This document shows positions 1 to 64,000 of a stretch of 64,000 nucleotides of DNA, one piece after another. A program made the translations under genes and the position numbers. This stretch comes from Sediminibacterium sp. GTDB taxonomy: Bacteria; Bacteroidota; Bacteroidia; Chitinophagales; Chitinophagaceae. Positions within the stretch are counted from its first letter, which is position 1, and every line of letters begins with the position of its first letter. Location: contig JAEUVE010000015.1 of assembly GCA_016786865.1 (NCBI GenBank), positions 1 to 64,000 on the forward strand. The letters are read 5' to 3'. The notes under the pieces are model-generated. The model was not told where the DNA came from, did no database searches, and was given only the letters and a program-made list of their open reading frames with translations.

Positions 1-865
1 GGTAATCAGTGCTCGCCGTAATCGTTGGCGCTGTAAATACAGGTGTAGACTGTGCCGTACCAACATTGGTCCAGGTGCCCAGCCCTGCTGGTGAAGATTG
101 CCACTGGTAAGTAATACCTGTTGCAGTCAATGGGTAGCTGGTCAGTGTCAGTTGGGGAGTACCCGAACAGTTGAACGATGAAGTAAGCGCGGTGGCACCG
201 GAAATAGATGGAGTGCCGCTACATGGGTTAGCTATGGTCAGCTGCACATTGGGGCGGTAGATAAATAAGGTACCGTTCCCCGTAGGTGCAGAACCATCTG
301 CTTGCCAGTATTGTCCGCGATTCACGCCGGTACCCTGGTTGGTGTAACGGAATGCTTTCGCACTGCTGCCTTCGCCACCGCTACCGCCAAAGTTTGATTC
401 AATGATGATTTCAAGGTTGTCAGTACCGTTGTAGGTAAACGGCGTAGTTAATGTAACAGTTTTCCAGGCACCTGCTGTCCAGCCCGACAAAGTACCGCTG
501 TACACCAGGGTAGCTCCTGTTTGCTCTGTTGCCACAGTGCTTGTCGCAGCAAAGGTAGCAGCCGCAGTATGCTTCACGTGAATGTTCACGGGAACGTTAA
601 CCGGGGTTGACGCAGTTTCCAGGTAGAAACCAATAGCGTTCAGTTGACCGGGGCCGCCAATTTCTGAGGCCAGGTAAATAAGCGCTGTCCTTTCAAAACC
701 GAAGAATGCGCCGTAAGGTTTACGGGTTAGCGTCGTGTTAGAGCCGGTACCTACAGGGTTGCCCGTCGGGATAGTAACCTGGGCGGTTGCGTCAGCCAGA
801 AGCATGCAGAACAGCATGGCGACACCGACGACTTTTTTCATTAGAGGTAATTTGTTTCTTTTCAT
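1..865 (-). CDS. Secreted Ig-like/adhesion protein, N-terminal part (cut by window edge)
   Basis: The reading frame is open from the window edge to an ATG at 865, with an in-frame alternative at 841. The 841 start gives the cleaner signal peptide (MKKVVGVAMLF, hydrophobic core, cleavage near ATAQ) and is the likelier one. After the signal comes a beta-rich domain with GxYxGTDNLEIIIE-like strands, then a start of an Ig/PKD-like repeat containing TYQWQSS and TNVGTA. Such repeats are common in large Bacteroidota surface proteins exported by the type IX system. The C-terminus lies outside the window, so a sorting domain cannot be checked. No enzymatic motif is visible. Function beyond surface or secreted structural protein is unknown. 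Confidence 0.8.
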   Translation of the reverse strand, partial: MKRNKLPLMKKVVGVAMLFCMLLADATAQVTIPTGNPVGTGSNTTLTRKPYGAFFGFERTALIYLASEIGGPGQLNAIGFYLETASTPVNVPVNIHVKHTAAATFAATSTVATEQTGATLVYSGTLSGWTAGAWKTVTLTTPFTYNGTDNLEIIIESNFGGSGGEGSSAKAFRYTNQGTGVNRGQYWQADGSAPTGNGTLFIYRPNVQLTIANPCSGTPSISGATALTSSFNCSGTPQLTLTSYPLTATGITYQWQSSPAGLGTWTNVGTAQSTPVFTAPTITASTDY

Positions 866-1226
866 AAGCATTGGAATTTGTACGGTTGTTTAATTTCTTT
901 TACAAATGCTGGCACAAAAATAGGCCTTTTTTAGCTCGACATTAACGAACGATTAACTAAATCGAAAAAAAATATTATTATTCTCTTTACTAAACTAATC
1001 AATAGTTAAAAAATGGTTACCTACCGCGGTAGTGGTGCGGTAGCGAACAAGGCAACTGGTTTGGTGCTTAAAGGATTGTTAAAAAAATCGTTCCACCAAA
1101 ATTACCCCTGCCTGCTCCACACACTATTACCGCCATCATAGGGGCTATATACGGGTATAATTCCGCTTCGGATTGCGTAAATAACAAGTTATCAGTTATT
1201 TTAGCACCCAAATCCACCGCTTACCA
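866..1226. other. Gene-free stretch upstream of fabG
   Basis: This 361-bp stretch separates the leftward secreted-protein gene from rightward fabG and must contain both promoters. It is AT-rich, with stop codons in all frames. A perfect 12-bp palindrome, CTACCGCGGTAG, lies at 1021-1032 and is followed by a partial repeat of the same arm (GCGGTAGC). No clear -33/-7 pair could be assigned. Confidence 0.5.
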
Positions 1227-1973
1227 ATGAAATTGCTGGAAAATAAAGTGGCTTTAGTAACCGGTGCCAGTAGAGGCATTGGGGAAGCTATTGCTATACG
1301 ATTTGCTGAACATGGGGCAAATGTTGCCTTCACATATCTCTCTTCCGACGAACGCGCCAAAGCATTGGAGGAAAAACTGGCCGCCTATGGCGTAAAGGCT
1401 AAGGCGTACAAGTCCGATGCGGGAAACTACGCCGCCGCAGAGCAACTGACCAACGACGTGCTCGCCGACTTTGGGGCTGTAGATATATGTGTCAATAACG
1501 CCGGTATCTCCCGCGATAACCTCCTGCTGCGCCTCACCGAGGAACAATGGGACGACGTGATGCAGGCCAACCTGAAATCGGTGTACAACCTCACCAAGCA
1601 GGTGATAAAACCCATGATGAAGGCCCGCGCGGGCAGCATTATCAACCTCAGCTCCGTGGTGGGCGTGGAAGGAAATGCCGGCCAAAGCAGCTACGCCGCT
1701 TCCAAAGCCGGTATTATAGGCTTCACTAAGTCAATAGCACAGGAGCTGGGCAGCCGCAACATTCGCTGCAATTGCATCGCTCCCGGGTTTATAGAAACCG
1801 ACATGACCCACTACCTGAAAGATGGCGGTGCCGAAAAATGGTTCCAAAAGATACCGCTGGGGCGCTTTGGCAAGCCAGAAGAGGTGGCTGATGTGGCGCT
1901 ATTCCTGGCCAGCGGAATGAGCAGCTACGTGAGCGGGCAGGTAATACATACCTGCGGCGCCATGACAACATAA
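1227..1973 (+). CDS. fabG: 3-oxoacyl-ACP reductase (SDR family)
   Basis: This is an NADPH-dependent short-chain dehydrogenase that reduces 3-oxoacyl-ACP in the fatty-acid elongation cycle. At 248 residues it has the normal FabG length. The Rossmann glycine motif TGASRGIG is at 12-19 and NNAG at 90-93. The catalytic set is N115, S142/S143, Y156 and K160 (YAASK). The C-terminal region with PGFIETDM and the ending typical of FabG are intact. fabH follows 75 bp downstream on the same strand, with its own promoter-like element between, so the two belong to one fatty-acid gene pair. Another SDR reductase role cannot be fully excluded, but the neighbour supports FabG. Confidence 0.93.
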   Translation: MKLLENKVALVTGASRGIGEAIAIRFAEHGANVAFTYLSSDERAKALEEKLAAYGVKAKAYKSDAGNYAAAEQLTNDVLADFGAVDICVNNAGISRDNLLLRLTEEQWDDVMQANLKSVYNLTKQVIKPMMKARAGSIINLSSVVGVEGNAGQSSYAASKAGIIGFTKSIAQELGSRNIRCNCIAPGFIETDMTHYLKDGGAEKWFQKIPLGRFGKPEEVADVALFLASGMSSYVSGQVIHTCGAMTT

Positions 1974-2021
1974 GAAACTATCCTTATATCATTTTTTTAG
2001 TACTGTAATAGAGCAAACACC

Positions 2022-2029
2022 TAATTTTG
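2022..2029 (+). promoter_or_regulatory. Bacteroidota -7 element before fabH
   Basis: TAATTTTG matches the Bacteroidota -7 consensus TAnnTTTG and lies 20 bp before the fabH ATG. A TTAG about 20 bp upstream could serve as a weak -33 element. Confidence 0.45.
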
Positions 2030-2048
2030 CCTTTTTAAAAAAACCTAA

Positions 2049-3053
2049 ATGCAGAAAGTTCATGCCGCTATTACGGCGGTTGGCGGATACGTTCCCGAGT
2101 ATGTAATGACCAATGCGGAATTGGAGCAGATAGTAGACACTACCGACGAATGGATACAAACGCGTACCGGCATTAAGGAACGCCGGATACTGAAAGGAGA
2201 AGGAAAAGGAACATCAGACATGGCCGTAGAAGCCATCAGGAACCTGGCCCAAAAAGCGAATCTCGATCTGCTGGAGGTAGAATGCATCATCTGCGCTACT
2301 ACCACCCCCGATTTTACCTTTCCCGCCACCGCCAATGTAATATCCGACAAGCTGGGCATGAAAAACGCCTTTGGATACGATGTGAACGCCGCCTGCAGCG
2401 GTTTTTTGTTTGCACTTACCACCGGCGCTTCCTTTATAGAAAGCGGACGCTACAAGAAAGTTATAGTAGTGGGCGGCGACAAAATGAGCTCTATACTCAA
2501 CTACGACGACCGTACTACCTGCATCATATTTGGCGATGGATGTGGCGCCGTACTGCTGGAACCAACCACCGAAGGCGTAGGCATTATTGACTCCGTACTG
2601 AAAAGCGATGGAGCCGGACGTGCGTTCCTGCATCAGAAAGCAGGTGGCTCTGTAAAGCCAGCTACTGTAGAGACAGTAATGAACAAAGAGCACTTCGTGT
2701 ACCAGGAAGGACAAACCGTGTTCAAATTTGCCGTAAAGAATATGGCCGACGTTGCTGCGGAAATAATGCAGCGAAACAACCTGGTCGCCGACGATATATC
2801 TTGGCTGGTGCCGCACCAGGCCAATAAACGCATCATCTCTGCCACCAGCGACCGCATGGGTCTGCCCGAAGAAAAAGTAATGGTGAATATTGAAAAGTAT
2901 GGCAACACGACCAACGGCACATTACCCCTATGCCTGTGGGAGTGGGAAAGCAAACTGAAAAAAGGAGACAACATAGTATTGGCGGCCTTTGGTGGTGGCT
3001 TCACCTGGGGCGCTACTTATATCAAATGGGCGTATGATACTCCGGCTAAGTAA
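2049..3053 (+). CDS. fabH: 3-oxoacyl-ACP synthase III
   Basis: FabH condenses an acyl-CoA primer with malonyl-ACP to start fatty-acid synthesis, including the branched-chain primers common in Bacteroidota. The 334-residue protein has the usual thiolase fold length. The catalytic triad is visible: C116 in AACSGF, H256 in VPHQAN and N286 in the GNTTNG motif. The start ATG has no obvious Shine-Dalgarno sequence, as is normal for this phylum. A strong terminator follows 20 bp after the stop, so fabG/fabH form the end of a transcript. Its aligned length and intact triad make it a functional enzyme rather than a KASIII-like paralogue. Confidence 0.95.
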
Positions 3054-3072
3054 TCTCGATAATAATATTCTA

Positions 3073-3102
3073 AAAAAGGCGGCCTACATTGGCCGCCTTT
3101 TT
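3073..3102 (+). terminator. Rho-independent terminator after fabH
   Basis: An 11-bp stem (AAAAGGCGGCC pairing with GGCCGCCTTTT) with a 6-nt loop is followed by a T-rich run. Confidence 0.9.
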
Positions 3103-3246
3103 ATTTATTGTATGTTAGTAACACATATTGGCCTATAGACTGTAAGGCTTCTTATATTGACATTCCTCATAACCTGTTGCTGTTGCTCCTGCTCTGACAA
3201 CAAGCCAAAAAAGATTAGACAGTCATATCAGGACGCGGCATGTAAT

Positions 3247-3277
3247 AAAAAAAATGGAGCCTCTGACGAAGCTCCAC
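3247..3277 (-). terminator. Terminator of the first T9SS repeat protein
   Basis: Read on the minus strand, a TGGAGC/GCTCCA stem is followed by eight T residues, just after the stop codon at 3304. The same hairpin recurs at 4887-4916. Confidence 0.8.
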
Positions 3278-3303
3278 TTTATAATCTTATTCTCTACACG
3301 CAT

Positions 3304-4752
3304 TTACCGCACAACGCTAAACTGCTGGTAAGTAGCTTTACCCTTCACTCCCGCAACTTTAATTACGTAGTTACCCGCAGGTAACTGGTTCACATCTATG
3401 TTCCTTGAGTAGTTAGCTGTTGCTTTCTCGCTAAACGTCCTGATCATTCTTCCCTGCATGTCCGTAACAGAAACGGTAAAGGCTTGTGGTTGCTCCCATT
3501 CCATCTCTACACGCACGAAATGCGTAGCGGGCACCGGGTAAACTTTAAATGCACTTTCAGCTATCTCTGCGTCCTTCACACTCGTGGTGTAGGTTTCATA
3601 GTAATACCTGTTAGTTAAGTCGCCGCCATTGTGTCCCCAGGCACTGTTTATCCATCGGAACATCTTATCTGTCAGCACCTGGTTGTAGCTGTTGTAAGTC
3701 CATTCCATCTTCCGGTCGTTTACCCATGCGTTATTAAACCAATACTGATTGATGCGCGATAGCATATTATGGTTTCCGTCAAAGGTATTATCAACATTCG
3801 TGGCGTTATTACCGTTGCCGTATTGCTCCAGCGCATTTACCAAATCGTTGTTCACGTAGGTATTTGTAACCACTCGCGCGGTCACGTAGTTGCTGCCATC
3901 CCACGACTGCCTTGTTTCCGTGGCAGGCAGATCATTTTGGTTATAGGTAGTCAGGTAGCGGTTGTGTTTCTGCCATGTGTTAGTCTGCCAGCTTTCATCC
4001 CAGAGTTCTGTTTGCAGGTTATCGGTGTTGTAGGTATAGTGTAGCCGCGCCGTTGGATCCCATGAGCTGGTGCCGGTGTTCCATCCAGACCATTCCGTCA
4101 CAACCGTGTTATCATTGCCGTCCAGCGTATAAGTTGTCAGGTAAGCATTTTCCCATATGCCACCATTGTTAGTCAAGCCGGTTTCAGTCAGCAGGGTATT
4201 GTTACCGTTGTAAGTATAATAATAACGGTATACACTATCCCACGTGTTGTTTCCCGGGTTCCATTCCACCTCTGTCTCAGTTAGGGTATTGTTATTCACA
4301 TCGTAGGTGTACACTATGCCGTAACTGTTTACCCATGCAGTGCCATCCCATGCCTCCAGTAGTGTTGACAATATGTTACTGTTCCCGTCAAATGTTTGCG
4401 CCATCTTCTCAGCCTCCTGGAGCCCGCCTCCGTTATCTACCCACATCATTCCATTGTCGAATTTTATTTGCTTGCTATTCAGGTCTCCTCCTCGGCCGCC
4501 ACTATAATTAACGAATGCTGAATCGATAAAAATAAAAGCCGAACTATTATCATCATATTCCCCACCCGCAGCAGCTATAAGCCTGGATGCCGTAGCAGTT
4601 GACTTCTCTGCGTTGCTGGTTTGCCACAGATTGTTACCCGGCGCATGCCGCTCCTTTTTAAATGGATTTTTCCATAGACTTTGTTGGGCCGAAAGAGGAT
4701 TGGTAATAGTAAGGGCCATTGAGCACAGCGCTAAGGTTAAGGTCGCACGCAT
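3304..4752 (-). CDS. Secreted repeat protein with T9SS C-terminal sorting domain (copy 1)
   Basis: The start at 4752 is chosen because it gives a proper signal peptide (MRATLTLALCSMAL, cleavage near LSAQ). An ATG 15 codons upstream would bury it. The protein has about 482 residues. Its body is a series of about 35-residue repeats built around WDGTAW, YTYDxNNN and LTE, resembling loose YD-type repeats. The last 80 or so residues are a type A T9SS sorting domain (KVYPVPA, GRMIRTFSE, LPAGNYVIKV, QQFSVVR). It is expected to cross the outer membrane by the type IX system and stay on the surface or be released. It is paralogous to the next gene. No catalytic residues are recognised. Confidence 0.85.
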   Translation of the reverse strand: MRATLTLALCSMALTITNPLSAQQSLWKNPFKKERHAPGNNLWQTSNAEKSTATASRLIAAAGGEYDDNSSAFIFIDSAFVNYSGGRGGDLNSKQIKFDNGMMWVDNGGGLQEAEKMAQTFDGNSNILSTLLEAWDGTAWVNSYGIVYTYDVNNNTLTETEVEWNPGNNTWDSVYRYYYTYNGNNTLLTETGLTNNGGIWENAYLTTYTLDGNDNTVVTEWSGWNTGTSSWDPTARLHYTYNTDNLQTELWDESWQTNTWQKHNRYLTTYNQNDLPATETRQSWDGSNYVTARVVTNTYVNNDLVNALEQYGNGNNATNVDNTFDGNHNMLSRINQYWFNNAWVNDRKMEWTYNSYNQVLTDKMFRWINSAWGHNGGDLTNRYYYETYTTSVKDAEIAESAFKVYPVPATHFVRVEMEWEQPQAFTVSVTDMQGRMIRTFSEKATANYSRNIDVNQLPAGNYVIKVAGVKGKATYQQFSVVR

Positions 4753-4886
4753 AATAAGTAGTTTTTTTGTTCGGTAAATATAAAGGAATTCCCACATGAA
4801 ACATCCTTTTCATACGCTCCGGCAAAATTCAAAATAAGATTACTTTATGTTTCAGTTAATAATGACGTTCTATCTGCTCACAACAT

Positions 4887-4916
4887 AAAAAAATGGAGCC
4901 TCGTTCGAAGCTCCAC
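4887..4916 (-). terminator. Terminator of the second T9SS repeat protein
   Basis: A TGGAGC/GCTCCA stem is followed on the minus strand by a T run. It is nearly identical to the hairpin at 3247-3277, including the flanking bases leading into the stop codon. Confidence 0.8.
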
Positions 4917-4942
4917 TTTATAATCTTATTATCTACACGCAA

Positions 4943-6295
4943 TTACCGCACAACGCTAAACTGCTGGTAAGATACCTTTCCATTGGCATTGATCTTTACG
5001 AAGTAAGTACCGGCAGGGAATGAATGTGTATCAATAGTGCGCTTAAAATGACGTGCGCCTTTTTCGCTAAAGGATTTCAGCTGGTGGCCGTTCATATCTA
5101 TCACCGATACCGTCACATCTGTTGCCTCATCGTTGGCAAACGATACGTTCAGCAGGTTGCCCGCTGGCACGGGGTACACTTTCAGGTCGGTTACTGCCGC
5201 GCTGGTATTCCCTACGCTGGCAGTGTTATACGTCTCGTAGTAGTAGCTTCCCCAGCTATCGTAGTCTATATTGCCCCAGGCAGTGCCATCCCAGGTAGAA
5301 TCCTGCTCGGTCAGCACCTGGTTATAAGTATTATAAGTACGCGTTACCTTACGCTGGTTGACGAACGACCCGCTCCACGACTGCGCTATTTCAGTAAGGT
5401 TGTTGCCGTTACCGTCGTAGGTATAGAGCGTATTATTCATGTTCTGCCAGTTACCGTTCCAATATTGATCCAGCGAGCTCACTATGTTTCCACCCGTTAC
5501 GGTATTGGTTTGCAGGTACGAGTTCTCCCATGCGGTACCGTTCCATGTTTCGCGGAGGCTGGTGAGCATTACGTTGTTCATATCGTAGGTAATGGTCGTG
5601 CGCGAGTTATTTTCCCATGCAGTACCATTCCATACCTCATCTACAGATAGGGTCAGCATGTTGTTGGTATTGTAGGTATTGGTTGCGCGGTAGTCGTCTT
5701 CCAGTGTAGTACCGTTCCAGCTTTGGTTCAGTTCGGTCAGTACATTATTGTTACCATCGTAGGTATACGTGTATTTGTATGAGCTGTCCCAGGTGCTGGT
5801 GCCCAGGTTCCAGTCCATCTCGGTGCTGGTCAGCATGTTGTTGTTGCCGTCAAAGGTGTTCGCCGTTGCATAAGAGTTTACGAAAGCAGTGCCGTCCCAC
5901 TCCTTCTGTATAGAGCCAATGATGTTATCGTTCCCGTCAAAACTCTGCGAAAAGGTGTACCCATACTCCAGGCCGCTGCCATTGTTGGTGTAGTTAACAC
6001 CGGTGTCAAACTTTATCCACTCAGAGTTCAGGTCGCCGCCCCGGCTGCCCGTGTAGCTGATGTGGCTGGTATCCATCAGCAGGAACGAGACACTGTCCTC
6101 GTTGTACAGCCGCATCGCAACAGCTACTATCCGCGACGCGGTAGCTGTCGACTTCTGCGCCAGCGTAGTGGCCGCGGCGGGCTTTGTCTTTTGGTTAAAC
6201 AATTGCTGAGTCCGGGTCTGCTTTTGTGCAGTTTGTGCGTTGGCCTGCATAGCCAATGATAGGGCCGCAAGCCCAAGTGTCCATTTTAAATTCAT
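4943..6295 (-). CDS. Secreted repeat protein with T9SS C-terminal sorting domain (copy 2)
   Basis: This 450-residue paralogue of the downstream gene starts with a signal peptide (MNLKWTLGLAALSLAMQANAQ). A basic, Gln/Thr-rich stretch follows, then repeats of the form WNGTAWENS, YTYDGNNN, LTE. The C-terminal T9SS domain (LKVYPVPAGNLL, LPxGTYFVKI-like, YQQFSVVR) is preserved. Both copies share the motif STATASRxxA after the signal and the GGRGGDLNS-type segment near residue 80. The two genes lie head to tail, each with its own terminator, so they are probably separate transcripts arising from a tandem duplication. The ligand or role is unknown. Confidence 0.85.
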   Translation of the reverse strand: MNLKWTLGLAALSLAMQANAQTAQKQTRTQQLFNQKTKPAAATTLAQKSTATASRIVAVAMRLYNEDSVSFLLMDTSHISYTGSRGGDLNSEWIKFDTGVNYTNNGSGLEYGYTFSQSFDGNDNIIGSIQKEWDGTAFVNSYATANTFDGNNNMLTSTEMDWNLGTSTWDSSYKYTYTYDGNNNVLTELNQSWNGTTLEDDYRATNTYNTNNMLTLSVDEVWNGTAWENNSRTTITYDMNNVMLTSLRETWNGTAWENSYLQTNTVTGGNIVSSLDQYWNGNWQNMNNTLYTYDGNGNNLTEIAQSWSGSFVNQRKVTRTYNTYNQVLTEQDSTWDGTAWGNIDYDSWGSYYYETYNTASVGNTSAAVTDLKVYPVPAGNLLNVSFANDEATDVTVSVIDMNGHQLKSFSEKGARHFKRTIDTHSFPAGTYFVKINANGKVSYQQFSVVR

Positions 6296-6433
6296 GTGGT
6301 GTATTTTAAATAATAAGTCTTTGTGAGCAAAAAAGATGCCGGGATTGTGTTTGAACCGGAATTAAACTGATTTATAGAATTTATCAACGGTAGGCTGCCA
6401 CTACACACTCCCGCTGGAAACTCGTGCGGCCTC

Positions 6434-7483
6434 CTAGGAAGCCGCCGATGGGGCATCTATATTCGCCAGCTGCCCGCAGGCCGCGTCTATGTCCTTACCA
6501 CGGCTGCGCCGGAGGCGTGCGTTCACGCGTTTCGATTCCAGGTATTTCATAAACGCCTCTACCTTATCGTCATCCGGCTTTTCAAACTTCGCCGCGTCTA
6601 TCGGGTTATACTCAATGATGTTCACCAGGTCGGCGGGTACCTGCCGGTATATCTTCACCAGGTTATCGGCATCCTCTACACTGTCGTTAAAATCCTTGAA
6701 CAGAATGTACTCAAAGGTTATCTCGTTGCCTGTCTGCTTATAGAAATAGTTGAGCGCCTCTATCAGCCCCTTCAGATCGTTAGTCTCGTTTATGGGCATT
6801 ATCTCGTTGCGCTTCTTATCGTCAGCGGCGTGCAGCGACAGCGCCAGCTTAAAGCGTACCTTATCATCGCCCAGCTGCCGTATCATTTTAGACACCCCCG
6901 CCGTAGAAACCGTTATCCGCTTGGGGCTCATACCCAGGCTATCGGGGGAGGTTATTTTCTCTATCGCCTTCAGTACATTCTTATAGTTGAGCAGCGGCTC
7001 ACCCATACCCATGAACACGATATTTGTCAGCCCCTTTCCATATTGGGCCATGGCCTGCTCGTTCACCAGCACTACCTCGTCTACTATTTCGTCATAGTCC
7101 ATATTGCGTTTGCGGGGCAGGTATCCCGTAGCGCAGAACTTACAGGAGAGCGAGCAGCCCACCTGCGACGATACGCATACCGTCATACGTTTATCCGTAG
7201 GTATCAGTACGCTTTCCACGTAGTAGCCATCGTGCAATTGCAGGCGGTTCTTAATGGTGCCATCGCTGCTATACTGGCTGTGGTGCGTTTGCACCTTAGG
7301 TATGAAAAATTCGGCGGATAGCTTTTCGCGCAGCGGCTTGGAAAGGTTCGTCATCTCGTCTATACTGCCCGCGAATTTCTTCCACATCCACTCATATACC
7401 TGGCGGGCCCTGAACTTAGGTTCGCCCCACCCCGTAAAGAGGGTTTCCAGCTCTTCCAGGCTGCAATTCCGCAAATTTTTCAT
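6434..7483 (-). CDS. rlmN: Dual-specificity 23S rRNA/tRNA (adenine-C2) methyltransferase
   Basis: This radical-SAM enzyme methylates A2503 of 23S rRNA and A37 of some tRNAs. The CxxxCxxC cluster motif is C110, C114 and C117. The mechanistic C-terminal cysteine is C336 in AACGQL. The GMGEPLLNY and LALSLHAA motifs typical of RlmN, rather than Cfr, are present. The 349-residue length is normal. The gene stands alone on the minus strand between the T9SS proteins and a divergent SRPBCC gene. The ATG is chosen because the next upstream codons give no conserved sequence. Confidence 0.95.
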   Translation of the reverse strand: MKNLRNCSLEELETLFTGWGEPKFRARQVYEWMWKKFAGSIDEMTNLSKPLREKLSAEFFIPKVQTHHSQYSSDGTIKNRLQLHDGYYVESVLIPTDKRMTVCVSSQVGCSLSCKFCATGYLPRKRNMDYDEIVDEVVLVNEQAMAQYGKGLTNIVFMGMGEPLLNYKNVLKAIEKITSPDSLGMSPKRITVSTAGVSKMIRQLGDDKVRFKLALSLHAADDKKRNEIMPINETNDLKGLIEALNYFYKQTGNEITFEYILFKDFNDSVEDADNLVKIYRQVPADLVNIIEYNPIDAAKFEKPDDDKVEAFMKYLESKRVNARLRRSRGKDIDAACGQLANIDAPSAAS

Positions 7484-7629
7484 GCGGCAAAGGTAGGCTT
7501 AAAGCGCAAGAGCTGGATAGGGTAATACGTTAAAAAATGTTACTGCGCACAAGGGGCTCACCACATAGGGTTACCGAATAAAACAATCCACATTCCCGGG
7601 CGGAAGCTATTACAAGTAATTATTTTTAA

Positions 7630-7637
7630 TATTTTTG
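7630..7637 (+). promoter_or_regulatory. -7 promoter element before the SRPBCC gene
   Basis: TATTTTTG matches TAnnTTTG and lies 22 bp before the ATG at 7660. No convincing TTTG -33 partner is seen. Confidence 0.4.
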
Positions 7638-7659
7638 AGCCATCAAAACTAAAACGATC

Positions 7660-8670
7660 ATGAAAAAATTCTTACGCATTGTAGTTATTATCCTCCTGCT
7701 GCTGGTAGCGGTGGTAGTAGTGGCTGGCCTGATAGCGCCCAAAGAGACCAATATACAGACATCCATAGACATTAACGCTCCCAGGGAGCAGGTATGGGAG
7801 CAAGCCATGAAATTTAAAAACTGGGGCAACTGGAGCTACTGGCACCGCATAGACACCAACCAAACCGTTACCTATGCGGGCACCGATGGCGAGCCAGGCA
7901 GCAGTTATAGCTGGAAGGGCGAAGAAACCGGCGAAGGTACCATGACCAACAAAGGCATGGAAAACGGAAAGATGAATTACGAACTCAAATTCATAAAGCC
8001 ATTTGAAGGCACTTCCGATGGGTATATAATGGTAGAAGATGCGGGCAATGGGGTTACCAAGGTTACCTGGACATTCCACTCCGTGAACGATAACTTCCTG
8101 ATGCGCGCAATGGGCGCCATCATGGGCATGGAAAAAATGCTGAAAAGCCAGTTCGACGAAGGGCTAGCCAACATGAAAAAACACGTGGAAGAGCATAAGG
8201 GCGATGCTCCCGCCGCAGCCAACTTTACCATCCAGGACGCACAGTTCCCCGGCAATACTTACGCGGGCGTGCGCAAGACAATAAAATGGGCCGATATGGA
8301 GAAAACCATGCCGGGCATGTACGAAACTACTGCCAAAGCCGCTGGCGACCGCATCACGGGACCGGCAATAGCCATTTACTACAATTGGGATACCGTAAAG
8401 AAAGAAGCAGACGTGTATGCCGGCTTCCCAGTGAAAGACGACAAATCCGCAGCGGGCACCACCATCGTAAAAATACCGGCGGCCAAAGCATACCTGGTTA
8501 ACTTTACAGGCAACTACGACCAACTGGAAAAAATACACTACCAGATAGGCGCACATGCCGAAAAGAACAAAACAGAAGTGGCCTATGTACTGGAAGAATA
8601 CCTGAAAATGGCCCCCGAAGAAAAAGATATGAACAAATGGGAAACCAACGTGTACTACATATCAAAGTAG
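7660..8670 (+). CDS. Membrane-anchored SRPBCC domain fused to a GyrI-like effector-binding domain
   Basis: The 336-residue protein begins with a single hydrophobic segment (about residues 5-25) that probably anchors it in the membrane. Residues 33-180 form a SRPBCC/polyketide-cyclase-like fold (INAPREQVWEQ, FKNWGNWSYW). Residues about 190-336 resemble a GyrI-like/AraC effector-binding domain (FPGNTYAGVRKTI, YYNWD, YAGFPV, AYLVNFTGNYDQL). Both folds bind small hydrophobic or drug-like ligands. There is no DNA-binding domain, so it is more likely a sequestration or sensing protein than a regulator. The gene is monocistronic, with a strong terminator behind it. The family occurs widely in Bacteroidota, but no specific substrate can be named. 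Confidence 0.8.
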   Translation: MKKFLRIVVIILLLLVAVVVVAGLIAPKETNIQTSIDINAPREQVWEQAMKFKNWGNWSYWHRIDTNQTVTYAGTDGEPGSSYSWKGEETGEGTMTNKGMENGKMNYELKFIKPFEGTSDGYIMVEDAGNGVTKVTWTFHSVNDNFLMRAMGAIMGMEKMLKSQFDEGLANMKKHVEEHKGDAPAAANFTIQDAQFPGNTYAGVRKTIKWADMEKTMPGMYETTAKAAGDRITGPAIAIYYNWDTVKKEADVYAGFPVKDDKSAAGTTIVKIPAAKAYLVNFTGNYDQLEKIHYQIGAHAEKNKTEVAYVLEEYLKMAPEEKDMNKWETNVYYISK

Positions 8671-8685
8671 TGAACATACCTCGCT

Positions 8686-8721
8686 AAAAAGCCGCCCCAT
8701 ACAATCCCGGGGCGGCTTTTT
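8686..8721 (+). terminator. Rho-independent terminator after the SRPBCC gene
   Basis: The arms AAAAAGCCGCCCC and GGGGCGGCTTTTT form a long GC-rich stem ending in T residues. Confidence 0.9.
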
Positions 8722-8769
8722 CGTTATTTAAAGCGATGCCCCTTATATTCGCAATTCGTAGGGCTATAA

Positions 8770-10716
8770 ATGAAAGTATCGGTAATTATTGTAAACTATA
8801 ATGTGAAGTACTTCCTGGAGGTATGCCTGCACTCTGTATACAGGGCGCTGACGGGCACCAACGGAGAGGTAATAGTAGTAGACAATAACTCTACCGATGA
8901 TAGCTGCGAGATGGTGCGACGTCAGTTCCCCGAAACCATACTGATAGCCAACCAGGAAAATACCGGCTTCTCTAAGGCCAACAACCAGGGCGTGGCAATT
9001 GCCCGCGGAGAGTACATCCTCTTCCTGAACCCCGATACCGTAATGCCCGAAGATTTCTTCCAGCGCACCATACCCTACCTCGACGGGCATCCGCAGGTGG
9101 GCGCGCTCGGCCCCCGGCTCATAGACGGTAAGGGTACCTTTGCCCCAGACTCGAAGAAATCGTTCCCTACCCTCTCGGTAGCAATATTCAAGACCACCGG
9201 CATCAATAAAATATTCAGCCAATCCCCCTATTTCAATAAGTACTACGCCGTACATATAAAAGAGCAGCAGACAGCGGAAGTAGAAGTACTCTCGGGCTGC
9301 TGCATGCTGGTGCGCCGCAAAGCAATAGACGAAGCGGGTGGCGCTTTCGACGAGGACTATTTTATGTACTGCGAAGACGTAGACCTCTCTTACCGCCTGC
9401 AGAAAAGCGGCTACCCCAACATCTACTTTCCCGAAGCCACACTCATACACTACAAGGGCGAAAGTACCCGAAAGGCCACCCTGTCTTATGTGCGCATCTT
9501 CAACGAGGCGCTCTCTACGTTTGTTCGCAAGCACTACGACAGCCAGAAGGCACGCTTGTTCATCCTGTTCATTAATATAGGCATCGTGCTGCGAGCTATC
9601 CTGAGCGCGGTGAAGAACGTGCTGAAAGTGCTGCGCATGCCCCTATTCGATGCGCTGGTGCTGCTGGGCAGCCTTTCGCTGATGCAGAACTTCTGGGTAG
9701 AGCACGTAAAGAATATAGGAGTGATACCCCCTCGGTCGTTATACCTTACCTTCCCCGTATATGTAGTGCTCTGGCTGGTCAGTATGTTCTTCAATGGCGC
9801 CTACGACCAGCCCTACCGCCCGCTGCGGGTGGCCCGCGGCATGGTAACCGGCACCATCGCCATACTGGCCTACTACGGCCTGCTCCCGCCCGATCTGCGC
9901 TACTCGCGCGCACTCATTGTGTTCAGCGGCGTTACGGGCACCGTGGCTCTGCTGGGCCTGCACGAGTTGCTCTACCGCCTGGGCATACTGAAGTTCATCC
10001 CGTACGATAAACTGCCCCGCAAAGCAGTGATAGTAGGCACGGAGAGCGACTTTGAGGAAACCTCGGCCACGCTCCGCCGCGTAAACTACGCCCCCGAGCT
10101 ATCCGGCAGGGTCAGCATATCGGCCGGCGACACCAGGGCGCTGGCCACCCTCGCCGAAATGAAATCGCTGCTCTACACAGCCGGCATCAACGAAGTCATC
10201 TTCTGCGTAAAAGACCTTAGCTACGAAGAAGTATTCCGCCAGATGCAGCTTTGCGGAAAAGAATATGACTACAAAATACACCTGCCCAACAGCCAGAGCT
10301 TTATAGGCAGCAACTCCAGCAACACCGCAGGCGACCTCTATACCATCGACCGGAAGTACAACCTTTCCAGCTTCTCGCAGCTGCGCAACAAGCGCATGCT
10401 CGATATCCTGTCGGCCCTGGTATTCCTCCTGCTGTTCCCGCTTGCCCTGCTGGCAAAAAGGCCCGGCGGATTCCTGGCCAACTGCGTGCGGGTACTCTCC
10501 GGCCGCAAAACCTGGGTAGGCTACTCGGGCAACACACGCGGCAAGCGCCTGCCCGTTATTAAGCCGGGAGTGGTCCCCCCCTTCAATATACTGCCGGGAT
10601 ATACACCCGGAGAAGAGGTAAAACAGCAGCTGGACACCGTATACGCACAGCACTACTGGCCCGGCGCCGACATAGGCCTGATACTTAAGAATTATAAATA
10701 TTTAGGCGGTAGCTAG
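8770..10716 (+). CDS. GT2 glycosyltransferase fused to a membrane domain and a degenerate sugar-phosphotransferase-like region
   Basis: Residues 1-240 form a GT-A family 2 rhamnosyltransferase-like domain (VSVIIVNYNVK, VVDNNSTDDS, LNPDT, GCCMLVRR, YCEDVDLSYRL). About four or five membrane segments follow (260-400). Next come a Rossmann-like stretch (KAVIVGTESDFEET) and a C-terminal segment starting NKRMLDILSALVFLLLFPLAL, which resembles the membrane entry of bacterial sugar transferases (PF02397). The later catalytic motifs of that family are absent, so this part is probably inactive or structural. It likely acts in cell-surface polysaccharide or lipid-linked glycan synthesis at the inner membrane. 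It lies alone between a terminator and tRNA-Asn. Confidence 0.85.
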   Translation: MKVSVIIVNYNVKYFLEVCLHSVYRALTGTNGEVIVVDNNSTDDSCEMVRRQFPETILIANQENTGFSKANNQGVAIARGEYILFLNPDTVMPEDFFQRTIPYLDGHPQVGALGPRLIDGKGTFAPDSKKSFPTLSVAIFKTTGINKIFSQSPYFNKYYAVHIKEQQTAEVEVLSGCCMLVRRKAIDEAGGAFDEDYFMYCEDVDLSYRLQKSGYPNIYFPEATLIHYKGESTRKATLSYVRIFNEALSTFVRKHYDSQKARLFILFINIGIVLRAILSAVKNVLKVLRMPLFDALVLLGSLSLMQNFWVEHVKNIGVIPPRSLYLTFPVYVVLWLVSMFFNGAYDQPYRPLRVARGMVTGTIAILAYYGLLPPDLRYSRALIVFSGVTGTVALLGLHELLYRLGILKFIPYDKLPRKAVIVGTESDFEETSATLRRVNYAPELSGRVSISAGDTRALATLAEMKSLLYTAGINEVIFCVKDLSYEEVFRQMQLCGKEYDYKIHLPNSQSFIGSNSSNTAGDLYTIDRKYNLSSFSQLRNKRMLDILSALVFLLLFPLALLAKRPGGFLANCVRVLSGRKTWVGYSGNTRGKRLPVIKPGVVPPFNILPGYTPGEEVKQQLDTVYAQHYWPGADIGLILKNYKYLGGS

Positions 10717-10723
10717 AAAAAAT

Positions 10724-10753
10724 TTTGACAAAAGGGGAAAGTGCTTATTTTTG
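10724..10753 (+). promoter_or_regulatory. Promoter of tRNA-Asn
   Basis: TTTG at 10724-10727 and TATTTTTG at 10746-10753, spaced 18 bp, match the Bacteroidota -33/-7 consensus and sit just before the tRNA start at 10768. Confidence 0.75.
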
Positions 10754-10767
10754 CAATCCCAATTCAA

Positions 10768-10841
10768 GCTTCCTTAGCTCAGTTGGTTAGAGCATCTGAC
10801 TGTTAATCAGAGGGTCTCAGGTTCAAGTCCTGAAGGGGGAG
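10768..10841 (+). tRNA. tRNA-Asn (GTT) with a mispaired acceptor stem
   Basis: The D arm (GCTC/GAGC), anticodon arm (TCTGA/TCAGA, loop CTGTTAA, anticodon GTT at 10802-10804), T arm (TCAGG/CCTGA) and discriminator G73 all fit tRNA-Asn. CCA is not fully encoded (GCA follows). The acceptor stem is odd: GCTTCCT against AGGGGGA gives G1 opposite A72 and U-G pairs at 3-70 and 4-69. Each half looks normal alone but not together. This suggests that the 5' and 3' halves come from two different tRNA-Asn genes. Confidence 0.9.
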
Positions 10842-10852
10842 CAGATAAAAGG

Positions 10853-10886
10853 AAAAGGGTTATACTTTGATAGTATGACCCTTTTC
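10853..10886 (+). terminator. Terminator after tRNA-Asn
   Basis: AAAAGGGT pairs with ACCCTTTT, with an inner ATAC/GTAT helix, and a T-rich run follows. Confidence 0.8.
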
Positions 10887-10932
10887 TTTTTAAACTATAT
10901 CAAAGTCTTATTGTTACTGGGGTAATAGAGAT

Positions 10933-11388
10933 ATGCGCCCCCTGATAAAAAATAAAAAGCTAGAATTAAAATATGTACCCGGCAAGGGCGCTTGGACATA
11001 CCATTTGGAAATCCCTGGCACAAAAGACATCAAAGGAAAGTGGGGAGATATGAAGGTGTCTGGTAATATCGATGGTTATCGAATTGAAAAGAGAAACCTA
11101 GCGCCCATAAGGGGCGCAGATAAGATCATTTCTATCAATGATACGATCCGAAAAGCTATCGGCAAATCAGGTGGCGATATGGTTTCGGTAACCCTATATC
11201 TTGATTCATACAAGCAGAAAATTAATAAAAAGGACATTGTAGCGGCATTCAGGGATGCAGGAGTACTCCCTTCATTCAGGAGTCAGCCCAAGGAAAAACA
11301 GACTGAAATAATACAGCAGATACTTTCAGGTGAAACAGAGAATAAGCAGATTCAACAAATTACTAAGTACATAGATTTGTTGAGTTGA
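10933..11388 (+). CDS. DUF1905/YdeI (OmdA)-like protein
   Basis: The 151-residue soluble protein has an N-terminal DUF1905-like domain (about 10-95: TYHLEIPG, KVSGNIDGY, RGADKIISIND, IRKAIGKSGGDMVSVTLYLD). A short YdeI/OmdA-like helical tail follows (FRDAGVLPSF, KEKQTEIIQQIL). Members of this family are small stress- or bacteriocin-protection-annotated proteins with no proven reaction. It is the first gene after the tRNA junction and is distinctly more AT-rich than the block to its left. The start is the first ATG after the tRNA terminator. Function is unproven. Confidence 0.75.
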   Translation: MRPLIKNKKLELKYVPGKGAWTYHLEIPGTKDIKGKWGDMKVSGNIDGYRIEKRNLAPIRGADKIISINDTIRKAIGKSGGDMVSVTLYLDSYKQKINKKDIVAAFRDAGVLPSFRSQPKEKQTEIIQQILSGETENKQIQQITKYIDLLS

Positions 11389-11549
11389 CGATGCCTCCGA
11401 CTTTTTAACTACTTTAATATTTGATATAAAACAAATTAAGTGGGATTGTAATTGCCGATAGCTGCATCTTTCGTCAATAAGGGGAGCAAAAAAGTCTTAC
11501 CGTTTTGTAGTATCTTTTTTTGTTGTAGTTTCAAATAAAGATAAATACA

Positions 11550-12029
11550 ATGAAACCCTATGTATCGCTACTGATTGTATTGCTGCCCATTTTAGGATTT
11601 ACGCAAAAAAACGAATATGCAATATCTTCTTATCTGGAAGAAGGCGTAAAAGCTCCTAATACAAATTATATAGGTGAGGCCTGGTTAAAACCCCTGATTC
11701 AGGGAGGCGGAGATTTAAACTATAATATTACCAAAGCAACTTTCAGGGCCAACTCAACACTCGACTGGCACAAACACCCAACAACACAAATTCTCATTAT
11801 TATTGATGGAGAAGGATATTATCAGGAGAGGGGTAAAGAAGCGGTTATTCTAAAAAAGGGAGATCTGATTAAATGTAATAAAGACATTGAACATTGGCAC
11901 ACCTCTACAAAAGAAAGTTCAGTATCCTATTTGGCTATATATGGAGGAACGCAACCAACTATTTGGACTGAAAAGCTAACTCAGGAATATTATGATAGTA
12001 TTGCTCAAAAATTGAAGTTTAAAAAATGA
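11550..12029 (+). CDS. Secreted cupin-domain protein
   Basis: The 159-residue protein has a signal peptide (MKPYVSLLIVLLPILGFTQ). A single cupin_2 domain follows, with metal-binding residues in STLDWHKHPTTQ and EHWHTS and the glycine-rich GEGYYQERG strand between. Such periplasmic cupins often bind a metal and act as small-molecule dioxygenases, isomerases or sensors. The stop codon overlaps the start of the next gene (ATGA), so the two secreted proteins are translated together and probably act on the same substrate. Which substrate cannot be told from sequence. Confidence 0.8.
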   Translation: MKPYVSLLIVLLPILGFTQKNEYAISSYLEEGVKAPNTNYIGEAWLKPLIQGGGDLNYNITKATFRANSTLDWHKHPTTQILIIIDGEGYYQERGKEAVILKKGDLIKCNKDIEHWHTSTKESSVSYLAIYGGTQPTIWTEKLTQEYYDSIAQKLKFKK

Positions 12030-12430
12030 AACACCTTATGTCAGGTAGTCTTTTTCGATTTTTCCTTATGGCAGGTTTAGCTACCCTTACAGGCCTTACC
12101 TTAACAGCACAGGATTCTGACAAAATGTACAGAATTGCAAAAATCAAGGTGGCTGCAACTCAACTGGAAGAATATAAAGCCGCACTGTCGGAACAGATGA
12201 ATTCCGCAATTAAATCAGAACCGGGTGTGTTGTCTTACATGGCCGTTGCCGATAAAAAGGACCCTACATTGATAACTATTTTAGAAGTGTACGCCAATGC
12301 AAAAGCCTATCAGGCTCATATATCAACAAAGCATTTTAAAAAATATAAAGAAACTGTGAAAGACTGGGTTTTATCTCTGGAGTTAATCGATACAGAATTG
12401 GTGGCAAGTGCCAGAAAAAAGGATTTCTGA
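12026..12430 (+). CDS. Exported antibiotic-biosynthesis-monooxygenase (ABM) domain protein
   Basis: After an N-terminal hydrophobic export signal (residues 1-30, ending near LTAQ), the 134-residue protein holds one dimeric alpha/beta-barrel ABM domain (MYRIAKIKV, EPGVLSYMAVADKKDPT, ILEVYANAKAYQAHIST, HFKKYKE). Family members are quinol or anthrone monooxygenases, or stress-related proteins such as YgiN. It overlaps the cupin gene by 4 bp. Export of an ABM domain is less usual than a cytoplasmic location. An oxidative role on quinone-like compounds in the periplasm is an inference. Confidence 0.8.
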   Translation: MKHLMSGSLFRFFLMAGLATLTGLTLTAQDSDKMYRIAKIKVAATQLEEYKAALSEQMNSAIKSEPGVLSYMAVADKKDPTLITILEVYANAKAYQAHISTKHFKKYKETVKDWVLSLELIDTELVASARKKDF

Positions 12431-12524
12431 TACTGACAAAATCAATAATAGTATTATACCTATATCTCTAGAACAAAGGGGCCTGGGAAAATAACAAATC
12501 CTTCTGCAAAACGCTTAGCTCTTT

Positions 12525-13032
12525 CTATTCAGATTGATTATTTTTTGAACAGAGCAACGTAGCCGCCTGTTCAAAACGATCTGGTTGTATAAAATACTCA
12601 AGCATTCTTTTATCAAGATCAGATCTGGACCGCAGTGGAATGATTTGCTTTGATTGGATCTTTTATCCATTTGGGACCAGCTACATATAAACTTCTTGTC
12701 ATAGTATCCAGATAATGGAAATTATCTGGCTTATCAAACTCAATCATTCGGGGCACATTGATATTGGTAGGTTTTATATCCCATTCACCAACATCATGTA
12801 TGAACATTCGCAAGTCTCCATTAATATGCCAAAAACCATACCCACCGTATGAAAAAATGGTTGAATCAAGATTAAAATAAAGCGATTCAAAATTGTAGCC
12901 GTTAAAATAGGTCTTATCTATCCGAACCAATTGCAGTGAATCCTGTTCAATGACCATTTTATATACCCTGCCAGTTCCGGATGTACATAAAAACATTCCC
13001 TGGGGTGTTTTAAGAATAGTATTATCTGCATA
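12525..13032 (-). pseudogene. Degraded gene with a frameshift
   Basis: An open frame (YADNTILKTPQGMFLCTS... to STAVQI, stop at 12619) lacks a credible start and opens right after an in-frame TAA. The sequence reads like the interior of a larger beta-rich protein (FSYGGYGFWHINGDL). Near 12635 a one-base shift leads into a second frame that continues plausibly (LRSRSDLDKRMLEYFIQ to SKNNQSE) and ends at TAG 12525-12527. A truncated 5' end plus a frameshift argues for a dead gene. No family is recognised. A 125-residue ORF from the ATG at 12996 is the only intact alternative. Confidence 0.5.
12543..12576. repeat. 10-bp perfect inverted repeat
   Basis: TTTTGAACAG at 12543-12552 and CTGTTCAAAA at 12567-12576 flank a 14-bp loop. 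There is no T-tail on either strand. It lies within the coding remnant of the pseudogene and may be chance. Confidence 0.5.
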
Positions 13033-13299
13033 TTACAAAGTAGATATTTTAAAAATCGCCATAAGTAATAGATCAATAAAAATTATAATAATGCCTAATA
13101 TATTAAAATAAAATTGTAGAAAAATTGATAGCATTGATGGCATTTAACTACAAAAATTGACGCGTTTTCCGGGAAGAAATAAGTAGCGGTAACGATGAGA
13201 TTGCAAAAAGCTATTTACGTTTAAGCTTCGAAAAAATATCGGAATAATGAAGCTCTTTGATCAGATAAACTTTGAGCGATTTAATTTGTTAAACGTGGC

Positions 13300-14790
13300 A
13301 TGACCCAAACAGTCACTATTATTTTTCCGCATCAACTGTTCCAAAATCACCCGGCAGTAGCAAAAAAACGCCGGATTTACCTGGTAGAAGAATGGCTTTT
13401 TTTCAGGCAGTACCGTTTTCACAAGCAGAAGTTAATCTTACACAGAGCCAGTATGAAAAGTTATGAAAGCTGGCTGAAGCAAAGCGGGTATGAAGTGGAA
13501 TACATAGAAACCACTGTTCCGGAAAATGATATCAGGTTATTGGTGATCAGCCTTGCTCAAAAAGGCATTAGAGAAATACATATTGCAGAACTGACAGATA
13601 ACTGGCTACAAAAGCGGTTACAAAAGGCTTGCAAAAAAAATGAAATCGACTTACAGATACTTAACACCCCCCATTTTTTGAATACCCTGGAAGAAGGCTT
13701 CTCTTTTTTCAGTAAAAAGAAACCCTTCTTTCAAACTGACTTTTACACCTGGCAGCGGAAACAAAGAAATATTCTTTTAGAAAAAGATGGAAAACCTGTG
13801 GGTGGTAAATGGACCTTTGACGCAGATAACAGACAGAAATTTCCAAAAAAGCAACACCCACCTGCCTACTATTTTCCACTGGAAAATAATTTCGTAGTAG
13901 CGGCCCGGGATTATATACAACAACATTTTCCGGAGAATTATGGTAATATCAATACCCCCTGTTTATTCTCCATAAATTTTGAAGATGCAGAAGCATGGCT
14001 GGATGATTTCTTTGCCCACCGATTTGCCGAATTTGGAAAATATGAAGACGCTATTGTTGCAAAAGAATCCGTGCTGCACCACTCTGTATTATCGCCAATG
14101 CTGAATATCGGACTATTGGAACCGAAAAAAATCATTGATAAAGCACTAAAACACGCAACAGAGCAGCATTTACCCCTTAACTCTCTGGAAGGTTTTATCA
14201 GGCAAATTTTAGGCTGGCGCGAATTTATCCGAATTGTATATGAGCAAGCAGGTACCCAACAAAGAAGGCTCAATTACTGGAAATTTAAAAGAAAGATGCC
14301 TGCCTGTTTCTGGACAGGAGAAACAGGCATTCTTCCTGTAGATATAACCATCAAAAAAGTGCTAGAAACCGGATACTGTCATCATATAGAAAGACTGATG
14401 GTGCTCGGGAATTTTATGCTGCTTTGTGAATTTGATCCGGATGACGTTTACCGGTGGTTCATGGAAATGTTCATTGATGCCTATGATTGGGTAATGGTCC
14501 CCAACGTATATGGCATGACCCAGTTTGCCGATGGAGGTCTGATGACTACGAAACCTTATATCAGTGGTAGTAATTATTTGATGAAAATGAGCGACTACCC
14601 TAAAGGAGAATGGCAACCAATATGGGATGGCTTGTTCTGGCGGTTCATGCATGTTCATCGGAATTTCTTTGTAAAAAATCCACGCTTGGGCATGCTGGTA
14701 AGTAGTTTTGATAAAATGCCGGCCGAAAAACGTCGGCTTCATGTTGAAAATGCAGAAAATTTTCTCAAAAAATTAGATTCGCTCATATAA
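13300..14790 (+). CDS. PhrB-type (FeS-BCP family) photolyase lacking the Fe-S cysteines
   Basis: The 496-residue protein matches the prokaryotic (6-4) photolyase/cryptochrome family along its length: an N-terminal DPRP alpha/beta domain (IIFPHQLF, LVEEWLFFRQY), PVGGKWTFDADNRQ, and the FAD-binding part (SLEGFIRQILGWREFIR, HHIERLMVLGNF, VMVPNVYGMTQFADGG, KPYISGSNYL). In characterised PhrB proteins four cysteines ligate a [4Fe-4S] cluster. Here the matching places read PVDITIKK, SDYPKGEW and IWDG, and none of the five cysteines present falls there. It should still bind FAD and repair, or sense, UV photoproducts. It heads a three-gene operon with 12-bp and 2-bp gaps. Confidence 0.85.
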   Translation: MTQTVTIIFPHQLFQNHPAVAKKRRIYLVEEWLFFRQYRFHKQKLILHRASMKSYESWLKQSGYEVEYIETTVPENDIRLLVISLAQKGIREIHIAELTDNWLQKRLQKACKKNEIDLQILNTPHFLNTLEEGFSFFSKKKPFFQTDFYTWQRKQRNILLEKDGKPVGGKWTFDADNRQKFPKKQHPPAYYFPLENNFVVAARDYIQQHFPENYGNINTPCLFSINFEDAEAWLDDFFAHRFAEFGKYEDAIVAKESVLHHSVLSPMLNIGLLEPKKIIDKALKHATEQHLPLNSLEGFIRQILGWREFIRIVYEQAGTQQRRLNYWKFKRKMPACFWTGETGILPVDITIKKVLETGYCHHIERLMVLGNFMLLCEFDPDDVYRWFMEMFIDAYDWVMVPNVYGMTQFADGGLMTTKPYISGSNYLMKMSDYPKGEWQPIWDGLFWRFMHVHRNFFVKNPRLGMLVSSFDKMPAEKRRLHVENAENFLKKLDSLI

Positions 14791-14802
14791 ATAAAACATT
14801 AC

Positions 14803-15084
14803 ATGGCAAATGAAACATTATCGATGGCGGATCTGGATCGTATCATAGAAATGGCTTGGGAAGATCGAACCAGCTTTGAAGCTATTGAGCTGCAGTTTGG
14901 CCTCAAAGAAAAAGAGGTGATTGCCCTGATGCGCAAAAACATGAAGCAAAGCAGCTTTAAGATGTGGCGGAAAAGAACCAATGGAAGAACAACAAAGCAC
15001 GCTTCACTCAGAAATATTGTTACAACCCGTTTCAAAAGCAAACTGCAAAAAACAATTTCACACAATAAAATAAGTAAACGATAA
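14803..15084 (+). CDS. DUF2805 / TIGR03643 small protein
   Basis: The 93-residue protein has a helix-turn-helix-like segment (LSMADLDRIIEMAWEDRTSFEAI, FGLKEKEVIALMRKNM) followed by a basic tail with the KMWRKRTNGRTTKH motif of TIGR03643. These proteins are repeatedly found beside photolyase genes, and their function is unknown. The basic tail suggests nucleic-acid binding (inference). The gene starts 12 bp after the photolyase and ends 2 bp before the next gene, so all three are co-transcribed and probably translationally coupled. The C-terminal 20 residues are less conserved-looking and Lys-rich. Confidence 0.85.
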   Translation: MANETLSMADLDRIIEMAWEDRTSFEAIELQFGLKEKEVIALMRKNMKQSSFKMWRKRTNGRTTKHASLRNIVTTRFKSKLQKTISHNKISKR

Positions 15085-15086
15085 GC

Positions 15087-16250
15087 ATGAACACCCTGTT
15101 CAACACAACAATTGACAATCCCCAGATAGATTTTCCTACCGATTATTCTGCAATCGTCAATAGAATTGAGCGTATCCAACCATTACAGTATGCCAAAACC
15201 AGAAATTATATCCATGGCGCTGTAACCTATTTGTCCCCTTATATTTCCAGAGGAGTCATTAGTGTAAAACAGGTGCGGGATTCGGTCATGAACAAAGGAT
15301 ATAAGGCGGAACAAATTGAAAAGTTTTTACAGGAGCTGGCATGGCGGGAATATTATCAGCGGATCTGGCAGGCCAAAGACGATTTAATCTGGCAGGATTT
15401 AAAACAACCCCAACCCGATATACTGCATCGGGCGATGATATCAGCAGCAGCAAATGCTGCAACAGGCATCACTGCTCTCGACAAACAAATTGAAAGCTTA
15501 TTCAATACTGGCTATATGCACAACCATGCCAGGATGTACCTGTCATCGGTCGTATGTAATATTGGCAAAGCGCATTGGCAGCTTCCCTCTAAATGGATGT
15601 ATTATTATTTACTGGACGGAGATATAGCTAGCAATAACTGCAGCTGGCAATGGGTATCCGGCGCATTTGCTTCAAAAAAATATTACTGCAACCAAGAGAA
15701 TATCAATAAATATTGTAATTCAGTACAAAGACATACTTTTTTAGACAGCCCTTATGAGACCATCCCTCATTTACCTGTTCCGGATGCCCTGAAGAAAACC
15801 CTGATACCTGATTTACAAACAACTTTACCGAAAACAGCTTTACCCGACCTTGATATAAGTAGGCCTACTCTAATTTACAACAGCTATAACCTTGATCCCG
15901 GGTGGAGAAAAAATGAAAATGTAAATCGGGTACTGCTTCTGGAGCCTTCACACTTTAAGAATTATCCGGTGAGCGAAAAAGTTGTTTCTTTTATCATTGA
16001 TCTTGCTAAAAATATTGAAGGGATTCTACTTTATTGTGGAGAGATCAGTTCACTAAAGAACCTGTATAAAACCAGTGCACTAGCTGAGAGCGAGGCATTT
16101 GTTTCAAAAGAGCATCCCGCCTTTCGACATTATCCCGGCATCAAAGACAGTCGTGAATGGATGTATCCTGAAGTAACAGGATTTTATCCTTCTTTTTTTG
16201 GTTATTGGAAAAAAGCACAAAAAAGCCGGGGGAGATTATTGGATCAATAA
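15087..16250 (+). CDS. Photolyase-like protein with swapped domain order (FAD domain first)
   Basis: Residues 1-230 match the helical FAD-binding half of DNA photolyases/cryptochromes (FLQELAWREYYQRIW, TGYMHNHARMYLSS, LLDGDIASNNCSWQWVSG). There is no N-terminal alpha/beta antenna domain. Instead, residues about 275-387 form an alpha/beta stretch after the FAD part (LIYNSYNLDPGW, RVLLLEPSHF, ILLYCGEI, SKEHPAFRHYPGIKD, TGFYPSFFGYWKK). This is the reverse of the usual order. The protein is likely a flavin-dependent UV-damage repair or light-sensing partner of the upstream PhrB-type protein. Activity is not proven. The aromatic-rich FAD pocket appears partly conserved. Confidence 0.75.
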   Translation: MNTLFNTTIDNPQIDFPTDYSAIVNRIERIQPLQYAKTRNYIHGAVTYLSPYISRGVISVKQVRDSVMNKGYKAEQIEKFLQELAWREYYQRIWQAKDDLIWQDLKQPQPDILHRAMISAAANAATGITALDKQIESLFNTGYMHNHARMYLSSVVCNIGKAHWQLPSKWMYYYLLDGDIASNNCSWQWVSGAFASKKYYCNQENINKYCNSVQRHTFLDSPYETIPHLPVPDALKKTLIPDLQTTLPKTALPDLDISRPTLIYNSYNLDPGWRKNENVNRVLLLEPSHFKNYPVSEKVVSFIIDLAKNIEGILLYCGEISSLKNLYKTSALAESEAFVSKEHPAFRHYPGIKDSREWMYPEVTGFYPSFFGYWKKAQKSRGRLLDQ

Positions 16251-16268
16251 CAGATCTCCCCCATCCGC

Positions 16269-18428
<2,160 letters not shown>

Positions 18429-18550
18429 TTAATCCTATAAAGATAAAGCTTTTTGAAAAACAGTGCCGCTCACTGGTAAAACGTGAGAAATAACCGATGG
18501 CGCACCTGACCATAAAATTTCATATATTTATTAGAGCATAATTCTAAGCC

Positions 18551-19291
18551 ATGAAACGGGTCATTATAGTTATTGTCTGCCTCATTGCGCTTAAAGGCCG
18601 AGCCCAGAATGCCACTGAAATTGTCCGGAAAATGGACGATAAAATGCGCGGAAAATCATCCCAGGCCGAATTAACCATTAAAACTGTAAGACCCAATTGG
18701 AGCCGGGAAATGCTTGTGAAATCCTGGATGAAAGAAGGGCATTATGCCATGATTCTTATACAAGCACCGGCAAAAGAAAAAGGGATTGTTTATCTGAAGC
18801 GTAAAAAGGAGGTTTGGAACTGGATTCCTGCGTTAGAACGAAGCATAAAATTACCGCCTTCTATGATGACCAACAGTTGGATGGGAACAGATTTTACGAA
18901 CGATGATCTGGTGAAAGAATCCTCAGCGGTAGATGACTATTACCACAAAATCATTAAAGACACGATAATTGATAAAAGAGACTGTTACCTTATTGAATTT
19001 CTCCCGAAACCCAGCACGGCAGTAGTCTGGGGTAAAATATTGGTTGCCATCGACAAAAAAGATTTTATAGAAATGTATTCTGAGTTCTATGATGAGGAAG
19101 GAAGGCTGATTAACGTAATGATTGCCCACGACATCAAAATGATGGATGGAAGGCTGATTCCCACACATATAGAAATGATTCCTGTAGATAAAAAAGGACA
19201 AAAGACCGAACTGTTTTACAGAACAGTTCTGTTCAACCGAAATATAGAAGATAACTTTTTTACGCTGGAGCGGATGAAACTATTAAACTAA
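18551..19291 (+). CDS. LolA-like outer-membrane lipoprotein/lipid carrier
   Basis: The 246-residue protein has an N-terminal signal (cleavage near KGRAQ) and a LolA-fold domain of the PF17131 type (ATEIVRKMDDKMRGKSS, SREMLVKSWMKEGHYAMILIQAP, KEVWNWIPALERSIKLP, MGTDFTNDDL). Proteins of this fold carry lipid-like ligands through the periplasm, and members often sit beside RND or ABC transporters. One base separates its stop from the first permease gene. It is therefore the likely periplasmic shuttle of the five-gene operon. It is not the housekeeping LolA type, judging by length and motifs. Confidence 0.8.
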   Translation: MKRVIIVIVCLIALKGRAQNATEIVRKMDDKMRGKSSQAELTIKTVRPNWSREMLVKSWMKEGHYAMILIQAPAKEKGIVYLKRKKEVWNWIPALERSIKLPPSMMTNSWMGTDFTNDDLVKESSAVDDYYHKIIKDTIIDKRDCYLIEFLPKPSTAVVWGKILVAIDKKDFIEMYSEFYDEEGRLINVMIAHDIKMMDGRLIPTHIEMIPVDKKGQKTELFYRTVLFNRNIEDNFFTLERMKLLN

Positions 19292-19292
19292 C

Positions 19293-20510
19293 ATGTTTAT
19301 TTTAAAACTAGCATGGAAAAATTTGTGGCGCAACCGGGTCAGATCTGCGATTACAATGGCGGCTATTTTCTTTGCAGTACTGCTCTCGGTATTAACCAGT
19401 AGTTTAAAAAATGGCATCTTCGACAACCTGATCAACAACCTGGTGGGCTTATACTCAGGTTACATTCAAATTCACCGGAAGGGGTATTGGGACGACCAGC
19501 TGCTCGATAATGCATTGCAAACTTCCTCATCTGCAGAAAAGAAAATTTTGTCCAATAGAAATGTGCTTCACCTTTCTGCAAGACTGGAGTCTTTTGCGCT
19601 GGCCTCTACCGGAGAAATAACCAAGGGTTGCAAAATCATTGGCATCAATCCCTTTGAGGAAAACAATATAACCCTTTTAGCTTCGAAACTCATACAGGGG
19701 AAATATCTGAAAGAAAAAGACAATGGTATACTGGTAGCCGAGGGTTTCCTGAAAAGAGTCAGATTACATTTAAATGATACCCTCATACTGTTGGGTCAGG
19801 GATATCATGGTAGTACTGCAGCCGGAAAATATCCGATAAAAGGCATTGTTCGTTTTGGTCTGGCCGACTTGAACAACAATGTAATCTATATGCCGCTGCT
19901 GCTAGCTCAGGATATGTATGGTGCACAAAATATGGCAACCAGTTATGCGTTGTCTTTAAGCAACGCCAAAGAATTAGATATTACAGCAAATGAACTGCGC
20001 CGTTCGTTGAGTGAAACTTACGAAGTGATGACATGGGAAGAAATGATGCCCGATATAAAACAGCACATCAGTAGCGACACGCAAAGCATGCTGGTTGTTC
20101 AGACTATTCTATACTTATTAATTTCATTTGGCATTTTTGGAACCCTTTTAATGATGATGGCCGAAAGAAAATATGAACTGGGAATGTTGGTAGCAATCGG
20201 CATGAAAAAGGCCAGGCTGGCATGGTTACTGCTGCTTGAATCTGTAATGACAGTATTCCTGGGTTGTATTGCCGGAATTGCAGCAAGCATTCCGGTTGTG
20301 TATTATTTTAACAGGTATCCAATCCGGATAACCGGTGATATGGCAAAAGCATATGAACAGTTTGGATTCGAGGCAATATTTCCCACTTCGCTTGGCCTTT
20401 CTAATTTTATTTCTCAAGGTGTTATTGTGTTGTTGATCGGGTTGGCATTGTCCCTATATCCCGTTTATACTGTCTGGAAACTTAATCCGGTGGAAGCAAT
20501 GAAAAAATAG
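19293..20510 (+). CDS. ABC transporter permease (FtsX/MacB_PCD, LolC/E-like) 1
   Basis: The 405-residue inner-membrane protein opens with the coupling helix and TM1 (WKNLWRNRVRSAITMAAIFFAV). A periplasmic MacB_PCD domain follows (about 45-260), then three C-terminal membrane segments ending KLNPVEAMKK. This is the LolC/LolE topology, a type VII (mechanotransmission) ABC permease that extracts substrate from the inner-membrane outer leaflet rather than moving it through a channel. It is followed 8 bp later by a second, divergent permease, so the pair probably forms a heterodimer as LolC and LolE do. Confidence 0.88.
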   Translation: MFILKLAWKNLWRNRVRSAITMAAIFFAVLLSVLTSSLKNGIFDNLINNLVGLYSGYIQIHRKGYWDDQLLDNALQTSSSAEKKILSNRNVLHLSARLESFALASTGEITKGCKIIGINPFEENNITLLASKLIQGKYLKEKDNGILVAEGFLKRVRLHLNDTLILLGQGYHGSTAAGKYPIKGIVRFGLADLNNNVIYMPLLLAQDMYGAQNMATSYALSLSNAKELDITANELRRSLSETYEVMTWEEMMPDIKQHISSDTQSMLVVQTILYLLISFGIFGTLLMMMAERKYELGMLVAIGMKKARLAWLLLLESVMTVFLGCIAGIAASIPVVYYFNRYPIRITGDMAKAYEQFGFEAIFPTSLGLSNFISQGVIVLLIGLALSLYPVYTVWKLNPVEAMKK

Positions 20511-20518
20511 TTGAGCAT

Positions 20519-21733
20519 ATGCTATTAAAAATATCCTGGCGAAATATTTGGCGTAACAAGATGCGCAGTCTTGTTATCATGTTATCTGTTGCCATAGGAT
20601 TATTTGCCGGAATCATGGTATTGGCTATCTACAAGGGTGTAATGCGCAGCAGAATTAAAACAGTTATTTATGCAGAAACAGGACACATACAAATACACGA
20701 TACCAGCTTTAAAAAAGACTATGAGCCTGGATTTACTATTCGGAATGGGGTATCGATTGTAAATGAAATTCAAAAATATCCCGAAATAAAGACCGTGGCT
20801 ACCAGAACCATTACCATGGGCATGCTGTCTACCACTACTGGTAGTTCGGGTATTCAGATTAACGGAGTTATTCCGGAACAGGAGCATCTGGCATCACAAT
20901 TAAATCAAAAAATCAATGAGGGGGCCGGATTTAATCCAAATAAGCACCACGAAGTATTGATTGGGAAAAAACTGGCTAAAAAAATGAAGCTGCAAATGGG
21001 CAGCAAACTGGTACTGACCTGTACAGACAGTTCCAACAACATTATTGCATCCGCGTTCCGGGTTGCTGCAATTTATGAATCGGACAATGCCCCTTTAGAT
21101 GAAAAAAATGTATACATAAGACAAACAGAACTAAATGAAATGCTCGGCATCGGTAAGGAGTTTCATGAAATTGTCGTCCTTTTACACAAGGATGAAGCGC
21201 TGGAACAGGTAGAGAAAAAACTGAAAGATCAATACCCGAATTACCTGACAGAAAACTGGAAAATCATTTCTCCGGAAACCGATTTAATGGTAGGTACAGT
21301 AGACATCACTTCATATATCATAATGGCCATTATCCTCTTTGCATTGGCATTTGGTATTATCAATACCATGTTGATGGGCATTTTAGAAAGAACCAAAGAA
21401 ATCGGCATGATGATGGCATTGGGCATGAACCGTTTAAAGCTGTTCATTTTGGTATTGATGGAAACATTTTTTCTCACTATAACAGGCGCTCCAATTGGGC
21501 TGTTTATTAGTTGGGGGGTTACAGGCTATTATAATACACATGGTATCAACTGGAGCAGCAGGGGAAAGGAAATGATGAGCAGCTTTGGTTTTAATACAAC
21601 CATTTATCCTGAATTTCCGGATGAAAAGATAATGATGACGCTGTTTTTTGTGGTTTTAACGGCCATGCTCTCCTGTATTTATCCCGCTATGAAAGCATTG
21701 AAACTAAAACCGGTTGATGCATTAAGAAAATAA
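20519..21733 (+). CDS. ABC transporter permease (FtsX/MacB_PCD, LolC/E-like) 2
   Basis: The 404-residue protein shares the layout of the preceding gene: SWRNIWRNKMRSLVIMLSVAIG at the start, a large periplasmic domain, then three membrane segments from about 270, with the cytoplasmic ERTKEIGMMMALGM coupling segment and a C-terminal LKPVDALRK. Sequence divergence from the first permease suggests an obligate heterodimer rather than a recent duplication. It lies 11 bp upstream of the ATPase gene. The substrate is unknown. Lipoprotein or lipid extraction is inferred from the LolA-like partner. Confidence 0.88.
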   Translation: MLLKISWRNIWRNKMRSLVIMLSVAIGLFAGIMVLAIYKGVMRSRIKTVIYAETGHIQIHDTSFKKDYEPGFTIRNGVSIVNEIQKYPEIKTVATRTITMGMLSTTTGSSGIQINGVIPEQEHLASQLNQKINEGAGFNPNKHHEVLIGKKLAKKMKLQMGSKLVLTCTDSSNNIIASAFRVAAIYESDNAPLDEKNVYIRQTELNEMLGIGKEFHEIVVLLHKDEALEQVEKKLKDQYPNYLTENWKIISPETDLMVGTVDITSYIIMAIILFALAFGIINTMLMGILERTKEIGMMMALGMNRLKLFILVLMETFFLTITGAPIGLFISWGVTGYYNTHGINWSSRGKEMMSSFGFNTTIYPEFPDEKIMMTLFFVVLTAMLSCIYPAMKALKLKPVDALRK

Positions 21734-21744
21734 AAATATTTTTC

Positions 21745-22464
21745 ATGAAAACAGTTATAGACGCACATAATATTTCTAAAGTATACAATAAAGACAAGAT
21801 TCCTGTGTACGCCATCAACAATGTTCATCTGCACATTGAACTGGGGGAATTCACTGCTTTGGTAGGTCCATCCGGTTCAGGAAAAACAACTTTACTGAAT
21901 TTAATTGGAGGGCTGGATACCCCGGATGCAGGAAAAATCGAGATCAATGGCACTGATATTACCGCACTGCGTTCGAACGAATTGATCGATTTCAGACTAA
22001 AAAATATTGGCTTTGTTTTTCAGTCCTTTAACCTGATACCAGTACTGACTGCAGAAGAGAATGTGGCATTTATCATGGAACTACAAGGAATGAGCAAAGC
22101 GGAACGACAGAACAGAATCAAAACGCTTTTTGGTCAGATTGGCCTGGAAGATAAACTAAACAGCAGACCGTCTCAACTGTCGGGTGGCCAGCAACAACGC
22201 GTGGCTGTAGCAAGGGCGTTGGCATCCAAACCGCAATTTGTTCTGGCAGACGAACCTACAGCCAACCTGGATACAGCCTCTGCCAACAAATTGATGGATA
22301 TCATGGCATTGCTGAATAAAGAAGAACAAATGACTTTTATTTTCTCTACACACGACCCTCGGGTTATAGAAAGAGCAAGAAGGGTTATTACGCTTGTAGA
22401 TGGCAGCATTGTTTCGGATACGGCTCAGGTAAACATCTATTCAACCAACGGGCATGAAAAATGA
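21745..22464 (+). CDS. ABC transporter ATPase (LolD/MacB family)
   Basis: The 239-residue nucleotide-binding subunit has Walker A GPSGSGKTTLL, Q-loop FQSFNLIP, signature LSGGQQQRVAVARAL, Walker B FVLADEPTANLD and H-loop STHDPRV, all intact. It belongs to the LolD/MacB/FtsE group that drives FtsX-type permeases. The last 4 bp overlap the start of the barrel gene (ATGA), tying the ATPase to the outer-membrane component. Together with the two permeases it forms the energy-coupled inner-membrane part of the 18.5-23.6 kb operon. Confidence 0.95.
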   Translation: MKTVIDAHNISKVYNKDKIPVYAINNVHLHIELGEFTALVGPSGSGKTTLLNLIGGLDTPDAGKIEINGTDITALRSNELIDFRLKNIGFVFQSFNLIPVLTAEENVAFIMELQGMSKAERQNRIKTLFGQIGLEDKLNSRPSQLSGGQQQRVAVARALASKPQFVLADEPTANLDTASANKLMDIMALLNKEEQMTFIFSTHDPRVIERARRVITLVDGSIVSDTAQVNIYSTNGHEK

Positions 22465-23609
22465 GAATTGTCCTCACGATCATATTATTACTTAACCTGT
22501 ACTTTATTCTACCTGCACAAGATTCGAGTGTGCAGAAAAAATTTGAACTGAATGGATATATCAAAGCTGTAGAAATGTATCGCTTTGATAAAATGAACCA
22601 TATGAATTTTGCCAGCCACCTGATTCATAACAGAGTTAATTTTAAATGGAAGCCAAATAAAACAGTTTCGTTCACTGCAGAATTACGCAACCGGGTGTTT
22701 TTGGGTGAGCAAATACGTATGGTACCCGGTTTTGTTGAAGGCTTGCGCAATGAGCAGGAATACCTGAATTTACAGAAAGCCTGGATTCAGGGAAAAGATG
22801 TGGTATTTCATACAAATATCGAAAGGCTCTACGTTGATTTTAAAAAAAGAAACTGGGACCTGCGTCTTGGAAGACAACGAATCAATTGGGGAATTGCAAC
22901 AACCTGGAATCCAAACGACATCTTCAACGCATATAATTTTCTGGATGTTGATTATATAGAACGCCCCGGCACAGATGCCGCCAGTTTACATCTGAAAACA
23001 TCCGATAATGCTAATATAGAATTTGTTTACAGTTCTGTAGCAAATAAAAAAAGTATTGTTGCTTCGCGCTTTTCCATCAACAAATGGAATTACGATTTTC
23101 AATTGATTGCAGGTTTGTACCAGGGAGTTTTTACAATGGGGACGGGTTGGGCTGGCAATATTCATAATGCCGGATTTAAAGGAGAGGTTCAGTATTATTC
23201 CGGCAATAAGCAAATAAAAAATCTATTAAACGCTGCTATTGGATTGGATTATATGTTTAAAAAAGGATGGTATGTAAGTTTAGGGGGCTTGTACAATAGC
23301 AATGGAATCAACAGCGAAATCAGTAACTGGCAAAACCTGGATTTAAAATTATCTGCCCGAAATCTGATGCCGGGAAAATGGAGCTATATCACCACAGTAC
23401 AAAAAGAAATTACGCCATTGTTTTCTGCAGGAACCAGTTTTGTGTATTCACCTAAACTCAATCTGATCATATGGATGCCTAGCATTAGCTACAATATTTC
23501 CTCCACACTGGATGCAGATTTAATTTATCAATCCTTTTATTTAAAGAATGAAGGGCATTTAACTGGTGTAACAGATATTGGCTTCATCCGGTTGCGTTAC
23601 AGTTTTTAA
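22461..23609 (+). CDS. Outer-membrane beta-barrel protein of the LolA/ABC operon
   Basis: The 382-residue protein has a signal peptide (MRIVLTIILLLNLYFILPAQ). Alternating-residue beta strands follow and end in an aromatic C-terminus (FIRLRYSF), the usual sign of a BAM-assembled barrel. Motifs such as LRLGRQRINWG and NPNDIF resemble the DUF1302/alginate-export-type porins found beside lipid exporters. It overlaps the ATPase gene by 4 bp and the convergent methyltransferase gene by 4 bp. It would be the exit point, or outer-membrane acceptor, of the substrate carried by the LolA-like protein (inference). Confidence 0.75.
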   Translation: MRIVLTIILLLNLYFILPAQDSSVQKKFELNGYIKAVEMYRFDKMNHMNFASHLIHNRVNFKWKPNKTVSFTAELRNRVFLGEQIRMVPGFVEGLRNEQEYLNLQKAWIQGKDVVFHTNIERLYVDFKKRNWDLRLGRQRINWGIATTWNPNDIFNAYNFLDVDYIERPGTDAASLHLKTSDNANIEFVYSSVANKKSIVASRFSINKWNYDFQLIAGLYQGVFTMGTGWAGNIHNAGFKGEVQYYSGNKQIKNLLNAAIGLDYMFKKGWYVSLGGLYNSNGINSEISNWQNLDLKLSARNLMPGKWSYITTVQKEITPLFSAGTSFVYSPKLNLIIWMPSISYNISSTLDADLIYQSFYLKNEGHLTGVTDIGFIRLRYSF

Positions 23610-24226
23610 ACTTTGCGCATAAAACTGCAGAAGAGAAAATTCTGTGTAGTATTAAAAGGTGTTGCGTGTTCTTCTTCGATACATTTTACTCTGTGAAATT
23701 TTTCTTCAAAACGACGCGACATAGAAGCAGCCGTGTATTGTTTTATTTCAAGGCCGCTGCATTTTTTAGGACCACTCTCAGAAAAAGTGCCCAGGATCAG
23801 ATAGCCACCGGGCTTAATTCCTTTTTCTGCATTATTTACATATTGTTCAATTCTTTCCGGAGTAGTCAGAAAATGAAAAGCAGCCCGATCGTGCCAGAAA
23901 TCAAACTGAACCGGCGGTTCAAAGTCTACCACATCGGAAACAATCCAATGCACTTTACCAGCATTATTTCCAAGTCTTTGCCTGGCCCTGTTCAATGCAT
24001 TTTCCGAAATGTCGAGTACATATATATTTTGATATCCGCGTTCAATCAACACATCTACCAGGTGACTGTCTCCCCCGCCAATATCGATGATATGGGCACC
24101 CAGAGGAAGGTTAAATAGATCAAGAAATGCAACTGATGTTGCAGGATACGCCTGAAACCAGCTGAATTCCGTTTCTGGTTTTGTAGAAAAAACCTTTTCC
24201 CAGTGCTCCTTATCTATTGCTGACAT
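23606..24226 (-). CDS. Class I SAM-dependent methyltransferase
   Basis: The 206-residue protein has motif I (IIDIGGGDSHLVDVL, about 46-60) and an acidic end of strand 2 (YVLDISENAL), then IVSDVVDF and FDFWHDRAAFHFL. The last motif is typical of thiopurine/thiol-methyltransferase-like proteins of Bacteroidota and Proteobacteria. The substrate is unknown. It is convergent with the barrel gene, the two stop regions overlapping by 4 bp, and is transcribed alone. The start gives MSAIDKEHWEKVFSTK, a conserved-looking N-terminus. Confidence 0.85.
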   Translation of the reverse strand: MSAIDKEHWEKVFSTKPETEFSWFQAYPATSVAFLDLFNLPLGAHIIDIGGGDSHLVDVLIERGYQNIYVLDISENALNRARQRLGNNAGKVHWIVSDVVDFEPPVQFDFWHDRAAFHFLTTPERIEQYVNNAEKGIKPGGYLILGTFSESGPKKCSGLEIKQYTAASMSRRFEEKFHRVKCIEEEHATPFNTTQNFLFCSFMRKV

Positions 24227-24445
24227 ATTAATTGTTTAACGGTTTATATTGTGTAAGACCAGCAAAAATGATTTATAATATTGAATTACAATAACATTTG
24301 CATATAAATTATATTAAATATAAAGAATTTTCAGGTTCTTTCTCTTTAAAATCAACTTAAAATAAGCCAAAATCAAAAAAAATTTGCCGGGATATGTCAG
24401 CCAATCTTAACTTTGAAATACAAAGTACTTTTTAAAATTATCAAA

Positions 24446-25081
24446 ATGGATAAAAACCAGGAACATTTAGAAGCCATCCGGGATATCCGGACGCTGATGG
24501 AACGTTCGTCCCGTTTTTTACCGCTGAGCGGTCTTTCCGGAATACTGATCGGGGTTTGGGCGCTTGTGTGTACAGCTATTGCGTATTCCTTACTTGGGAT
24601 TTCAATCCAGGATCCTGGGTATCATACATTGTTATTAGAAAATGGGCAACTCAGCACATCCAAATTTCCCCTACTGCTGGCAGATTTTATGGTCGTACTT
24701 ATCATTGCCCTCTCTACCGGAATGTTCATGGCAATGCGAAAAGCAAAAAAAATGAACCTGCCTGTATGGGACGCAACAGCCAGGCGCATGCTGACCAATC
24801 TTGCCATACCGCTGGTCGCTGGTGGCCTCTATTGCCTGATCCTGCTTTATCGCGGTGAAATATCGTTGATTGCTCCTGCCACCCTTTTATTTTACGGACT
24901 TGCTTTACTCAATGCCAGTAAATACACCATTAACGAGATGCGTTTTTTGGGTATACTCGAAATCTCAACTGGTTTACTGGGTACGCTTTTTGCAGACTTC
25001 GGTCTCCTGTTCTGGGCCCTGGGCTTTGGAATACTCCACATCGTGTACGGAATCCTGATCTACTATAAATACGAGAAGTGA
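24446..25081 (+). CDS. Four/five-TM membrane protein of a wHTH-DUF4153 operon
   Basis: The start at 24446 (MDKNQEHLEAIRDIRTLMERSS) is preferred to an ATG 11 codons upstream. The 211-residue protein has a short amphipathic N-terminus followed by about six hydrophobic segments (LSGILIGVWALVC, FMVVLIIALSTGMF, LLFYGLALLNAS, LLGTLFADFGLLFWAL). No enzymatic motif is seen. Its stop overlaps the GTG start of a wHTH gene, an arrangement repeated in many Bacteroidota genomes, where this membrane protein precedes the regulator. It may be a partner that controls the regulator (inference). Confidence 0.75.
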   Translation: MDKNQEHLEAIRDIRTLMERSSRFLPLSGLSGILIGVWALVCTAIAYSLLGISIQDPGYHTLLLENGQLSTSKFPLLLADFMVVLIIALSTGMFMAMRKAKKMNLPVWDATARRMLTNLAIPLVAGGLYCLILLYRGEISLIAPATLLFYGLALLNASKYTINEMRFLGILEISTGLLGTLFADFGLLFWALGFGILHIVYGILIYYKYEK

Positions 25082-25380
25082 AAAACTATATCGACGATAT
25101 CAATAAAGCATTTGAAAGCAGGGTTCGGCTGGGTATTATGTCGATACTCATGGTAAATGATTTCATGGACTTCCCTTCCCTGAAAGAACAGCTTCAAATA
25201 ACAGACGGCAATCTGGCTAGCCATTTAGCAGCGCTTGAAAAACTGGAATATATTTCTGTAAGCAAACAGTTTATTGGAAAAAAACCCAATACTTCTTATG
25301 CAGCAACCGATATTGGCAGGAAAGCATTTAGCGAACACCTGAACGCACTTGAACGTTTGATCAGCATATCCGGCCAATAA
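25078..25380 (+). CDS. Winged-helix transcriptional regulator (MarR/ArsR-like, PF13601 type)
   Basis: The 100-residue protein starts with GTG overlapping the upstream stop (GTGA). The fold is a compact wHTH: INKAFESRVRLGIMSIL, a recognition region DGNLASHLAALEKLEYI, and a wing with IGKKPNTSYAATDIGRKAF. This family typically binds its own operon promoter and has no separate ligand domain. It is sandwiched between two membrane-protein genes on one transcript, so it probably controls this operon. DNA contacts are inferred, not shown. Confidence 0.85.
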   Translation: MKNYIDDINKAFESRVRLGIMSILMVNDFMDFPSLKEQLQITDGNLASHLAALEKLEYISVSKQFIGKKPNTSYAATDIGRKAFSEHLNALERLISISGQ

Positions 25381-25414
25381 TCCTCTTTAAACACAATATC
25401 TAAATAAATAAAAA

Positions 25415-26698
25415 ATGAAAACCACCGCTAATGTAACTGAAGAATTCAGCGTTGTTAAAGATGGCATTCTTCTCAATATAGATAATCCCGGAAAAATGGA
25501 GGCATTATTCAGAAAGAATAAGCAATCATTCCAGCATGTTTTTAATTTGCTCTATCCGGAAATAAAAGATCACCTCGGTGCACAATTCTGGAAGGAAAGA
25601 CTCAACCAGCAACAGGAAGAAATCAACTGGGGCAAAAAATCCGATTTGATTTTTATTGCCTGCACAGCATTGCTTACCGGCCTGATTGCCCAGATTCCCC
25701 AATTTACCGGTCTCCGTCCCGATACTTTTTATGCACGGAACATCTCTATACTGGTTTTTCCGGCGCTAATTGTGTTTTTTGCAAAACAACAACAACTGCC
25801 ACTCAGTAAATGGCTCATATTGCTGATTCCAGCAGCTATTACGGCAGTATATATGAACAGCTTACCCTATGATGATCACAGCAACACGTTTGTGCTGGCT
25901 GCGATCCATATGCCAATATTTCTATGGGCGGTATTGGGCTATGCATTCACCGGAGGCAATTTAAATGCATCAACGAAAAAGACTGAATTCCTTCACTTTA
26001 ACGGCAATTTTGTAGTGATGACTGCGATCATTTTCCTTGCAGGCTTACTGTTCAGTGGAATTACTGTGGGATTGTTTGAATTGATTGGGATAAACATCAA
26101 AGATTTTTATGTAGAAAATATTGCCGCCTGGGGGCTTACTGCCATTCCAATATTAGCTACCTATTTAGTGCAGACCAATCCGCAACTGGTGAATAAAATT
26201 TCTCCATTAATTGCACGCATCTTTACCCCCTTGGTTTTAATTACCCTCATCTCATTTTTATCTACTGTATTATTTACCGGAAAAAGTCTTTACAACGATA
26301 GAAATTTCTTATTGGTCTTCAATGGATTATTAATTGGCGTTGTAGCTATTATTGTTTTTTCCATTTCAGAAACTTCAAAAAACATTCAAAAATCCTTTGG
26401 CATATATTTATTATTTGCGCTGTCTGCATTAACCATTTTAGCAGATGCATTGGCTGTTTCCGCTATTTTATTCCGCATTTTCGAATATGGAATCAGTCCG
26501 AACAGGCTGGCAGTTTTAGGTGGGAACCTGCTCATTTTCATCAACCTGATTTTTGTAGCTCGGAAATTATTTCTGGCAATCAGGGGCAAACAGGAAATAC
26601 ACGAAATCGAAAATATTATTGCACTGCTCATTCCCAGCTATGGAATTTGGGCTGCCCTGGTTGGCTTTGTTTTTCCTTTATTGTTTCAGTTTAAGTAA
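25415..26698 (+). CDS. DUF4153 multi-pass membrane protein
   Basis: The 427-residue protein has a soluble N-terminal stretch (about 1-80) followed by about ten hydrophobic segments, typical of DUF4153 proteins. Conserved-looking pieces include FQHVFNLLYPEI, LITLISFLSTVLFTGKSLYNDRNFLLVFNGLLIG-type helices and SISETSKNIQKSFG. The function of DUF4153 is not established. It follows the wHTH gene by 34 bp and is convergent with a methyltransferase gene, the two ends overlapping by 8 bp. It is part of the small membrane/regulator operon. Confidence 0.8.
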   Translation: MKTTANVTEEFSVVKDGILLNIDNPGKMEALFRKNKQSFQHVFNLLYPEIKDHLGAQFWKERLNQQQEEINWGKKSDLIFIACTALLTGLIAQIPQFTGLRPDTFYARNISILVFPALIVFFAKQQQLPLSKWLILLIPAAITAVYMNSLPYDDHSNTFVLAAIHMPIFLWAVLGYAFTGGNLNASTKKTEFLHFNGNFVVMTAIIFLAGLLFSGITVGLFELIGINIKDFYVENIAAWGLTAIPILATYLVQTNPQLVNKISPLIARIFTPLVLITLISFLSTVLFTGKSLYNDRNFLLVFNGLLIGVVAIIVFSISETSKNIQKSFGIYLLFALSALTILADALAVSAILFRIFEYGISPNRLAVLGGNLLIFINLIFVARKLFLAIRGKQEIHEIENIIALLIPSYGIWAALVGFVFPLLFQFK

Positions 26699-27326
26699 GT
26701 GAATTTATTAGTACCACTATTCTGATTTCCACCAGCTGCCCACGTTCGGGCACCATTTCTAAAACAGACGTTTTTACAAATGGTGCCAATGCAGTTACAA
26801 ATGGGCTGGCCGTAATACGCTGGGGCGTGGAGAGCAGAATGGTGGTATCCTGATCGAGCAAGTTCCGTATGAGCGACAGCAGCGAGTTAAACTGATCAGG
26901 TGCATAGTTGATATCACTTAACAGAATCGTATCTGCCTGGATATGCTCCGGAAAATGATTCCAGTCTATCTGCATTGCCCGTACATTTTTAAAACCCAGG
27001 TATTCAATATTTTTTTGCACAAGCAGAATCGCCTCAGGATCATAATCACTGATAAGAATGCCGGAGGCCAATGGAGCAGCAAAAAAGGAGGGCAGTCCAA
27101 TACCCGCACCCAATTCCAGTATCTGTTTGTTGGTGATCCAACCCGGGTTGCTTTTAAGAAAAGAAACCATACCTATAGCAGATGGCCAGATCTTTGCCCA
27201 AAAAGGGAATTTAGTAGTAGAATCTGCGGCAAGCAGTTGCTCATAAACCGGCTTTATGCGTTCAGGATCAGGCACATATATTTTCAGTTCACCCTCCGTT
27301 TCTGTTAACTGATGTGGATAGCGCAT
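26691..27326 (-). CDS. Methyltransferase of the NNMT/lysine-methyltransferase-like family
   Basis: The 211-residue class I methyltransferase has FPFWAKIWPSAIGM, the SAM motif ILELGAGIGLPS, DYDPEAILLVQKN, IDWNHFP, and the post-I motif DTILLSDINYAP. This pattern is characteristic of the PF10294-type protein-lysine N-methyltransferases, with the D-I-N-Y motif standing where the eukaryotic members have DxxY. The target protein is unknown. It is monocistronic and convergent with the DUF4153 gene. Confidence 0.8.
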   Translation of the reverse strand: MRYPHQLTETEGELKIYVPDPERIKPVYEQLLAADSTTKFPFWAKIWPSAIGMVSFLKSNPGWITNKQILELGAGIGLPSFFAAPLASGILISDYDPEAILLVQKNIEYLGFKNVRAMQIDWNHFPEHIQADTILLSDINYAPDQFNSLLSLIRNLLDQDTTILLSTPQRITASPFVTALAPFVKTSVLEMVPERGQLVEIRIVVLINSLT

Positions 27327-27466
27327 AGATACAAGTTGTGTTCCTGCAAGATATTGCTTCCAAACTGCACTTATTACAAGACTAGCATTATTTACATTGC
27401 CAGAACAGTTGCGGACCGGTTTACTGCTGACAAAATCTTACTAACTTCATGTTATAAAAATGCAAC

Positions 27467-28156
27467 ATGAAACTGTTTTTCACTGGTTTTTTTAAGAATC
27501 TCTTTGTAATCCTGATAGCAACCTGCTCTTGTTTATCATCAGCGGCACAAAACAAAAACTTCGTATGGACACCGGAGGAACAGCTGGAATTGTTTGGTTA
27601 CTGCGGCAAACCGGCCTTAATAAGTACCCTGGGTATTTCTCCCGAAACAGCCGATCAAATCGGAAGCATTCAATACTGGGCCACATTGCAAAAGCAAAAA
27701 ATTGAAGCAGGCACCAACGATACTTTCGCAACAGCAGGTGAGGTAAATCTGGAAGTGATTAAGAAATATAAAAAACTATCCATTACCGGAAGCAAACTGG
27801 AATCGGTTAACAATCTGCTTGGCATCACTGCCTGTCCCTTAATCACACTCAATTTTAATACAGCATACGATTCATTAAGCAAAGCACAAATGATGCAGGC
27901 TTATAAAATCAAATACCGGAAAATGCTGATCGATCAGCTGGGGATCAATGGCCGGCAGGCCGATATGCTAATAGACGCAGAAGCCTGGAAACAGAAAGAA
28001 GCCCTTACCATAGCTACCCTACCGGAAAATGATTTCAACAGGATCAGAAAAACGGTAGTATTGCACCAGGAGCTGGACAAAAAATACAAAATGATCGACC
28101 TTACGGATCAACAAAAAGAAGGGGCTAAAAACTTCTTTCTTCAGCATCAGTTATAA
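27467..28156 (+). CDS. Secreted protein of unknown function
   Basis: The 229-residue protein has a signal peptide (cleavage near SSAAQ). Two similar helical blocks follow, each with LGI-containing helices (STLGISPETADQIGSIQYWAT at about 45-65 and DQLGINGRQADMLIDAEAW at about 150-170). This suggests an internal duplication of a periplasmic helical domain. No known family is recognised. It is not obviously linked to the flanking genes: upstream is a divergent methyltransferase and downstream a convergent serine hydrolase 13 bp away. Confidence 0.65.
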   Translation: MKLFFTGFFKNLFVILIATCSCLSSAAQNKNFVWTPEEQLELFGYCGKPALISTLGISPETADQIGSIQYWATLQKQKIEAGTNDTFATAGEVNLEVIKKYKKLSITGSKLESVNNLLGITACPLITLNFNTAYDSLSKAQMMQAYKIKYRKMLIDQLGINGRQADMLIDAEAWKQKEALTIATLPENDFNRIRKTVVLHQELDKKYKMIDLTDQQKEGAKNFFLQHQL

Positions 28157-28169
28157 GCAAGCCCTGGTT

Positions 28170-29315
28170 TTATTTACCTACGAAGCTTTCGTACAGGATG
28201 TTCACGGTATTGCGAATCACAGCATTAAACCCCTCCGTATAACGTGGATCAGATCCATTTGTGATCACCACAAAACCAAACCTTTCCTTTGGTTCAAAAA
28301 ACATAGCGCTGTATAACCCGTAAGCAGACCCGGTATGTCCTTTCATTGTTTTACCGGGAATCAGTTTTTCCGATGTCATAATGGCCAGCCCGTATCCCTC
28401 TTCGGAAGAAAGAGGCGTCTGCATTTCTGCAGCACTTTTCTTTTTAATAATACGCTTCCCGTTATAACGACCCTGTTGACTGTGCATGATCATATACCTG
28501 GCAAGGTCTCCGGCAGAGATTTTCATACCGCCTGTTGGAGAAAAAACAGGAGTTGTATAACCCATTGTGTAATGAGCTATCTCCTGACTTCTGGGAGCAT
28601 ATGCTCCGGGAGATGCTTCAAATTTAGCTGAGTCTCCGTTGTATTCATAAATTGTAGCAAAGCGCGACTGGTCGAGCGAATCCACACAATAGCCTCCATA
28701 TAAGCCAAGCGGATCAAGCACATGGTGCTTCACATACTGATCAAAGCGCTCTCCGGAAATTTTCTCAATAATGGTTCCCACCATATTATAATTCAGGTTA
28801 CAATACATATATCCCTTACCCGGCTCATAATCATTGTAACATTTTGCCCAGTTGCTGTTCTTATCCGGGTTGATGGCATCCAGTGTAAAATAGCCCTGAC
28901 TATCGTTGATGGAAGAACGATGGGAAAGAACCATCCGAAGCGTAATCATCGTTTCAGGAAACTTCGGATTCCGAACCGAAAAACCCACCAGCTTGCTGAT
29001 GTCGTCTTCCAAACTAAGCTTTCCTGCTTCTACCAGTTGCATGATGGATGTTGCTGAAAAGGATTTGGAAATAGAGGCAATCCGGAACAGGCAATCGTTG
29101 GTAAGCGGGGTATTGGTTTCGAGGTTTTTCTTTCCAAAAGCATTGGTGTAAATGACCTGATTATTTTTTACTACAGCAACAGCAAGACCAACTACCTTGG
29201 TTTTTTCCATCAGTGCCTCTATACCGGCTTCCGCCTTTTCGGGCTGACCATAGCCGTTAAAAGAAATCAACAGCAGAAAATAAAATGCCAGACAAGGAAA
29301 CAGGCTTTTTTTCAT
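28170..29315 (-). CDS. Serine hydrolase of the class C beta-lactamase/DD-peptidase family
   Basis: The 381-residue exported protein (MKKSLFPCLAFYFLLLISFNGYG signal) carries the active-site SxxK as SISK, the YxN motif as YCN or YNM in the YMYCNLNYN region, and an HTG box (HTGSAYG) in place of KTG. This is typical of esterase/peptidase members rather than true beta-lactamases. The substrate could be a D-amino-acid peptide or an ester. It follows a PepSY gene on the same strand (20 bp gap), so the two may be co-transcribed. Confidence 0.85.
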   Translation of the reverse strand: MKKSLFPCLAFYFLLLISFNGYGQPEKAEAGIEALMEKTKVVGLAVAVVKNNQVIYTNAFGKKNLETNTPLTNDCLFRIASISKSFSATSIMQLVEAGKLSLEDDISKLVGFSVRNPKFPETMITLRMVLSHRSSINDSQGYFTLDAINPDKNSNWAKCYNDYEPGKGYMYCNLNYNMVGTIIEKISGERFDQYVKHHVLDPLGLYGGYCVDSLDQSRFATIYEYNGDSAKFEASPGAYAPRSQEIAHYTMGYTTPVFSPTGGMKISAGDLARYMIMHSQQGRYNGKRIIKKKSAAEMQTPLSSEEGYGLAIMTSEKLIPGKTMKGHTGSAYGLYSAMFFEPKERFGFVVITNGSDPRYTEGFNAVIRNTVNILYESFVGK

Positions 29316-29335
29316 AACATTTGATTGAGCATTAA

Positions 29336-30094
29336 TCAGGATTTAAATCTTTTGGAACTTACGAAATAAAGTGCAAACCCACTTATTACAGTGATCAGTC
29401 CAAATATCGAAAAACCCTTTAACAGAATATTGCCAAAATGATCCCTCCCGGAATAATCCATGGTGTGCATCATCCATAGAAAATCAAATACCCGCCATTG
29501 ATCATTTCTAAATTTTTGCACCGTACCCAGTTCGGTTGCCACATAAACTACCGTGTTGGCCGAATTACCAAAACGAATAGCAAACGCTGGAAGCGGCTGT
29601 CCGCGGTATTCGTGGTGGTTATTGGTAGCAGTAAGCAACTGTACCTCTTTTACTTCTGCTGATCCGTTGAAATGCGATTGAGCCACTAAAATGGCTTCCT
29701 CTCTATTGAGCGGCCCCCTGAGTTCACCGGTTATTGCATTGGCAAGGTGATTCATAGTTGTACGTTTATGGGTGTTTTTTTGGGGGTCGTGTATGCTGCT
29801 CAGGCACCGGATTTGATAAAAGGGGCTTCCGGAGATTTCAATGAGCTGTATAGATACGAGGGAGTCGATCCGATGCACTTTTCTGATAGTGTCCAACACC
29901 TGTGTGGGTGAAACCATTTTGAGGGTGGAAGACAATAAAGGACTAGGCTTTTTATCAAAATCTCCATGAACTTCATCCATATTGCTCCAACTGAAGTAAA
30001 GGCCGCCGATGGTCCATAGAAAAAACTGAATTCCTAATAACAAGCCCAGATAACGATGGGCTTTTCGGATATAGTAGTGGTTGCTTTTTGCCAT
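29336..30094 (-). CDS. PepSY-domain membrane protein
   Basis: The start at 30094 (MAKSNHYYIRKAHRYLGL) is preferred to an ATG ten codons upstream. The protein has an N-terminal membrane helix (GLLLGIQFFLWTIGGLYFSW), a periplasmic region with a PepSY-like motif (EEAILVAQSHFNG), and a C-terminal membrane helix (FSIFGLITVISGFALYF). HTMDYSGRDHFG resembles the heme/iron-reductase type PepSY_TM proteins. Bacteroidota use such proteins at the inner membrane in iron-complex reduction or signalling. At about 252 residues it is shorter than the 350-500-residue reductases. Confidence 0.75.
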   Translation of the reverse strand: MAKSNHYYIRKAHRYLGLLLGIQFFLWTIGGLYFSWSNMDEVHGDFDKKPSPLLSSTLKMVSPTQVLDTIRKVHRIDSLVSIQLIEISGSPFYQIRCLSSIHDPQKNTHKRTTMNHLANAITGELRGPLNREEAILVAQSHFNGSAEVKEVQLLTATNNHHEYRGQPLPAFAIRFGNSANTVVYVATELGTVQKFRNDQWRVFDFLWMMHTMDYSGRDHFGNILLKGFSIFGLITVISGFALYFVSSKRFKS

Positions 30095-30184
30095 TGCTTT
30101 TCCAATATAAGCTATTCTTGCCATAGCTGTTGCCAGGCTGCTGGTAAACAGATGACTGTTTTAGCCGGGCATATTTGAACTTAC

Positions 30185-30820
30185 TCAGAGCTCTTTGATC
30201 CAGATATGTATATCCTTCGGAGCAAATTCCGTTCCACCGAAAAAGGGGAACAATTTATACCCGCTGATGGTTGCAGATCCGCAACTGCGTAGGACCGTGT
30301 CTTTTTTGTTATCTATAGTAAACTCGTATCCATTTGGCACCAGCCTGATGCCCGCAGTATATATTTTTCCTAATTCCACCGTCTGCAACTCCTTAAAAGA
30401 GCGAACTGAATCATTGTAGTAATACGCATAGATCCGCATGGCATTATTCAGCCATGCCCAGCCGAATCTGGCAGAGTTGATGTGATGCGGCGCAATGGTA
30501 TATTGAGTTGTAAATGATACACAATCTGCAAATCCGTATAGTTTGTTTACATCGGCCTGATTAGCCGGATCGGTTGTCTGATAAACGCCGCTGCTGTCGA
30601 ATCGGAATTTAATCCGCATTTCGGTGATGCCGTTCACTGGGATAATCTTTGTAGAATCGGTAGAATAACTGCCTCCTCTTGGTATAAAATAGTTTACAAA
30701 TCCCGGCTCCTGAAAAATTTCATAACTCTTTTCCTTGCTGCAATACAACAAAGAGCCTGCAAGGCAAACCAGGATGGCCGCCCTGAACCGTGCAGAATAT
30801 GTAGAGAAAGGCCTGCGCAT
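30185..30820 (-). CDS. Lipoprotein of unknown function
   Basis: The 211-residue protein begins with a basic N-terminus, a hydrophobic helix and a lipobox (AGSLLYC with C near residue 27). This marks it as an acylated periplasmic or outer-membrane lipoprotein. The mature part is beta-rich with paired aromatic residues (FGWAWLNNAMRIYAYYYND, KIYTAGIRLVPNGYEFTIDNKK), reminiscent of polysaccharide-binding jelly-rolls. It lies upstream of the PepSY gene on the same strand. The function is unknown. Confidence 0.7.
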   Translation of the reverse strand: MRRPFSTYSARFRAAILVCLAGSLLYCSKEKSYEIFQEPGFVNYFIPRGGSYSTDSTKIIPVNGITEMRIKFRFDSSGVYQTTDPANQADVNKLYGFADCVSFTTQYTIAPHHINSARFGWAWLNNAMRIYAYYYNDSVRSFKELQTVELGKIYTAGIRLVPNGYEFTIDNKKDTVLRSCGSATISGYKLFPFFGGTEFAPKDIHIWIKEL

Positions 30821-30937
30821 TATTGGTCATTATATCATCCCAACCCTTGTTTTACCCTGTAAAGTTACCTGATCTAAGCATGGATGATGCATGATACAAA
30901 TTATATTTGCTGAACCACCAGGATACACATAAGAATA

Positions 30938-31459
30938 ATGAATAATATAGTAATCAGCAAGGCTGGCATACAAGATCTGAAGCAACTTCAGGAAATCAGC
31001 ACCGAAACTTTTGTACAAACTTTTGCAGAAGTGAATACAAAGGAAGATATGGAGAAATACCTTTCCGAGCATTTATCCCTGTCTAAACTTTCGGCAGAAC
31101 TGAATAATGCCGAATCCGATTTTTATTTTGCCCAGCTCAATGATCAGGTAATAGGATATTTGAAAACCAACAGCGGAGCTGCTCAAACAGAGCTAAAAGA
31201 AGCAGATGGGTTGGAAGTGGAAAGAATCTATGTATTAAAAGAATTCAAGGGTAAAAATGTTGGTCAGGTTTTATTAGATAAAGCAATAACCGTTGCCCAT
31301 GACCAAAAAGCAGCGTATATATGGCTGGGGGTCTGGGAAGAGAATTACAGGGCGATCCGTTTTTATGAAAAAAATGGATTTAGTGTTTTTGACAAACATA
31401 TTTTCAGGCTGGGCAATGACGAACAAACAGATCTGATGATGAAACGTATACTCCCATAA
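30938..31459 (+). CDS. GNAT-family N-acetyltransferase
   Basis: The 173-residue acetyl-CoA-dependent acyltransferase has GNAT motif A (VERIYVLKEFKGKNVGQVLLDKAI) with the pyrophosphate-binding loop, and motif B (NYRAIRFYEKNGFSV). These features match spermidine/diamine or amino-acid acetyltransferases such as PaiA-like proteins, but the substrate is not determined. It starts a two-gene operon with a PhzF-type isomerase 9 bp downstream. Confidence 0.85.
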   Translation: MNNIVISKAGIQDLKQLQEISTETFVQTFAEVNTKEDMEKYLSEHLSLSKLSAELNNAESDFYFAQLNDQVIGYLKTNSGAAQTELKEADGLEVERIYVLKEFKGKNVGQVLLDKAITVAHDQKAAYIWLGVWEENYRAIRFYEKNGFSVFDKHIFRLGNDEQTDLMMKRILP

Positions 31460-31468
31460 AAAATAGAA

Positions 31469-32254
31469 ATGAAACAGAAAATTTACCAGGTTGACGCTTT
31501 CGCAGAAGAATTGTTCTCCGGTAATCCAGCAGCGGTATGTCCTTTGGAAGATTGGCCGGAAGACGAACTACTACAGAAAATCGCCATGGAAAATAACCTG
31601 GCGGAAACGGCCTATTTTGTAAAAGCGGGTGCTCATTTTGAGCTCAGGTGGTTTACTCCAACTACAGAAGTAGATTTATGTGGCCACGCAACACTGGCCA
31701 GCGCATATGTACTGTTTCATCAACTTGGTTATAATGAACAAACGATCCGCTTTCAATCCCGCAGAAGTGGAACATTAACTGTTTCAAAAGAAGACGACTT
31801 ACTTACGCTGGATTTTCCGGCAGACAGCATCACGGAAGTAAGCATAACCGATGGGCTCACCAGGGGATTGAATCTTCAGCCACAAAAAATATTCAAGGGC
31901 AAGAGCGATTATATGTTTGTTTATGAGAGAGAAGAAGACATCAAACAATTGATTCCTGATTTCCCAACTATTGAGACAATTGATGCAAGAGGAATCATTG
32001 TTACGGCCAGGGGAAATACCGTAGATTTTGTTTCCCGTTTTTTTGCACCACAGTGCGGCGTGAATGAAGATCCTGTTACCGGTTCAGCACATACCACACT
32101 CACACCATTCTGGAGCAGGATCTTAAACAAAAAGGTACTTACTGCAAAGCAACTCTCAGCCAGAGGCGGATTCCTGCAATGTGAAGATCATGGAGAACGG
32201 GTCTCTATCAGCGGACGTTGCAAACTTTACCTGGAAGGATCGATTTTCATTTAA
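31469..32254 (+). CDS. PhzF-family isomerase/epimerase
   Basis: The 261-residue protein has the double hot-dog-like PhzF fold. The catalytic glutamate lies in NNLAETAYF (about residue 46), with GHATLAS and DPVTGSAH (about 205) forming the substrate pocket. YddE-like members of unknown substrate are the closest type, since no phenazine genes are present. It is co-directional with a GNAT gene 9 bp upstream, which suggests an amine- or amino-acid-related modification pathway. Confidence 0.88.
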   Translation: MKQKIYQVDAFAEELFSGNPAAVCPLEDWPEDELLQKIAMENNLAETAYFVKAGAHFELRWFTPTTEVDLCGHATLASAYVLFHQLGYNEQTIRFQSRRSGTLTVSKEDDLLTLDFPADSITEVSITDGLTRGLNLQPQKIFKGKSDYMFVYEREEDIKQLIPDFPTIETIDARGIIVTARGNTVDFVSRFFAPQCGVNEDPVTGSAHTTLTPFWSRILNKKVLTAKQLSARGGFLQCEDHGERVSISGRCKLYLEGSIFI

Positions 32255-32260
32255 AGCCAA

Positions 32261-33016
32261 TCATCCCTCCTGATTTCTGACAACTGCTTTGATAGGAACC
32301 AGTTTAATCATTCCTATTTTATCGAAAAGCCGGATGATGGGATAAACAGGATCCAGCTCCCACCATTTTGCTGCAAAATTCGGGCGGGCACCGGCATGGT
32401 GGTGATTGTTCTGGAATAATTCTCCTAGCATCAGAAAATCAAAGATCAGGGTGTTTTTGGAATGATCCTTTTCATTAAAGTTTCTGTATCCATACTTATG
32501 TCCTGCCCAGTTCACAACAGCACCCTGGATAGGTCCAATCAGAAAATGGATGGGCAGTAAGAGATACATCCACCATTCTGTGGCGAAAACCGCATAAAAC
32601 AAAACATAAGCAGCTGCAAATCCAAGGCGTGTAAACCAGCTGTCTGCTATCTTGTCTATTGTGGGGTATACAGGAAAATTCTTGTCGAATTTTGGTTCTA
32701 TTTCAAGTGTGCCTTTTAACACACCATGGTATACTTTTTTTGTATGCCACATCATGGAAAAGACCTCCCTGAAAAAATGGGGCGTGTGCGGATCTTTTTC
32801 TGTATCACTGTAAGCATGGTGCATCCGGTGCAGAATGGCGTATGCCCTGGCATTCAGATAGGAGGTGCCCTGTGTTACCCATGAATAGATGTACCAGAAT
32901 TTTTCCCAGAAAGGATTCATGGTAAACATTTTATGGGCAGCGTAACGATGGAGGTAAAAAGTTTGTGCAAATAAGGAAAGGTACCAGTGCAGCAAGAGAA
33001 ATACAAAAACAATCAT
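32261..33016 (-). CDS. Membrane fatty-acid (acyl-CoA/lipid) desaturase
   Basis: The 251-residue protein has three His boxes that ligate the di-iron centre: HRYAAH (HxxxxH), HRMHH and NHHHAG (HxxHH type). They are separated by two pairs of membrane helices. The layout is that of the short bacterial delta-9-like desaturases. Activity requires an electron donor, and none is encoded nearby. The gene ends 6 bp from the convergent PhzF gene and is separated by about 150 bp from the GNAT genes upstream. It likely tunes membrane fluidity. Confidence 0.85.
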   Translation of the reverse strand: MIVFVFLLLHWYLSLFAQTFYLHRYAAHKMFTMNPFWEKFWYIYSWVTQGTSYLNARAYAILHRMHHAYSDTEKDPHTPHFFREVFSMMWHTKKVYHGVLKGTLEIEPKFDKNFPVYPTIDKIADSWFTRLGFAAAYVLFYAVFATEWWMYLLLPIHFLIGPIQGAVVNWAGHKYGYRNFNEKDHSKNTLIFDFLMLGELFQNNHHHAGARPNFAAKWWELDPVYPIIRLFDKIGMIKLVPIKAVVRNQEG

Positions 33017-33164
33017 TTAATCGGCAATATTTGGGGTTATTTTGGTCGCAAATATGAGATTAAATTTTGGTTAAAAATCAGAGCGGCTACAAAAGAAGAA
33101 TTTTCACATGGATTTATGAATCGGTTCATCCCGGCAGAACAAATACCGGACAATTGGATATATG

Positions 33165-33890
33165 TTATATCATACCCGGATAGCCTCTTTTTTTAAAAAC
33201 AGCAAAATGAACATCTGCTCTTACCTGAAAGCCCAACTTTTGATAAACATTAATCGCAGCTATATTGTCTGCCCGGACATGCAAAAAAGGAACTGACCCC
33301 TCGAGAAAAATCCCTTCTGCCACTTTTGATGTAAGGTAGGATGCGTATCCATTACCCAGATATTCAGGATGCGTACATATCGCGCTGACTTCGGTATATC
33401 CATTGGTTTTTAACCGCTCTCCGGCCATTGAAATCAGCTGATCGTTTTGAAACAACCCTATATAGTTTCCGAATGTGATGGTCTTAGTATAGAAAGGACC
33501 AGGCCTTGTTAATTCGGTAAGTTCGAGCATTTGCGGAACATCTGCATCACTCAAAGTACGAATAGAAAGCGCCCTTTCCTGAACCTTGTTTAATGCAGGG
33601 CAATACATCTGGTAGAGCGGAATGGAAAAAATTAATTCTGTTCCTTCAGGTAACTGCACCTCCTTTGCAATCATTACGGAAAAAGATCTGTTGTCCGGTA
33701 TTTGCAAAAGCAATTCCTGGCAATCTGATTCATCCCAGTTTTTCATTCCGATAAAGGGAGATACCTCTTCCGGGAAAAACTTTACCGTTGCTGTTCCCTG
33801 ATTAAAATGTTGCTGTTTCCCGGACAGCGCTTCCCAAACCGGATTATCCAATGAACGGATCATGTTATTTATCTTTTGGTCCAATCCCAT
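33165..33890 (-). CDS. GNAT-family acetyltransferase (FR47-like)
   Basis: The 241-residue protein has an atypical N-terminal half and a C-terminal GNAT FR47-like domain: TEVSAICTHPEYLGNGYASYLTSKVAEG (motif A) and FLHVRADNIAAINVYQKLGFQVR (motif B). It overlaps the upstream GNAT gene by 22 bp and lies on the tnaA-tpl transcript side. The substrate is unknown. With the FR47 type, an amino acid or small amine is plausible. Confidence 0.8.
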   Translation of the reverse strand: MGLDQKINNMIRSLDNPVWEALSGKQQHFNQGTATVKFFPEEVSPFIGMKNWDESDCQELLLQIPDNRSFSVMIAKEVQLPEGTELIFSIPLYQMYCPALNKVQERALSIRTLSDADVPQMLELTELTRPGPFYTKTITFGNYIGLFQNDQLISMAGERLKTNGYTEVSAICTHPEYLGNGYASYLTSKVAEGIFLEGSVPFLHVRADNIAAINVYQKLGFQVRADVHFAVFKKRGYPGMI

Positions 33891-34432
33891 AAAACAATAT
33901 CCCAGCCGATTCCTCCATAGTGCAAGGTATCAATTACTTCAAAACCAGTATTTAGGTGAGCTTTCAGGGAGCGCTGGTTGGCCTGGGCTACATCCGTTAT
34001 ACAATAATCGTACTGATCCATCAAAGCAGTCTTGAATTGACTATACAACCGTTTTACAAGACCTTGCCCTCTGTATGCCTTCGCAACACAAAGCTGTCCA
34101 ACTACCACATAGCAGGTGTCTTTCAGGGGTTGATGATTGTAACTAAGTGTATCAATCGTGTTAAACAAATCTGCCAACAATTCGTGCTCATAACGATTCT
34201 CTCTCGTAGTAACCAATGCATAACCAACTACTTCCTCTCCATCCTTTGCTACAATGGAAGGGCAGGTCTGGTGCATCTGTTCCAGAAATTCCAAAGAATA
34301 GGTTGCGCTCAAAAACCCCTGGCTGGATGCCTCTTCTTCAGAAATCAATGTTCGCAGATTAGCGGCCTGTAAATCTTTTATGCCAGTCAGTTCCGAAAGA
34401 TCAGTAACAGGCTTAATAATCACTGTACTCAT
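33869..34432 (-). CDS. GNAT-family acetyltransferase
   Basis: The start at 34432 (MSTVIIKPVTDLSE) is preferred over an ATG three codons upstream. This 187-residue GNAT protein has VVVGQLCVAKAYRGQGLVKRLYSQF (motif A) and QANQRSLKAHLNTGFEVI (motif B). It begins 35 bp after the tyrosine phenol-lyase stop and overlaps the next GNAT gene. The four genes tnaA, tpl and two GNATs therefore look like one operon. Acetylation of an amine or amino acid derived from the lyases is an inference. Confidence 0.82.
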   Translation of the reverse strand: MSTVIIKPVTDLSELTGIKDLQAANLRTLISEEEASSQGFLSATYSLEFLEQMHQTCPSIVAKDGEEVVGYALVTTRENRYEHELLADLFNTIDTLSYNHQPLKDTCYVVVGQLCVAKAYRGQGLVKRLYSQFKTALMDQYDYCITDVAQANQRSLKAHLNTGFEVIDTLHYGGIGWDIVLWDWTKR

Positions 34433-34467
34433 AAGCGCCAAAGATAAACGCTACAGCGCAGTTTATA

Positions 34468-35847
34468 CTATAGCTTTTCAAATCTGGCCTGAAAGAAACG
34501 CAGGTACTTAGGTTCATAAACCATTTTCATTCCTTTGATAGCATCTCTGCGTTCATATACCCTTGCCGCGGATTCAGCTATTACGTCCATATGTGCCTGT
34601 GTATACACCCTACGTGGAATGGTGAAACGAACCAGCTCCAGTTTTGGATAATAGTTTTCTCCATTAGGCTTTCTGCCGGCAGACACTACACCACGCTCCA
34701 TGGTCCGCACACCAGAATCGAGGTACATTTCTGCTGCGAGGGTTTGGGCCGGAAACTGATCCTGCGGAATATGGGGGAGGAATTTTTTCGCATCCACAAA
34801 AATGCCATGCCCACCAATAGGCTGTACGATTGGCACACCATAATGCATCATTTTTTCCCCTAAATAAATCACTTGTCCGATTCTGGCTTTGATGTGCTCA
34901 TCTCCAACACTTTCTTTAATACCAATGGCCATGGCTTCCATATCTCTTCCGGCCAGTCCGCCATAGGTATGCAGGCCCTCGTATACTACAACCATATTCC
35001 TGGCCTCTTCGTACACATCATAATCATTCACTGCCAGAAATCCTCCAATATTGACCAATGCATCTTTTTTTGCACTCATGGTAGCCCCATCGGTCAGGGA
35101 ACAAATTTCCTTTACAATGGATTTAATGGATCTGTCTGCATATCCCTTTTCTTTCTGTTGAATAAAATAAGCATTCTCTGCCACCCGGGTCATATCGTGT
35201 ATGATCCTGATGTGGTGTTTTTTGGTGAGCGCCCGAAGTTCCTTCAGGTTCTTCATACTGATGGGCTGTCCGCCTGCCATATTCACGCTCGTAGCAATAC
35301 TTACATATGGTATTTTGGGTGCCCCGTGTTTTTTTATCAAGCTTTTCAGCTTATTCAGATCCACATTGCCTTTAAAAGGGAAAGTGTTTTCCGGATCATG
35401 CGCTTCATCTATGATCACATCCTCGAACTTACCTCCCGCCAGTTCCTGGTGAAGTCTGGTAGTAGTGAAATACATATTTCCCGGAATAATATCTCCCTTT
35501 TTGATCAGCACCTTCGAAAGAATATTTTCAGCTCCTCTTCCCTGGTGAGTTGGAATCAGGTATTTATAGCCATAAACATCTCTTACTACTTCTTCCAGAT
35601 GATAAAAGTTTCTGCTTCCGGCATATGCTTCATCTCCCATCATCATGCCGGCCCATTGGCGATCGCTCATAGCAGAAGTTCCACTATCTGTCAGAAGATC
35701 TATATAAACATCTTCTGACCTTAGCAGGAACGTGTTATAGCCTGCTTCTTTCAGGGCTTTCTTACGCTGTGCAACTGTTGTCATTTTCAACAACTCTACC
35801 ATTTTTATTTTGTAAGGCTCTGCCCAGCTTTGTTTAATCTTTTTCAT
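34468..35847 (-). CDS. tpl: Tyrosine phenol-lyase (beta-tyrosinase)-like PLP enzyme
   Basis: The 459-residue PLP-dependent beta-eliminating lyase cleaves tyrosine to phenol, pyruvate and ammonia. The PLP lysine is the second Lys of TMSAKKD (about 261). TPL rather than tryptophanase identity is supported by NMYFTTTR, by GVRTMERGVVSAGR (arginine at the TPL-diagnostic place), and by LRFFQARF near the C-terminus, where tryptophanases have LRHFTAK. Its neighbour 15 bp upstream is a tryptophanase, so the pair makes both phenol and indole from aromatic amino acids. Substrate preference is inferred from these residues. Confidence 0.85.
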   Translation of the reverse strand: MKKIKQSWAEPYKIKMVELLKMTTVAQRKKALKEAGYNTFLLRSEDVYIDLLTDSGTSAMSDRQWAGMMMGDEAYAGSRNFYHLEEVVRDVYGYKYLIPTHQGRGAENILSKVLIKKGDIIPGNMYFTTTRLHQELAGGKFEDVIIDEAHDPENTFPFKGNVDLNKLKSLIKKHGAPKIPYVSIATSVNMAGGQPISMKNLKELRALTKKHHIRIIHDMTRVAENAYFIQQKEKGYADRSIKSIVKEICSLTDGATMSAKKDALVNIGGFLAVNDYDVYEEARNMVVVYEGLHTYGGLAGRDMEAMAIGIKESVGDEHIKARIGQVIYLGEKMMHYGVPIVQPIGGHGIFVDAKKFLPHIPQDQFPAQTLAAEMYLDSGVRTMERGVVSAGRKPNGENYYPKLELVRFTIPRRVYTQAHMDVIAESAARVYERRDAIKGMKMVYEPKYLRFFQARFEKL

Positions 35848-35862
35848 TTTGCTGTTTTACGT

Positions 35863-37239
35863 TTATGATACAATAGGGGTTAGCTTAGCGGTAAAATGCC
35901 GGAGCATCGGCGCTTCCTCCACAATTCGAAGGCCTTTGATTTTTGCTCTTTCCTGATACACTTCAATAATAACTTCTGCTACATAATCAATATGACTTTG
36001 CGTATATACTCTTCTGGGGATAGCCAGCCGGACCAGCTCCTGTTGCGCAGGGATCAACTGCTGCTGTTCATTGTATTTACCAAACATCAATGAACCAATT
36101 TCAACACCACGTATACCTCCATGCAGGTACAATGCGCCTACAAGGGCCTGCCCGGGATACTGGTGTACCGGAATATGCGCAAGAAATTTTTTTGCATCCA
36201 GGTAAATAGCATGTCCTCCTGCAGGCTGCATTACAGGTACACCTGCAGTTATCAATTGATTGGTCAGGTATTCTACACTGCGAATTCTGTATTGCAGATA
36301 ATGTTCGTCCATCACCTCGCGTAAACCAATAGAAATAGCTTCCAGGTCTCTTCCGGCAAGGCCACCATAGGTTGGAAACCCTTCGGTCAGTATCAACATA
36401 TTCCGGCACTGCTGTGCCAGCTGTTCGCTGTGCATGGCAATAAATCCACCAATATTGGCAAACGCATCTTTTTTTGCGCTCATGGTACATCCGTCCGCAT
36501 ATGAAAACAGTTCACATACAATTTCAGGAATACTTTTTTCTGAATATCCTGATTCACGCAGTTTAATAAAATACGCATTCTCTGCAAACCTGCAGGCATC
36601 TATAAACAGCGGTATTCCGTAGGAACTGCAAACTGCTTTTGCCTCACGAATATTCTGCATACTTACCGGCTGGCCTCCACCGGAATTATTGGTAATCGTC
36701 ATCATGCAAAGGGGAATATTCTCGGCCCCTTTTTCCGCAATGAAGGTTTTTAATGCTTCAATATCCATATTCCCCTTAAATGGAGCGGGGATGGTGGGAT
36801 ACTTTCCTTCCTCGCAAATCAGGTCTACACCCGTTGCTCCGGAAAATTCTATATTGGCTCTGGTGGTATCGAACAAAGTATTACTCACAATGTACTTCCC
36901 TTTTCCACCTACTATGCTGAAAAGGATCTTTTCAGAAGCCCTTCCCTGATGGGTTGGAATAATCACCGGCATGCCGGTGATTTCCTGTATAGTAGATTCA
37001 AAGTGAAAAAAACTGGTACTGCCGGCATAGGATTCATCTCCCTGCATGATTCCTGCCCATTGATTACTGCTCATAGCACTTGTTCCGCTGTCGGTAAGCA
37101 GATCTATCAACACCTCACTGGCATGTATGAGAAAGGGATTATAATGTGCTTCTTTAAGAATAATGGCTCTTTGTTCCCTGGTTGTGAAATAAATCGGTTC
37201 CACCGATTTGATCTTAAACGGTTCAATGATGGTTTTCAT
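35863..37239 (-). CDS. tnaA: Tryptophanase
   Basis: The 458-residue PLP enzyme converts tryptophan to indole, pyruvate and ammonia. The PLP lysine lies in TMSAKKDAFANIGGF. VSNTLFDTTR and GIRGVEIGSLMFGK match tryptophanase, and LRHFTAKL near the C-terminus provides the histidine that TPL replaces by phenylalanine. It is the first gene of the leftward tnaA-tpl-GNAT-GNAT group. No TnaC-like leader peptide with a conserved tryptophan was found upstream, and no transporter is adjacent, so regulation differs from E. coli. Confidence 0.9.
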   Translation of the reverse strand: MKTIIEPFKIKSVEPIYFTTREQRAIILKEAHYNPFLIHASEVLIDLLTDSGTSAMSSNQWAGIMQGDESYAGSTSFFHFESTIQEITGMPVIIPTHQGRASEKILFSIVGGKGKYIVSNTLFDTTRANIEFSGATGVDLICEEGKYPTIPAPFKGNMDIEALKTFIAEKGAENIPLCMMTITNNSGGGQPVSMQNIREAKAVCSSYGIPLFIDACRFAENAYFIKLRESGYSEKSIPEIVCELFSYADGCTMSAKKDAFANIGGFIAMHSEQLAQQCRNMLILTEGFPTYGGLAGRDLEAISIGLREVMDEHYLQYRIRSVEYLTNQLITAGVPVMQPAGGHAIYLDAKKFLAHIPVHQYPGQALVGALYLHGGIRGVEIGSLMFGKYNEQQQLIPAQQELVRLAIPRRVYTQSHIDYVAEVIIEVYQERAKIKGLRIVEEAPMLRHFTAKLTPIVS

Positions 37240-37504
37240 TTATTTTATTTTGACTGGTACAACAGATACATCATACTGAATGAATCAAAGCATGATGTGC
37301 ATAGACTGCTTCATGAATGTAAATTCATAAAAGCCAAAAAGGGGGGACGCAACTCCCAAAAGAAGAAATTCAGGAAGGTCTGCTGATGATATTTTTCCAG
37401 AGTTGCATACTATAAAGTTCTGCTTTTTTTATGGATAATAGCACAGAAACAGGCTTGTTTTTCCCGCTTTTGCCTAACTTGAAAACAGAATCAGGATCCC
37501 GTTT

Positions 37505-38413
37505 ATGAAGCATTTTTTCTGGCTGACCGTCTTTTTGTTTTTTCATCAGATTTCCATGGCACAATATCTTCCGCTATACAGTCAAATCCCCAACTATACT
37601 TCAACTGCTAACGAGGAAACAGCTCAGTACAACAATGCCGGCATTTTGATTATCAATAAGGTGAGCCAGCCGGCTTATCGCTATTACCGCGTAAAGGAGG
37701 ATACCGTAGAACGGCCATGTGTGATCATTTGTCCGGGGGGTGGATATGCTGTACTGGCTGCTGGTCATGAGGGTTCGGATGTGGCCTTATTCCTCAACTC
37801 TATTGGAATCAATGCTATAGTGCTGAAATACAGAATACCCGACAGAAAAAATCAACCGGATCCTTCGATTGCACCCTTGCAGGACCTGCAGCAAGCGATG
37901 TACCTGGCCAGGTTCAACGCTGCTTCCTGGGGAATTCTTCCTGATAAAATTGGAGTGCTGGGATTTTCTGCAGGTGGTCACCTGGCTGCCAGTTTGTCTT
38001 CGCATTATATGGATATTAAAATTGATAACCCTGAGCGGGTATCACTAAGGCCCGATTTTCAAATTCTCTTGTACCCCGTGATCAGTTTTAAGGCATTTGG
38101 CCACAAAGGTTCTGCTGAGAACCTGATTGGTGGCGGCACTTCAGCCGAACAACTCCATTACTTCAGCAATGAAGAATGGGTGAACAGGCAAACACCTCCT
38201 GCCTTTATTATTCATGCAAAAGACGATTCCACGGTACCTGTACAAAATGCGCTTGTGTATCATGATGCACTGCAACAAAATCAGGTACCTTCGTTTTTGC
38301 ACCTTTTCGAAAAGGGCGGACATGGCTTTGGAATGACCAACCAACAAAGTGAAGTGCAGTGGCCTCAACTACTGAAGCAATGGATGTTAAACATCCGCCT
38401 CATTGAAAGATAA
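37505..38413 (+). CDS. Secreted alpha/beta hydrolase (acetylxylan-esterase/BD-FAE-like)
   Basis: The 302-residue protein has a signal peptide (MKHFFWLTVFLFFHQISMAQ) and an esterase-lipase fold. The nucleophile lies in GFSAGG (about residue 159), the oxyanion motif is CPGGGYAVLA, the acid lies in HAKDDSTVP and the histidine in GGHGFG. These fit carbohydrate esterases that deacetylate hemicellulose, although similar proteins act on other esters. The 3' end overlaps the convergent deaminase gene by 27 bp. Confidence 0.85.
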   Translation: MKHFFWLTVFLFFHQISMAQYLPLYSQIPNYTSTANEETAQYNNAGILIINKVSQPAYRYYRVKEDTVERPCVIICPGGGYAVLAAGHEGSDVALFLNSIGINAIVLKYRIPDRKNQPDPSIAPLQDLQQAMYLARFNAASWGILPDKIGVLGFSAGGHLAASLSSHYMDIKIDNPERVSLRPDFQILLYPVISFKAFGHKGSAENLIGGGTSAEQLHYFSNEEWVNRQTPPAFIIHAKDDSTVPVQNALVYHDALQQNQVPSFLHLFEKGGHGFGMTNQQSEVQWPQLLKQWMLNIRLIER

Positions 38414-38884
38414 GGTCAGTGAGGAAATATTCACTTTCACCTTACGATAAGTGACTCCTGCCTTGTCCAGCATCATCCTGGAAGCTTTTGCAGGATCCGT
38501 GCCTTCATATTTATCTGAGAGATAAACAACTTCGGTGATGCCAGACTGAATAATAGCCTTTGTACATTCATTACAAGGAAACAATGCCGTATAAATTTTA
38601 CAATTGCGCAAATCCATTCCAATATTATTCAAAATGGCGTTTAGCTCTGCATGGCATACGAAAGGATATTTTGTTTCAAGGAATTCTCCTGTTTTTGCCC
38701 AGGGGAACTCGTCGTCATGACAACCAATGGGCAAGCCATTATAACCAGTTCCTACAATCCGGTTTTTATCATTCACAATGCAGGCACCCACCTGTGTATT
38801 CGGATCCTTACTGCGGTGCCCCGACAATAGGGCAATACCCATAAAATATTCATCCCAGGAAATATACCCTTCTCTTTTTTTCAA
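38387..38884 (-). CDS. dCMP deaminase family zinc enzyme
   Basis: The 165-residue protein has the cytidine/deoxycytidylate-deaminase motifs HAELNAI (zinc His and catalytic Glu) and PCNECTKAI (two zinc cysteines). GYNGLPIGCHDDEFPW near the N-terminal half is typical of dCMP deaminase, which makes dUMP for thymidylate synthesis. It sits just downstream of hypE on the same strand (36 bp gap), so it may be read through from the hyp operon by chance rather than by function. It overlaps the convergent esterase gene. Confidence 0.88.
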   Translation of the reverse strand: MKKREGYISWDEYFMGIALLSGHRSKDPNTQVGACIVNDKNRIVGTGYNGLPIGCHDDEFPWAKTGEFLETKYPFVCHAELNAILNNIGMDLRNCKIYTALFPCNECTKAIIQSGITEVVYLSDKYEGTDPAKASRMMLDKAGVTYRKVKVNISSLTLSFNEADV

Positions 38885-38920
38885 AACAGGTTGTTTTAAA
38901 CACCAAATTAAGGAACTCTG

Positions 38921-39976
38921 CTAACAAATCCTTGGCAGCTGTTCTCCGGTTAAATAGTTCACCATGCGTTTTCCACCCACCCTGCTCTTCATCATCACCT
39001 TGCCGGCATGATCTCCTGTAACTTCTCCAATGATCGCCGCATTGGCACCATTGATATCTTTACGCAACATAGTCAAAAAATTGTCGGCAATTTCTTTGTT
39101 CACGATCGCAATAAACAATCCTTCATTGGCAACATACAGCGGATCGAGCCCCAACATTTCACAAGCCCCCTCTACCTGCTCTTCGATGGGCAGGAGTTTC
39201 TGATCCAGATAAAATCCCAACCGGGTCAGTTCCGCTATTTCATTCAAAACAGAAGCAACCCCGCCTCTTGTAGGATCCCGGAGAAAATGAATATCTGTTC
39301 CAAAAGCATCTACCAACGATTGCACGGTATGATTCAGATTAGCGGTATCGCTTACAATATTGGTTTCAAACTCCAGCCCCTGGCGCAAACTCATAATAGC
39401 CATCCCATGTGTTGCAATGTTTCCACTCACAATAATGACGTCTCCTTCCTGTATATTCCCATGATGAATATTGGCTTTGGGGTTGATCAATCCTACTCCG
39501 GATGTGTTGATGTAAATCTGATCTCCCTTTCCCTTTTCCACCACTTTGGTATCACCCGTAACAATCTGAACGCCGGCTTTGTCTGCTGCATTTTTAATAC
39601 TCACCAAAATTTCCCAGAATGCTGTCATCGGAAACCCTTCTTCTATAATAAAGGCCAGGGAAAGGTATTGGGGTTTTGCCCCGCACATAGACAGGTCATT
39701 CACCGTACCATTCACTGCCACATCACCAATATTACCACCCGGAAAAAAAATAGGAGAAATAACATAGCTGTCGGAACTGAAAGCCATTTTACCATTCATT
39801 TCAAAAATGGCTCCGTCGTGCTGCTGGTCTAACAGGTCGTTCTTAAAAATATCGAACACTCCGCTTTTTAAAAGACGGTGTGTAAGTAAACCACCGCTGC
39901 CGTGCCCCAGTGTAATTACATCAAAATCAAATTTGGGCATCGGACACTGTAATTGCATTTTTATCTTGTCTGCCAT
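38921..39976 (-). CDS. hypE: Hydrogenase maturation protein HypE
   Basis: The 351-residue protein dehydrates the carbamoyl group on its own C-terminal cysteine to a nitrile, donating CN to the Fe of the [NiFe] site. The C-terminal PRIC motif is intact, as are the PurM-like ATP-binding parts (GHGSGG, FSSDSYVISP, GDTKVV, DPTRGGVAS). It is the last hyp gene of the leftward set, 26 bp after hypD. The partner is HypF, which supplies the carbamoyl group. Confidence 0.96.
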   Translation of the reverse strand: MADKIKMQLQCPMPKFDFDVITLGHGSGGLLTHRLLKSGVFDIFKNDLLDQQHDGAIFEMNGKMAFSSDSYVISPIFFPGGNIGDVAVNGTVNDLSMCGAKPQYLSLAFIIEEGFPMTAFWEILVSIKNAADKAGVQIVTGDTKVVEKGKGDQIYINTSGVGLINPKANIHHGNIQEGDVIIVSGNIATHGMAIMSLRQGLEFETNIVSDTANLNHTVQSLVDAFGTDIHFLRDPTRGGVASVLNEIAELTRLGFYLDQKLLPIEEQVEGACEMLGLDPLYVANEGLFIAIVNKEIADNFLTMLRKDINGANAAIIGEVTGDHAGKVMMKSRVGGKRMVNYLTGEQLPRIC

Positions 39977-40002
39977 AATAATTATTTAAACAAAACACCC
40001 TA

Positions 40003-41091
40003 TTATTCCTGTGCTGCATAATGATAGTATGCAGCACAGGCTCCTTCACTGCTTACCATCGGTGCGCCCAACGGGTGCTCTGGTTTACATTTGGTGCCAA
40101 AATTCGGGCATTGCTTAGGTTTCTTCAATCCTTTCATAATGTCTCCGCTGATGCATTCCTTATTTTCTTCTGCGAGAGGAAGATCTATGTTGAATTTGAT
40201 TCTTGCATTATAGTTTTTGTAGCGGTCATTTACTTCATACCCGCTTTGAGGGATATTACCAATTCCTCTCCATACACGGTCGCTTACAGCGAAAACTTTT
40301 TGAATGGTGTCCTGTGCCAGGCGATTGCCTTCGCGTTGAACACTTCGCGCATACTGATTATCTACCTTATATTCTCCTTTTTCCAATTGTTGTACCGCCA
40401 TCAGGATCCCCTGTAACAGATCTACGGGCTCAAATCCGGTTACTACAATCGGACATGCATATTTTTCCGCTACGGGATGGTATTCGTCGATGCCCATAAT
40501 CGTACATACATGTCCTGCAGCCAAAAATGCATCAATCAGATTTTCCTCATCACTCAATATTGCTTCCATGGCAGGAGGTACCAGTACATGAGATGCCAAT
40601 ATGCTGTAATTATCCAACCCCATTTGATCTGCATGCACCACACTCAATGCATTGGCGGGGGCCGTGGTTTCAAAACCTACCGCAAAGAATACCACCTGTT
40701 TATCCGGATTTTGTTTGGCGAGCTGTACAGCTTCCAACGGAGAGTAAAGAATTCTTACATCAGCTCCTTCTGCTTTAGCTTCCAACAGGCTTTTTTTACT
40801 ACCGGGAACCCGAAGCATATCACCAAAGGAACACATAATGGTATTGGGTTGCTCTGCCAGGTAAATGGCTTCATCTATTACACTTACGCTCGTTACGCAA
40901 ACCGGGCAGCCTGGCCCGTGAACCATAGTAATTTTATCCGGCAGCATATCCAGGATGCCATTCTTTACCAGGCTATGGGTTTGCCCTCCGCAAATTTCCA
41001 TCAATGTCCAGGGCTTCGTTGTGATCCTATGTATTTCCTTAATGAACTCTTCCACTAATTCGGGGTCACGATATTCGGTCAGGTATTTCAT
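40003..41091 (-). CDS. hypD: Hydrogenase maturation protein HypD
   Basis: The 362-residue Fe-S scaffold protein, with HypC, holds the Fe(CN)2CO precursor. Typical motifs are [16 protein letters not shown], and the cysteine-rich C-terminal part ([44 protein letters not shown]). It lies between hypC and hypE with short gaps. Nothing is truncated. Confidence 0.97.
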
Positions 41092-41115
41092 ACAATGCAG
41101 AATTAGTTTTAGTAA

Positions 41116-41376
41116 TTATTTTCCGTCGGGAGGAGTCTGCAGCTCTTCTACTTCTCCCATGTCTTTGAGGTAATTGAATACTTTCTGCGCCTCCTCTTCA
41201 TCTACCTTCCCTATGGCAACGCCTACATGTACGAGCACATAATCCCCCACCTGTACTTCGGGAACCATACAGAGGTTCACTTCTTTTTGTATACCGCCAA
41301 AAGATACTTTCCCGGTTCTGAAGGTATCATCAAGGGCGTTAATGGTTAATATTTTTCCGGGTATCGCTAAACACAT
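41116..41376 (-). CDS. hypC: Hydrogenase maturation chaperone HypC
   Basis: The 86-residue protein begins MCLAIPGKI, with the essential N-terminal cysteine (C2) that carries the iron precursor to the large subunit. It contains GDYVLVHVGVAI, which is diagnostic. It sits between hypF (11 bp) and hypD (24 bp). A single copy serves the one hydrogenase seen here. Confidence 0.97.
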   Translation of the reverse strand: MCLAIPGKILTINALDDTFRTGKVSFGGIQKEVNLCMVPEVQVGDYVLVHVGVAIGKVDEEEAQKVFNYLKDMGEVEELQTPPDGK

Positions 41377-41387
41377 AAAAGTGGTAT

Positions 41388-43718
41388 TTACATTTTCTGA
41401 AGACCAGATGCCGAATCCAACCCAGCATAATCAGCAATCCGCTCTGATATTGTTTCATAAAAAGCCAGTTGGCCAAATCCGATTGATTCATCATTCGGGC
41501 TCAATTGCTGATGAAAATATACATCGAATTTTCCGGATAACGCCTGTGCAACCAAATCGGTAAGCAGCGCGTTCTGAAAAACACCCCCACTGAAAGCTAC
41601 ACTTTGAACACCGTGTGTAGTACAGAGCTGTAGAACCAGAACGGCCAGGGATTGAAAAACCTTCCAGGCAATTTCTGCTACGGGCATTCCTTCGGCGATA
41701 TCTGCTAAAAACTGTTCCAGAAAAAGATCCCAGATCAGCACACCCTTTTCTTCCATTAAAGGATAGGGTTCCATTGATTTTACAACAGCTTTGCAGGCCT
41801 GGGCTTCCAGTAACATGGCTGCTTCCCCTTCGTAACTGTGGTGGGTGCAGATACCCAGCATACAAGCCAGGCCATCGAGAAATCTTCCCATGGAGCTGGT
41901 TTGCAGTGGCTGTGGCTGCTGAATCAGTTTCTGAAAATAGGCCCATTCTGTTTCTGTGAAATACGGTCTGATGATATGCATTTTGTTCTGGAATCTGCTC
42001 AGCAAGCTCAACGCAGAAAGCCTCGGTTCCTTACTCATTTTATCTCCTACCAGCTGGGGAAAATAATTGAGGTGTGCAATTCTTTTCATTTCATGCTCCT
42101 GGTATACAAAACATTCGCTTCCCCAGATTTTTCTGTCATCTCCAAATCCCGTTCCATCCCATATGATGCCCATTATGGATGCTTCAGCATGAAGTAATTG
42201 GTGCTCTGCCAATACTGCTGCAAAATGCGCTTTGTGGTGCTGAATTTCAACTACTGAGGCAAGGGCATTTTTCCCTGCCAGTTCTTTTCCAAACTGTGAA
42301 ACAAAATAACCAGGATGCGCATCCACCAGCACCTGCGCTGGTTGGGTCTGCAGTAATTGTAATAAATGATGCAGGGTATTGGAATAACTTTCCTGAGATT
42401 CAATCGTAGCCTGATCGCCCAGGTACTGACTGATATAGAGGTTCTTACGGTCAAGGAGGGCGAACGCACTTTTCAACTCCCCTCCGGCAGCAAGAATAGT
42501 TTGCTCCGCTTTCCGGAATGGATTAGGGAAATAATTGGGAGCAAGTCCCCGACCTCTTCGAAGGATTATTTTCCGACCGGCATTGCTGAACTGCATCACA
42601 CTATCATCCTGTGGTACCAGGATGTCCCTTTCGTAGGTTAATACCCAATCGGCCACTTCAAATAATTCCGCCAACGCTTCCTGATCCTTATAAATAATCG
42701 GAGAGCCGCTGATATTTGCACTAGTGGCAATTAATGGTCGGCCTACCTGCAAAGAAAGAAGGTACAGCAAGGGTGAATAGGCTGTCATAACACCCAATCT
42801 GTTCAATCCGGGTGCAATCTCATCTGCACAAATCTGATTGCCGGATACCTCTTTTAGCTTACACAATACAATGGGTGCAGCATTGCTCAGTAAAGCATCC
42901 TCCTCCATTTTCCTTAGCTCCACATCCCTGGATGCCGATGCGGTATCCGGATATAAAACTGCCAGTGGTTTGGAGGGTCTGTGTTTTTTGGTTCGAAGTA
43001 GTTGAATGGCCTCCCGATTGGTTGCATCGCAGATCAACAGGTAGCCCCCAATGCCTTTTACAGCTGCAATCCTGCCTTGTAGTATCGCTTCTGCAACCTT
43101 ATCAGGGATGGCAGACTGATCCAGATCAATCTCTTTTATGGGCGATTGATAAAGATGCATTTTTATAGCGCAGGATTTGCAGGAGTTGGTTTGACTATAA
43201 TGCCTGCGGTTGTATATATCCTGGTATTCTGTATCGCATTCCCCGCACATATTCAGCTGCTTCATAGTAGTATGCTCCCTGTCGTAAGGCAGCTCATCCA
43301 CTATAGAATACCGGGGACCGCAGTTAAGACAGGTAGTAAACGCATACCCGAATCTTTTGTTGACCGGATCCGTTAATTCTGCCTTACACTCTTCACAAAT
43401 GGCCATATCGGGCGTAAGCAAAATATCCGGCCTGGTAGTTGAAAAACTGTCCTTTATAGTAAATCCTTCAAATAATTTTGTTTCCGTTTTGAAGATAGCA
43501 TGATGGGTAATCTGTGCATTACGGGGTGGATGATGGATTAGTTCATGACAGAATTCCGCTGTATCAATCAAATTTGCGGTAAACGCTATTATGACTCCTT
43601 CATTGGTGTTACTCACCCAACCACCAATATTCATTTTTGTTGCGAGCTGGCATACAAAGGGGCGAAACCCCACGCCCTGTACCAGGCCCCTGATATGAAT
43701 ATGGTAGGTCCGCAGCAT
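41388..43718 (-). CDS. hypF: Carbamoyltransferase HypF
   Basis: The 776-residue enzyme transfers a carbamoyl group from carbamoyl phosphate to HypE. An N-terminal acylphosphatase domain (IRGLVQGVGFRPF) is followed by two zinc-finger-like CxxC pairs (CEEC...CLNC and CGEC...CKSC), a YrdC-like domain (AAVKGIGGYLLI, RPSKPLAVL, ATSANISG) and a Kae1-like C-terminal domain (HHKAHFAAVL, WDGTGFG, SGGVFQN). All domains are complete. It lies 4 bp from hypB. Confidence 0.97.
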   Translation of the reverse strand: MLRTYHIHIRGLVQGVGFRPFVCQLATKMNIGGWVSNTNEGVIIAFTANLIDTAEFCHELIHHPPRNAQITHHAIFKTETKLFEGFTIKDSFSTTRPDILLTPDMAICEECKAELTDPVNKRFGYAFTTCLNCGPRYSIVDELPYDREHTTMKQLNMCGECDTEYQDIYNRRHYSQTNSCKSCAIKMHLYQSPIKEIDLDQSAIPDKVAEAILQGRIAAVKGIGGYLLICDATNREAIQLLRTKKHRPSKPLAVLYPDTASASRDVELRKMEEDALLSNAAPIVLCKLKEVSGNQICADEIAPGLNRLGVMTAYSPLLYLLSLQVGRPLIATSANISGSPIIYKDQEALAELFEVADWVLTYERDILVPQDDSVMQFSNAGRKIILRRGRGLAPNYFPNPFRKAEQTILAAGGELKSAFALLDRKNLYISQYLGDQATIESQESYSNTLHHLLQLLQTQPAQVLVDAHPGYFVSQFGKELAGKNALASVVEIQHHKAHFAAVLAEHQLLHAEASIMGIIWDGTGFGDDRKIWGSECFVYQEHEMKRIAHLNYFPQLVGDKMSKEPRLSALSLLSRFQNKMHIIRPYFTETEWAYFQKLIQQPQPLQTSSMGRFLDGLACMLGICTHHSYEGEAAMLLEAQACKAVVKSMEPYPLMEEKGVLIWDLFLEQFLADIAEGMPVAEIAWKVFQSLAVLVLQLCTTHGVQSVAFSGGVFQNALLTDLVAQALSGKFDVYFHQQLSPNDESIGFGQLAFYETISERIADYAGLDSASGLQKM

Positions 43719-43722
43719 TCGG

Positions 43723-44520
43723 TCAGATTAGTTCCGAAACCGCCACTCTGGATTTCAGCCAGTTGTACCAGGTTTGCAAGCCTTCCCCTGAAGTACAACT
43801 TACTTCAAGAATTTCTAAAGCAGGGTTTACTTTTTTTGCATTGGCTTTTACCTTTTCCATATCAAATGGAACGTATGGCAGCAAATCTATCTTATTCACA
43901 ATACAGAGTGTAGAAGAGTGAAACATATCCGGATACTTCAGCGGCTTATCGTCTCCCTCGGTTACACTGATAATCACAACCCGTTCTTTTTCTCCCAAAT
44001 CGAACATAGCCGGGCAAACCAGGTTGCCTACATTTTCTATGAATAATACAGAATTATCCTTGGGTTTCATTCCCTGCAAAGCATGCAGCACCATATGAGA
44101 ATCGAGGTGACAACCTTTACCCGTATTGATCTGTGTTACTTTGGTTCCGGTGGCATGTATCCGGTCTGCATCGTTGGTAGTTTGCTGATCGCCTTCAATG
44201 ACGGCAAATTCCAGCTCTCCTTTCAGGTCTTTCAGGGTTCGCTCCAGCAGGGAGGTTTTACCGGAACCGGGAGAACTAACCAGGTTCAGTGCCAGAATAT
44301 TTTTAGCATCGAAATAACCCCTGTTCCGCTGGGCCAGTAAATTGTTCTGGTGCAGTACATCCTGCTCTACATCTACAATTGTTTTGGAAGACGCATGAGA
44401 ATGTCCATGATCATGACTATGACTATGACTATGGGAATGAGCGCCATGTGTATGTTCATGTTCACCCAGATGATGTATGGCAGTACTGCCGCCGGAATCA
44501 CAACCACAAGTAGCGCACAT
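43723..44520 (-). CDS. hypB: Hydrogenase nickel-insertion GTPase HypB
   Basis: The start at 44520 (MCATCGCDSGG) is chosen because it gives the N-terminal CxxCGC nickel-binding motif. The 34 residues before it lack conservation. A histidine-rich region (HEHTHGAHSHSHSHSHDHGHSH-type, about residues 20-45) stores nickel. The GTPase domain has SSPGSGKTSL (P-loop), ENVGNLVCPA and NKIDLLPY. HypB loads Ni with HypA after iron insertion. Confidence 0.95.
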   Translation of the reverse strand: MCATCGCDSGGSTAIHHLGEHEHTHGAHSHSHSHSHDHGHSHASSKTIVDVEQDVLHQNNLLAQRNRGYFDAKNILALNLVSSPGSGKTSLLERTLKDLKGELEFAVIEGDQQTTNDADRIHATGTKVTQINTGKGCHLDSHMVLHALQGMKPKDNSVLFIENVGNLVCPAMFDLGEKERVVIISVTEGDDKPLKYPDMFHSSTLCIVNKIDLLPYVPFDMEKVKANAKKVNPALEILEVSCTSGEGLQTWYNWLKSRVAVSELI

Positions 44521-44552
44521 AAAAAAATATTTAATTCTATAAGATAATCTAT

Positions 44553-44894
44553 TTAAGACACAACGAGGGATTTTACTTTCAATTCTTTTCCACTCAGAAT
44601 ATCCAGTAAATGCTCGCCGCACACGGGGCAGGGATCAAAATAGTGATGAATACTGAACACTGCATCGCAATCAAGACAACGGGCTTTTGCCTCTATCGTG
44701 TTGATTTTCCTGACTGCTCCCTCAAGCACTGAACCCCTGACCGCCTGTTTCCAGGCGAATTCAAAAGAATCCATTTCTATCCCGCTCAGGGTACCTATAT
44801 CCAGTTCAATCTCATCTATAATAGTAGCACAGGCCCGATCGGCCTGCTGCTTAGCTATATCGATGATGCTCATGACTATGGAAAGCTCATGCAT
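44553..44894 (-). CDS. hypA: Hydrogenase nickel metallochaperone HypA
   Basis: The 113-residue protein starts MHELSIVMSI, whose His2 and Glu3 bind nickel. A zinc site is formed by two CxxC pairs (CLDC and CPVC), with HHYFDPC near the second. It lies 32 bp before hypB and 3 bp after the 70-residue membrane protein, so it belongs to the hyp operon. It delivers nickel with HypB to the large subunit. Confidence 0.96.
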   Translation of the reverse strand: MHELSIVMSIIDIAKQQADRACATIIDEIELDIGTLSGIEMDSFEFAWKQAVRGSVLEGAVRKINTIEAKARCLDCDAVFSIHHYFDPCPVCGEHLLDILSGKELKVKSLVVS

Positions 44895-44897
44895 GCT

Positions 44898-45110
44898 TTA
44901 CTTTTGAGAACCTGCATTTTTTTTGCGGAAATACCTCAGGCCTGCAAAAACAATCACCAAGCTGCCCAACGTTATAACCGCGTGCATGGGTTCGGTGAAA
45001 TAGTGGATAATGGTATATCCTTCCGTTTCTCCATGACCAGGGTGAGCCATTGTTGCCAGTGGGGCAACCATACCAATTAATAAGCCAAATGCGGTAGCAA
45101 GTTTTTTCAT
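44898..45110 (-). CDS. Small HPGHG-motif membrane protein at the head of the hyp operon
   Basis: The 70-residue protein has a signal-like N-terminus (MKKLATAFGLLIGMVAPLATMA), a short exposed stretch AHPGHGETEGYTIIHYF with three histidines, then a membrane helix (MHAVITLGSLVIVFAGLRYF) and a basic tail. The HPGH start after the signal resembles HupE/UreJ nickel-transport proteins, but the rest is far too short for one. It is the first gene of the hyp transcript and 3 bp from hypA. A metal-handling or hydrogenase-anchoring role is an inference. Confidence 0.75.
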   Translation of the reverse strand: MKKLATAFGLLIGMVAPLATMAHPGHGETEGYTIIHYFTEPMHAVITLGSLVIVFAGLRYFRKKNAGSQK

Positions 45111-45217
45111 ATTGCAGAATTTATTGGTACAATATTAAAGCTAATCATTGTTCGTTTTTATGATGAAAGTCATATTTCGCAATGACACTTGGCATAAAAA
45201 GATTAGGATAGTCATTT

Positions 45218-45225
45218 TAGTTTTG
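45218..45225 (+). promoter_or_regulatory. -7 element of the hya (hydrogenase) promoter
   Basis: TAGTTTTG matches TAnnTTTG and lies 28 bp before the hyaA ATG in the 143-bp hyp/hya divergent region. A TTG about 27 bp upstream is too distant to be a confident -33 element. Confidence 0.4.
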
Positions 45226-45253
45226 GTAAGCTCTTAACCTTAAATACATCAGC

Positions 45254-46381
45254 ATGACTAACGAAGTTTTGCCAAAGCAACCAACTTATTATGAGGAGGT
45301 TCAAAGAAAAGGATATTCCCGCCGTGATTTTGTTCGGTTTGTAAGCATGATGACCGCATTCATCGGCCTGGAACAATCCGCAATAGGCCAGGTAACCACG
45401 GCCCTGGAAACCAAACCACGTCTTCCTGTTATCTGGTTACACTTTCAGGAATGCACCTGCTGCAGTGAGAGCTTTATTCGATCGTCTCACCCAATTGTAG
45501 CAGATATTCTTCTCGATAAAATTTCGTTGGACTATACCGAAACCCTGATGGCCGCTTCCGGCTTTCAGGCAGAGGAAGCCCTGCACAATACCATGACCAA
45601 ATACAAAGGTCAATACATTCTCTGCGTAGAAGGAAGTGTTCCCCTTGCCGCAGACGGTGTTTATTGTATGATTGGTGGTAAAACTTCCCTGCAAATTCTG
45701 GAAGAAGCTGCAGAAGGGGCTGCCGCTGTTATTGCCTGGGGCAGCTGCGCCAGCAATGGATGCGTTCAGTCTGCAAAACCCAACCCTACAAAGGCAACAC
45801 CTATTCATAAAATCATTAAGAATAAGCCCATCATCAAGGTTCCGGGTTGTCCTCCAATCGGAGAAGTAATGGCTGGGGTGATTGTACACTACCTTACTTT
45901 CGGAAGAATTCCTGAGCTGGATAAACTGGGCAGACCGAAAGCGTTCTACAGCAAACGTGTTCACGACACCTGTTACCGCCGTCCTTTCTACGATGCAGGT
46001 CTGTTTGTAGAGAGCTTCGACGACGCAAATGCCAAAAAAGGATATTGCTTGTACAAAGTGGGCTGTAAAGGACCTTCTACCTACAACGCCTGTGGTGTAA
46101 TGAAATGGAACAACGGAACCAGCTTCCCGATCCAGTCTGGTCACCCTTGTATTGGTTGCAGTGAAGAGAATTTCTGGGACAATGGAAGGTTCTACGAGAG
46201 AGGATCCTCCTTTGCCGGATTTGGTATTGAAGCTGATGCAGATACATTCGGTAAAGTGGCATTGGGTATTACAGGTGCCGCATTGGTAGGACATGCTGTG
46301 GCTACCAACATCGGCAAGTCTAAATTCATCAAAGAGCATCAGCAGGAGGGAAGGGAGAGCGAGCACGAGTTAAAATCCTAA
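45254..46381 (+). CDS. hyaA: O2-tolerant [NiFe]-hydrogenase small subunit (group 1d type)
   Basis: The 375-residue electron-transfer subunit has a Tat signal (YSRRDFVRF at 21-29). The six proximal-cluster cysteines C67, C69, C70, C165, C170 and C199 match C17, C19, C20, C115, C120 and C149 of E. coli Hyd-1 in mature numbering, which marks the [4Fe-3S] O2-tolerant type. Distal and medial cluster ligands ([32 protein letters not shown]) are present. A C-terminal membrane helix ([13 protein letters not shown]) anchors it facing the periplasm. It passes electrons from H2 to the cytochrome b encoded downstream. Confidence 0.96.
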
Positions 46382-46406
46382 TTAAAATCACCATTCAACT
46401 AGCCAT

Positions 46407-48131
46407 ATGAGCAAAAGAATAGTTGTTGACCCGATCACGAGAATCGAAGGTCACTTACGTATAGAAGCTGATATTGAAAACGGCAAAATAAAAGATGCCT
46501 ACAGCAGTGGTACCATGGTACGTTTGCTGGAAGAAATTCTTCGCGGAAGAGACCCAAGAGATGCCTGGGCATTTGTTGGACGGGTTTGCGGAGTATGTAC
46601 TTCCATCCACTCCGTTACTTCAGTTCGCGCAGTAGAAGACGCACTGGATATCGTTATACCTCCCAATGCGGAACTGGTAAGAAACCTCATGAACTGTGCC
46701 CTTTATATGCACGACCACGTGGTGCACTTTTACCATTTACACGCCATGGACTGGGTAGATGTGGTGAATGCTTTAAAAGCAGATCCGAAAAAAACATCTG
46801 AACTGGCACAGAGTATTTCCAAATGGCCTAAAAGCTCTCCGGGCTACTTCAGCGATCTGCAAACCAGAATCAAAAAGTTCGTAGACAGCGGCCAGCTGGG
46901 TATTTTCTCCAATGGATATTGGGGTCACCCTGCCTACAAGCTTCCTGCAGAAGTGAACCTGATCGGATTGGCACACTATCTCGAAGCGCTGGAATGGCAG
47001 AAAGAAATTGTAAAGATTCAGGCGATCCTTGGTGGTAAGAACCCTCACCCCAATTACCTCGTGGGAGGTATGGCCTGCGCAGTAGGTATTGATGACGTAA
47101 GCGGACTGAACGCCGAACGCCTGGCATATATCGGCCAACTGCTGAAAGACGGTAAAAATTTCATTGAGCAGGTCTATATTCCCGATCTGATGACCGTAGC
47201 TTCCTTCTACAAAGACTGGGGTGCTATTGGCGGCGGACTGGGTAATTACCTGGTTTACGGAGATATGCCAACCAATGGATACAGGGATGCATCCAGTTTC
47301 AAATTCCCTTCTGGTGCCATACTCAACAAAGATATCAGCAAGGTATACGAAGTAGATCTGAAAAAAGAAGACGAGGTACAGGAATTCATTACCCGTTCCT
47401 GGTATGAATATAAGGAAGGTGACGGCAAAGGCTTACACCCATGGAAGGGCGAAAGCAAAATCAACTATACAGGTCCAAAACCACCTTTTGAACACCTGAA
47501 AACAGACGAAAAATACAGTTACCTGAAAACACCAAGGTGGAAGGGCAACGCGATGGAAGTAGGACCGCTGGCCAGGGTATTGGTAGGATATGCAAAAGGA
47601 AGGGAAGACTTTAAAGAAGTGGTAGACAAAGCGCTGAAAGATCTGAATGTACCTGTAACTGCACTGTTCTCTACCCTGGGCAGAACTGCCGCAAGAGGAC
47701 TTGAGTGTGTACTTGCTGCACAATGGGGACAGGAATTCTTTGATCAACTGGTAACAAATATTAAGAACGGTGATACCAGGATGGCCGATTCCAGCAAGTT
47801 CGAACCATCCACATGGCCAAAAACGGCTCTGGGTGTAGGACATGCCGAAGCGCCGAGAGGTGCTCTGGCTCACTGGATCAATATTGAAGACGAGAAAATC
47901 GCCAACTACCAGCTGGTGGTTCCAACTACCTGGAACGCATCTCCAAGAGACAATAAGGGCCAGCTGTCTGCTTACGAGGCGGCGCTGATAGATACCCCGG
48001 TTGCAGATGAAAAACAGCCATTGGAAATTCTGAGAACCATTCACAGCTTTGACCCCTGCATGGCCTGCAGTGTTCACCTGTACGATGAAAACGGAACAAC
48101 TATCAGCAGAATCAGTGTTGTTGGAGACTAA
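46407..48131 (+). CDS. hyaB: [NiFe]-hydrogenase large (catalytic) subunit
   Basis: The 574-residue subunit holds the Ni-Fe active site. The L1 motif is RVCGVCTSIH (C61, C64) and the L2 motif is DPCMACSVH (C551, C554). After H557 a 17-residue peptide remains, which the HyaD-type protease removes on Ni insertion. The N-terminal VDPITRIEGHLRIE is typical of group 1. It follows the small subunit by 25 bp. The enzyme oxidises H2 at the periplasmic face after Tat co-transport with the small subunit. Confidence 0.97.
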   Translation: MSKRIVVDPITRIEGHLRIEADIENGKIKDAYSSGTMVRLLEEILRGRDPRDAWAFVGRVCGVCTSIHSVTSVRAVEDALDIVIPPNAELVRNLMNCALYMHDHVVHFYHLHAMDWVDVVNALKADPKKTSELAQSISKWPKSSPGYFSDLQTRIKKFVDSGQLGIFSNGYWGHPAYKLPAEVNLIGLAHYLEALEWQKEIVKIQAILGGKNPHPNYLVGGMACAVGIDDVSGLNAERLAYIGQLLKDGKNFIEQVYIPDLMTVASFYKDWGAIGGGLGNYLVYGDMPTNGYRDASSFKFPSGAILNKDISKVYEVDLKKEDEVQEFITRSWYEYKEGDGKGLHPWKGESKINYTGPKPPFEHLKTDEKYSYLKTPRWKGNAMEVGPLARVLVGYAKGREDFKEVVDKALKDLNVPVTALFSTLGRTAARGLECVLAAQWGQEFFDQLVTNIKNGDTRMADSSKFEPSTWPKTALGVGHAEAPRGALAHWINIEDEKIANYQLVVPTTWNASPRDNKGQLSAYEAALIDTPVADEKQPLEILRTIHSFDPCMACSVHLYDENGTTISRISVVGD

Positions 48132-48148
48132 ACCTTTAAATCAATTTT

Positions 48149-48892
48149 ATGGCAAATAAATATTTGCATATTCACAGACTTCGCAGGGTATATGTGTGGG
48201 AGTTGCCGGTAAGGTTTTACCACTGGCTCAATGCCGGCGTTATCCTGGTATTGATTATAACCGGCTTTTTTATTTCCAATCCGCTGGCGTTGATGAGCAA
48301 TGCGGAAGCAACCAACCAGTATACCATGGGATGGGTTCGCTATATTCACTTCATAGCCGCCTATTTATTTTTCTTTAATTTCTTATTCCGTATTTATTGG
48401 GGATTTGTGGGAAACAAATACGCCAACTGGAGGCAGTTTATCCCGGTTTCCAAACGATTTTTCAAAGAAATGTGGACCGTATTCAAGATCGATATCCTGA
48501 TGCTTAAAAAGAATGGACAGCAGCAGGACCATTTAAGCGTAGGGCACAATGCAATGGCGGGTTTCATTTATTTTCTGACCTTTATTGTATTCCTGATCCA
48601 ATGTTTAACCGGTTTTGGCTTATACGCATCTATGTCTGACTGGTGGTTACCTAAAATGTTTGCCTGGTTCCCTGCAATGCTGGGTGGCGACATTGTAACC
48701 AGACAGATTCACCACTGGGCCATGTGGTTCTTTATCCTGTTTGCTGTAGTACACGTTTATCTGGTATTCTATCATGATTATGTAGAAGGCCGCGGAGAAA
48801 TCAGCAGCATGGGAGGCGGTTGGAAATTTATAGAGGAAGATGTGTTCGAAAAGAACAAGCACATGACTCCTAATCCGGAAAAAAATAAATAA
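48149..48892 (+). CDS. hyaC: Hydrogenase cytochrome b subunit
   Basis: The 247-residue inner-membrane di-heme cytochrome b has four membrane helices. Heme-ligand histidines lie in PVRFYHWLNAG, VRYIHFIAAYLFF and IHHWAMWFFILFAVVHVYLVFYHDY. It receives electrons from the small subunit and reduces quinone, linking H2 oxidation to aerobic respiration. It is encoded 17 bp after hyaB and 5 bp before the protease gene. Length and motifs fit HyaC/HupC. Confidence 0.94.
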   Translation: MANKYLHIHRLRRVYVWELPVRFYHWLNAGVILVLIITGFFISNPLALMSNAEATNQYTMGWVRYIHFIAAYLFFFNFLFRIYWGFVGNKYANWRQFIPVSKRFFKEMWTVFKIDILMLKKNGQQQDHLSVGHNAMAGFIYFLTFIVFLIQCLTGFGLYASMSDWWLPKMFAWFPAMLGGDIVTRQIHHWAMWFFILFAVVHVYLVFYHDYVEGRGEISSMGGGWKFIEEDVFEKNKHMTPNPEKNK

Positions 48893-48897
48893 ACATC

Positions 48898-49380
48898 ATG
48901 TTGGGCAATTCGGACACACTGGTTTTAGGAATAGGCAACTATTTAATGGGGGATGAGGGCATTGGAGTACATGTTGCCAATCGGCTGGAGCAGATGAATC
49001 TGCTTCCGGAAGGGGTAACTGTATTGGATGGAGGAACCGGAGGCTTCCATTTATTAGAATATTTTGAGTTATATGACCATATTATTCTGATAGATGCCAC
49101 ACTCGACAACAATACACCTGGCACCATCCGAAAAATCAAACCAAGGTTCGCAACCGACTTTCCTCCTGCCATGAGTACCCATGATATTGGGTTAAAAGAT
49201 CTGGTAAGCGCCCTGCAAATACTGGGAAAAATGCCGAAAATCGATCTGTTTGTGGTCAGTATAGCTACCATTCAGCAACAGGGAATTGAGTTAACCCCCG
49301 AAATTGAGGCGGTTGTGCCAGCCGTTATGGACCATATTTTAAATCTTTTGGCAGAAAAAGAACCTTTTTTAGCAGTTTAA
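48898..49380 (+). CDS. hyaD: Hydrogenase large-subunit maturation protease
   Basis: The 160-residue aspartic endopeptidase of the HyaD/HybD type has LVLGIGNYLMGDEGIGVHV (Glu ligand for Ni), the aspartate in ILIDATLD and the histidine in STHDIGLKD. These three residues sense bound nickel before the C-terminal peptide of the large subunit is cut. It is the last gene of the hya operon and is followed by a strong terminator. Confidence 0.95.
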   Translation: MLGNSDTLVLGIGNYLMGDEGIGVHVANRLEQMNLLPEGVTVLDGGTGGFHLLEYFELYDHIILIDATLDNNTPGTIRKIKPRFATDFPPAMSTHDIGLKDLVSALQILGKMPKIDLFVVSIATIQQQGIELTPEIEAVVPAVMDHILNLLAEKEPFLAV

Positions 49381-49403
49381 ATAGGTTATATTAAGCTTTA
49401 TTT

Positions 49404-49433
49404 CCAAATGCTCGTTCAAAAACGGGCATTTGG
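49404..49433 (+). terminator. Terminator of the hya operon
   Basis: CCAAATGC pairs with GCATTTGG, with an inner CGTT/AACG helix, followed by CTTTTAT. Confidence 0.85.
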
Positions 49434-49468
49434 CTTTTATTTAAGGGATTAAAAAAACCTTAAAACAT

Positions 49469-49476
49469 TATATTTG
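49469..49476 (+). promoter_or_regulatory. -7 element of the RND efflux operon
   Basis: TATATTTG is a full match to TAnnTTTG, 23 bp before the ATG at 49500 and just after the hya terminator. Confidence 0.5.
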
Positions 49477-49499
49477 TTCTTCAACCTAAAATTGAAGGC

Positions 49500-50648
49500 A
49501 TGCGCATAACTCTACTCCGAACCGCTCATTTAACCATGATTGCTTCGGCAATACCAGTTCTTTTTTCCTGCTCCGGCAAGGGAGGTAATAAAGATGCTGT
49601 TTCTGTACCCGAATTACCGGTGATAGAAGTAGTGGTAAAAGATACCACCCTGAACAGTGAATACGTTTCGGATATTCAGGCACTGAAAAATGTTGAAATC
49701 AGGACCAGAGTAGGTGGATTCCTCGAAAAAATATTTGTGGACGAAGGACATGAGGTAAAAAAAGGGCAGCCCCTTTTTCAGCTGAACGACCAGGAATTGA
49801 AAACAGAAGTGGCCCGGGCCAAAGCCAATGTGTCGAGCGCCCTTGCAGATGCGAAAGCCGCTGAACTGGAAGTAGACAGAACCCGTATTCTTGTTGAAAA
49901 GAATATTATTTCAAAAACAGAATATGAACTAGCCTCTGCCAAGCTAAAAGCAGCCAAAGCCAGGATTGATGAGGCACTCACTATGCAAAAAAGTGCAGAA
50001 ACAAAGCTTTCCTATACTTTTATCAGCGCCCCCTTTGATGGTGTAATTGACCGTATACCCTTAAAAATGGGTAGTGTAGTAGATCCAGGGGCTTTATTAA
50101 CCACCATTTCCGATATCAGTCAGATATATGCCTATTTCCATATTTCAGAAAATGAATACCTGCGTTTTAAAAAGTCGCTGACGAAGGGCCCGCAGGAAAA
50201 CAAACCGCTGCAACTGATATTGGCGGATGGATCTGAATATGCGTATCCGGGTAAAATTGAAACAATCGATGGAGAATTCAACGATAATACCGGTGCCATT
50301 GCGTTTCGTGCAAAATTCCCTAATCCCAATAAACTGCTCAAACATGGTGCAACCGGTAAAGTTCGTCTCACCAGTGCTGTAGAAAATGCCATCGTTATTC
50401 CACAACGCTCCACTTTTGAAATTCAGGACAAGAACTATGTTTTTGTAGTAGATGGTCAAAACAAAGTAACCATGAGAGCCTTCCGTCCGGGTCAGCGTGT
50501 AGCGCAATACTATATAGTTGAACAGGGTTTAAAACCAGGAGAGAAGTTCGTATATGAAGGTATGCAAAGCATCCGCCAGGGCGATAAGATCCTGCCACGA
50601 CTCCTGAACACAGACAGCCTGATGAAAACTGCGATTGAACAGTATTAA
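49500..50648 (+). CDS. RND efflux periplasmic adaptor lipoprotein (AcrA/MexA family)
   Basis: The 382-residue membrane-fusion protein has a lipoprotein signal (lipobox VLFSC near residue 25). Barrel-sandwich halves (VEIRTRVGGFLEKIFVDEGHEVKKGQPLF and FISAPFDGVIDRIPLKMGSVVDPG-type motifs), a coiled-coil hairpin between them (about 95-165) and a C-terminal membrane-proximal domain follow. It links the RND pump to the outer-membrane channel. It is the first gene of a three-gene efflux operon, 9 bp before the pump. Confidence 0.93.
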   Translation: MRITLLRTAHLTMIASAIPVLFSCSGKGGNKDAVSVPELPVIEVVVKDTTLNSEYVSDIQALKNVEIRTRVGGFLEKIFVDEGHEVKKGQPLFQLNDQELKTEVARAKANVSSALADAKAAELEVDRTRILVEKNIISKTEYELASAKLKAAKARIDEALTMQKSAETKLSYTFISAPFDGVIDRIPLKMGSVVDPGALLTTISDISQIYAYFHISENEYLRFKKSLTKGPQENKPLQLILADGSEYAYPGKIETIDGEFNDNTGAIAFRAKFPNPNKLLKHGATGKVRLTSAVENAIVIPQRSTFEIQDKNYVFVVDGQNKVTMRAFRPGQRVAQYYIVEQGLKPGEKFVYEGMQSIRQGDKILPRLLNTDSLMKTAIEQY

Positions 50649-50657
50649 TACCTTATT

Positions 50658-53600
50658 ATGTTAGAAACCTTTATCAGACGACCGGTTCTATCACTGGTCA
50701 TCTCCATCATTATTACTTTAGTGGGTATACTGGCGTTGTTTACCTTGCCCATTACCCAGTTTCCGGATATTGTTCCGCCCTCTGTTACCGTAACGGCAAA
50801 ATATACGGGAGCCAATGCAGAAGTGCTGGCAAAAGCAGTAGCTACACCGCTGGAACGCGCCATCAATGGTGTACCGGGGATGACTTATATGTCTTCCGTT
50901 TCCAGTAACAACGGGGTCACCCTGATTACCATTGCTTTTAAAGTGGGTACAGATCCGGACCTGGCTGCCGTGAACGTACAGACCCGGGTAACCACCGTAC
51001 TGGATGAATTACCCGAAGAGGTAATTAAGGCGGGGGTAACCACCGAAAAAGACGTTAACAGTATGCTTTTGTACCTCAACGTCATGAGCGAAGACAGTTC
51101 TACTGATGAACAGTTTATTTACAATTTTGCAGACATCAATATCCTTCAGGAACTGAAGCGGATCGACGGAGTTGGTTTTGCGGAGATCATGGGTCAGAAA
51201 GAATACTCTATGCGGGTATGGCTGAAGCCAGACAGGATGTTGGCCTATAATGTTTCTGCGCAGGATGTGGTGAACGCATTGCGGAACCAGAACGTAGAAG
51301 CAGCCCCTGGCAAAACCGGAGAAAGCTCCGGAAGGAGTCCTCAGTCTCTGCAGTACATTCTCAGATATACCGGGAAGTTTGCTGACCCTGAATTGTATAA
51401 AAATGTAGTGATCCGGGCAGAAACCAACGGGTCCATTCTGTATCTGAAAGACATTGCCGATATAGAATTGGGCGCCATGACCTATAGTATGGTTTCCAAA
51501 ACAGACGGCAGACCCTCCGCCTCCATCATGCTAAAACAACGTCCCGGCTCCAATGCCAAGGAGGTAATTGAAAAAGTAAAAGCAAGAATGGCGGAATTGA
51601 AAGAAACTTCTTTTCCGCCGGGAATGGTGTACAATTTTGCTTACGATGTATCCCGATTCCTGGACGCCTCAATCCATGAAGTTGTAAAGACTCTTATTGA
51701 AGCGCTGATTCTGGTATTCATTATTGTATTTATCTTTTTGCAGGATTTCCGCTCTACCCTAATCCCCGCACTTGCAGTACCAGTGGCCCTGGTAGGAACC
51801 CTGGCATTTATGCAGGCCATGGGCTTTTCGATCAACCTGCTTACCTTATTTGCGCTGGTGCTGGCCATTGGAATTGTGGTCGACGATGCCATTGTGGTAG
51901 TGGAAGCCGTCCACGTAAAAATGTCGGAGCAACACCTGTCGGCCATGGACGCAACTATTGCTGCCATGAAAGAAATCAGCGGAGCCATTGTGGCAATTAC
52001 ATTGGTAATGTCGGCGGTGTTTGTTCCTGTAGCATTCCTGTCGGGTTCTGCGGGTGTATTTTACAGACAATTCTCACTTACACTGGCCGTATCCATTGTT
52101 ATTTCCGGTGTAAATGCACTCACCCTTACTCCTGCGCTGTGCGCATTGATGATTAAACATACCCACCAGGAAAAAAGCAAGGGCCTGCTGGGTAAATTCT
52201 TCAACGGATTCAACAACGTATACAATAAAACAGAAAATAAATACATGGGCCTCGTAAGCCGGATCGCCGGAAGAAAAGTGATCACGGTTGGGTTACTGAT
52301 TGCCTTTTTTGCCGGAACTGTTGGTGTAAATAAAATATTACCAACCGCATTTATTCCTACAGAAGATCAGGGTATTATTTATGTAAACGTTTCTACCCCT
52401 GCCGGCGCTACTGTAGAGAGAACAGAAAAAGTGCTGATAGAACTGGAAAAGTCGATTAAAACCGTTCCTTCAGTAGAAAACCTGACAACCCTTTCAGGTT
52501 ATAGCTTAATTACAGAGGCTGCCGGTGCTTCTTTCGGTATGATGATGATCAACCTGAAGCCATGGAAAGAGAGAAAAGAAACCGTGAAAGATTTGATTCC
52601 GATACTCCGGGAAAAAACAAAGCATATTACGGATGCTTCTATTGAATTTATGCCACCGCCAACCGTTCCCGGCTTTGGTAATACGAGTGGTTTTGAACTT
52701 CGGATCATTGATAAAACCGGAGGGGGAGATCTCCAGAAAACCGCCGCTGTAACCAACAACCTGATCAATGAAATTAAAAAAGAGGGTGTTGTTGGATCGG
52801 CCTATACCAGTTTTGACCCCAATTTTCCGCAGTACCTGATCCATGTAGATTACGACATGGCAGCAAAAAAGGGAGTAACCGTAGACAATGCAATGACCGA
52901 TCTGCAAACCTTAATCGGAAGTTTCTATGCTACCAACTTCATCCGATTTGGACAAATGTACAAGGTGATGGTTCAGGCATATCCTAATTACAGGGGTAAG
53001 CCAAGTGATATCCTGAGTTTGTACGTTAAAAATGACCGTGGAGAAATGGTTTCTTATTCCACTTTCTGCCGCCTCGAAAGGGTGTACGGACCAGAACAGC
53101 TGACCAGGTACAACATGTATACCTCCGCTATGGTAAACGGAGATGCAGCTCCGGGGTTCAGCTCCGGGGAAGCCATTAAATCTATTGAAAAAATTGCCAA
53201 GGAAAAGTTGCCAAGAGGGTATAGTTACGAGTGGTCAGGCATCACGCGCGATCAGATTCAGTCTGGAGATCAGGCAACCAGTATTTTTATAATCTGTCTG
53301 ATTTTCGTTTACCTGATTTTATCTGCAAAGTATGAAAGCTTTATTATGCCATTTGCAGTAATCCTTTCGATTCCAACAGGAATCTTCGGTGCTTTTCTTG
53401 CGTTGAAATTATTTGGACTGGAAAACAATATCTATGCACAGGTTGCGCTCATCATGCTGATCGGACTATTAGGTAAAAACGCCATCCTGATCGTAGAATT
53501 TGCCATGCTCCGCCGCTCTCAGGGCTTCAGTATTTTTGAAGCTGCAAGAGAAGGTGCTGTATCCAGATTGCGACCCATCCTGATGACCTCTTTTGCTTTC

Positions 53601-53831
53601 ATTGCCGGTCTGATTCCACTGTGCATTGCATCTGGTGCAGGCGCCATTGGTAACAGATCTATTGGAACCGCTTCTGCCGGAGGTATGTTCTTTGGAACTG
53701 TTTTTGGCGTTGTGATTATTCCGGGTCTGTATGTAATTTTTGCCAGCATCGCAGAATTTTTAAGTCGCAAAAAACCGGCGGCAGCACCTGTATACATTAG
53801 TGAACATCCCGAAGAATTTTCAGACAGATAG
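50658..53831 (+). CDS. RND multidrug efflux pump (HAE1, AcrB family)
   Basis: The 1057-residue inner-membrane transporter has 12 membrane helices and two large periplasmic loops. The proton-relay aspartates lie in GIVVDDAIVVVE (TM4) and the lysine in LLGKNAILIVE (TM10), all conserved. The N-terminus FIRRPVLSLVISIIITLVG and the C-terminal part fit the hydrophobe/amphiphile-efflux subgroup, not the heavy-metal one. It exports drugs, bile-salt-like compounds or solvents in exchange for protons, with the adaptor upstream and the TolC-like protein downstream. Confidence 0.96.
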   Translation: MLETFIRRPVLSLVISIIITLVGILALFTLPITQFPDIVPPSVTVTAKYTGANAEVLAKAVATPLERAINGVPGMTYMSSVSSNNGVTLITIAFKVGTDPDLAAVNVQTRVTTVLDELPEEVIKAGVTTEKDVNSMLLYLNVMSEDSSTDEQFIYNFADINILQELKRIDGVGFAEIMGQKEYSMRVWLKPDRMLAYNVSAQDVVNALRNQNVEAAPGKTGESSGRSPQSLQYILRYTGKFADPELYKNVVIRAETNGSILYLKDIADIELGAMTYSMVSKTDGRPSASIMLKQRPGSNAKEVIEKVKARMAELKETSFPPGMVYNFAYDVSRFLDASIHEVVKTLIEALILVFIIVFIFLQDFRSTLIPALAVPVALVGTLAFMQAMGFSINLLTLFALVLAIGIVVDDAIVVVEAVHVKMSEQHLSAMDATIAAMKEISGAIVAITLVMSAVFVPVAFLSGSAGVFYRQFSLTLAVSIVISGVNALTLTPALCALMIKHTHQEKSKGLLGKFFNGFNNVYNKTENKYMGLVSRIAGRKVITVGLLIAFFAGTVGVNKILPTAFIPTEDQGIIYVNVSTPAGATVERTEKVLIELEKSIKTVPSVENLTTLSGYSLITEAAGASFGMMMINLKPWKERKETVKDLIPILREKTKHITDASIEFMPPPTVPGFGNTSGFELRIIDKTGGGDLQKTAAVTNNLINEIKKEGVVGSAYTSFDPNFPQYLIHVDYDMAAKKGVTVDNAMTDLQTLIGSFYATNFIRFGQMYKVMVQAYPNYRGKPSDILSLYVKNDRGEMVSYSTFCRLERVYGPEQLTRYNMYTSAMVNGDAAPGFSSGEAIKSIEKIAKEKLPRGYSYEWSGITRDQIQSGDQATSIFIICLIFVYLILSAKYESFIMPFAVILSIPTGIFGAFLALKLFGLENNIYAQVALIMLIGLLGKNAILIVEFAMLRRSQGFSIFEAAREGAVSRLRPILMTSFAFIAGLIPLCIASGAGAIGNRSIGTASAGGMFFGTVFGVVIIPGLYVIFASIAEFLSRKKPAAAPVYISEHPEEFSDR

Positions 53832-53842
53832 AAGTAATTCAT

Positions 53843-55285
53843 ATGAAAAAAATAACCGCATATTCGTTTCTGTTATTCTCTTGTATAGTAGTACTATACA
53901 GTTGCAGCATCCCCGCCAAAACAACCAGGCCCATATTAAAGGAAATGCCGGAGAACTTCGGTTCTCCGGGCAAGGACAGCCTGAATATGGCCACAATTTC
54001 GAGGGAATTGTTTTTCCACGATGAGGCATTACTGAGCCTGATAGACACGGCGTTGAAAAATAACCCTGATTTGCAGATTGTGATGCAGCGTGTAGCCGCT
54101 TCAAGGGCTTATCTGAATATGAGCAGGGGCTTAACCAAACCTTCGCTCGATGCGGTTGTTTCTGCTGGGGTAGACAAGTTTGGAGATTATACCATGAATG
54201 GGTTGGGCAATTATGACATGAATTTGTCTCCCAATATCAACAAAGACCAGCGGATTCCATTGAACATGCCCGACATGTACCTTGGATTCAGAAGCAGCTG
54301 GGAAGCAGATATCTGGGGTAAGCTGTCCGACAAGAAAAGAGCTGCTTACGCTCGTTACCTTTCTTCTGAAAAAGGAAGACAATGGGTTACCACACAGCTG
54401 GTAGCACATGTTGCGTCCCTTTACTATGAATTACTGGCATTGGACAAGGAGGAAGAAATCATTTTAAATAACATTGAGTTGCAGGAAAATGCTTTACAAG
54501 TGGTGATTGCACAAAAAGCTGGTGGAAGGGCTACAGAACTGGCAGTTCAACAATTTAATGCACAATTACTCGGAACCAAAAGTTTCCTGCATGTGATCCG
54601 TCAGTCGATCGTGGAAACAGAAAATGCACTAAATGCATTAAGCGGAAAATTCAATCAACAAATTAAAAGACACAAGAAGATTGTAGAATTGGAATTGCCC
54701 AGCATTATCAATACAGGAGTACCAACACAATTACTGATTAATCGTCCGGACATCCAGGAATCAGAATTACTCTTAAATGCTGCTGGTGCAGAACTGGAGG
54801 CCAGTCGAAAAGCATTTCTGCCTTCTCTGAATATTACTGCACATACTGCGTTGAATACGTTCAATCCCCAATTCCTGGTTTCCCCAAAATCACTTACCTA
54901 TGGATTATTGGGCGGACTGATTACCCCGGTACTGAGTAAAAATATGTTGAAGGGCAACTATGAACTCGCCAATGCGGCTCAGTCTGAAGCCTTTTATCAA
55001 TATCAAAAAAATATTCTGAATGCTTACCAGGAAGTACAAACACAGCTCAAGGGCATTGAGCATTATAAACAGATTTATCTGCTAAAAACAGAAGAAACCA
55101 AGAGTCTGCAGGCTGCAGTAAGTACATCTAAAGAGCTGTATAGAACTGGTTATGCCTCTTACCTAGAAGTAATTACAGCACAAAGAGGTGTGCTGGATGC
55201 AGAACTGGAATCTATTAAGAGTAAAAGAACCGTTTTTGTAAGGCTGATTGATTTATATAAAGCATTAGGAGGGGGCTGGAACTAA
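53843..55285 (+). CDS. TolC/OprM-family outer-membrane efflux lipoprotein
   Basis: The 480-residue channel protein of the NodT/OprM type has a lipobox (VVLYSC near residue 26). Long helical regions form the periplasmic tunnel (SLIDTALKNNPDLQIVMQRV, NYELANAAQSEAFYQYQKNILNAYQEVQTQL), and shorter beta segments form the trimeric barrel. The gene is 11 bp after the RND pump gene, completing a tripartite pump. The tail DLYKALGGGWN is the family signature. Confidence 0.95.
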   Translation: MKKITAYSFLLFSCIVVLYSCSIPAKTTRPILKEMPENFGSPGKDSLNMATISRELFFHDEALLSLIDTALKNNPDLQIVMQRVAASRAYLNMSRGLTKPSLDAVVSAGVDKFGDYTMNGLGNYDMNLSPNINKDQRIPLNMPDMYLGFRSSWEADIWGKLSDKKRAAYARYLSSEKGRQWVTTQLVAHVASLYYELLALDKEEEIILNNIELQENALQVVIAQKAGGRATELAVQQFNAQLLGTKSFLHVIRQSIVETENALNALSGKFNQQIKRHKKIVELELPSIINTGVPTQLLINRPDIQESELLLNAAGAELEASRKAFLPSLNITAHTALNTFNPQFLVSPKSLTYGLLGGLITPVLSKNMLKGNYELANAAQSEAFYQYQKNILNAYQEVQTQLKGIEHYKQIYLLKTEETKSLQAAVSTSKELYRTGYASYLEVITAQRGVLDAELESIKSKRTVFVRLIDLYKALGGGWN

Positions 55286-55301
55286 GCCCCCTCTCCTGCC
55301 C

Positions 55302-55961
55302 TTACTCCATACACTGATAAATTTTGTGTTCAACTGCATAAATAATAATACCGGCAGTACTTTTTGAGCCGGTTTTATTCATAATTCTGCTGCGGTGACC
55401 TTCAATAGTTCTCTTGCTCAAATTAAGCGCACTCGCAATTTCTTTGCTGGTAAATTCCTTACAAATCATCCGGATGATTTCCCGCTCCCTATCACTGAAA
55501 ATCTGTAACATAAGGGCGGGTTCCGGATCTTTTCGGGAGATCAATTCAGAAAATCGCCGAGCACACTCCAAACAAAAATAGGGCTCCCTATTGTATACTG
55601 CCTGAATGGCTTCGTGGATCTCTTCCGGTTCTGCAAATTTGGTTACATGACCCAATGCACCCAATTCCATCATCTGCCGGATGCGCTCACTAATTGGAGA
55701 GGACGTTAACACAACCACCCTGCTTTCCGGAAATGCTGCAAACAATCCCGACAGGGCTTCAATACCATCATTGCGCTGATAGTTAATCCCCATCACAACC
55801 ACATCAGGATGGCTGTTCCTTGCCGCTCCGATCATTTCAGTTTCATTGGTGGCTTCTGTAATCGTACCAATTCCGGACCGATTTGCAAGCAGCTGCTTTA
55901 ATCCTGTTCGATAAATGCTTTGATCGTCTGAGATCAGAATGCTTAATTTATTATTTACCAT
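55302..55961 (-). CDS. NarL/LuxR-type response regulator without the phospho-acceptor Asp
   Basis: The 219-residue protein has a receiver domain (residues 5-125) and a LuxR HTH (about 150-215: FSDREREIIRMICKEFTSKEIASALNLSKRTIEGHRSRIMNK in pieces). In receivers the acceptor Asp follows a VVxM string. Here PDVVVMGIN puts glycine at 58 (GGG codon at 55788-55790). The acidic pocket residues D12/D13, the Thr in VLTSS and the Lys in VTKFAEP are kept. It may act independently of phosphorylation. No sensor kinase is adjacent. It is convergent with the efflux operon, 16 bp away, but control of the pump is only a guess. Confidence 0.88.
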   Translation of the reverse strand: MVNNKLSILISDDQSIYRTGLKQLLANRSGIGTITEATNETEMIGAARNSHPDVVVMGINYQRNDGIEALSGLFAAFPESRVVVLTSSPISERIRQMMELGALGHVTKFAEPEEIHEAIQAVYNREPYFCLECARRFSELISRKDPEPALMLQIFSDREREIIRMICKEFTSKEIASALNLSKRTIEGHRSRIMNKTGSKSTAGIIIYAVEHKIYQCME

Positions 55962-56128
55962 GAGAAAAGATTTCCATTCCTTTTGTTTTCTCTAATGGCA
56001 GTTTTCTCAGGGGGTAAAATGCATCAATTATCCGGTTAAATGTTGGGGATTTATGCCTTTTTACCGGGGTAATATAGTCAAACTTCTTAAAAAGAGGGTT
56101 TTTCTCAATAAATCGCTAATTTAATTTC

Positions 56129-56908
56129 ATGAAAGCACACATATTCATCATAACTGCGGGAGCAGTTCTTTCCGTTACTGCAGTAAAAGCACAAAAAAAA
56201 TTCAATCCGGATAGTCTTTTTAAAGAAGCTGCAAAAACAGAGCTTTGGGAGCCTGTTCCGGAAAAAGTAACTCCGGGTAAAACCCCTTCTGAAGCACCCT
56301 CAGACGCTATCCTTCTTTTTCAGGGAAACAACCTGAATGCATGGCAGAAAAAAGGCGGCGGAAAACCAGGATGGAAAATAGATGCGTCCGGCATAATGAA
56401 CGTAGTGAAAGGTGCTGGTGATATTGAAACCAAACAGGGATTTGGCAGTTGCCAGCTGCATATTGAATGGAAAAGCCCTGCAGCAATAGCAGGTAACGGG
56501 CAATCCAGGGGCAATAGCGGAATTTTTTTTATGGGCAGGTACGAATTACAGGTGCTGGACTCCTATAATAACCCTACTTACGTAAACGGACAGGCAGGCA
56601 GCATGTACAAGCAATATGCCCCATTGGTGAATGCAGCCAGAAAACCCGGTGAATGGCAATCTTACGATGTGGTGTTTACTGCCCCCAGATTTTATTCGGA
56701 TGGTCAGGTGCAGGAGCCGGCAAGAATCACGGTTTTCCATAATGGCGTACTGATACAGAATAATGTAATCATTAAAGGAAATACAGAGTGGATTGGTGCA
56801 TCAGTATACAAAGTGCATGGGAACAAAGAGCCCCTTATTTTACAGGACCATGGCATGGATGGAGGTAACCCTGTTGCTTACCGAAATATCTGGATCAGAC
56901 CACTTTAA
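56129..56908 (+). CDS. Secreted DUF1080 (3-keto-disaccharide hydrolase-like) protein
   Basis: The 259-residue protein has a signal peptide (MKAHIFIITAGAVLSVTAVKAQ). A concanavalin-like DUF1080 domain follows (PSDAILLFQGNNLNAWQKKGGGKPGWKID, QGFGSCQLHIEWKSP, GNSGIFFMGRYELQVLDS, NIWIRPL). DUF1080 members cleave 3-keto-glucosides, or bind sugars, in many Bacteroidota and Planctomycetota. It overlaps the convergent YheT-like gene by 14 bp. Catalytic residues of this family are not firmly enough known to be checked here. Confidence 0.88.
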   Translation: MKAHIFIITAGAVLSVTAVKAQKKFNPDSLFKEAAKTELWEPVPEKVTPGKTPSEAPSDAILLFQGNNLNAWQKKGGGKPGWKIDASGIMNVVKGAGDIETKQGFGSCQLHIEWKSPAAIAGNGQSRGNSGIFFMGRYELQVLDSYNNPTYVNGQAGSMYKQYAPLVNAARKPGEWQSYDVVFTAPRFYSDGQVQEPARITVFHNGVLIQNNVIIKGNTEWIGASVYKVHGNKEPLILQDHGMDGGNPVAYRNIWIRPL

Positions 56909-57866
56909 GCGCAAATTCAATCGCTCTTTTTTCTGCCCAGGTAGCACCCTTATGCGACTCCATAAATCCACAGTGACCTCCGGCTTCTGGCATTTCCAGA
57001 AACAGATGTGGATTGTCGGCAGCATCTTTTACCGGCATACAATTGGGTAAAAGGAACGGGTCGTTTTTTGCCTGTACAATCAGCGAAGGAATCTGCAGGT
57101 TTTTCAAAAATGGTCCCACACTGGCTTTTTCATAAAAATCAAGAGCGTTTACATATCCATGTAAAGGAGCCGTATACCGGTTATCAAATTCAATAAAATC
57201 GCGTATATCATCGTACCCTTCTGCATTGATCTGATCGGGGAACAGCCTGGATTTCTGTTTGATCTTATATCCTAGTTTTTTTAAAAACCGATTCATGTAA
57301 ATTTTATTCCCCTTTGCAGAGAGTGCATCCACACTTCCTTTCAGGCTACAGGGCACTGAAAATCCTATGGCAGCTTTTACCTGTTCAGGTACTCGTGAAG
57401 GATTTTCGGCAACTGCCCTCATCGTAAGACTTCCTCCCATGCTGAATCCAACCAATACGATTTGTTCATAGTGATGTATATTCAATGCATGCCGAATCAC
57501 CAGTCTTAAATCGTCTGCATCACCATGATGGTAGAATCGCGCCAGCCTGTTCATTTCTCCGCTACAACTCCGGCAGTTCCACCCGATGGCATCAAAACCA
57601 TGCTGTGTAAAAATCTTGGCCATACCGGTTACATAATGCCTGCCGGAATCTCCTTCAAGTCCATGTGTTATCACCACCAAACGGTTATTTTGGGGCGCTT
57701 TACAAGACCAATCTATATCCAGAAAATCTCCGTCGGGCAATTCCAGTCTTTCTCTTCGGGCATAGGAAAACGGAACTTTCCGGAATAAGCTCGGATAAAT
57801 ACTTTGTATATGGCCATTAAATTGCCAGAATGGAACTTTAAGATCAGGTGCAGGTAATACAGGCAT
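56895..57866 (-). CDS. YheT-like alpha/beta hydrolase
   Basis: The start at 57866 (MPVLPAPDLKVPFWQFNGHIQ) is preferred to the ATG at 57917, because conservation begins with the PFWQFNGHIQSIYPSLFR segment. The 323-residue protein has the esterase fold with THGLEGDSGRHYV, the nucleophile in GFSMGG, the acid in AKNDPFLLP and the histidine in GGHCGF. These are the motifs of the YheT/EMB8 family (ABHD1/3-like), whose bacterial substrate is unknown. It is divergent from corA by 54 bp. Confidence 0.85.
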   Translation of the reverse strand: MPVLPAPDLKVPFWQFNGHIQSIYPSLFRKVPFSYARRERLELPDGDFLDIDWSCKAPQNNRLVVITHGLEGDSGRHYVTGMAKIFTQHGFDAIGWNCRSCSGEMNRLARFYHHGDADDLRLVIRHALNIHHYEQIVLVGFSMGGSLTMRAVAENPSRVPEQVKAAIGFSVPCSLKGSVDALSAKGNKIYMNRFLKKLGYKIKQKSRLFPDQINAEGYDDIRDFIEFDNRYTAPLHGYVNALDFYEKASVGPFLKNLQIPSLIVQAKNDPFLLPNCMPVKDAADNPHLFLEMPEAGGHCGFMESHKGATWAEKRAIEFALKVV

Positions 57867-57920
57867 ATTGCGGGTTGTTGGCAAAGGTATTGAATACTTA
57901 ATTTTTTCTACCTTCAAAGC

Positions 57921-59018
57921 ATGGCACAGAACAAATACCTGAAGTACCTGAACGTTTTATCTCTTTTTGATACAAAAAGAACCAGGGATATTTTCCAGGT
58001 AAATCCTACAATAATTCCCTCCCGCGAAGAAGCAGAACAAATCCATATTACGCTGTTCAACTACAATGCGGAACAATTGGAGGAAAAGGCATTCAGTCAG
58101 GTTGAAGCCATCTATCAATACCACAACAACGATCGGGTCAGTTGGATCAATATAGACGGAATCCGCAAAAAAGACGTGGAAGCAGTCTGCAGTCATTTTG
58201 GTATTCACTACCTCATTACAGAAGATATTTTAAGCGTTAGCCAGCGACCCAAGATGGATGAAATAGATCCTGTACTTTTTGGTCTGTTGAATATGCTGTA
58301 TTTCAACGATAAAACAGGTACGGTAGAAACAGAACAAATCAGCATTCTGCTGGGCAAAGGATTTGTAATTTCCTTTCAGGAAGACGCAGGAAGAGATGTT
58401 TTTACGCCGGTCAGGGAAAAACTCAGGGTAACGGGAAGCAAACTCAGAACAAGCGGCGCCGATTATCTGTGTTATGCATTACTAGACATGATTGTAGACA
58501 ACTATTACCTGGTTATGGAAAAGATCGGAGAAAGAATAGAATGGCTTGAAGACAAAATTATCAGAAGCTCCAACAAAAGATCCCTCGCCGAAATCAATGC
58601 CCTCAGAAAAGAACTGATTGTGCTGAAAAGAAATGTGAGCCCTGTCCGTGAACTGATCAACGGGTTCATCCGAAGTGAAAGTGATCTGCTCGAAGACAAA
58701 ACCACCAAGTATTTTAAAGACATTTACGATCACATTGTTCAGGCCAGCGACCTGGCAGAAAACTACCGGGATATGATGATCAACCTGCAGGACCTGTATT
58801 TAAGTAATGTAAATCTGAAGATGAATGAGGTAATGAAAGTTATGGCAATTGTAACCTGCCTGCTGGCACCTGCAACAGTCATTGGCGGCATTTTTGGGAT
58901 GAACTTTGATCGGCTACCCTATATACACCATCAATACGGTTTCTATATTGCCGCATCCCTGATACTGATCATACCCGTGATCATGATCTATGTTTTCAAA
59001 AAGAGAGGCTGGTTTTAA
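57921..59018 (+). CDS. corA: CorA-type magnesium/cobalt transporter
   Basis: The 365-residue protein has a large cytoplasmic N-terminal part with a long helical stalk (about 200-300, YYLVMEKIGERIEWLEDKII and ELIVLKRNVSPVRELINGFI). Two C-terminal membrane helices follow, with the GMN selectivity motif in GGIFGMNFD between the helices. It forms a pentamer that admits Mg2+ or Co2+ and is gated by internal Mg2+. The tail KKRGWF is basic, as usual. It overlaps the convergent merC-like gene by 4 bp. Confidence 0.95.
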   Translation: MAQNKYLKYLNVLSLFDTKRTRDIFQVNPTIIPSREEAEQIHITLFNYNAEQLEEKAFSQVEAIYQYHNNDRVSWINIDGIRKKDVEAVCSHFGIHYLITEDILSVSQRPKMDEIDPVLFGLLNMLYFNDKTGTVETEQISILLGKGFVISFQEDAGRDVFTPVREKLRVTGSKLRTSGADYLCYALLDMIVDNYYLVMEKIGERIEWLEDKIIRSSNKRSLAEINALRKELIVLKRNVSPVRELINGFIRSESDLLEDKTTKYFKDIYDHIVQASDLAENYRDMMINLQDLYLSNVNLKMNEVMKVMAIVTCLLAPATVIGGIFGMNFDRLPYIHHQYGFYIAASLILIIPVIMIYVFKKRGWF

Positions 59019-59410
59019 TGATCACAATCGTCCGCATGCGCATGATTGTGCTGCCGGCATAAGCGATAATTCAGGTAATGACCGGCTACAATGAAAAGAA
59101 CGGCCGGAGCCAGGAGCCAATACCGCCACTCGTGCAAAAAGCTCACCTTTACGATCAGCAGAACAATACCAAGGCTAAAAAAAACCATTGGGATCGGGCT
59201 GTGGTGGTGTTTTGCCAACCCATGATACAATGAATATATGCCTATGAAAAAGGCAACTCCAATCATAAAGTATTCAAAATGAAGATTTTCGATAATATTT
59301 ACCCCAAACAGCGGTAAACTGCTCAAAAAAAGCGGAAGCACGGCACAATGTATGGCACAGGCCACAGAGGCAGTGATACCCAACGCATCCCAATTAATTT
59401 TAAAACTCAT
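59015..59410 (-). CDS. MerC-domain membrane protein
   Basis: The start at 59410 (MSFKINWDALGITASVACAIHC) is preferred to an upstream ATG at 59428. The 131-residue protein has four membrane helices and a CAIHC motif in the first, characteristic of MerC-domain proteins, plus a metal-rich C-terminal tail (CRQHNHAHADDCDH). Classic MerC imports Hg2+. Bacteroidota members without a mer operon usually lie beside Fur/Zur genes and probably move zinc or another metal. A perfect 15-bp palindrome lies 22 bp upstream, between it and SCO1. Confidence 0.88.
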   Translation of the reverse strand: MSFKINWDALGITASVACAIHCAVLPLFLSSLPLFGVNIIENLHFEYFMIGVAFFIGIYSLYHGLAKHHHSPIPMVFFSLGIVLLIVKVSFLHEWRYWLLAPAVLFIVAGHYLNYRLCRQHNHAHADDCDH

Positions 59411-59431
59411 CTGTTGGCAAAAGTACAACAG

Positions 59432-59446
59432 TGCAACAATGTTGCA
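59432..59446. promoter_or_regulatory. Palindromic operator (Zur/Fur-type) between merC-like and SCO1 genes
   Basis: TGCAACAATGTTGCA is a perfect 7-1-7 palindrome within the 81-bp divergent region. A Fur-family gene lies just downstream of SCO1. Its shape is that of a dimeric metalloregulator site. Confidence 0.6.
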
Positions 59447-59491
59447 AAATAATTGTCTAAACGGCTGTACCTTTACGTTTCAATTGTAATC

Positions 59492-60148
59492 ATGAGCAAG
59501 AAATTTTTGGGGTACCTGCTTTTCTTTATTGCCCTTGTAATGGGATTTTACTATTTCCTTTTCCGCGATAACGATATGTGGAAGAAAAAGCTGTCGATCA
59601 TCAGTTATGTAAAGCCTTTTCATTTTACCAACCAGCAGGGGCTCCCTTTTACCGACCGGGATCTGTTGGGAAAAGTAACTGTTGTAGAGTATTTCTTTAC
59701 CACCTGCAAAGGAATCTGCCCCAAGATGAACACCAATATGAAAGCCATTTACAAGGAGTTTGAACAGGAGCCCAACTTCATGATCCTTTCGCATACCTGT
59801 AATCCTGAAACGGATTCGGTTCCGGTACTAAAAAGATATGCCGATTCACTGGGTGGAAATCCACAAAAATGGGTTTTCGTAACCGGAAGAAAAGACAGCT
59901 TATACCAGATGGCAAGAACATCTTACCTGCTCGATGACCCGAAAAACAGTTTTGAGAAAATTGAAGATCAGTTTATTCATACGCAATTTTTTGCGCTGGT
60001 AGACAAGGACGGTAAAGTAAGGGGGCAGATTTATGACGGATTAAAAAAGGAGGAGCTGGAGTTACTCAAAAGAGATGTCCGGACCCTGCTGGCCGAAAAA
60101 TCTTCTTCCGCTAATTTTGTAAATGGTATTTTTAACAATAACCCCTGA
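59492..60148 (+). CDS. SCO1/SenC copper-chaperone-like protein
   Basis: The start at 59492 (MSKKFLGYLLFFIALV) is preferred. The 218-residue thioredoxin-fold protein is membrane-anchored by its first helix. The copper-binding set is TTCKGICPKM (CxxxC) and the histidine in DQFIHTQFF. It delivers copper to the CuA site of cytochrome oxidase or acts as a thiol reductase. It is the first gene of a three-gene rightward operon with a Fur protein and an NAD-dependent epimerase, and shares the palindrome region with the divergent merC-like gene. Confidence 0.92.
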   Translation: MSKKFLGYLLFFIALVMGFYYFLFRDNDMWKKKLSIISYVKPFHFTNQQGLPFTDRDLLGKVTVVEYFFTTCKGICPKMNTNMKAIYKEFEQEPNFMILSHTCNPETDSVPVLKRYADSLGGNPQKWVFVTGRKDSLYQMARTSYLLDDPKNSFEKIEDQFIHTQFFALVDKDGKVRGQIYDGLKKEELELLKRDVRTLLAEKSSSANFVNGIFNNNP

Positions 60149-60157
60149 TAACAGGTT

Positions 60158-60577
60158 ATGCACAGCAAAATTACCGATACCCTAAAAAAACACCAGCTGA
60201 GTGTTACCGATTCCAGGAAAAAGATTCTTTCATTTTTTCTACAGTCGGGCAATGCACTGGCCCATGCAGATATTGAACACAAAAGTGGTACAGAGTTTGA
60301 CCGGGTCACCATCTACAGAACGTTGCAGACTTTTGTTGAGAAAGGAATCATTCATACCATACCCACAGCAGATAATTCTATCAGATACGCACTTTGCAAA
60401 GACGAGTGTGTAGAAGGACATCATCACGACGATCATGTTCATTTCATTTGTGATGAATGTGGCACCACTTATTGCCTGGATCATGTAAGTGTTCCGAAAG
60501 TAAAATTGCCAAAAGGATTTAAAGCTGCTCAAACCGATCTGGTCGTAAGTGGAACATGTAATAATTGCGAAAAATGA
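60158..60577 (+). CDS. Fur-family metalloregulator (probably Zur-type)
   Basis: The 139-residue protein has an N-terminal winged helix (LSVTDSRKKILSFF, FDRVTIYRTLQTFVEKGII). Metal sites follow: GHHHDDHVHFICDECGTTYCL, with the structural zinc cysteines C-x2-C (CDEC and CNNC near the end). The histidine cluster and the pairing with a MerC-domain gene suggest zinc sensing rather than iron, but Fur, Zur and PerR cannot be separated by these residues alone. It lies 9 bp after SCO1 and overlaps the next gene (ATGA), so it is probably autoregulated. Confidence 0.88.
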   Translation: MHSKITDTLKKHQLSVTDSRKKILSFFLQSGNALAHADIEHKSGTEFDRVTIYRTLQTFVEKGIIHTIPTADNSIRYALCKDECVEGHHHDDHVHFICDECGTTYCLDHVSVPKVKLPKGFKAAQTDLVVSGTCNNCEK

Positions 60578-61551
60578 TATTAGTAACGGGAGGTACCGGA
60601 CTGGTTGGATCACACCTTATTCAGCAACTTGTGCAGGAAGGTAAATCCGTGCGTGCACTTTACAGGAGTTCAGTTCCACAGACACTGGCAAATTTGAATG
60701 GGATAGAGTGGGTAAAGAGAGATATTCTGGATACCAGCACACTCTGGGAGGCCATGGAGTCGATAGAGCAGGTGTACCACTGCGCCGCAATTGTATCCTT
60801 TCATCCCGCCCAAAAAAAATTACTCAATAAAACCAATATAGAAGGTACAGCCAATGTAGTGAATGCCTGCATCAGTCAGGGTGTAAAAAAGCTGTTATTT
60901 GTAAGTTCAGTAGCAGCACTCGGCAGAATCAGGGAAGATCAGCCTATTGATGAAACCATGAACTGGACGCCCGAAACCAGCAACAGTGAATACGGAAAAA
61001 CCAAATTCATGGCCGAAATGGAAGTCTGGAGAGGAATGGGAGAAGGGTTAAACATCGCCATTGTAAATCCGGTGATCATACTCGGAGCCGGCAACTGGGA
61101 TAGTGGATCTTCGGGTATCTTTAAATCGGTCTACAACGAATTTCCCTGGTATACAGAAGGTATCAGTGGCTTTGTAGACGTCAGAGATCTCGTACGGGCC
61201 ATGGTCACTATTATGCAGTCACAGGTAAGCGGAGAGCGCTTTATCATCAGCGGAGAGAACAGAACTTACCGGGAAATATTTACGATGATTGCGAATGAGT
61301 TCGGGAAAACCCCGCCTCATAAAAAAGTTACACCACTGATGGCGGAAATCGTTTGGCGGCTGGAAGCGCTCAAAGCAAAATTCAGCGGCAAGAACCCATT
61401 ACTAACTAAAGAAACGGCAAGAACCGCTCAGGCAAAGGTCAACTTCAACAACACCGGATTTTTGAAAAAATTTCCGGAGTTCAGCTATACGCCTATGGAA
61501 CAATCCATCCATCGGATCTGTGCAGAAATCCTGAAAACCAACCGTATTTAG
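60574..61551 (+). CDS. NAD(P)-dependent epimerase/dihydroflavonol-reductase-like protein
   Basis: The start at 60574 (MILVTGGTGLVGSHL) overlaps the fur stop by 4 bp. The 325-residue extended SDR has the nucleotide-binding TGGTGLVGS motif, VYHCAAIVSFHP, SSVAALG and YGKTKFMAE (catalytic Tyr and Lys). These features match dihydroflavonol-4-reductase-like and sterol-dehydrogenase-like proteins. The substrate is unknown. Its link to a Fur-family operon is odd and may only be positional. Confidence 0.85.
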   Translation: MILVTGGTGLVGSHLIQQLVQEGKSVRALYRSSVPQTLANLNGIEWVKRDILDTSTLWEAMESIEQVYHCAAIVSFHPAQKKLLNKTNIEGTANVVNACISQGVKKLLFVSSVAALGRIREDQPIDETMNWTPETSNSEYGKTKFMAEMEVWRGMGEGLNIAIVNPVIILGAGNWDSGSSGIFKSVYNEFPWYTEGISGFVDVRDLVRAMVTIMQSQVSGERFIISGENRTYREIFTMIANEFGKTPPHKKVTPLMAEIVWRLEALKAKFSGKNPLLTKETARTAQAKVNFNNTGFLKKFPEFSYTPMEQSIHRICAEILKTNRI

Positions 61552-61553
61552 GT

Positions 61554-62498
61554 TTATTCCATCACTTTTTTCCATAGTTCCGGTATGCGCTTGATCCATA
61601 CCAGTTCTCTTCTTTTGAGAGAAGCATCCTCAGCAGGATAGCCAAAATAAGTTTTACCCCCGGCCAGAGAGGAAGGCACACCGCTTTGTGCCAGCACGAC
61701 CGCATTGGCCCCGATCGTAAGCGTTTTACTAACCCCAACCTGTCCCCAAAGCGTTACACCGTCTTCTATGATGGTTCCGCCGGCTATACCCACCTGAGCA
61801 GCGAATAAACAGTTTTTTCCAACAGTTACATCGTGGCCAATATGTACCATATTGTCCATCTTGGTTCCCATACCGATTCTGGTTTCTGCAGTTACCCCCC
61901 TGTCGATCATACAACCGGCACCAATTTCCACACCGTCTTCTATGACCACATTTCCGCAACTCAGCATTTTCTTATACCACTGTTCCCTGTTTTTCTTGGT
62001 GTTGTAATAAAATGCATCACCACCAATTACTGTTCCTGACTGAATCACTACATTATCACCAATCACAGTATAATCCAGTATGGTCACATTGGGATGTATG
62101 ATGGTGTTCCTGCCTATGCAAACCTTTTTACCAACAAATGTATTGGGCATTATCACAGAACCCTCACCAATAACCAGATCATCACTGATCGGTTTTTGAG
62201 CCGGAGTAAACGGACGGAAATGTTTTACAATGGTAAGGTATGCTTCAAAAGGATCGGCTACGACCAGGATGGTTTTACCTTCCGGAATATCCACCTCCCT
62301 GGTATTGATGATGATAAAATCTGCTGCGCTTTTTAAACAGGTATCATAGTATTTGGGATGATCCACAAATACAAGATCACCTCTTTCCACTTTGTGAATT
62401 TCATTGATACCAAGCACATCTGCTGTGGCATTGCCTGCAACTTCTGCATGGATCATATCGGCGATCCATTGAACCGAAACCGGAGCGGGAAACTTCAT
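61554..62498 (-). CDS. lpxD: LpxD-like UDP-3-O-acylglucosamine N-acyltransferase
   Basis: The start at 62498 (MKFPAPVSVQWIADMIHAEVAG) is chosen. The 47 residues before it in the open frame look non-coding. The 314-residue protein has an N-terminal LpxD-type domain and a left-handed beta-helix of hexapeptide repeats (VIGEGSVIMPNTFVGKKVCIG and others), with the catalytic His in NMVHIGHDVTVGKN. It would transfer a 3-hydroxyacyl group in lipid A synthesis. Slightly short for the family (about 340), it may be a second, paralogous LpxD, as many Bacteroidota carry two. Confidence 0.85.
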   Translation of the reverse strand: MKFPAPVSVQWIADMIHAEVAGNATADVLGINEIHKVERGDLVFVDHPKYYDTCLKSAADFIIINTREVDIPEGKTILVVADPFEAYLTIVKHFRPFTPAQKPISDDLVIGEGSVIMPNTFVGKKVCIGRNTIIHPNVTILDYTVIGDNVVIQSGTVIGGDAFYYNTKKNREQWYKKMLSCGNVVIEDGVEIGAGCMIDRGVTAETRIGMGTKMDNMVHIGHDVTVGKNCLFAAQVGIAGGTIIEDGVTLWGQVGVSKTLTIGANAVVLAQSGVPSSLAGGKTYFGYPAEDASLKRRELVWIKRIPELWKKVME

Positions 62499-62819
62499 TT
62501 GGTGTGTTTTTAGCGGCAGTAAAGGTAGTAAGCAAGGGTTTCCGGGAAATATTTTTTTGAGGGCTAACCTGGAAAAACAGATACTAAAACCTGTTTCTAG
62601 TTGCAAAAAAACAGCATGAAGTTTTTTTACTGTACGCATATCTGAAAAACATCGTTCGTCGCAAACCCTTTATTCATCATTATTTCAGAGGATTGAATTT
62701 TTTACGGTCGAATAAATGGTCATTAAAAACAGTCTTGCCGCAGTAAATAAAGCCTCGTGATTTTACTACAGAATCCACATCAGTAGCTAAAATGTTAATA
62801 AAATTGTTTAAAAAATTTT
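62499..62819. other. Gene-free stretch between lpxD-like gene and the lysS leader
   Basis: This AT-rich stretch separates the divergent lpxD-like and lysS genes. It has no credible ORF and no hairpin with a T-run. It must hold the leftward promoter for the lpxD-like gene. Confidence 0.5.
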
Positions 62820-62849
62820 TTGCATTCGTTAAAAGTCTTTTTAATATTG
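62820..62849 (+). promoter_or_regulatory. Promoter of the lysS leader
   Basis: TTG at 62820-62822 and TAATATTG at 62842-62849, spaced 19 bp, fit the Bacteroidota -33/-7 pattern with one -7 mismatch. Transcription would start near 62855. Confidence 0.5.
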
Positions 62850-62853
62850 TGTA

Positions 62854-62924
62854 GGGAAACTCGTTTCCCAGTACTTACTAACCCATCCATATACAAAGTC
62901 TCGCTTCTGCGGGACTTTTGTTTT
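62854..62924 (+). ncRNA. Two-hairpin leader RNA ending in a terminator, upstream of lysS
   Basis: Hairpin 1 (62854-62869) is GGGAAA pairing TTTCCC around a CTCG loop. Hairpin 2 (62895-62918) pairs AAAGTCTCGC with GCGGGACTTT (one G-T) around TTCT, followed by TTGTTTT. Hairpin 2 is a standard intrinsic terminator with no gene before it, only about 22 bp before the lysS ATG. It is either an attenuator of lysS or a short independent RNA. Confidence 0.5.
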
Positions 62925-62946
62925 AGTACTTTTCAAAGCAGTTATT

Positions 62947-64000
62947 ATGAGTCACGCACATTTTTCCGAACAGGAATTAATCAGAAGAGAGAAGCTTGCA
63001 AAGCTGCAGGCAGTTGGCATTGATCCATTCCCCGCACCACTTTATCCTGTAAATCATTTTTCAACAGATATCAAGAATGCCTACACAGAAGAAACCAAAG
63101 ATCAGTTCAGTGATCTCTGTGTTGCAGGCCGGATTATGAGCATCAACGATAAGGGGAAGGTATTCTTTATTAAGATACAAGACAGCAAGGGCATCATTCA
63201 ACTATATGTAAAAAGAGATGAAATATGTCCGGATGAAGACAAGTCCTATTTTGACAACCTGGTAAAACACGGACTGGACCTGGGAGATATTATCGGTTGT
63301 ACCGGTTATGCATTTGTAACCAAAACCGGGGAAACCTCCATCCATGCAAAAACCATTACCCTGTTAACCAAATCCCTCAAACCCCTTCCCGTGGTTAAAA
63401 GAGACGAGGAAGGAAATATTTTTGATGCCGTAACTGATCCTGAGTTTCGCTACAGACAGCGTTATGCCGACCTGATCATCAATCCGGAGGTAAAAGACAC
63501 GTTTCTAAAAAGAACCAGGATCATTAATACCATTCGGGAATTCCTGAACGAACAGGGTGCCCTGGAAGTGGATACGCCGGTGCTCCAGTCTATTCCCGGG
63601 GGTGCGGCAGCCCGTCCGTTCGTGACGCACCACAATGCACTGGATGTTCCTTTCTACTTAAGAATTGCCAATGAACTGTATCTGAAAAGACTGATTGTAG
63701 GTGGGTTCGACTGGGTGTACGAATTCAGCAGAAACTTCCGAAACGAAGGAATGGACCGTACACATAATCCGGAATTCACGGTACTGGAATGGTATACTGC
63801 CTATAAAGACTATCTCTGGATGATGGAGGTAACAGAGCAGCTCTTCGAAAAGATTGCCATTACCCTGCACGGAACCACAGAAGTTACCCTGGGTAATAAC
63901 GTGATTAATTTCAAGGCGCCTTTCAGAAGAATCAGTATCCATGATGCAATCAGGGAAAATACAGGTATTGATATCAGTGAAATGGACGAAGCCGGCCTGC
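62947..64000 (+). CDS. lysS: Lysyl-tRNA synthetase (class II), 3' end beyond window
   Basis: The frame from ATG 62947 (MSHAHFSEQELIRREKLA) stays open to the window edge (about 351 residues seen of roughly 500). The N-terminal OB-fold anticodon-binding domain (SDLCVAGRIMSINDKGKVFFIKIQD) is followed by class II motif 1 (FLNEQGALEVDTPVLQSIPGGAAARPF) and motif 2 (FSRNFRNEGMDRTHNPEFTVLEWY in parts). It charges tRNA-Lys with lysine. A two-hairpin leader precedes it. Confidence 0.97.
   Translation, partial: MSHAHFSEQELIRREKLAKLQAVGIDPFPAPLYPVNHFSTDIKNAYTEETKDQFSDLCVAGRIMSINDKGKVFFIKIQDSKGIIQLYVKRDEICPDEDKSYFDNLVKHGLDLGDIIGCTGYAFVTKTGETSIHAKTITLLTKSLKPLPVVKRDEEGNIFDAVTDPEFRYRQRYADLIINPEVKDTFLKRTRIINTIREFLNEQGALEVDTPVLQSIPGGAAARPFVTHHNALDVPFYLRIANELYLKRLIVGGFDWVYEFSRNFRNEGMDRTHNPEFTVLEWYTAYKDYLWMMEVTEQLFEKIAITLHGTTEVTLGNNVINFKAPFRRISIHDAIRENTGIDISEMDEAGL

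Follow-up and report, generated by a model that had tools for sequence, protein, structure and literature searches.

Additive flexible genomic islands have been described at tRNA genes of Alteromonas (PMC4119200), Ca. Actinomarinales (PMC7771536) and Ca. Methylopumilus (fGI-2; PMC10872708), and Dehalococcoides carries tandem islands anchored at ssrA (PMC3146451). No paper on integron-like cassettes located at tRNA genes of Chitinophagaceae turned up in a literature search. On the assembly side, k-mer assemblers can make paths through shared stretches that are found in no genome (PMC8172020). The locus described here touches on both subjects: a tRNA-Asn gene whose two halves were very probably fused during assembly is followed, on its genuine side, by one cassette of what may well be an integron-like system.

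The DNA analysed (hereafter, the window) is a stretch of 64,000 nucleotides that corresponds to positions 1–64000 of contig C21 of this genome; it starts at the contig start, so its left block forms the contig tip. The features at the junction are as follows.

About 10768–10842, plus strand: tRNA-Asn(GTT), very probably chimeric, the sole tRNA in the window (ARAGORN)
10771–10837, no strand: interval that would hold the false join, 67 bp shared exactly by both parent tRNA-Asn types

The original prediction described the genes left of the tRNA as GC-richer, with more GC-ending codons and ATA, and those on the right as AT-richer, and the values bear this out. GC content was 0.496 in positions 1–10700 vs 0.396–0.447 in five blocks right of the tRNA-Asn, GC3 was 0.629 in left vs 0.430 in right genes, and the ATA share of Ile codons was 0.556 vs 0.182. 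The tetranucleotide correlation with other parts of the same genome was r = 0.62 for the left block vs r = 0.92–0.95 for the right blocks. Direct reading of the tRNA also agreed with the claim that its acceptor strands are incompatible: positions 1–7 (GCTTCCT) face positions 66–72 (AGGGGGA), with G1 opposite A72, G-U pairs at T3-G70 and T4-G69, the remaining positions paired, and a G as discriminator. Folded alone, the gene slipped out of register (−21.0 kcal/mol, z −0.22); the seven-pair acceptor stem was complete in both the other tRNA-Asn of the same genome (−25.6 kcal/mol, z −1.96) and that of UBA7674 (−25.1 kcal/mol, z −2.09). The compositional break and the acceptor mismatch were confirmed as first described, and are far beyond chance.

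The left block contains the following features.

1–10770, no strand: foreign block, tip of contig C21 (synteny with UBA7674 at locus L077, RlmN tree, composition)
1227–1973, plus strand: FabG-type 3-oxoacyl-ACP reductase, 91% identity to UBA7674
2049–3053, plus strand: FabH-type ketoacyl-ACP synthase III, 92% to UBA7674
3304–4797 and 4943–6295, minus strand: two T9SS-sorted secreted paralogues
6434–7483, minus strand: RlmN, 92% to UBA7674
7660–8670, plus strand: polyketide-cyclase/GyrI-like protein, 55% to UBA7674
8770–10716, plus strand: glycosyltransferase of 648 aa adjoining the tRNA, 79% to UBA7674

The gene order FabG-FabH-T9SS protein-RlmN-cyclase-glycosyltransferase-tRNA-Asn is shared with 'Bacteroidetes bacterium UBA7674' (DLHG01000009). 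RlmN was present in every relative searched, almost always as a single copy. The present genome carries it twice, in the window (64–68% identical to full-length RlmN genes of the same genus) and on contig C4 (a genus-type copy, 65% identical to the window one). In the RlmN tree, the window copy was sister to UBA7674 (support 100/98) within the Flavipsychrobacter/Taibaiella clade, and the C4 copy grouped inside the genus beside G021 (support 96/80). A further FabH copy, on contig C14, was 72% identical to that of the window. The glycosyltransferase had full-length homologues in other families of the same order, and only partial matches, none of them full-length, in the 24 same-genus genomes searched. 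Together with composition, these sequence comparisons indicate that about 10.8 kb came from a relative of UBA7674 in the Flavipsychrobacter/Taibaiella group. The right flank of the donor-type (UBA7674-type) locus gave only 67–77% matches in this genome, which we read as probable native homologues. Taibaiella soli and Flavipsychrobacter stenotrophus (L110 and L112) each have two complete tRNA-Asn genes close together, which suggests that duplication of the whole tRNA also occurs in the donor group.

The tRNA-Asn of UBA7674 has the leader seen in the window and pairs GCTTCCT with AGGGAGC. The window gene thus has a 5' acceptor strand of UBA7674 type and a 3' acceptor strand of the genus type. 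Exact-run comparison showed that the window equals UBA7674 without difference over 10742–10837 and the same-genus genome G011 over 10771–10842, and the switch therefore lies within 10771–10837. The proposal that a conserved tRNA core had joined two tRNA-Asn loci now has both of its parents, the UBA7674 type on the left and the genus type on the right, and searches for synteny with the two flanks led to UBA7674 and to same-genus genomes, respectively. The junction, with its gene order and acceptor stem, was absent from all relatives examined. One might suppose that the tRNA is a decayed pseudogene derived from the native gene, and that the change in composition is nothing unusual, given that a second, intact tRNA-Asn exists in the genome. 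However, its first seven bases and leader equal those of one specific other lineage and do not look like random decay, and the UBA7674 synteny and the RlmN tree contradict a native origin; we consider the pseudogene reading ruled out for practical purposes.

The right side has the following features.

10843–10890, plus strand: first genuine cassette, left-end terminator hairpin, AAAAGGGTTATAC..GTATGACCCTTTTC
10933–11388, plus strand: DUF1905 protein, cassette gene
11463–11487, plus strand: cassette right-end site TGCATCTTTCGTCAATAAGGGGAGC, with a core AAGGGGAGC that copies the tRNA-Asn 3' end
11550–12430, plus strand: cupin and antibiotic-biosynthesis-monooxygenase-like genes, whose homologues in relatives lie just 3' of tRNA-Asn
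12431–64000, no strand: native chromosome of the genus; G017, G011 and G021 are collinear with it 3' of their tRNA-Asn

The genes 3' of tRNA-Asn in these three genomes (in G017 on a single contig) match the window from about 12 to 55 kb, with the order largely kept. In the same genus, tRNA-Asn genes have TCCTCCT at their start, or a variant with complete pairing, and are located after hflX and a Rieske-type gene (both names assigned by reading of the sequences). This genome has its own hflX-Rieske-tRNA-Asn locus on contig C23, where the acceptor strands TCCTCCT and AGGAGGA pair fully, about 180 bp from the contig end. C23 is presumably the true left neighbour of the right part of C21. The last 183 bp of C23, after the genuine tRNA-Asn (L184:19698-19880), gave only short terminator-like matches among the loci compared and no continuation into C21. 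As the C23 tRNA ends in AGGAGGA and is followed by this tail, the two contigs do not fit end to end, perhaps because the first cassette varies between strains or because a cassette is missing.

Given two lineages on the two sides, a join in sequence identical in both parents, and a native locus elsewhere in the assembly, we are confident that the junction in the tRNA-Asn is an artefact of assembly, in so far as sequence comparison can tell. The sample would appear to have contained both this organism and a Flavipsychrobacter/Taibaiella-type bacterium, with tRNA-Asn genes sharing at least 67 identical bases. Coming from foreign DNA (glycosyltransferase, leader, 5' half of the tRNA-Asn), the assembler would have entered the shared stretch and continued into DNA of this organism (3' half of the tRNA-Asn, terminator, DUF1905 cassette, native chromosome). 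Having switched genomes inside the shared stretch, it would have printed a tRNA present in neither organism.

The original prediction had left misassembly and recombination side by side, of which misassembly is now much better supported. Under real homologous recombination, a foreign fragment would have been taken up and its right end recombined in the shared tRNA-Asn core; the foreign block would then be truly chromosomal and the tRNA a genuine hybrid gene, damaged but accompanied by an intact copy. The 67-bp identity could serve as substrate and the intact tRNA-Asn on C23 would make a damaged copy tolerable, but the block begins at a contig end, keeps the donor order and composition and duplicates housekeeping genes, and hflX-Rieske, the expected left neighbour, is intact with its own tRNA-Asn on a different contig. 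Because of the contig tip and the genome's own RlmN, FabH and hflX-Rieske-tRNA-Asn, we prefer misassembly and regard such recombination as improbable.

A site-specific element could also have integrated into a tRNA-Asn of UBA7674 type, at the 3' end, and put its own 3' acceptor strand in place of the original, leaving the G1/A72 mismatch, and tRNA-Asn is indeed an integration hotspot in the genus (cassettes, large-serine-recombinase elements, and a tyrosine-integrase element in G061). Insertion at a tRNA 3' end would, however, add DNA 3' and not 5', which again favours misassembly: at this junction the foreign DNA lies 5', and the DNA 3' of the tRNA is native, collinear with relatives wherever this was tested. 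Searches of contig C21 gave neither a PF00589 match nor a relative of the serine recombinase tested, and the junction itself showed no foreign DNA 3' of the tRNA and no integrase beside it. This makes a swapped acceptor strand very unlikely, and a genomic island was ruled out for the left block, which lies on the wrong side of the tRNA with its donor synteny intact.

Some observations weigh against misassembly. Only a single foreign block was found and the contamination estimate of the bin is 0.1%; C23, with AGGAGGA and its 183-bp tail, does not run into the right part of C21; and such a mis-join would be less likely if the assembly were long-read. The locus nevertheless looks like the chimeric contigs of k-mer (de Bruijn) metagenome assemblies (PMC8172020, PMC8201837) in that two genomes are fused via shared exact sequence, the graph context is lost and a contig tip belongs to a foreign lineage. 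Unlike in typical cases, the joining repeat here is one tRNA gene, which leaves a diagnostic broken acceptor stem, and the marker-based contamination estimate misses the mis-join. Through the assembly chimera, a bin rated 98.9% complete and 0.1% contaminated would contain about 10.8 kb of foreign genes (a second RlmN, FabG, FabH and a glycosyltransferase), and reading this block as a transfer at a tRNA would be misleading. Acceptor strands from two lineages in one tRNA provide a cheap, sequence-only test for mis-joins.

On the genuine side, the window contains one cassette (DUF1905), at about 10843–11487. Its hairpin class is also found after tRNA-Asn or cassette sites in relatives. In G003 (L181), a DUF1905 homologue (55%) lies in the first cassette, right after hflX-Rieske-tRNA-Asn and the same terminator; the DUF1905 gene comes first among the cassette genes of both genomes, in opposite orientations. 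Similar arrays were seen in relatives at L171, L174, L175, L228, L231, L235 and L242.

Many members of the genus have short cassettes 3' of tRNA-Asn, with the terminator first and a conserved site ending in the core last. The site consensus (≤3 mismatches) was detected in 30 of the 101 same-genus genomes and a looser pattern listed 51 distinct sites; in the order, 19 of 398 genomes, from eight genera, had a similar site pattern. The reversed-pattern control for the genus and the control for the order both gave zero. In the mapped loci, hflX-Rieske-tRNA-Asn is followed by segments of 0.15–8 kb, mostly about 0.6–2 kb with 1–3 genes, every one with a site at its end and all sites in the same orientation relative to the tRNA; a terminator-like hairpin, of several sequence classes, follows nearly every core. 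Among the cassette genes scanned were those for a short-chain dehydrogenase, a helix-turn-helix protein, a DUF2442/DUF4160 pair, a nucleotidyltransferase-like protein, a sulfatase and a peroxidase.

The identity of G011 and G091 is 99.7% up to the ninth base of the core at the tRNA; beyond that point both have the same two cassettes (97.3 and 97.7% identical), but arranged in opposite order, with ends at or near the core. A cassette common to G006 and G068 is 97.9% identical although the upstream flanking DNA is only 69% identical, which points to horizontal transfer. Scans of IMG/VR found no virus carrying the cassette site or the tRNA 3' half.

With repeats of the tRNA 3' end and reordered cassettes bounded by them, the right side has the features of an additive tRNA-anchored island, and the array resembles the known ones (PMC4119200, PMC7771536, PMC10872708) in its tRNA target, variable cassettes, tRNA 3'-end repeats and interspecies transfer. 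It differs in that the tRNA copy is a 9–10 bp core within a longer conserved site and that most cassettes are about 0.6–2 kb, with 1–3 genes and the terminator first. The Dehalococcoides ssrA islands (PMC3146451) are likewise in tandem at one RNA gene, with 3'-end repeats, islands without their own integrase and a large serine recombinase adjoining the RNA gene (here in G102, G123 and G027); most of the cassettes described here are much smaller, and the serine recombinase is only a candidate mover. Integrons share the ordered, exchangeable short cassettes, the single site orientation and the single anchoring locus, but here the anchor is a tRNA gene, the cassettes bring their own leading terminators, and no integrase was found among the array genes examined (a PF00589 scan of part of them).

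That the cassettes are bounded by a short core which rebuilds the end of the tRNA suggests site-specific recombination, anchored at tRNA-Asn. The scan of cassette and array genes, which covered a part of all array genes, found no recombinase and no PF00589 protein. Large serine recombinases abut tRNA-Asn in G102 (L249:6774-8366), G123 and G027. G021 has a remnant of one, and in G075 and G107 copies that are partial or lie at a contig end adjoin a 3' end resembling that of tRNA-Asn. Such genes or fragments at tRNA-Asn-type 3' ends were recorded at L249, L270, L276, L290, L294 and L296. The left ends of these elements (CATAATAGACAGGAGG.. and CACACTAGACTGC..) are similar to one of the classes of left end found in cassettes (CACACTGGACAAGCC..), and large serine recombinases are the best candidates for moving cassettes in trans. 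G061 has a tyrosine integrase (Arm-DNA-bind_5, SAM_5, Phage_integrase; L248:14302-15525) upstream of cassette sites. The duplication of the tRNA-Asn 3' end in its element spans about 45 bp (L248:15700-15750, in the array region), against the 9–10 bp core that is all the cassettes share, and this integrase is therefore not favoured as the mover. Nor do the data support a tyrosine integrase dedicated to the cassettes in every genome with an array: for its three sites, G008 has just two PF00589 genes, both of about 300 aa and Xer-like by length.

On balance, we lean towards reading the right side as one cassette of a tRNA-Asn-anchored, integron-like system in Chitinophagales, with non-autonomous cassettes moved in trans by a recombinase encoded outside the array, possibly the large serine recombinases abutting the same tRNA. 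Since each cassette carries its own leading terminator, the tRNA would keep its 3' end and a terminator after insertion. The genuine flank of the junction thus exposes a hotspot of gene-cassette shuffling that recurs across the genus and several other genera.

Follow-up and report, generated by a model that had tools for sequence, protein, structure and literature searches.

The question of a terminator ahead of lysS

An intrinsic terminator that follows no gene and ends just upstream of lysS, for lysine–tRNA ligase, raises the question of whether it serves that gene or closes a transcript of its own. Such an arrangement occurs at the end of the 64,000-nucleotide stretch of Sediminibacterium DNA analysed here, hereafter the window. 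The original prediction had offered both readings, i.e. control of lysS by premature termination in a leader, or synthesis of a small RNA at this site. Comparison with relatives supports the small-RNA reading and disfavours attenuation of lysS.

A predicted small RNA gene between lpxD and lysS

The gap between lpxD and lysS measures 448 bp. The lpxD gene (61554–62498, minus strand; NCBIfam TIGR01853, from a scan that included 4 additional N-terminal residues; its start codon was verified) lies 5′ of the element and is divergent, so that, as originally noted, no gene directly precedes the terminator. The lysS gene (62947–63999, plus strand, continuing beyond the window) is a neighbour lying outside the predicted small RNA; it was assigned with NCBIfam lysine–tRNA ligase models at a score below cut-off, its frame being cut by the window end. 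The promoter-like pair, the GGGAAA/TTTCCC hairpin and the 10-bp terminator hairpin with its T run, all on the plus strand, are present as originally described. The promoter (62819–62849) consists of TTTG (62819–62822), 19 nt and TAATATTG (62842–62849), a pair that fits the Bacteroidota type of promoter. A sigma70 promoter was rejected, since a scan for such promoters gave none at this locus. The predicted transcript, sRNA1, would span about 70 nt (62854–62924), with its 5′ end placed from the promoter and its 3′ end from the terminator. It opens with hairpin 1 (62854–62869; GGGAAACTCGTTTCCC in the DNA), a GGGAAA/UUUCCC stem closed by a CUCG loop. The spacer that follows (62871–62894) holds the 23-nt core GTACTTACTAACCCATCCATATA (62871–62893), predicted to be single-stranded except for its last base and identified as the putative pairing region from the fold and from complementarity. 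The intrinsic terminator (62895–62924) has a 10-bp stem with a 4-nt loop (62895–62918) and a T run to 62924. The lysS ATG at 62947 lies 22 nt past the end of this run, in agreement with the distance first given. A 67-aa ORF starting from a TTG at 62820 overlaps lysS and was set aside.

The leader of about 70 nt folds better than shuffled sequence (z −4.45; 0 of 200 shuffles as good). Terminator-like hairpins as such number 4 in 4 kb against 4.1 expected, which alone is not significant; since they are no rarer than chance in this region, conservation is needed to decide.

Conservation and structure of sRNA1 in Chitinophagaceae

The 26 nt at 62871–62896 were found, with at most 3 mismatches, in 34 of 37 genomes of the window's genus and in none of 23 genomes from other families of the order, and the reversed pattern, used as a control, had no match in all 60 genomes. 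Two of the three genus genomes missing the 26-mer are assemblies 57 and 60% complete. Among GTDB contigs the 23-nt core is present at no fewer than 119 loci, 80 of them itemised; genera among the matches listed are Sediminibacterium, Niabella, Flavitalea, Agriterribacter, Hydrotalea, Ferruginibacter and Puia, together with many records named only Bacteroidetes or Chitinophagaceae and two MAGs titled Sphingomonadales. No exact match to a 22-letter core pattern was found in viral contigs.

A first MAFFT alignment of sRNA1 relatives gave no consensus structure because the hairpins were misplaced, and it was replaced by core-anchored counting on all 138 distinct sequences and on a subset of 46. 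A hairpin 1 stem of 5–8 bp ends 0–3 nt 5′ of the core in all 138 relatives, in 72 forms. The 3′ stem after the core occurs in 61 forms (4 of which, in 5 rows, are poor script calls) and is terminator-like in nearly all relatives, with at least 5 T in the 8 bases after the stem in 123 of the 138. The TAATATTG box, present in 136 of the 138, lies 19–22 nt 5′ of the core in 132 of these, and TTTG is found 18–22 nt 5′ of the box in only 88 of the 136. As all 138 relatives were found via the core pattern, the constancy of the core among them partly reflects selection; core variants are shown by a covariance model and by the divergent copies inspected. The 46 sequences, picked because their hairpin 1 could form at least 5 of its 6 pairs in a shared register, have 96% of the cells of this hairpin paired against 90% when shuffled, a figure that leans to structure through this choice; the two-sided changes at 4 of the 6 pairs in the same subset are the safer number.

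Run at E 0.001 against 298 genomes of the order, the covariance model matched 81: of the 85 family members, 78 had a match, and of the 213 genomes from other families, 3. The three outside matches (G157, G209 and G300) are weak and lack the promoter box, and were judged false, as was on inspection the match in one family genome (G396). Relaxing the threshold recovered box-bearing copies in g24 and g43, two of the three genera with misses. Five genomes of four genera (G277, G319, G350, G356 and G372) have lost hairpin 1 and kept promoter box, core and terminator; in the hairpin-1-less loci (L308, L309, L320, L321 and L322) the core comes to lie near the inferred 5′ end, and some further divergent genomes resemble these copies.

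In Rfam 15, no family reached its gathering score in the window, sub-threshold matches being far below cut-offs, nor in the sRNA2, recA-tail and brxB-tail loci described below or in two other sRNA1 loci. Nothing on sRNA1 was found in the literature searched, a scope outside which most subscription papers fall. We take sRNA1 and sRNA2 as undescribed putative RNA families, without an Rfam 15 counterpart at gathering score. The stretch 62854–62924 is predicted to be an independent small RNA gene of most genera of Chitinophagaceae: it has what appear to be its own promoter and intrinsic terminator, and it is conserved apart from its neighbour genes. This conservation supports the small RNA originally put forward as the alternative reading.

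sRNA1 is not tied to lysS

In the window's genus the element lies directly 5′ of lysS at 7 of 30 loci (at two of the 30, L013 and L030, the contig ends shortly before lysS). Among the 119 family-wide loci listed, lpxD is upstream and divergent in 108 and lysS directly downstream in 6, which argues that sRNA1 is not a lysS leader. A pseudouridine-synthase-like gene (TIGR00093, called from the first 110 residues with E 2.6e-26, below cut-off) is downstream in 62 of the 119, and 7 of them, with flanks partly cut, gave no neighbour match. Both hairpins are conserved in relatives, mostly away from lysS.

If sRNA1 were nevertheless a lysS leader, transcription from its promoter would stop before the gene unless a signal permitted read-through. 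The T run ends 22 nt 5′ of the ATG, there is no good second promoter box in 62856–62946 (from hairpin 1 to lysS just two boxes are seen, each one mismatch from TAnnTTTG), and the arrangement recurs at the 7 genus loci mentioned; all this suits a leader, which we still regard as very improbable given that the element is kept far beyond lysS adjacency and that its terminator arms change freely. The latter point, set against the constant core, also makes a conserved anti-terminator unlikely; a test for one exclusive with the hairpins had been proposed originally. Leaders of aminoacyl-tRNA synthetase genes such as the T-box are a known class, and sRNA1 shares with them a terminator ahead of a synthetase gene; it differs in having no Rfam T-box match and in not being tied to lysS. 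A T-box or amino-acid leader of lysS was rejected, with no Rfam match at gathering score and no fixed position before the gene; Rfam scans gave neither a T-box, in keeping with the original statement that no classical one is recognised, nor a lysine riboswitch. That the hairpin is a functionless product of chance would fit the frequency of terminator-like sites, as high here as in shuffled sequence, and is next to impossible to reconcile with covarying hairpins and a constant core across 138 distinct relatives. In the clade of the window, lysS may possibly receive read-through from the sRNA1 promoter.

Complements of the core in the genome of the window

A partner search with a 17-mer and 2 mismatches in 101 genomes of the genus (99 with some match) gave extra matches that recurred. 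Those inspected on the opposite strand include GATGGGTTAGTAAGTA-like sites just 5′ of terminator hairpins, located in the 3′UTR of brxB (bacilliredoxin, TIGR04191), in the 3′UTR of recA (TIGR02012) and upstream of radA (TIGR00416), in the last case preceded by a promoter-like box and followed by a hairpin. This radA-side element is here named sRNA2. The core segment GTACTTACTAACCCATC is complementary to the start of sRNA2 and to the sites just 5′ of the recA and brxB terminators.

The genome of the window has four exact copies of the 12-mer ATGGGTTAGTAA: in the brxB 3′UTR, in the recA 3′UTR, in sRNA2 and in sRNA1 antisense. By eye, none of its eight one-mismatch sites in this genome lies beside a terminator. 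For GGTTAGTAA, with 23 exact occurrences, the script flagged terminators only after brxB and sRNA2, having missed that of recA, whose stem has an internal mismatch; no terminator was seen by eye at the remaining sites in this genome. Several two-mismatch sites in other genomes were left uncounted, being inside genes. Cofolding gains of −17.0 kcal/mol for sRNA1 with sRNA2 and of −25.2 kcal/mol with the brxB tail are below all 300 shuffles; the gain of −13.0 kcal/mol with the recA tail compares with a shuffle mean of −4.1 and is exceeded by the best shuffle (−16.2). In fold prediction, the brxB site is largely paired inside its own tail.

Some further sites were seen. A complementary site before a terminator follows a long ORF read as a TonB-dependent receptor (L116:2360, G022), and another has no ORF shown upstream (L491:1209, G454). 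In genus g160 (L375 and L376, ∼1510), ATGGGTTAGTAAGTA precedes a terminator with no ORF end within 150 nt upstream, and is perhaps a further sRNA2-like RNA. In G137 and G138 (L483 and L484, ∼1200, minus strand), a near-match, flanked by apparent inverted repeat arms, separates an ORF resembling a membrane protein from a small ORF common to both genomes (AQDGNAGINEANTKVR...). At least 5 copies of AGGGGTTAGTAAGTT occur within 290 bp in G136 (C44:15551–15838), perhaps as a repeat array.

sRNA2, a second putative small RNA upstream of radA

At L097:2081–2140 (G000:C3:6080–6139), sRNA2 lies upstream of radA and consists of its own box, a 22-mer and a hairpin. Of 147 family genomes, 132 contain the 22-mer GAATTTAATGGGTTAGTAAGTA with at most 3 mismatches, some of these matches being other sites (e.g. 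sRNA1 antisense in G445). Among 42 distinct copies, selected for having the promoter box, 38 are identical over the 22 nt and 40 have a hairpin, in 36 stem forms; the box, TAnnTTAG, is 4–5 nt 5′ of the 22-mer. The distance to radA varies from roughly 50 to 390 nt, which, together with the box and hairpin of its own, argues for a separate short RNA. In 26 genomes taken from the core loci, the 30 loci among the matches listed comprise 15 radA-side elements, 14 copies of sRNA1 and one unprinted. All but one of the 15 radA-side elements precede an ORF with a RadA-like N-terminus (MSK..., FFC..CG or close); the element at L264 precedes an ORF taken as RadA.

The complement between sRNA1 and sRNA2 comprises 15 nt, with helix ends mismatched in some genera. 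Conservation of sRNA1 (CYATATA) extends beyond it, so that other partners are likely. The pairing region of sRNA2 also contains ATG GGT TAG, a possible two-codon minigene.

Conserved complements in the recA and brxB mRNA tails

The tails were surveyed in 60 family genomes, one per genus, at the best 30 loci for recA and the best 30 for brxB; choosing loci by score in this way favours nearer relatives. Among these best recA loci, the 16-mer site is found with at most 5 mismatches in 23 of 30 and with at most 3 in 18, the site being absent from the other 7 (7–8 mismatches). For brxB, 11 of the best 30 have at most 3 mismatches and 9 at most 2, and 19 lack the site (6–8 mismatches). With 1000 permuted 16-mers, matches to recA tails with at most 3 mismatches averaged 0.05 loci with a maximum of 3 (18 observed); with at most 5 mismatches the mean was 2.0 and the maximum 18 of 30 (23 observed), and no permuted 16-mer reached a brxB tail with at most 2 mismatches (9 observed). 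Three more recA tails (G136, G137 and G138, whose RecA was assigned by likeness to a scanned protein) have 0–1 mismatch to the 15-mer. On visual inspection, a terminator-like hairpin starts at most a few nt 3′ of the site in recA and brxB tails alike; at L433 the best-scoring copy of the site follows the hairpin and another copy precedes it. In its sense orientation the sRNA1 sequence has at least 5 mismatches to every stretch of these tails, and so strict an orientation is more in line with RNA pairing than with a site for DNA binding. sRNA1 offers a predicted exposed seed with conserved complements in separately encoded RNAs, as expected of a trans-encoded base-pairing sRNA.

Co-variation is scarce, as the near-constancy of both cores leaves few informative changes. 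The sRNA1 of genus g43 has the sequence CTAACACAT and is matched by the recA tail of G304, AATGTGTTAG; sRNA2 there (AATGAGTTAG) does not match the changed sRNA1, and the brxB tail is without a good site. The T of g43 is also present in brxB of G327, a genome with a canonical sRNA1.

A proposed circuit and its rivals

Gene anatomy, conservation, hairpin covariation and conserved strand-specific complementarity are evident in the sequences compared. The reading we prefer, and consider probable, is that of an independent sRNA1 pairing in trans with the recA and brxB tails and with sRNA2, lysS being a downstream neighbour. sRNA1 would be transcribed from its own promoter and ended at its own intrinsic terminator, and its exposed core would pair in trans with complements just 5′ of terminator hairpins, namely in the recA 3′UTR, in the brxB 3′UTR (in fewer genera) and in sRNA2 upstream of radA. 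From these patterns we infer transcription of sRNA1 and its partner RNAs and their pairing in the cell. Pairing at the foot of the terminator may expose the recA and brxB tails to RNases and lower their level, with sRNA2 as a decoy tying up sRNA1, a mode of action that is possible though somewhat doubtful. More tentatively still, it might be speculated that a hub sRNA acting on the recA and bacilliredoxin tails, with its level set by a radA-side sponge, forms a family-wide recombination and thiol-redox circuit.

The hierarchy might also be reversed, with sRNA2 and 3′ fragments of the recA and brxB mRNAs as active regulators and sRNA1 as their common sponge. The nearly invariant 22 nt of sRNA2 start 4–5 nt after the box, near its inferred 5′ end, which is a common place for the seed in sRNAs. 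The terminator-bearing tails, moreover, resemble 3′UTR-derived sRNAs such as SroC, as presented in a review (PMC9438474). Yet sRNA1 alone can pair with all the other RNAs, and no further sRNA2 target is known among the sites compared; this arrangement seems to us rather unlikely. It is improbable, in turn, that the shared 16-mer is the site of a DNA- or RNA-binding protein and no pairing region. Strong conservation with very little co-variation would agree with a protein site, as would the non-complementary changes in sRNA1 and sRNA2 of genus g43, but the orientation of the 16-mer in sRNA1 is opposite to that in the partners, none of the recA and brxB tails read has it in sense orientation, and it is predicted to be single-stranded in sRNA1 and located beside a terminator in the partners.

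Comparison with known systems and biological meaning

By analogy, sRNA1, as an independent trans-pairing RNA, would work like known sRNA-sponge and 3′UTR-pairing systems. SroC/GcvB (review PMC9438474) and QrrX/Qrr of Vibrio (PMC9732341) are described as sRNA–sponge pairs, and resemble sRNA1 and sRNA2 as two RNAs with complementary stretches, one of which may titrate the other. In these sources they are Hfq-linked gammaproteobacterial RNAs of tested function, whereas the predicted sRNA1 and sRNA2 are short intergenic RNAs of one family of Bacteroidota, and the hub has further complements in the recA and brxB tails. SkatA/PrrF1 of Pseudomonas, in the account of the same review (PMC9438474) a 3′UTR-derived sponge protecting its parental mRNA, likewise features an sRNA complement in an mRNA 3′ end; unlike there, one and the same complement of sRNA1 recurs at the terminator foot of the recA and brxB mRNAs, which are unrelated, and in the intergenic sRNA2. 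MasB of Bacteroides thetaiotaomicron is, as described in PMC10994844, also an intergenic small RNA of Bacteroidota, of about 70–100 nt, and acts on a 5′ region of its target, in which it would differ from sRNA1.

Two linked putative RNA families with short, explicit predicted duplexes are found in most genera of one bacterial family. To our knowledge, small RNAs of Bacteroidota outside Bacteroides have been little explored, and pairing at a terminator's foot has seldom been described for a target. The pattern of complementarity suggests that DNA repair and redox genes may be governed by a circuit based on RNA. If true, recA would be controlled beside or instead of the SOS repressor, by action at the foot of intrinsic terminators, and an sRNA complement conserved across genera in the tail of the recA mRNA would represent a new layer of recombination control.
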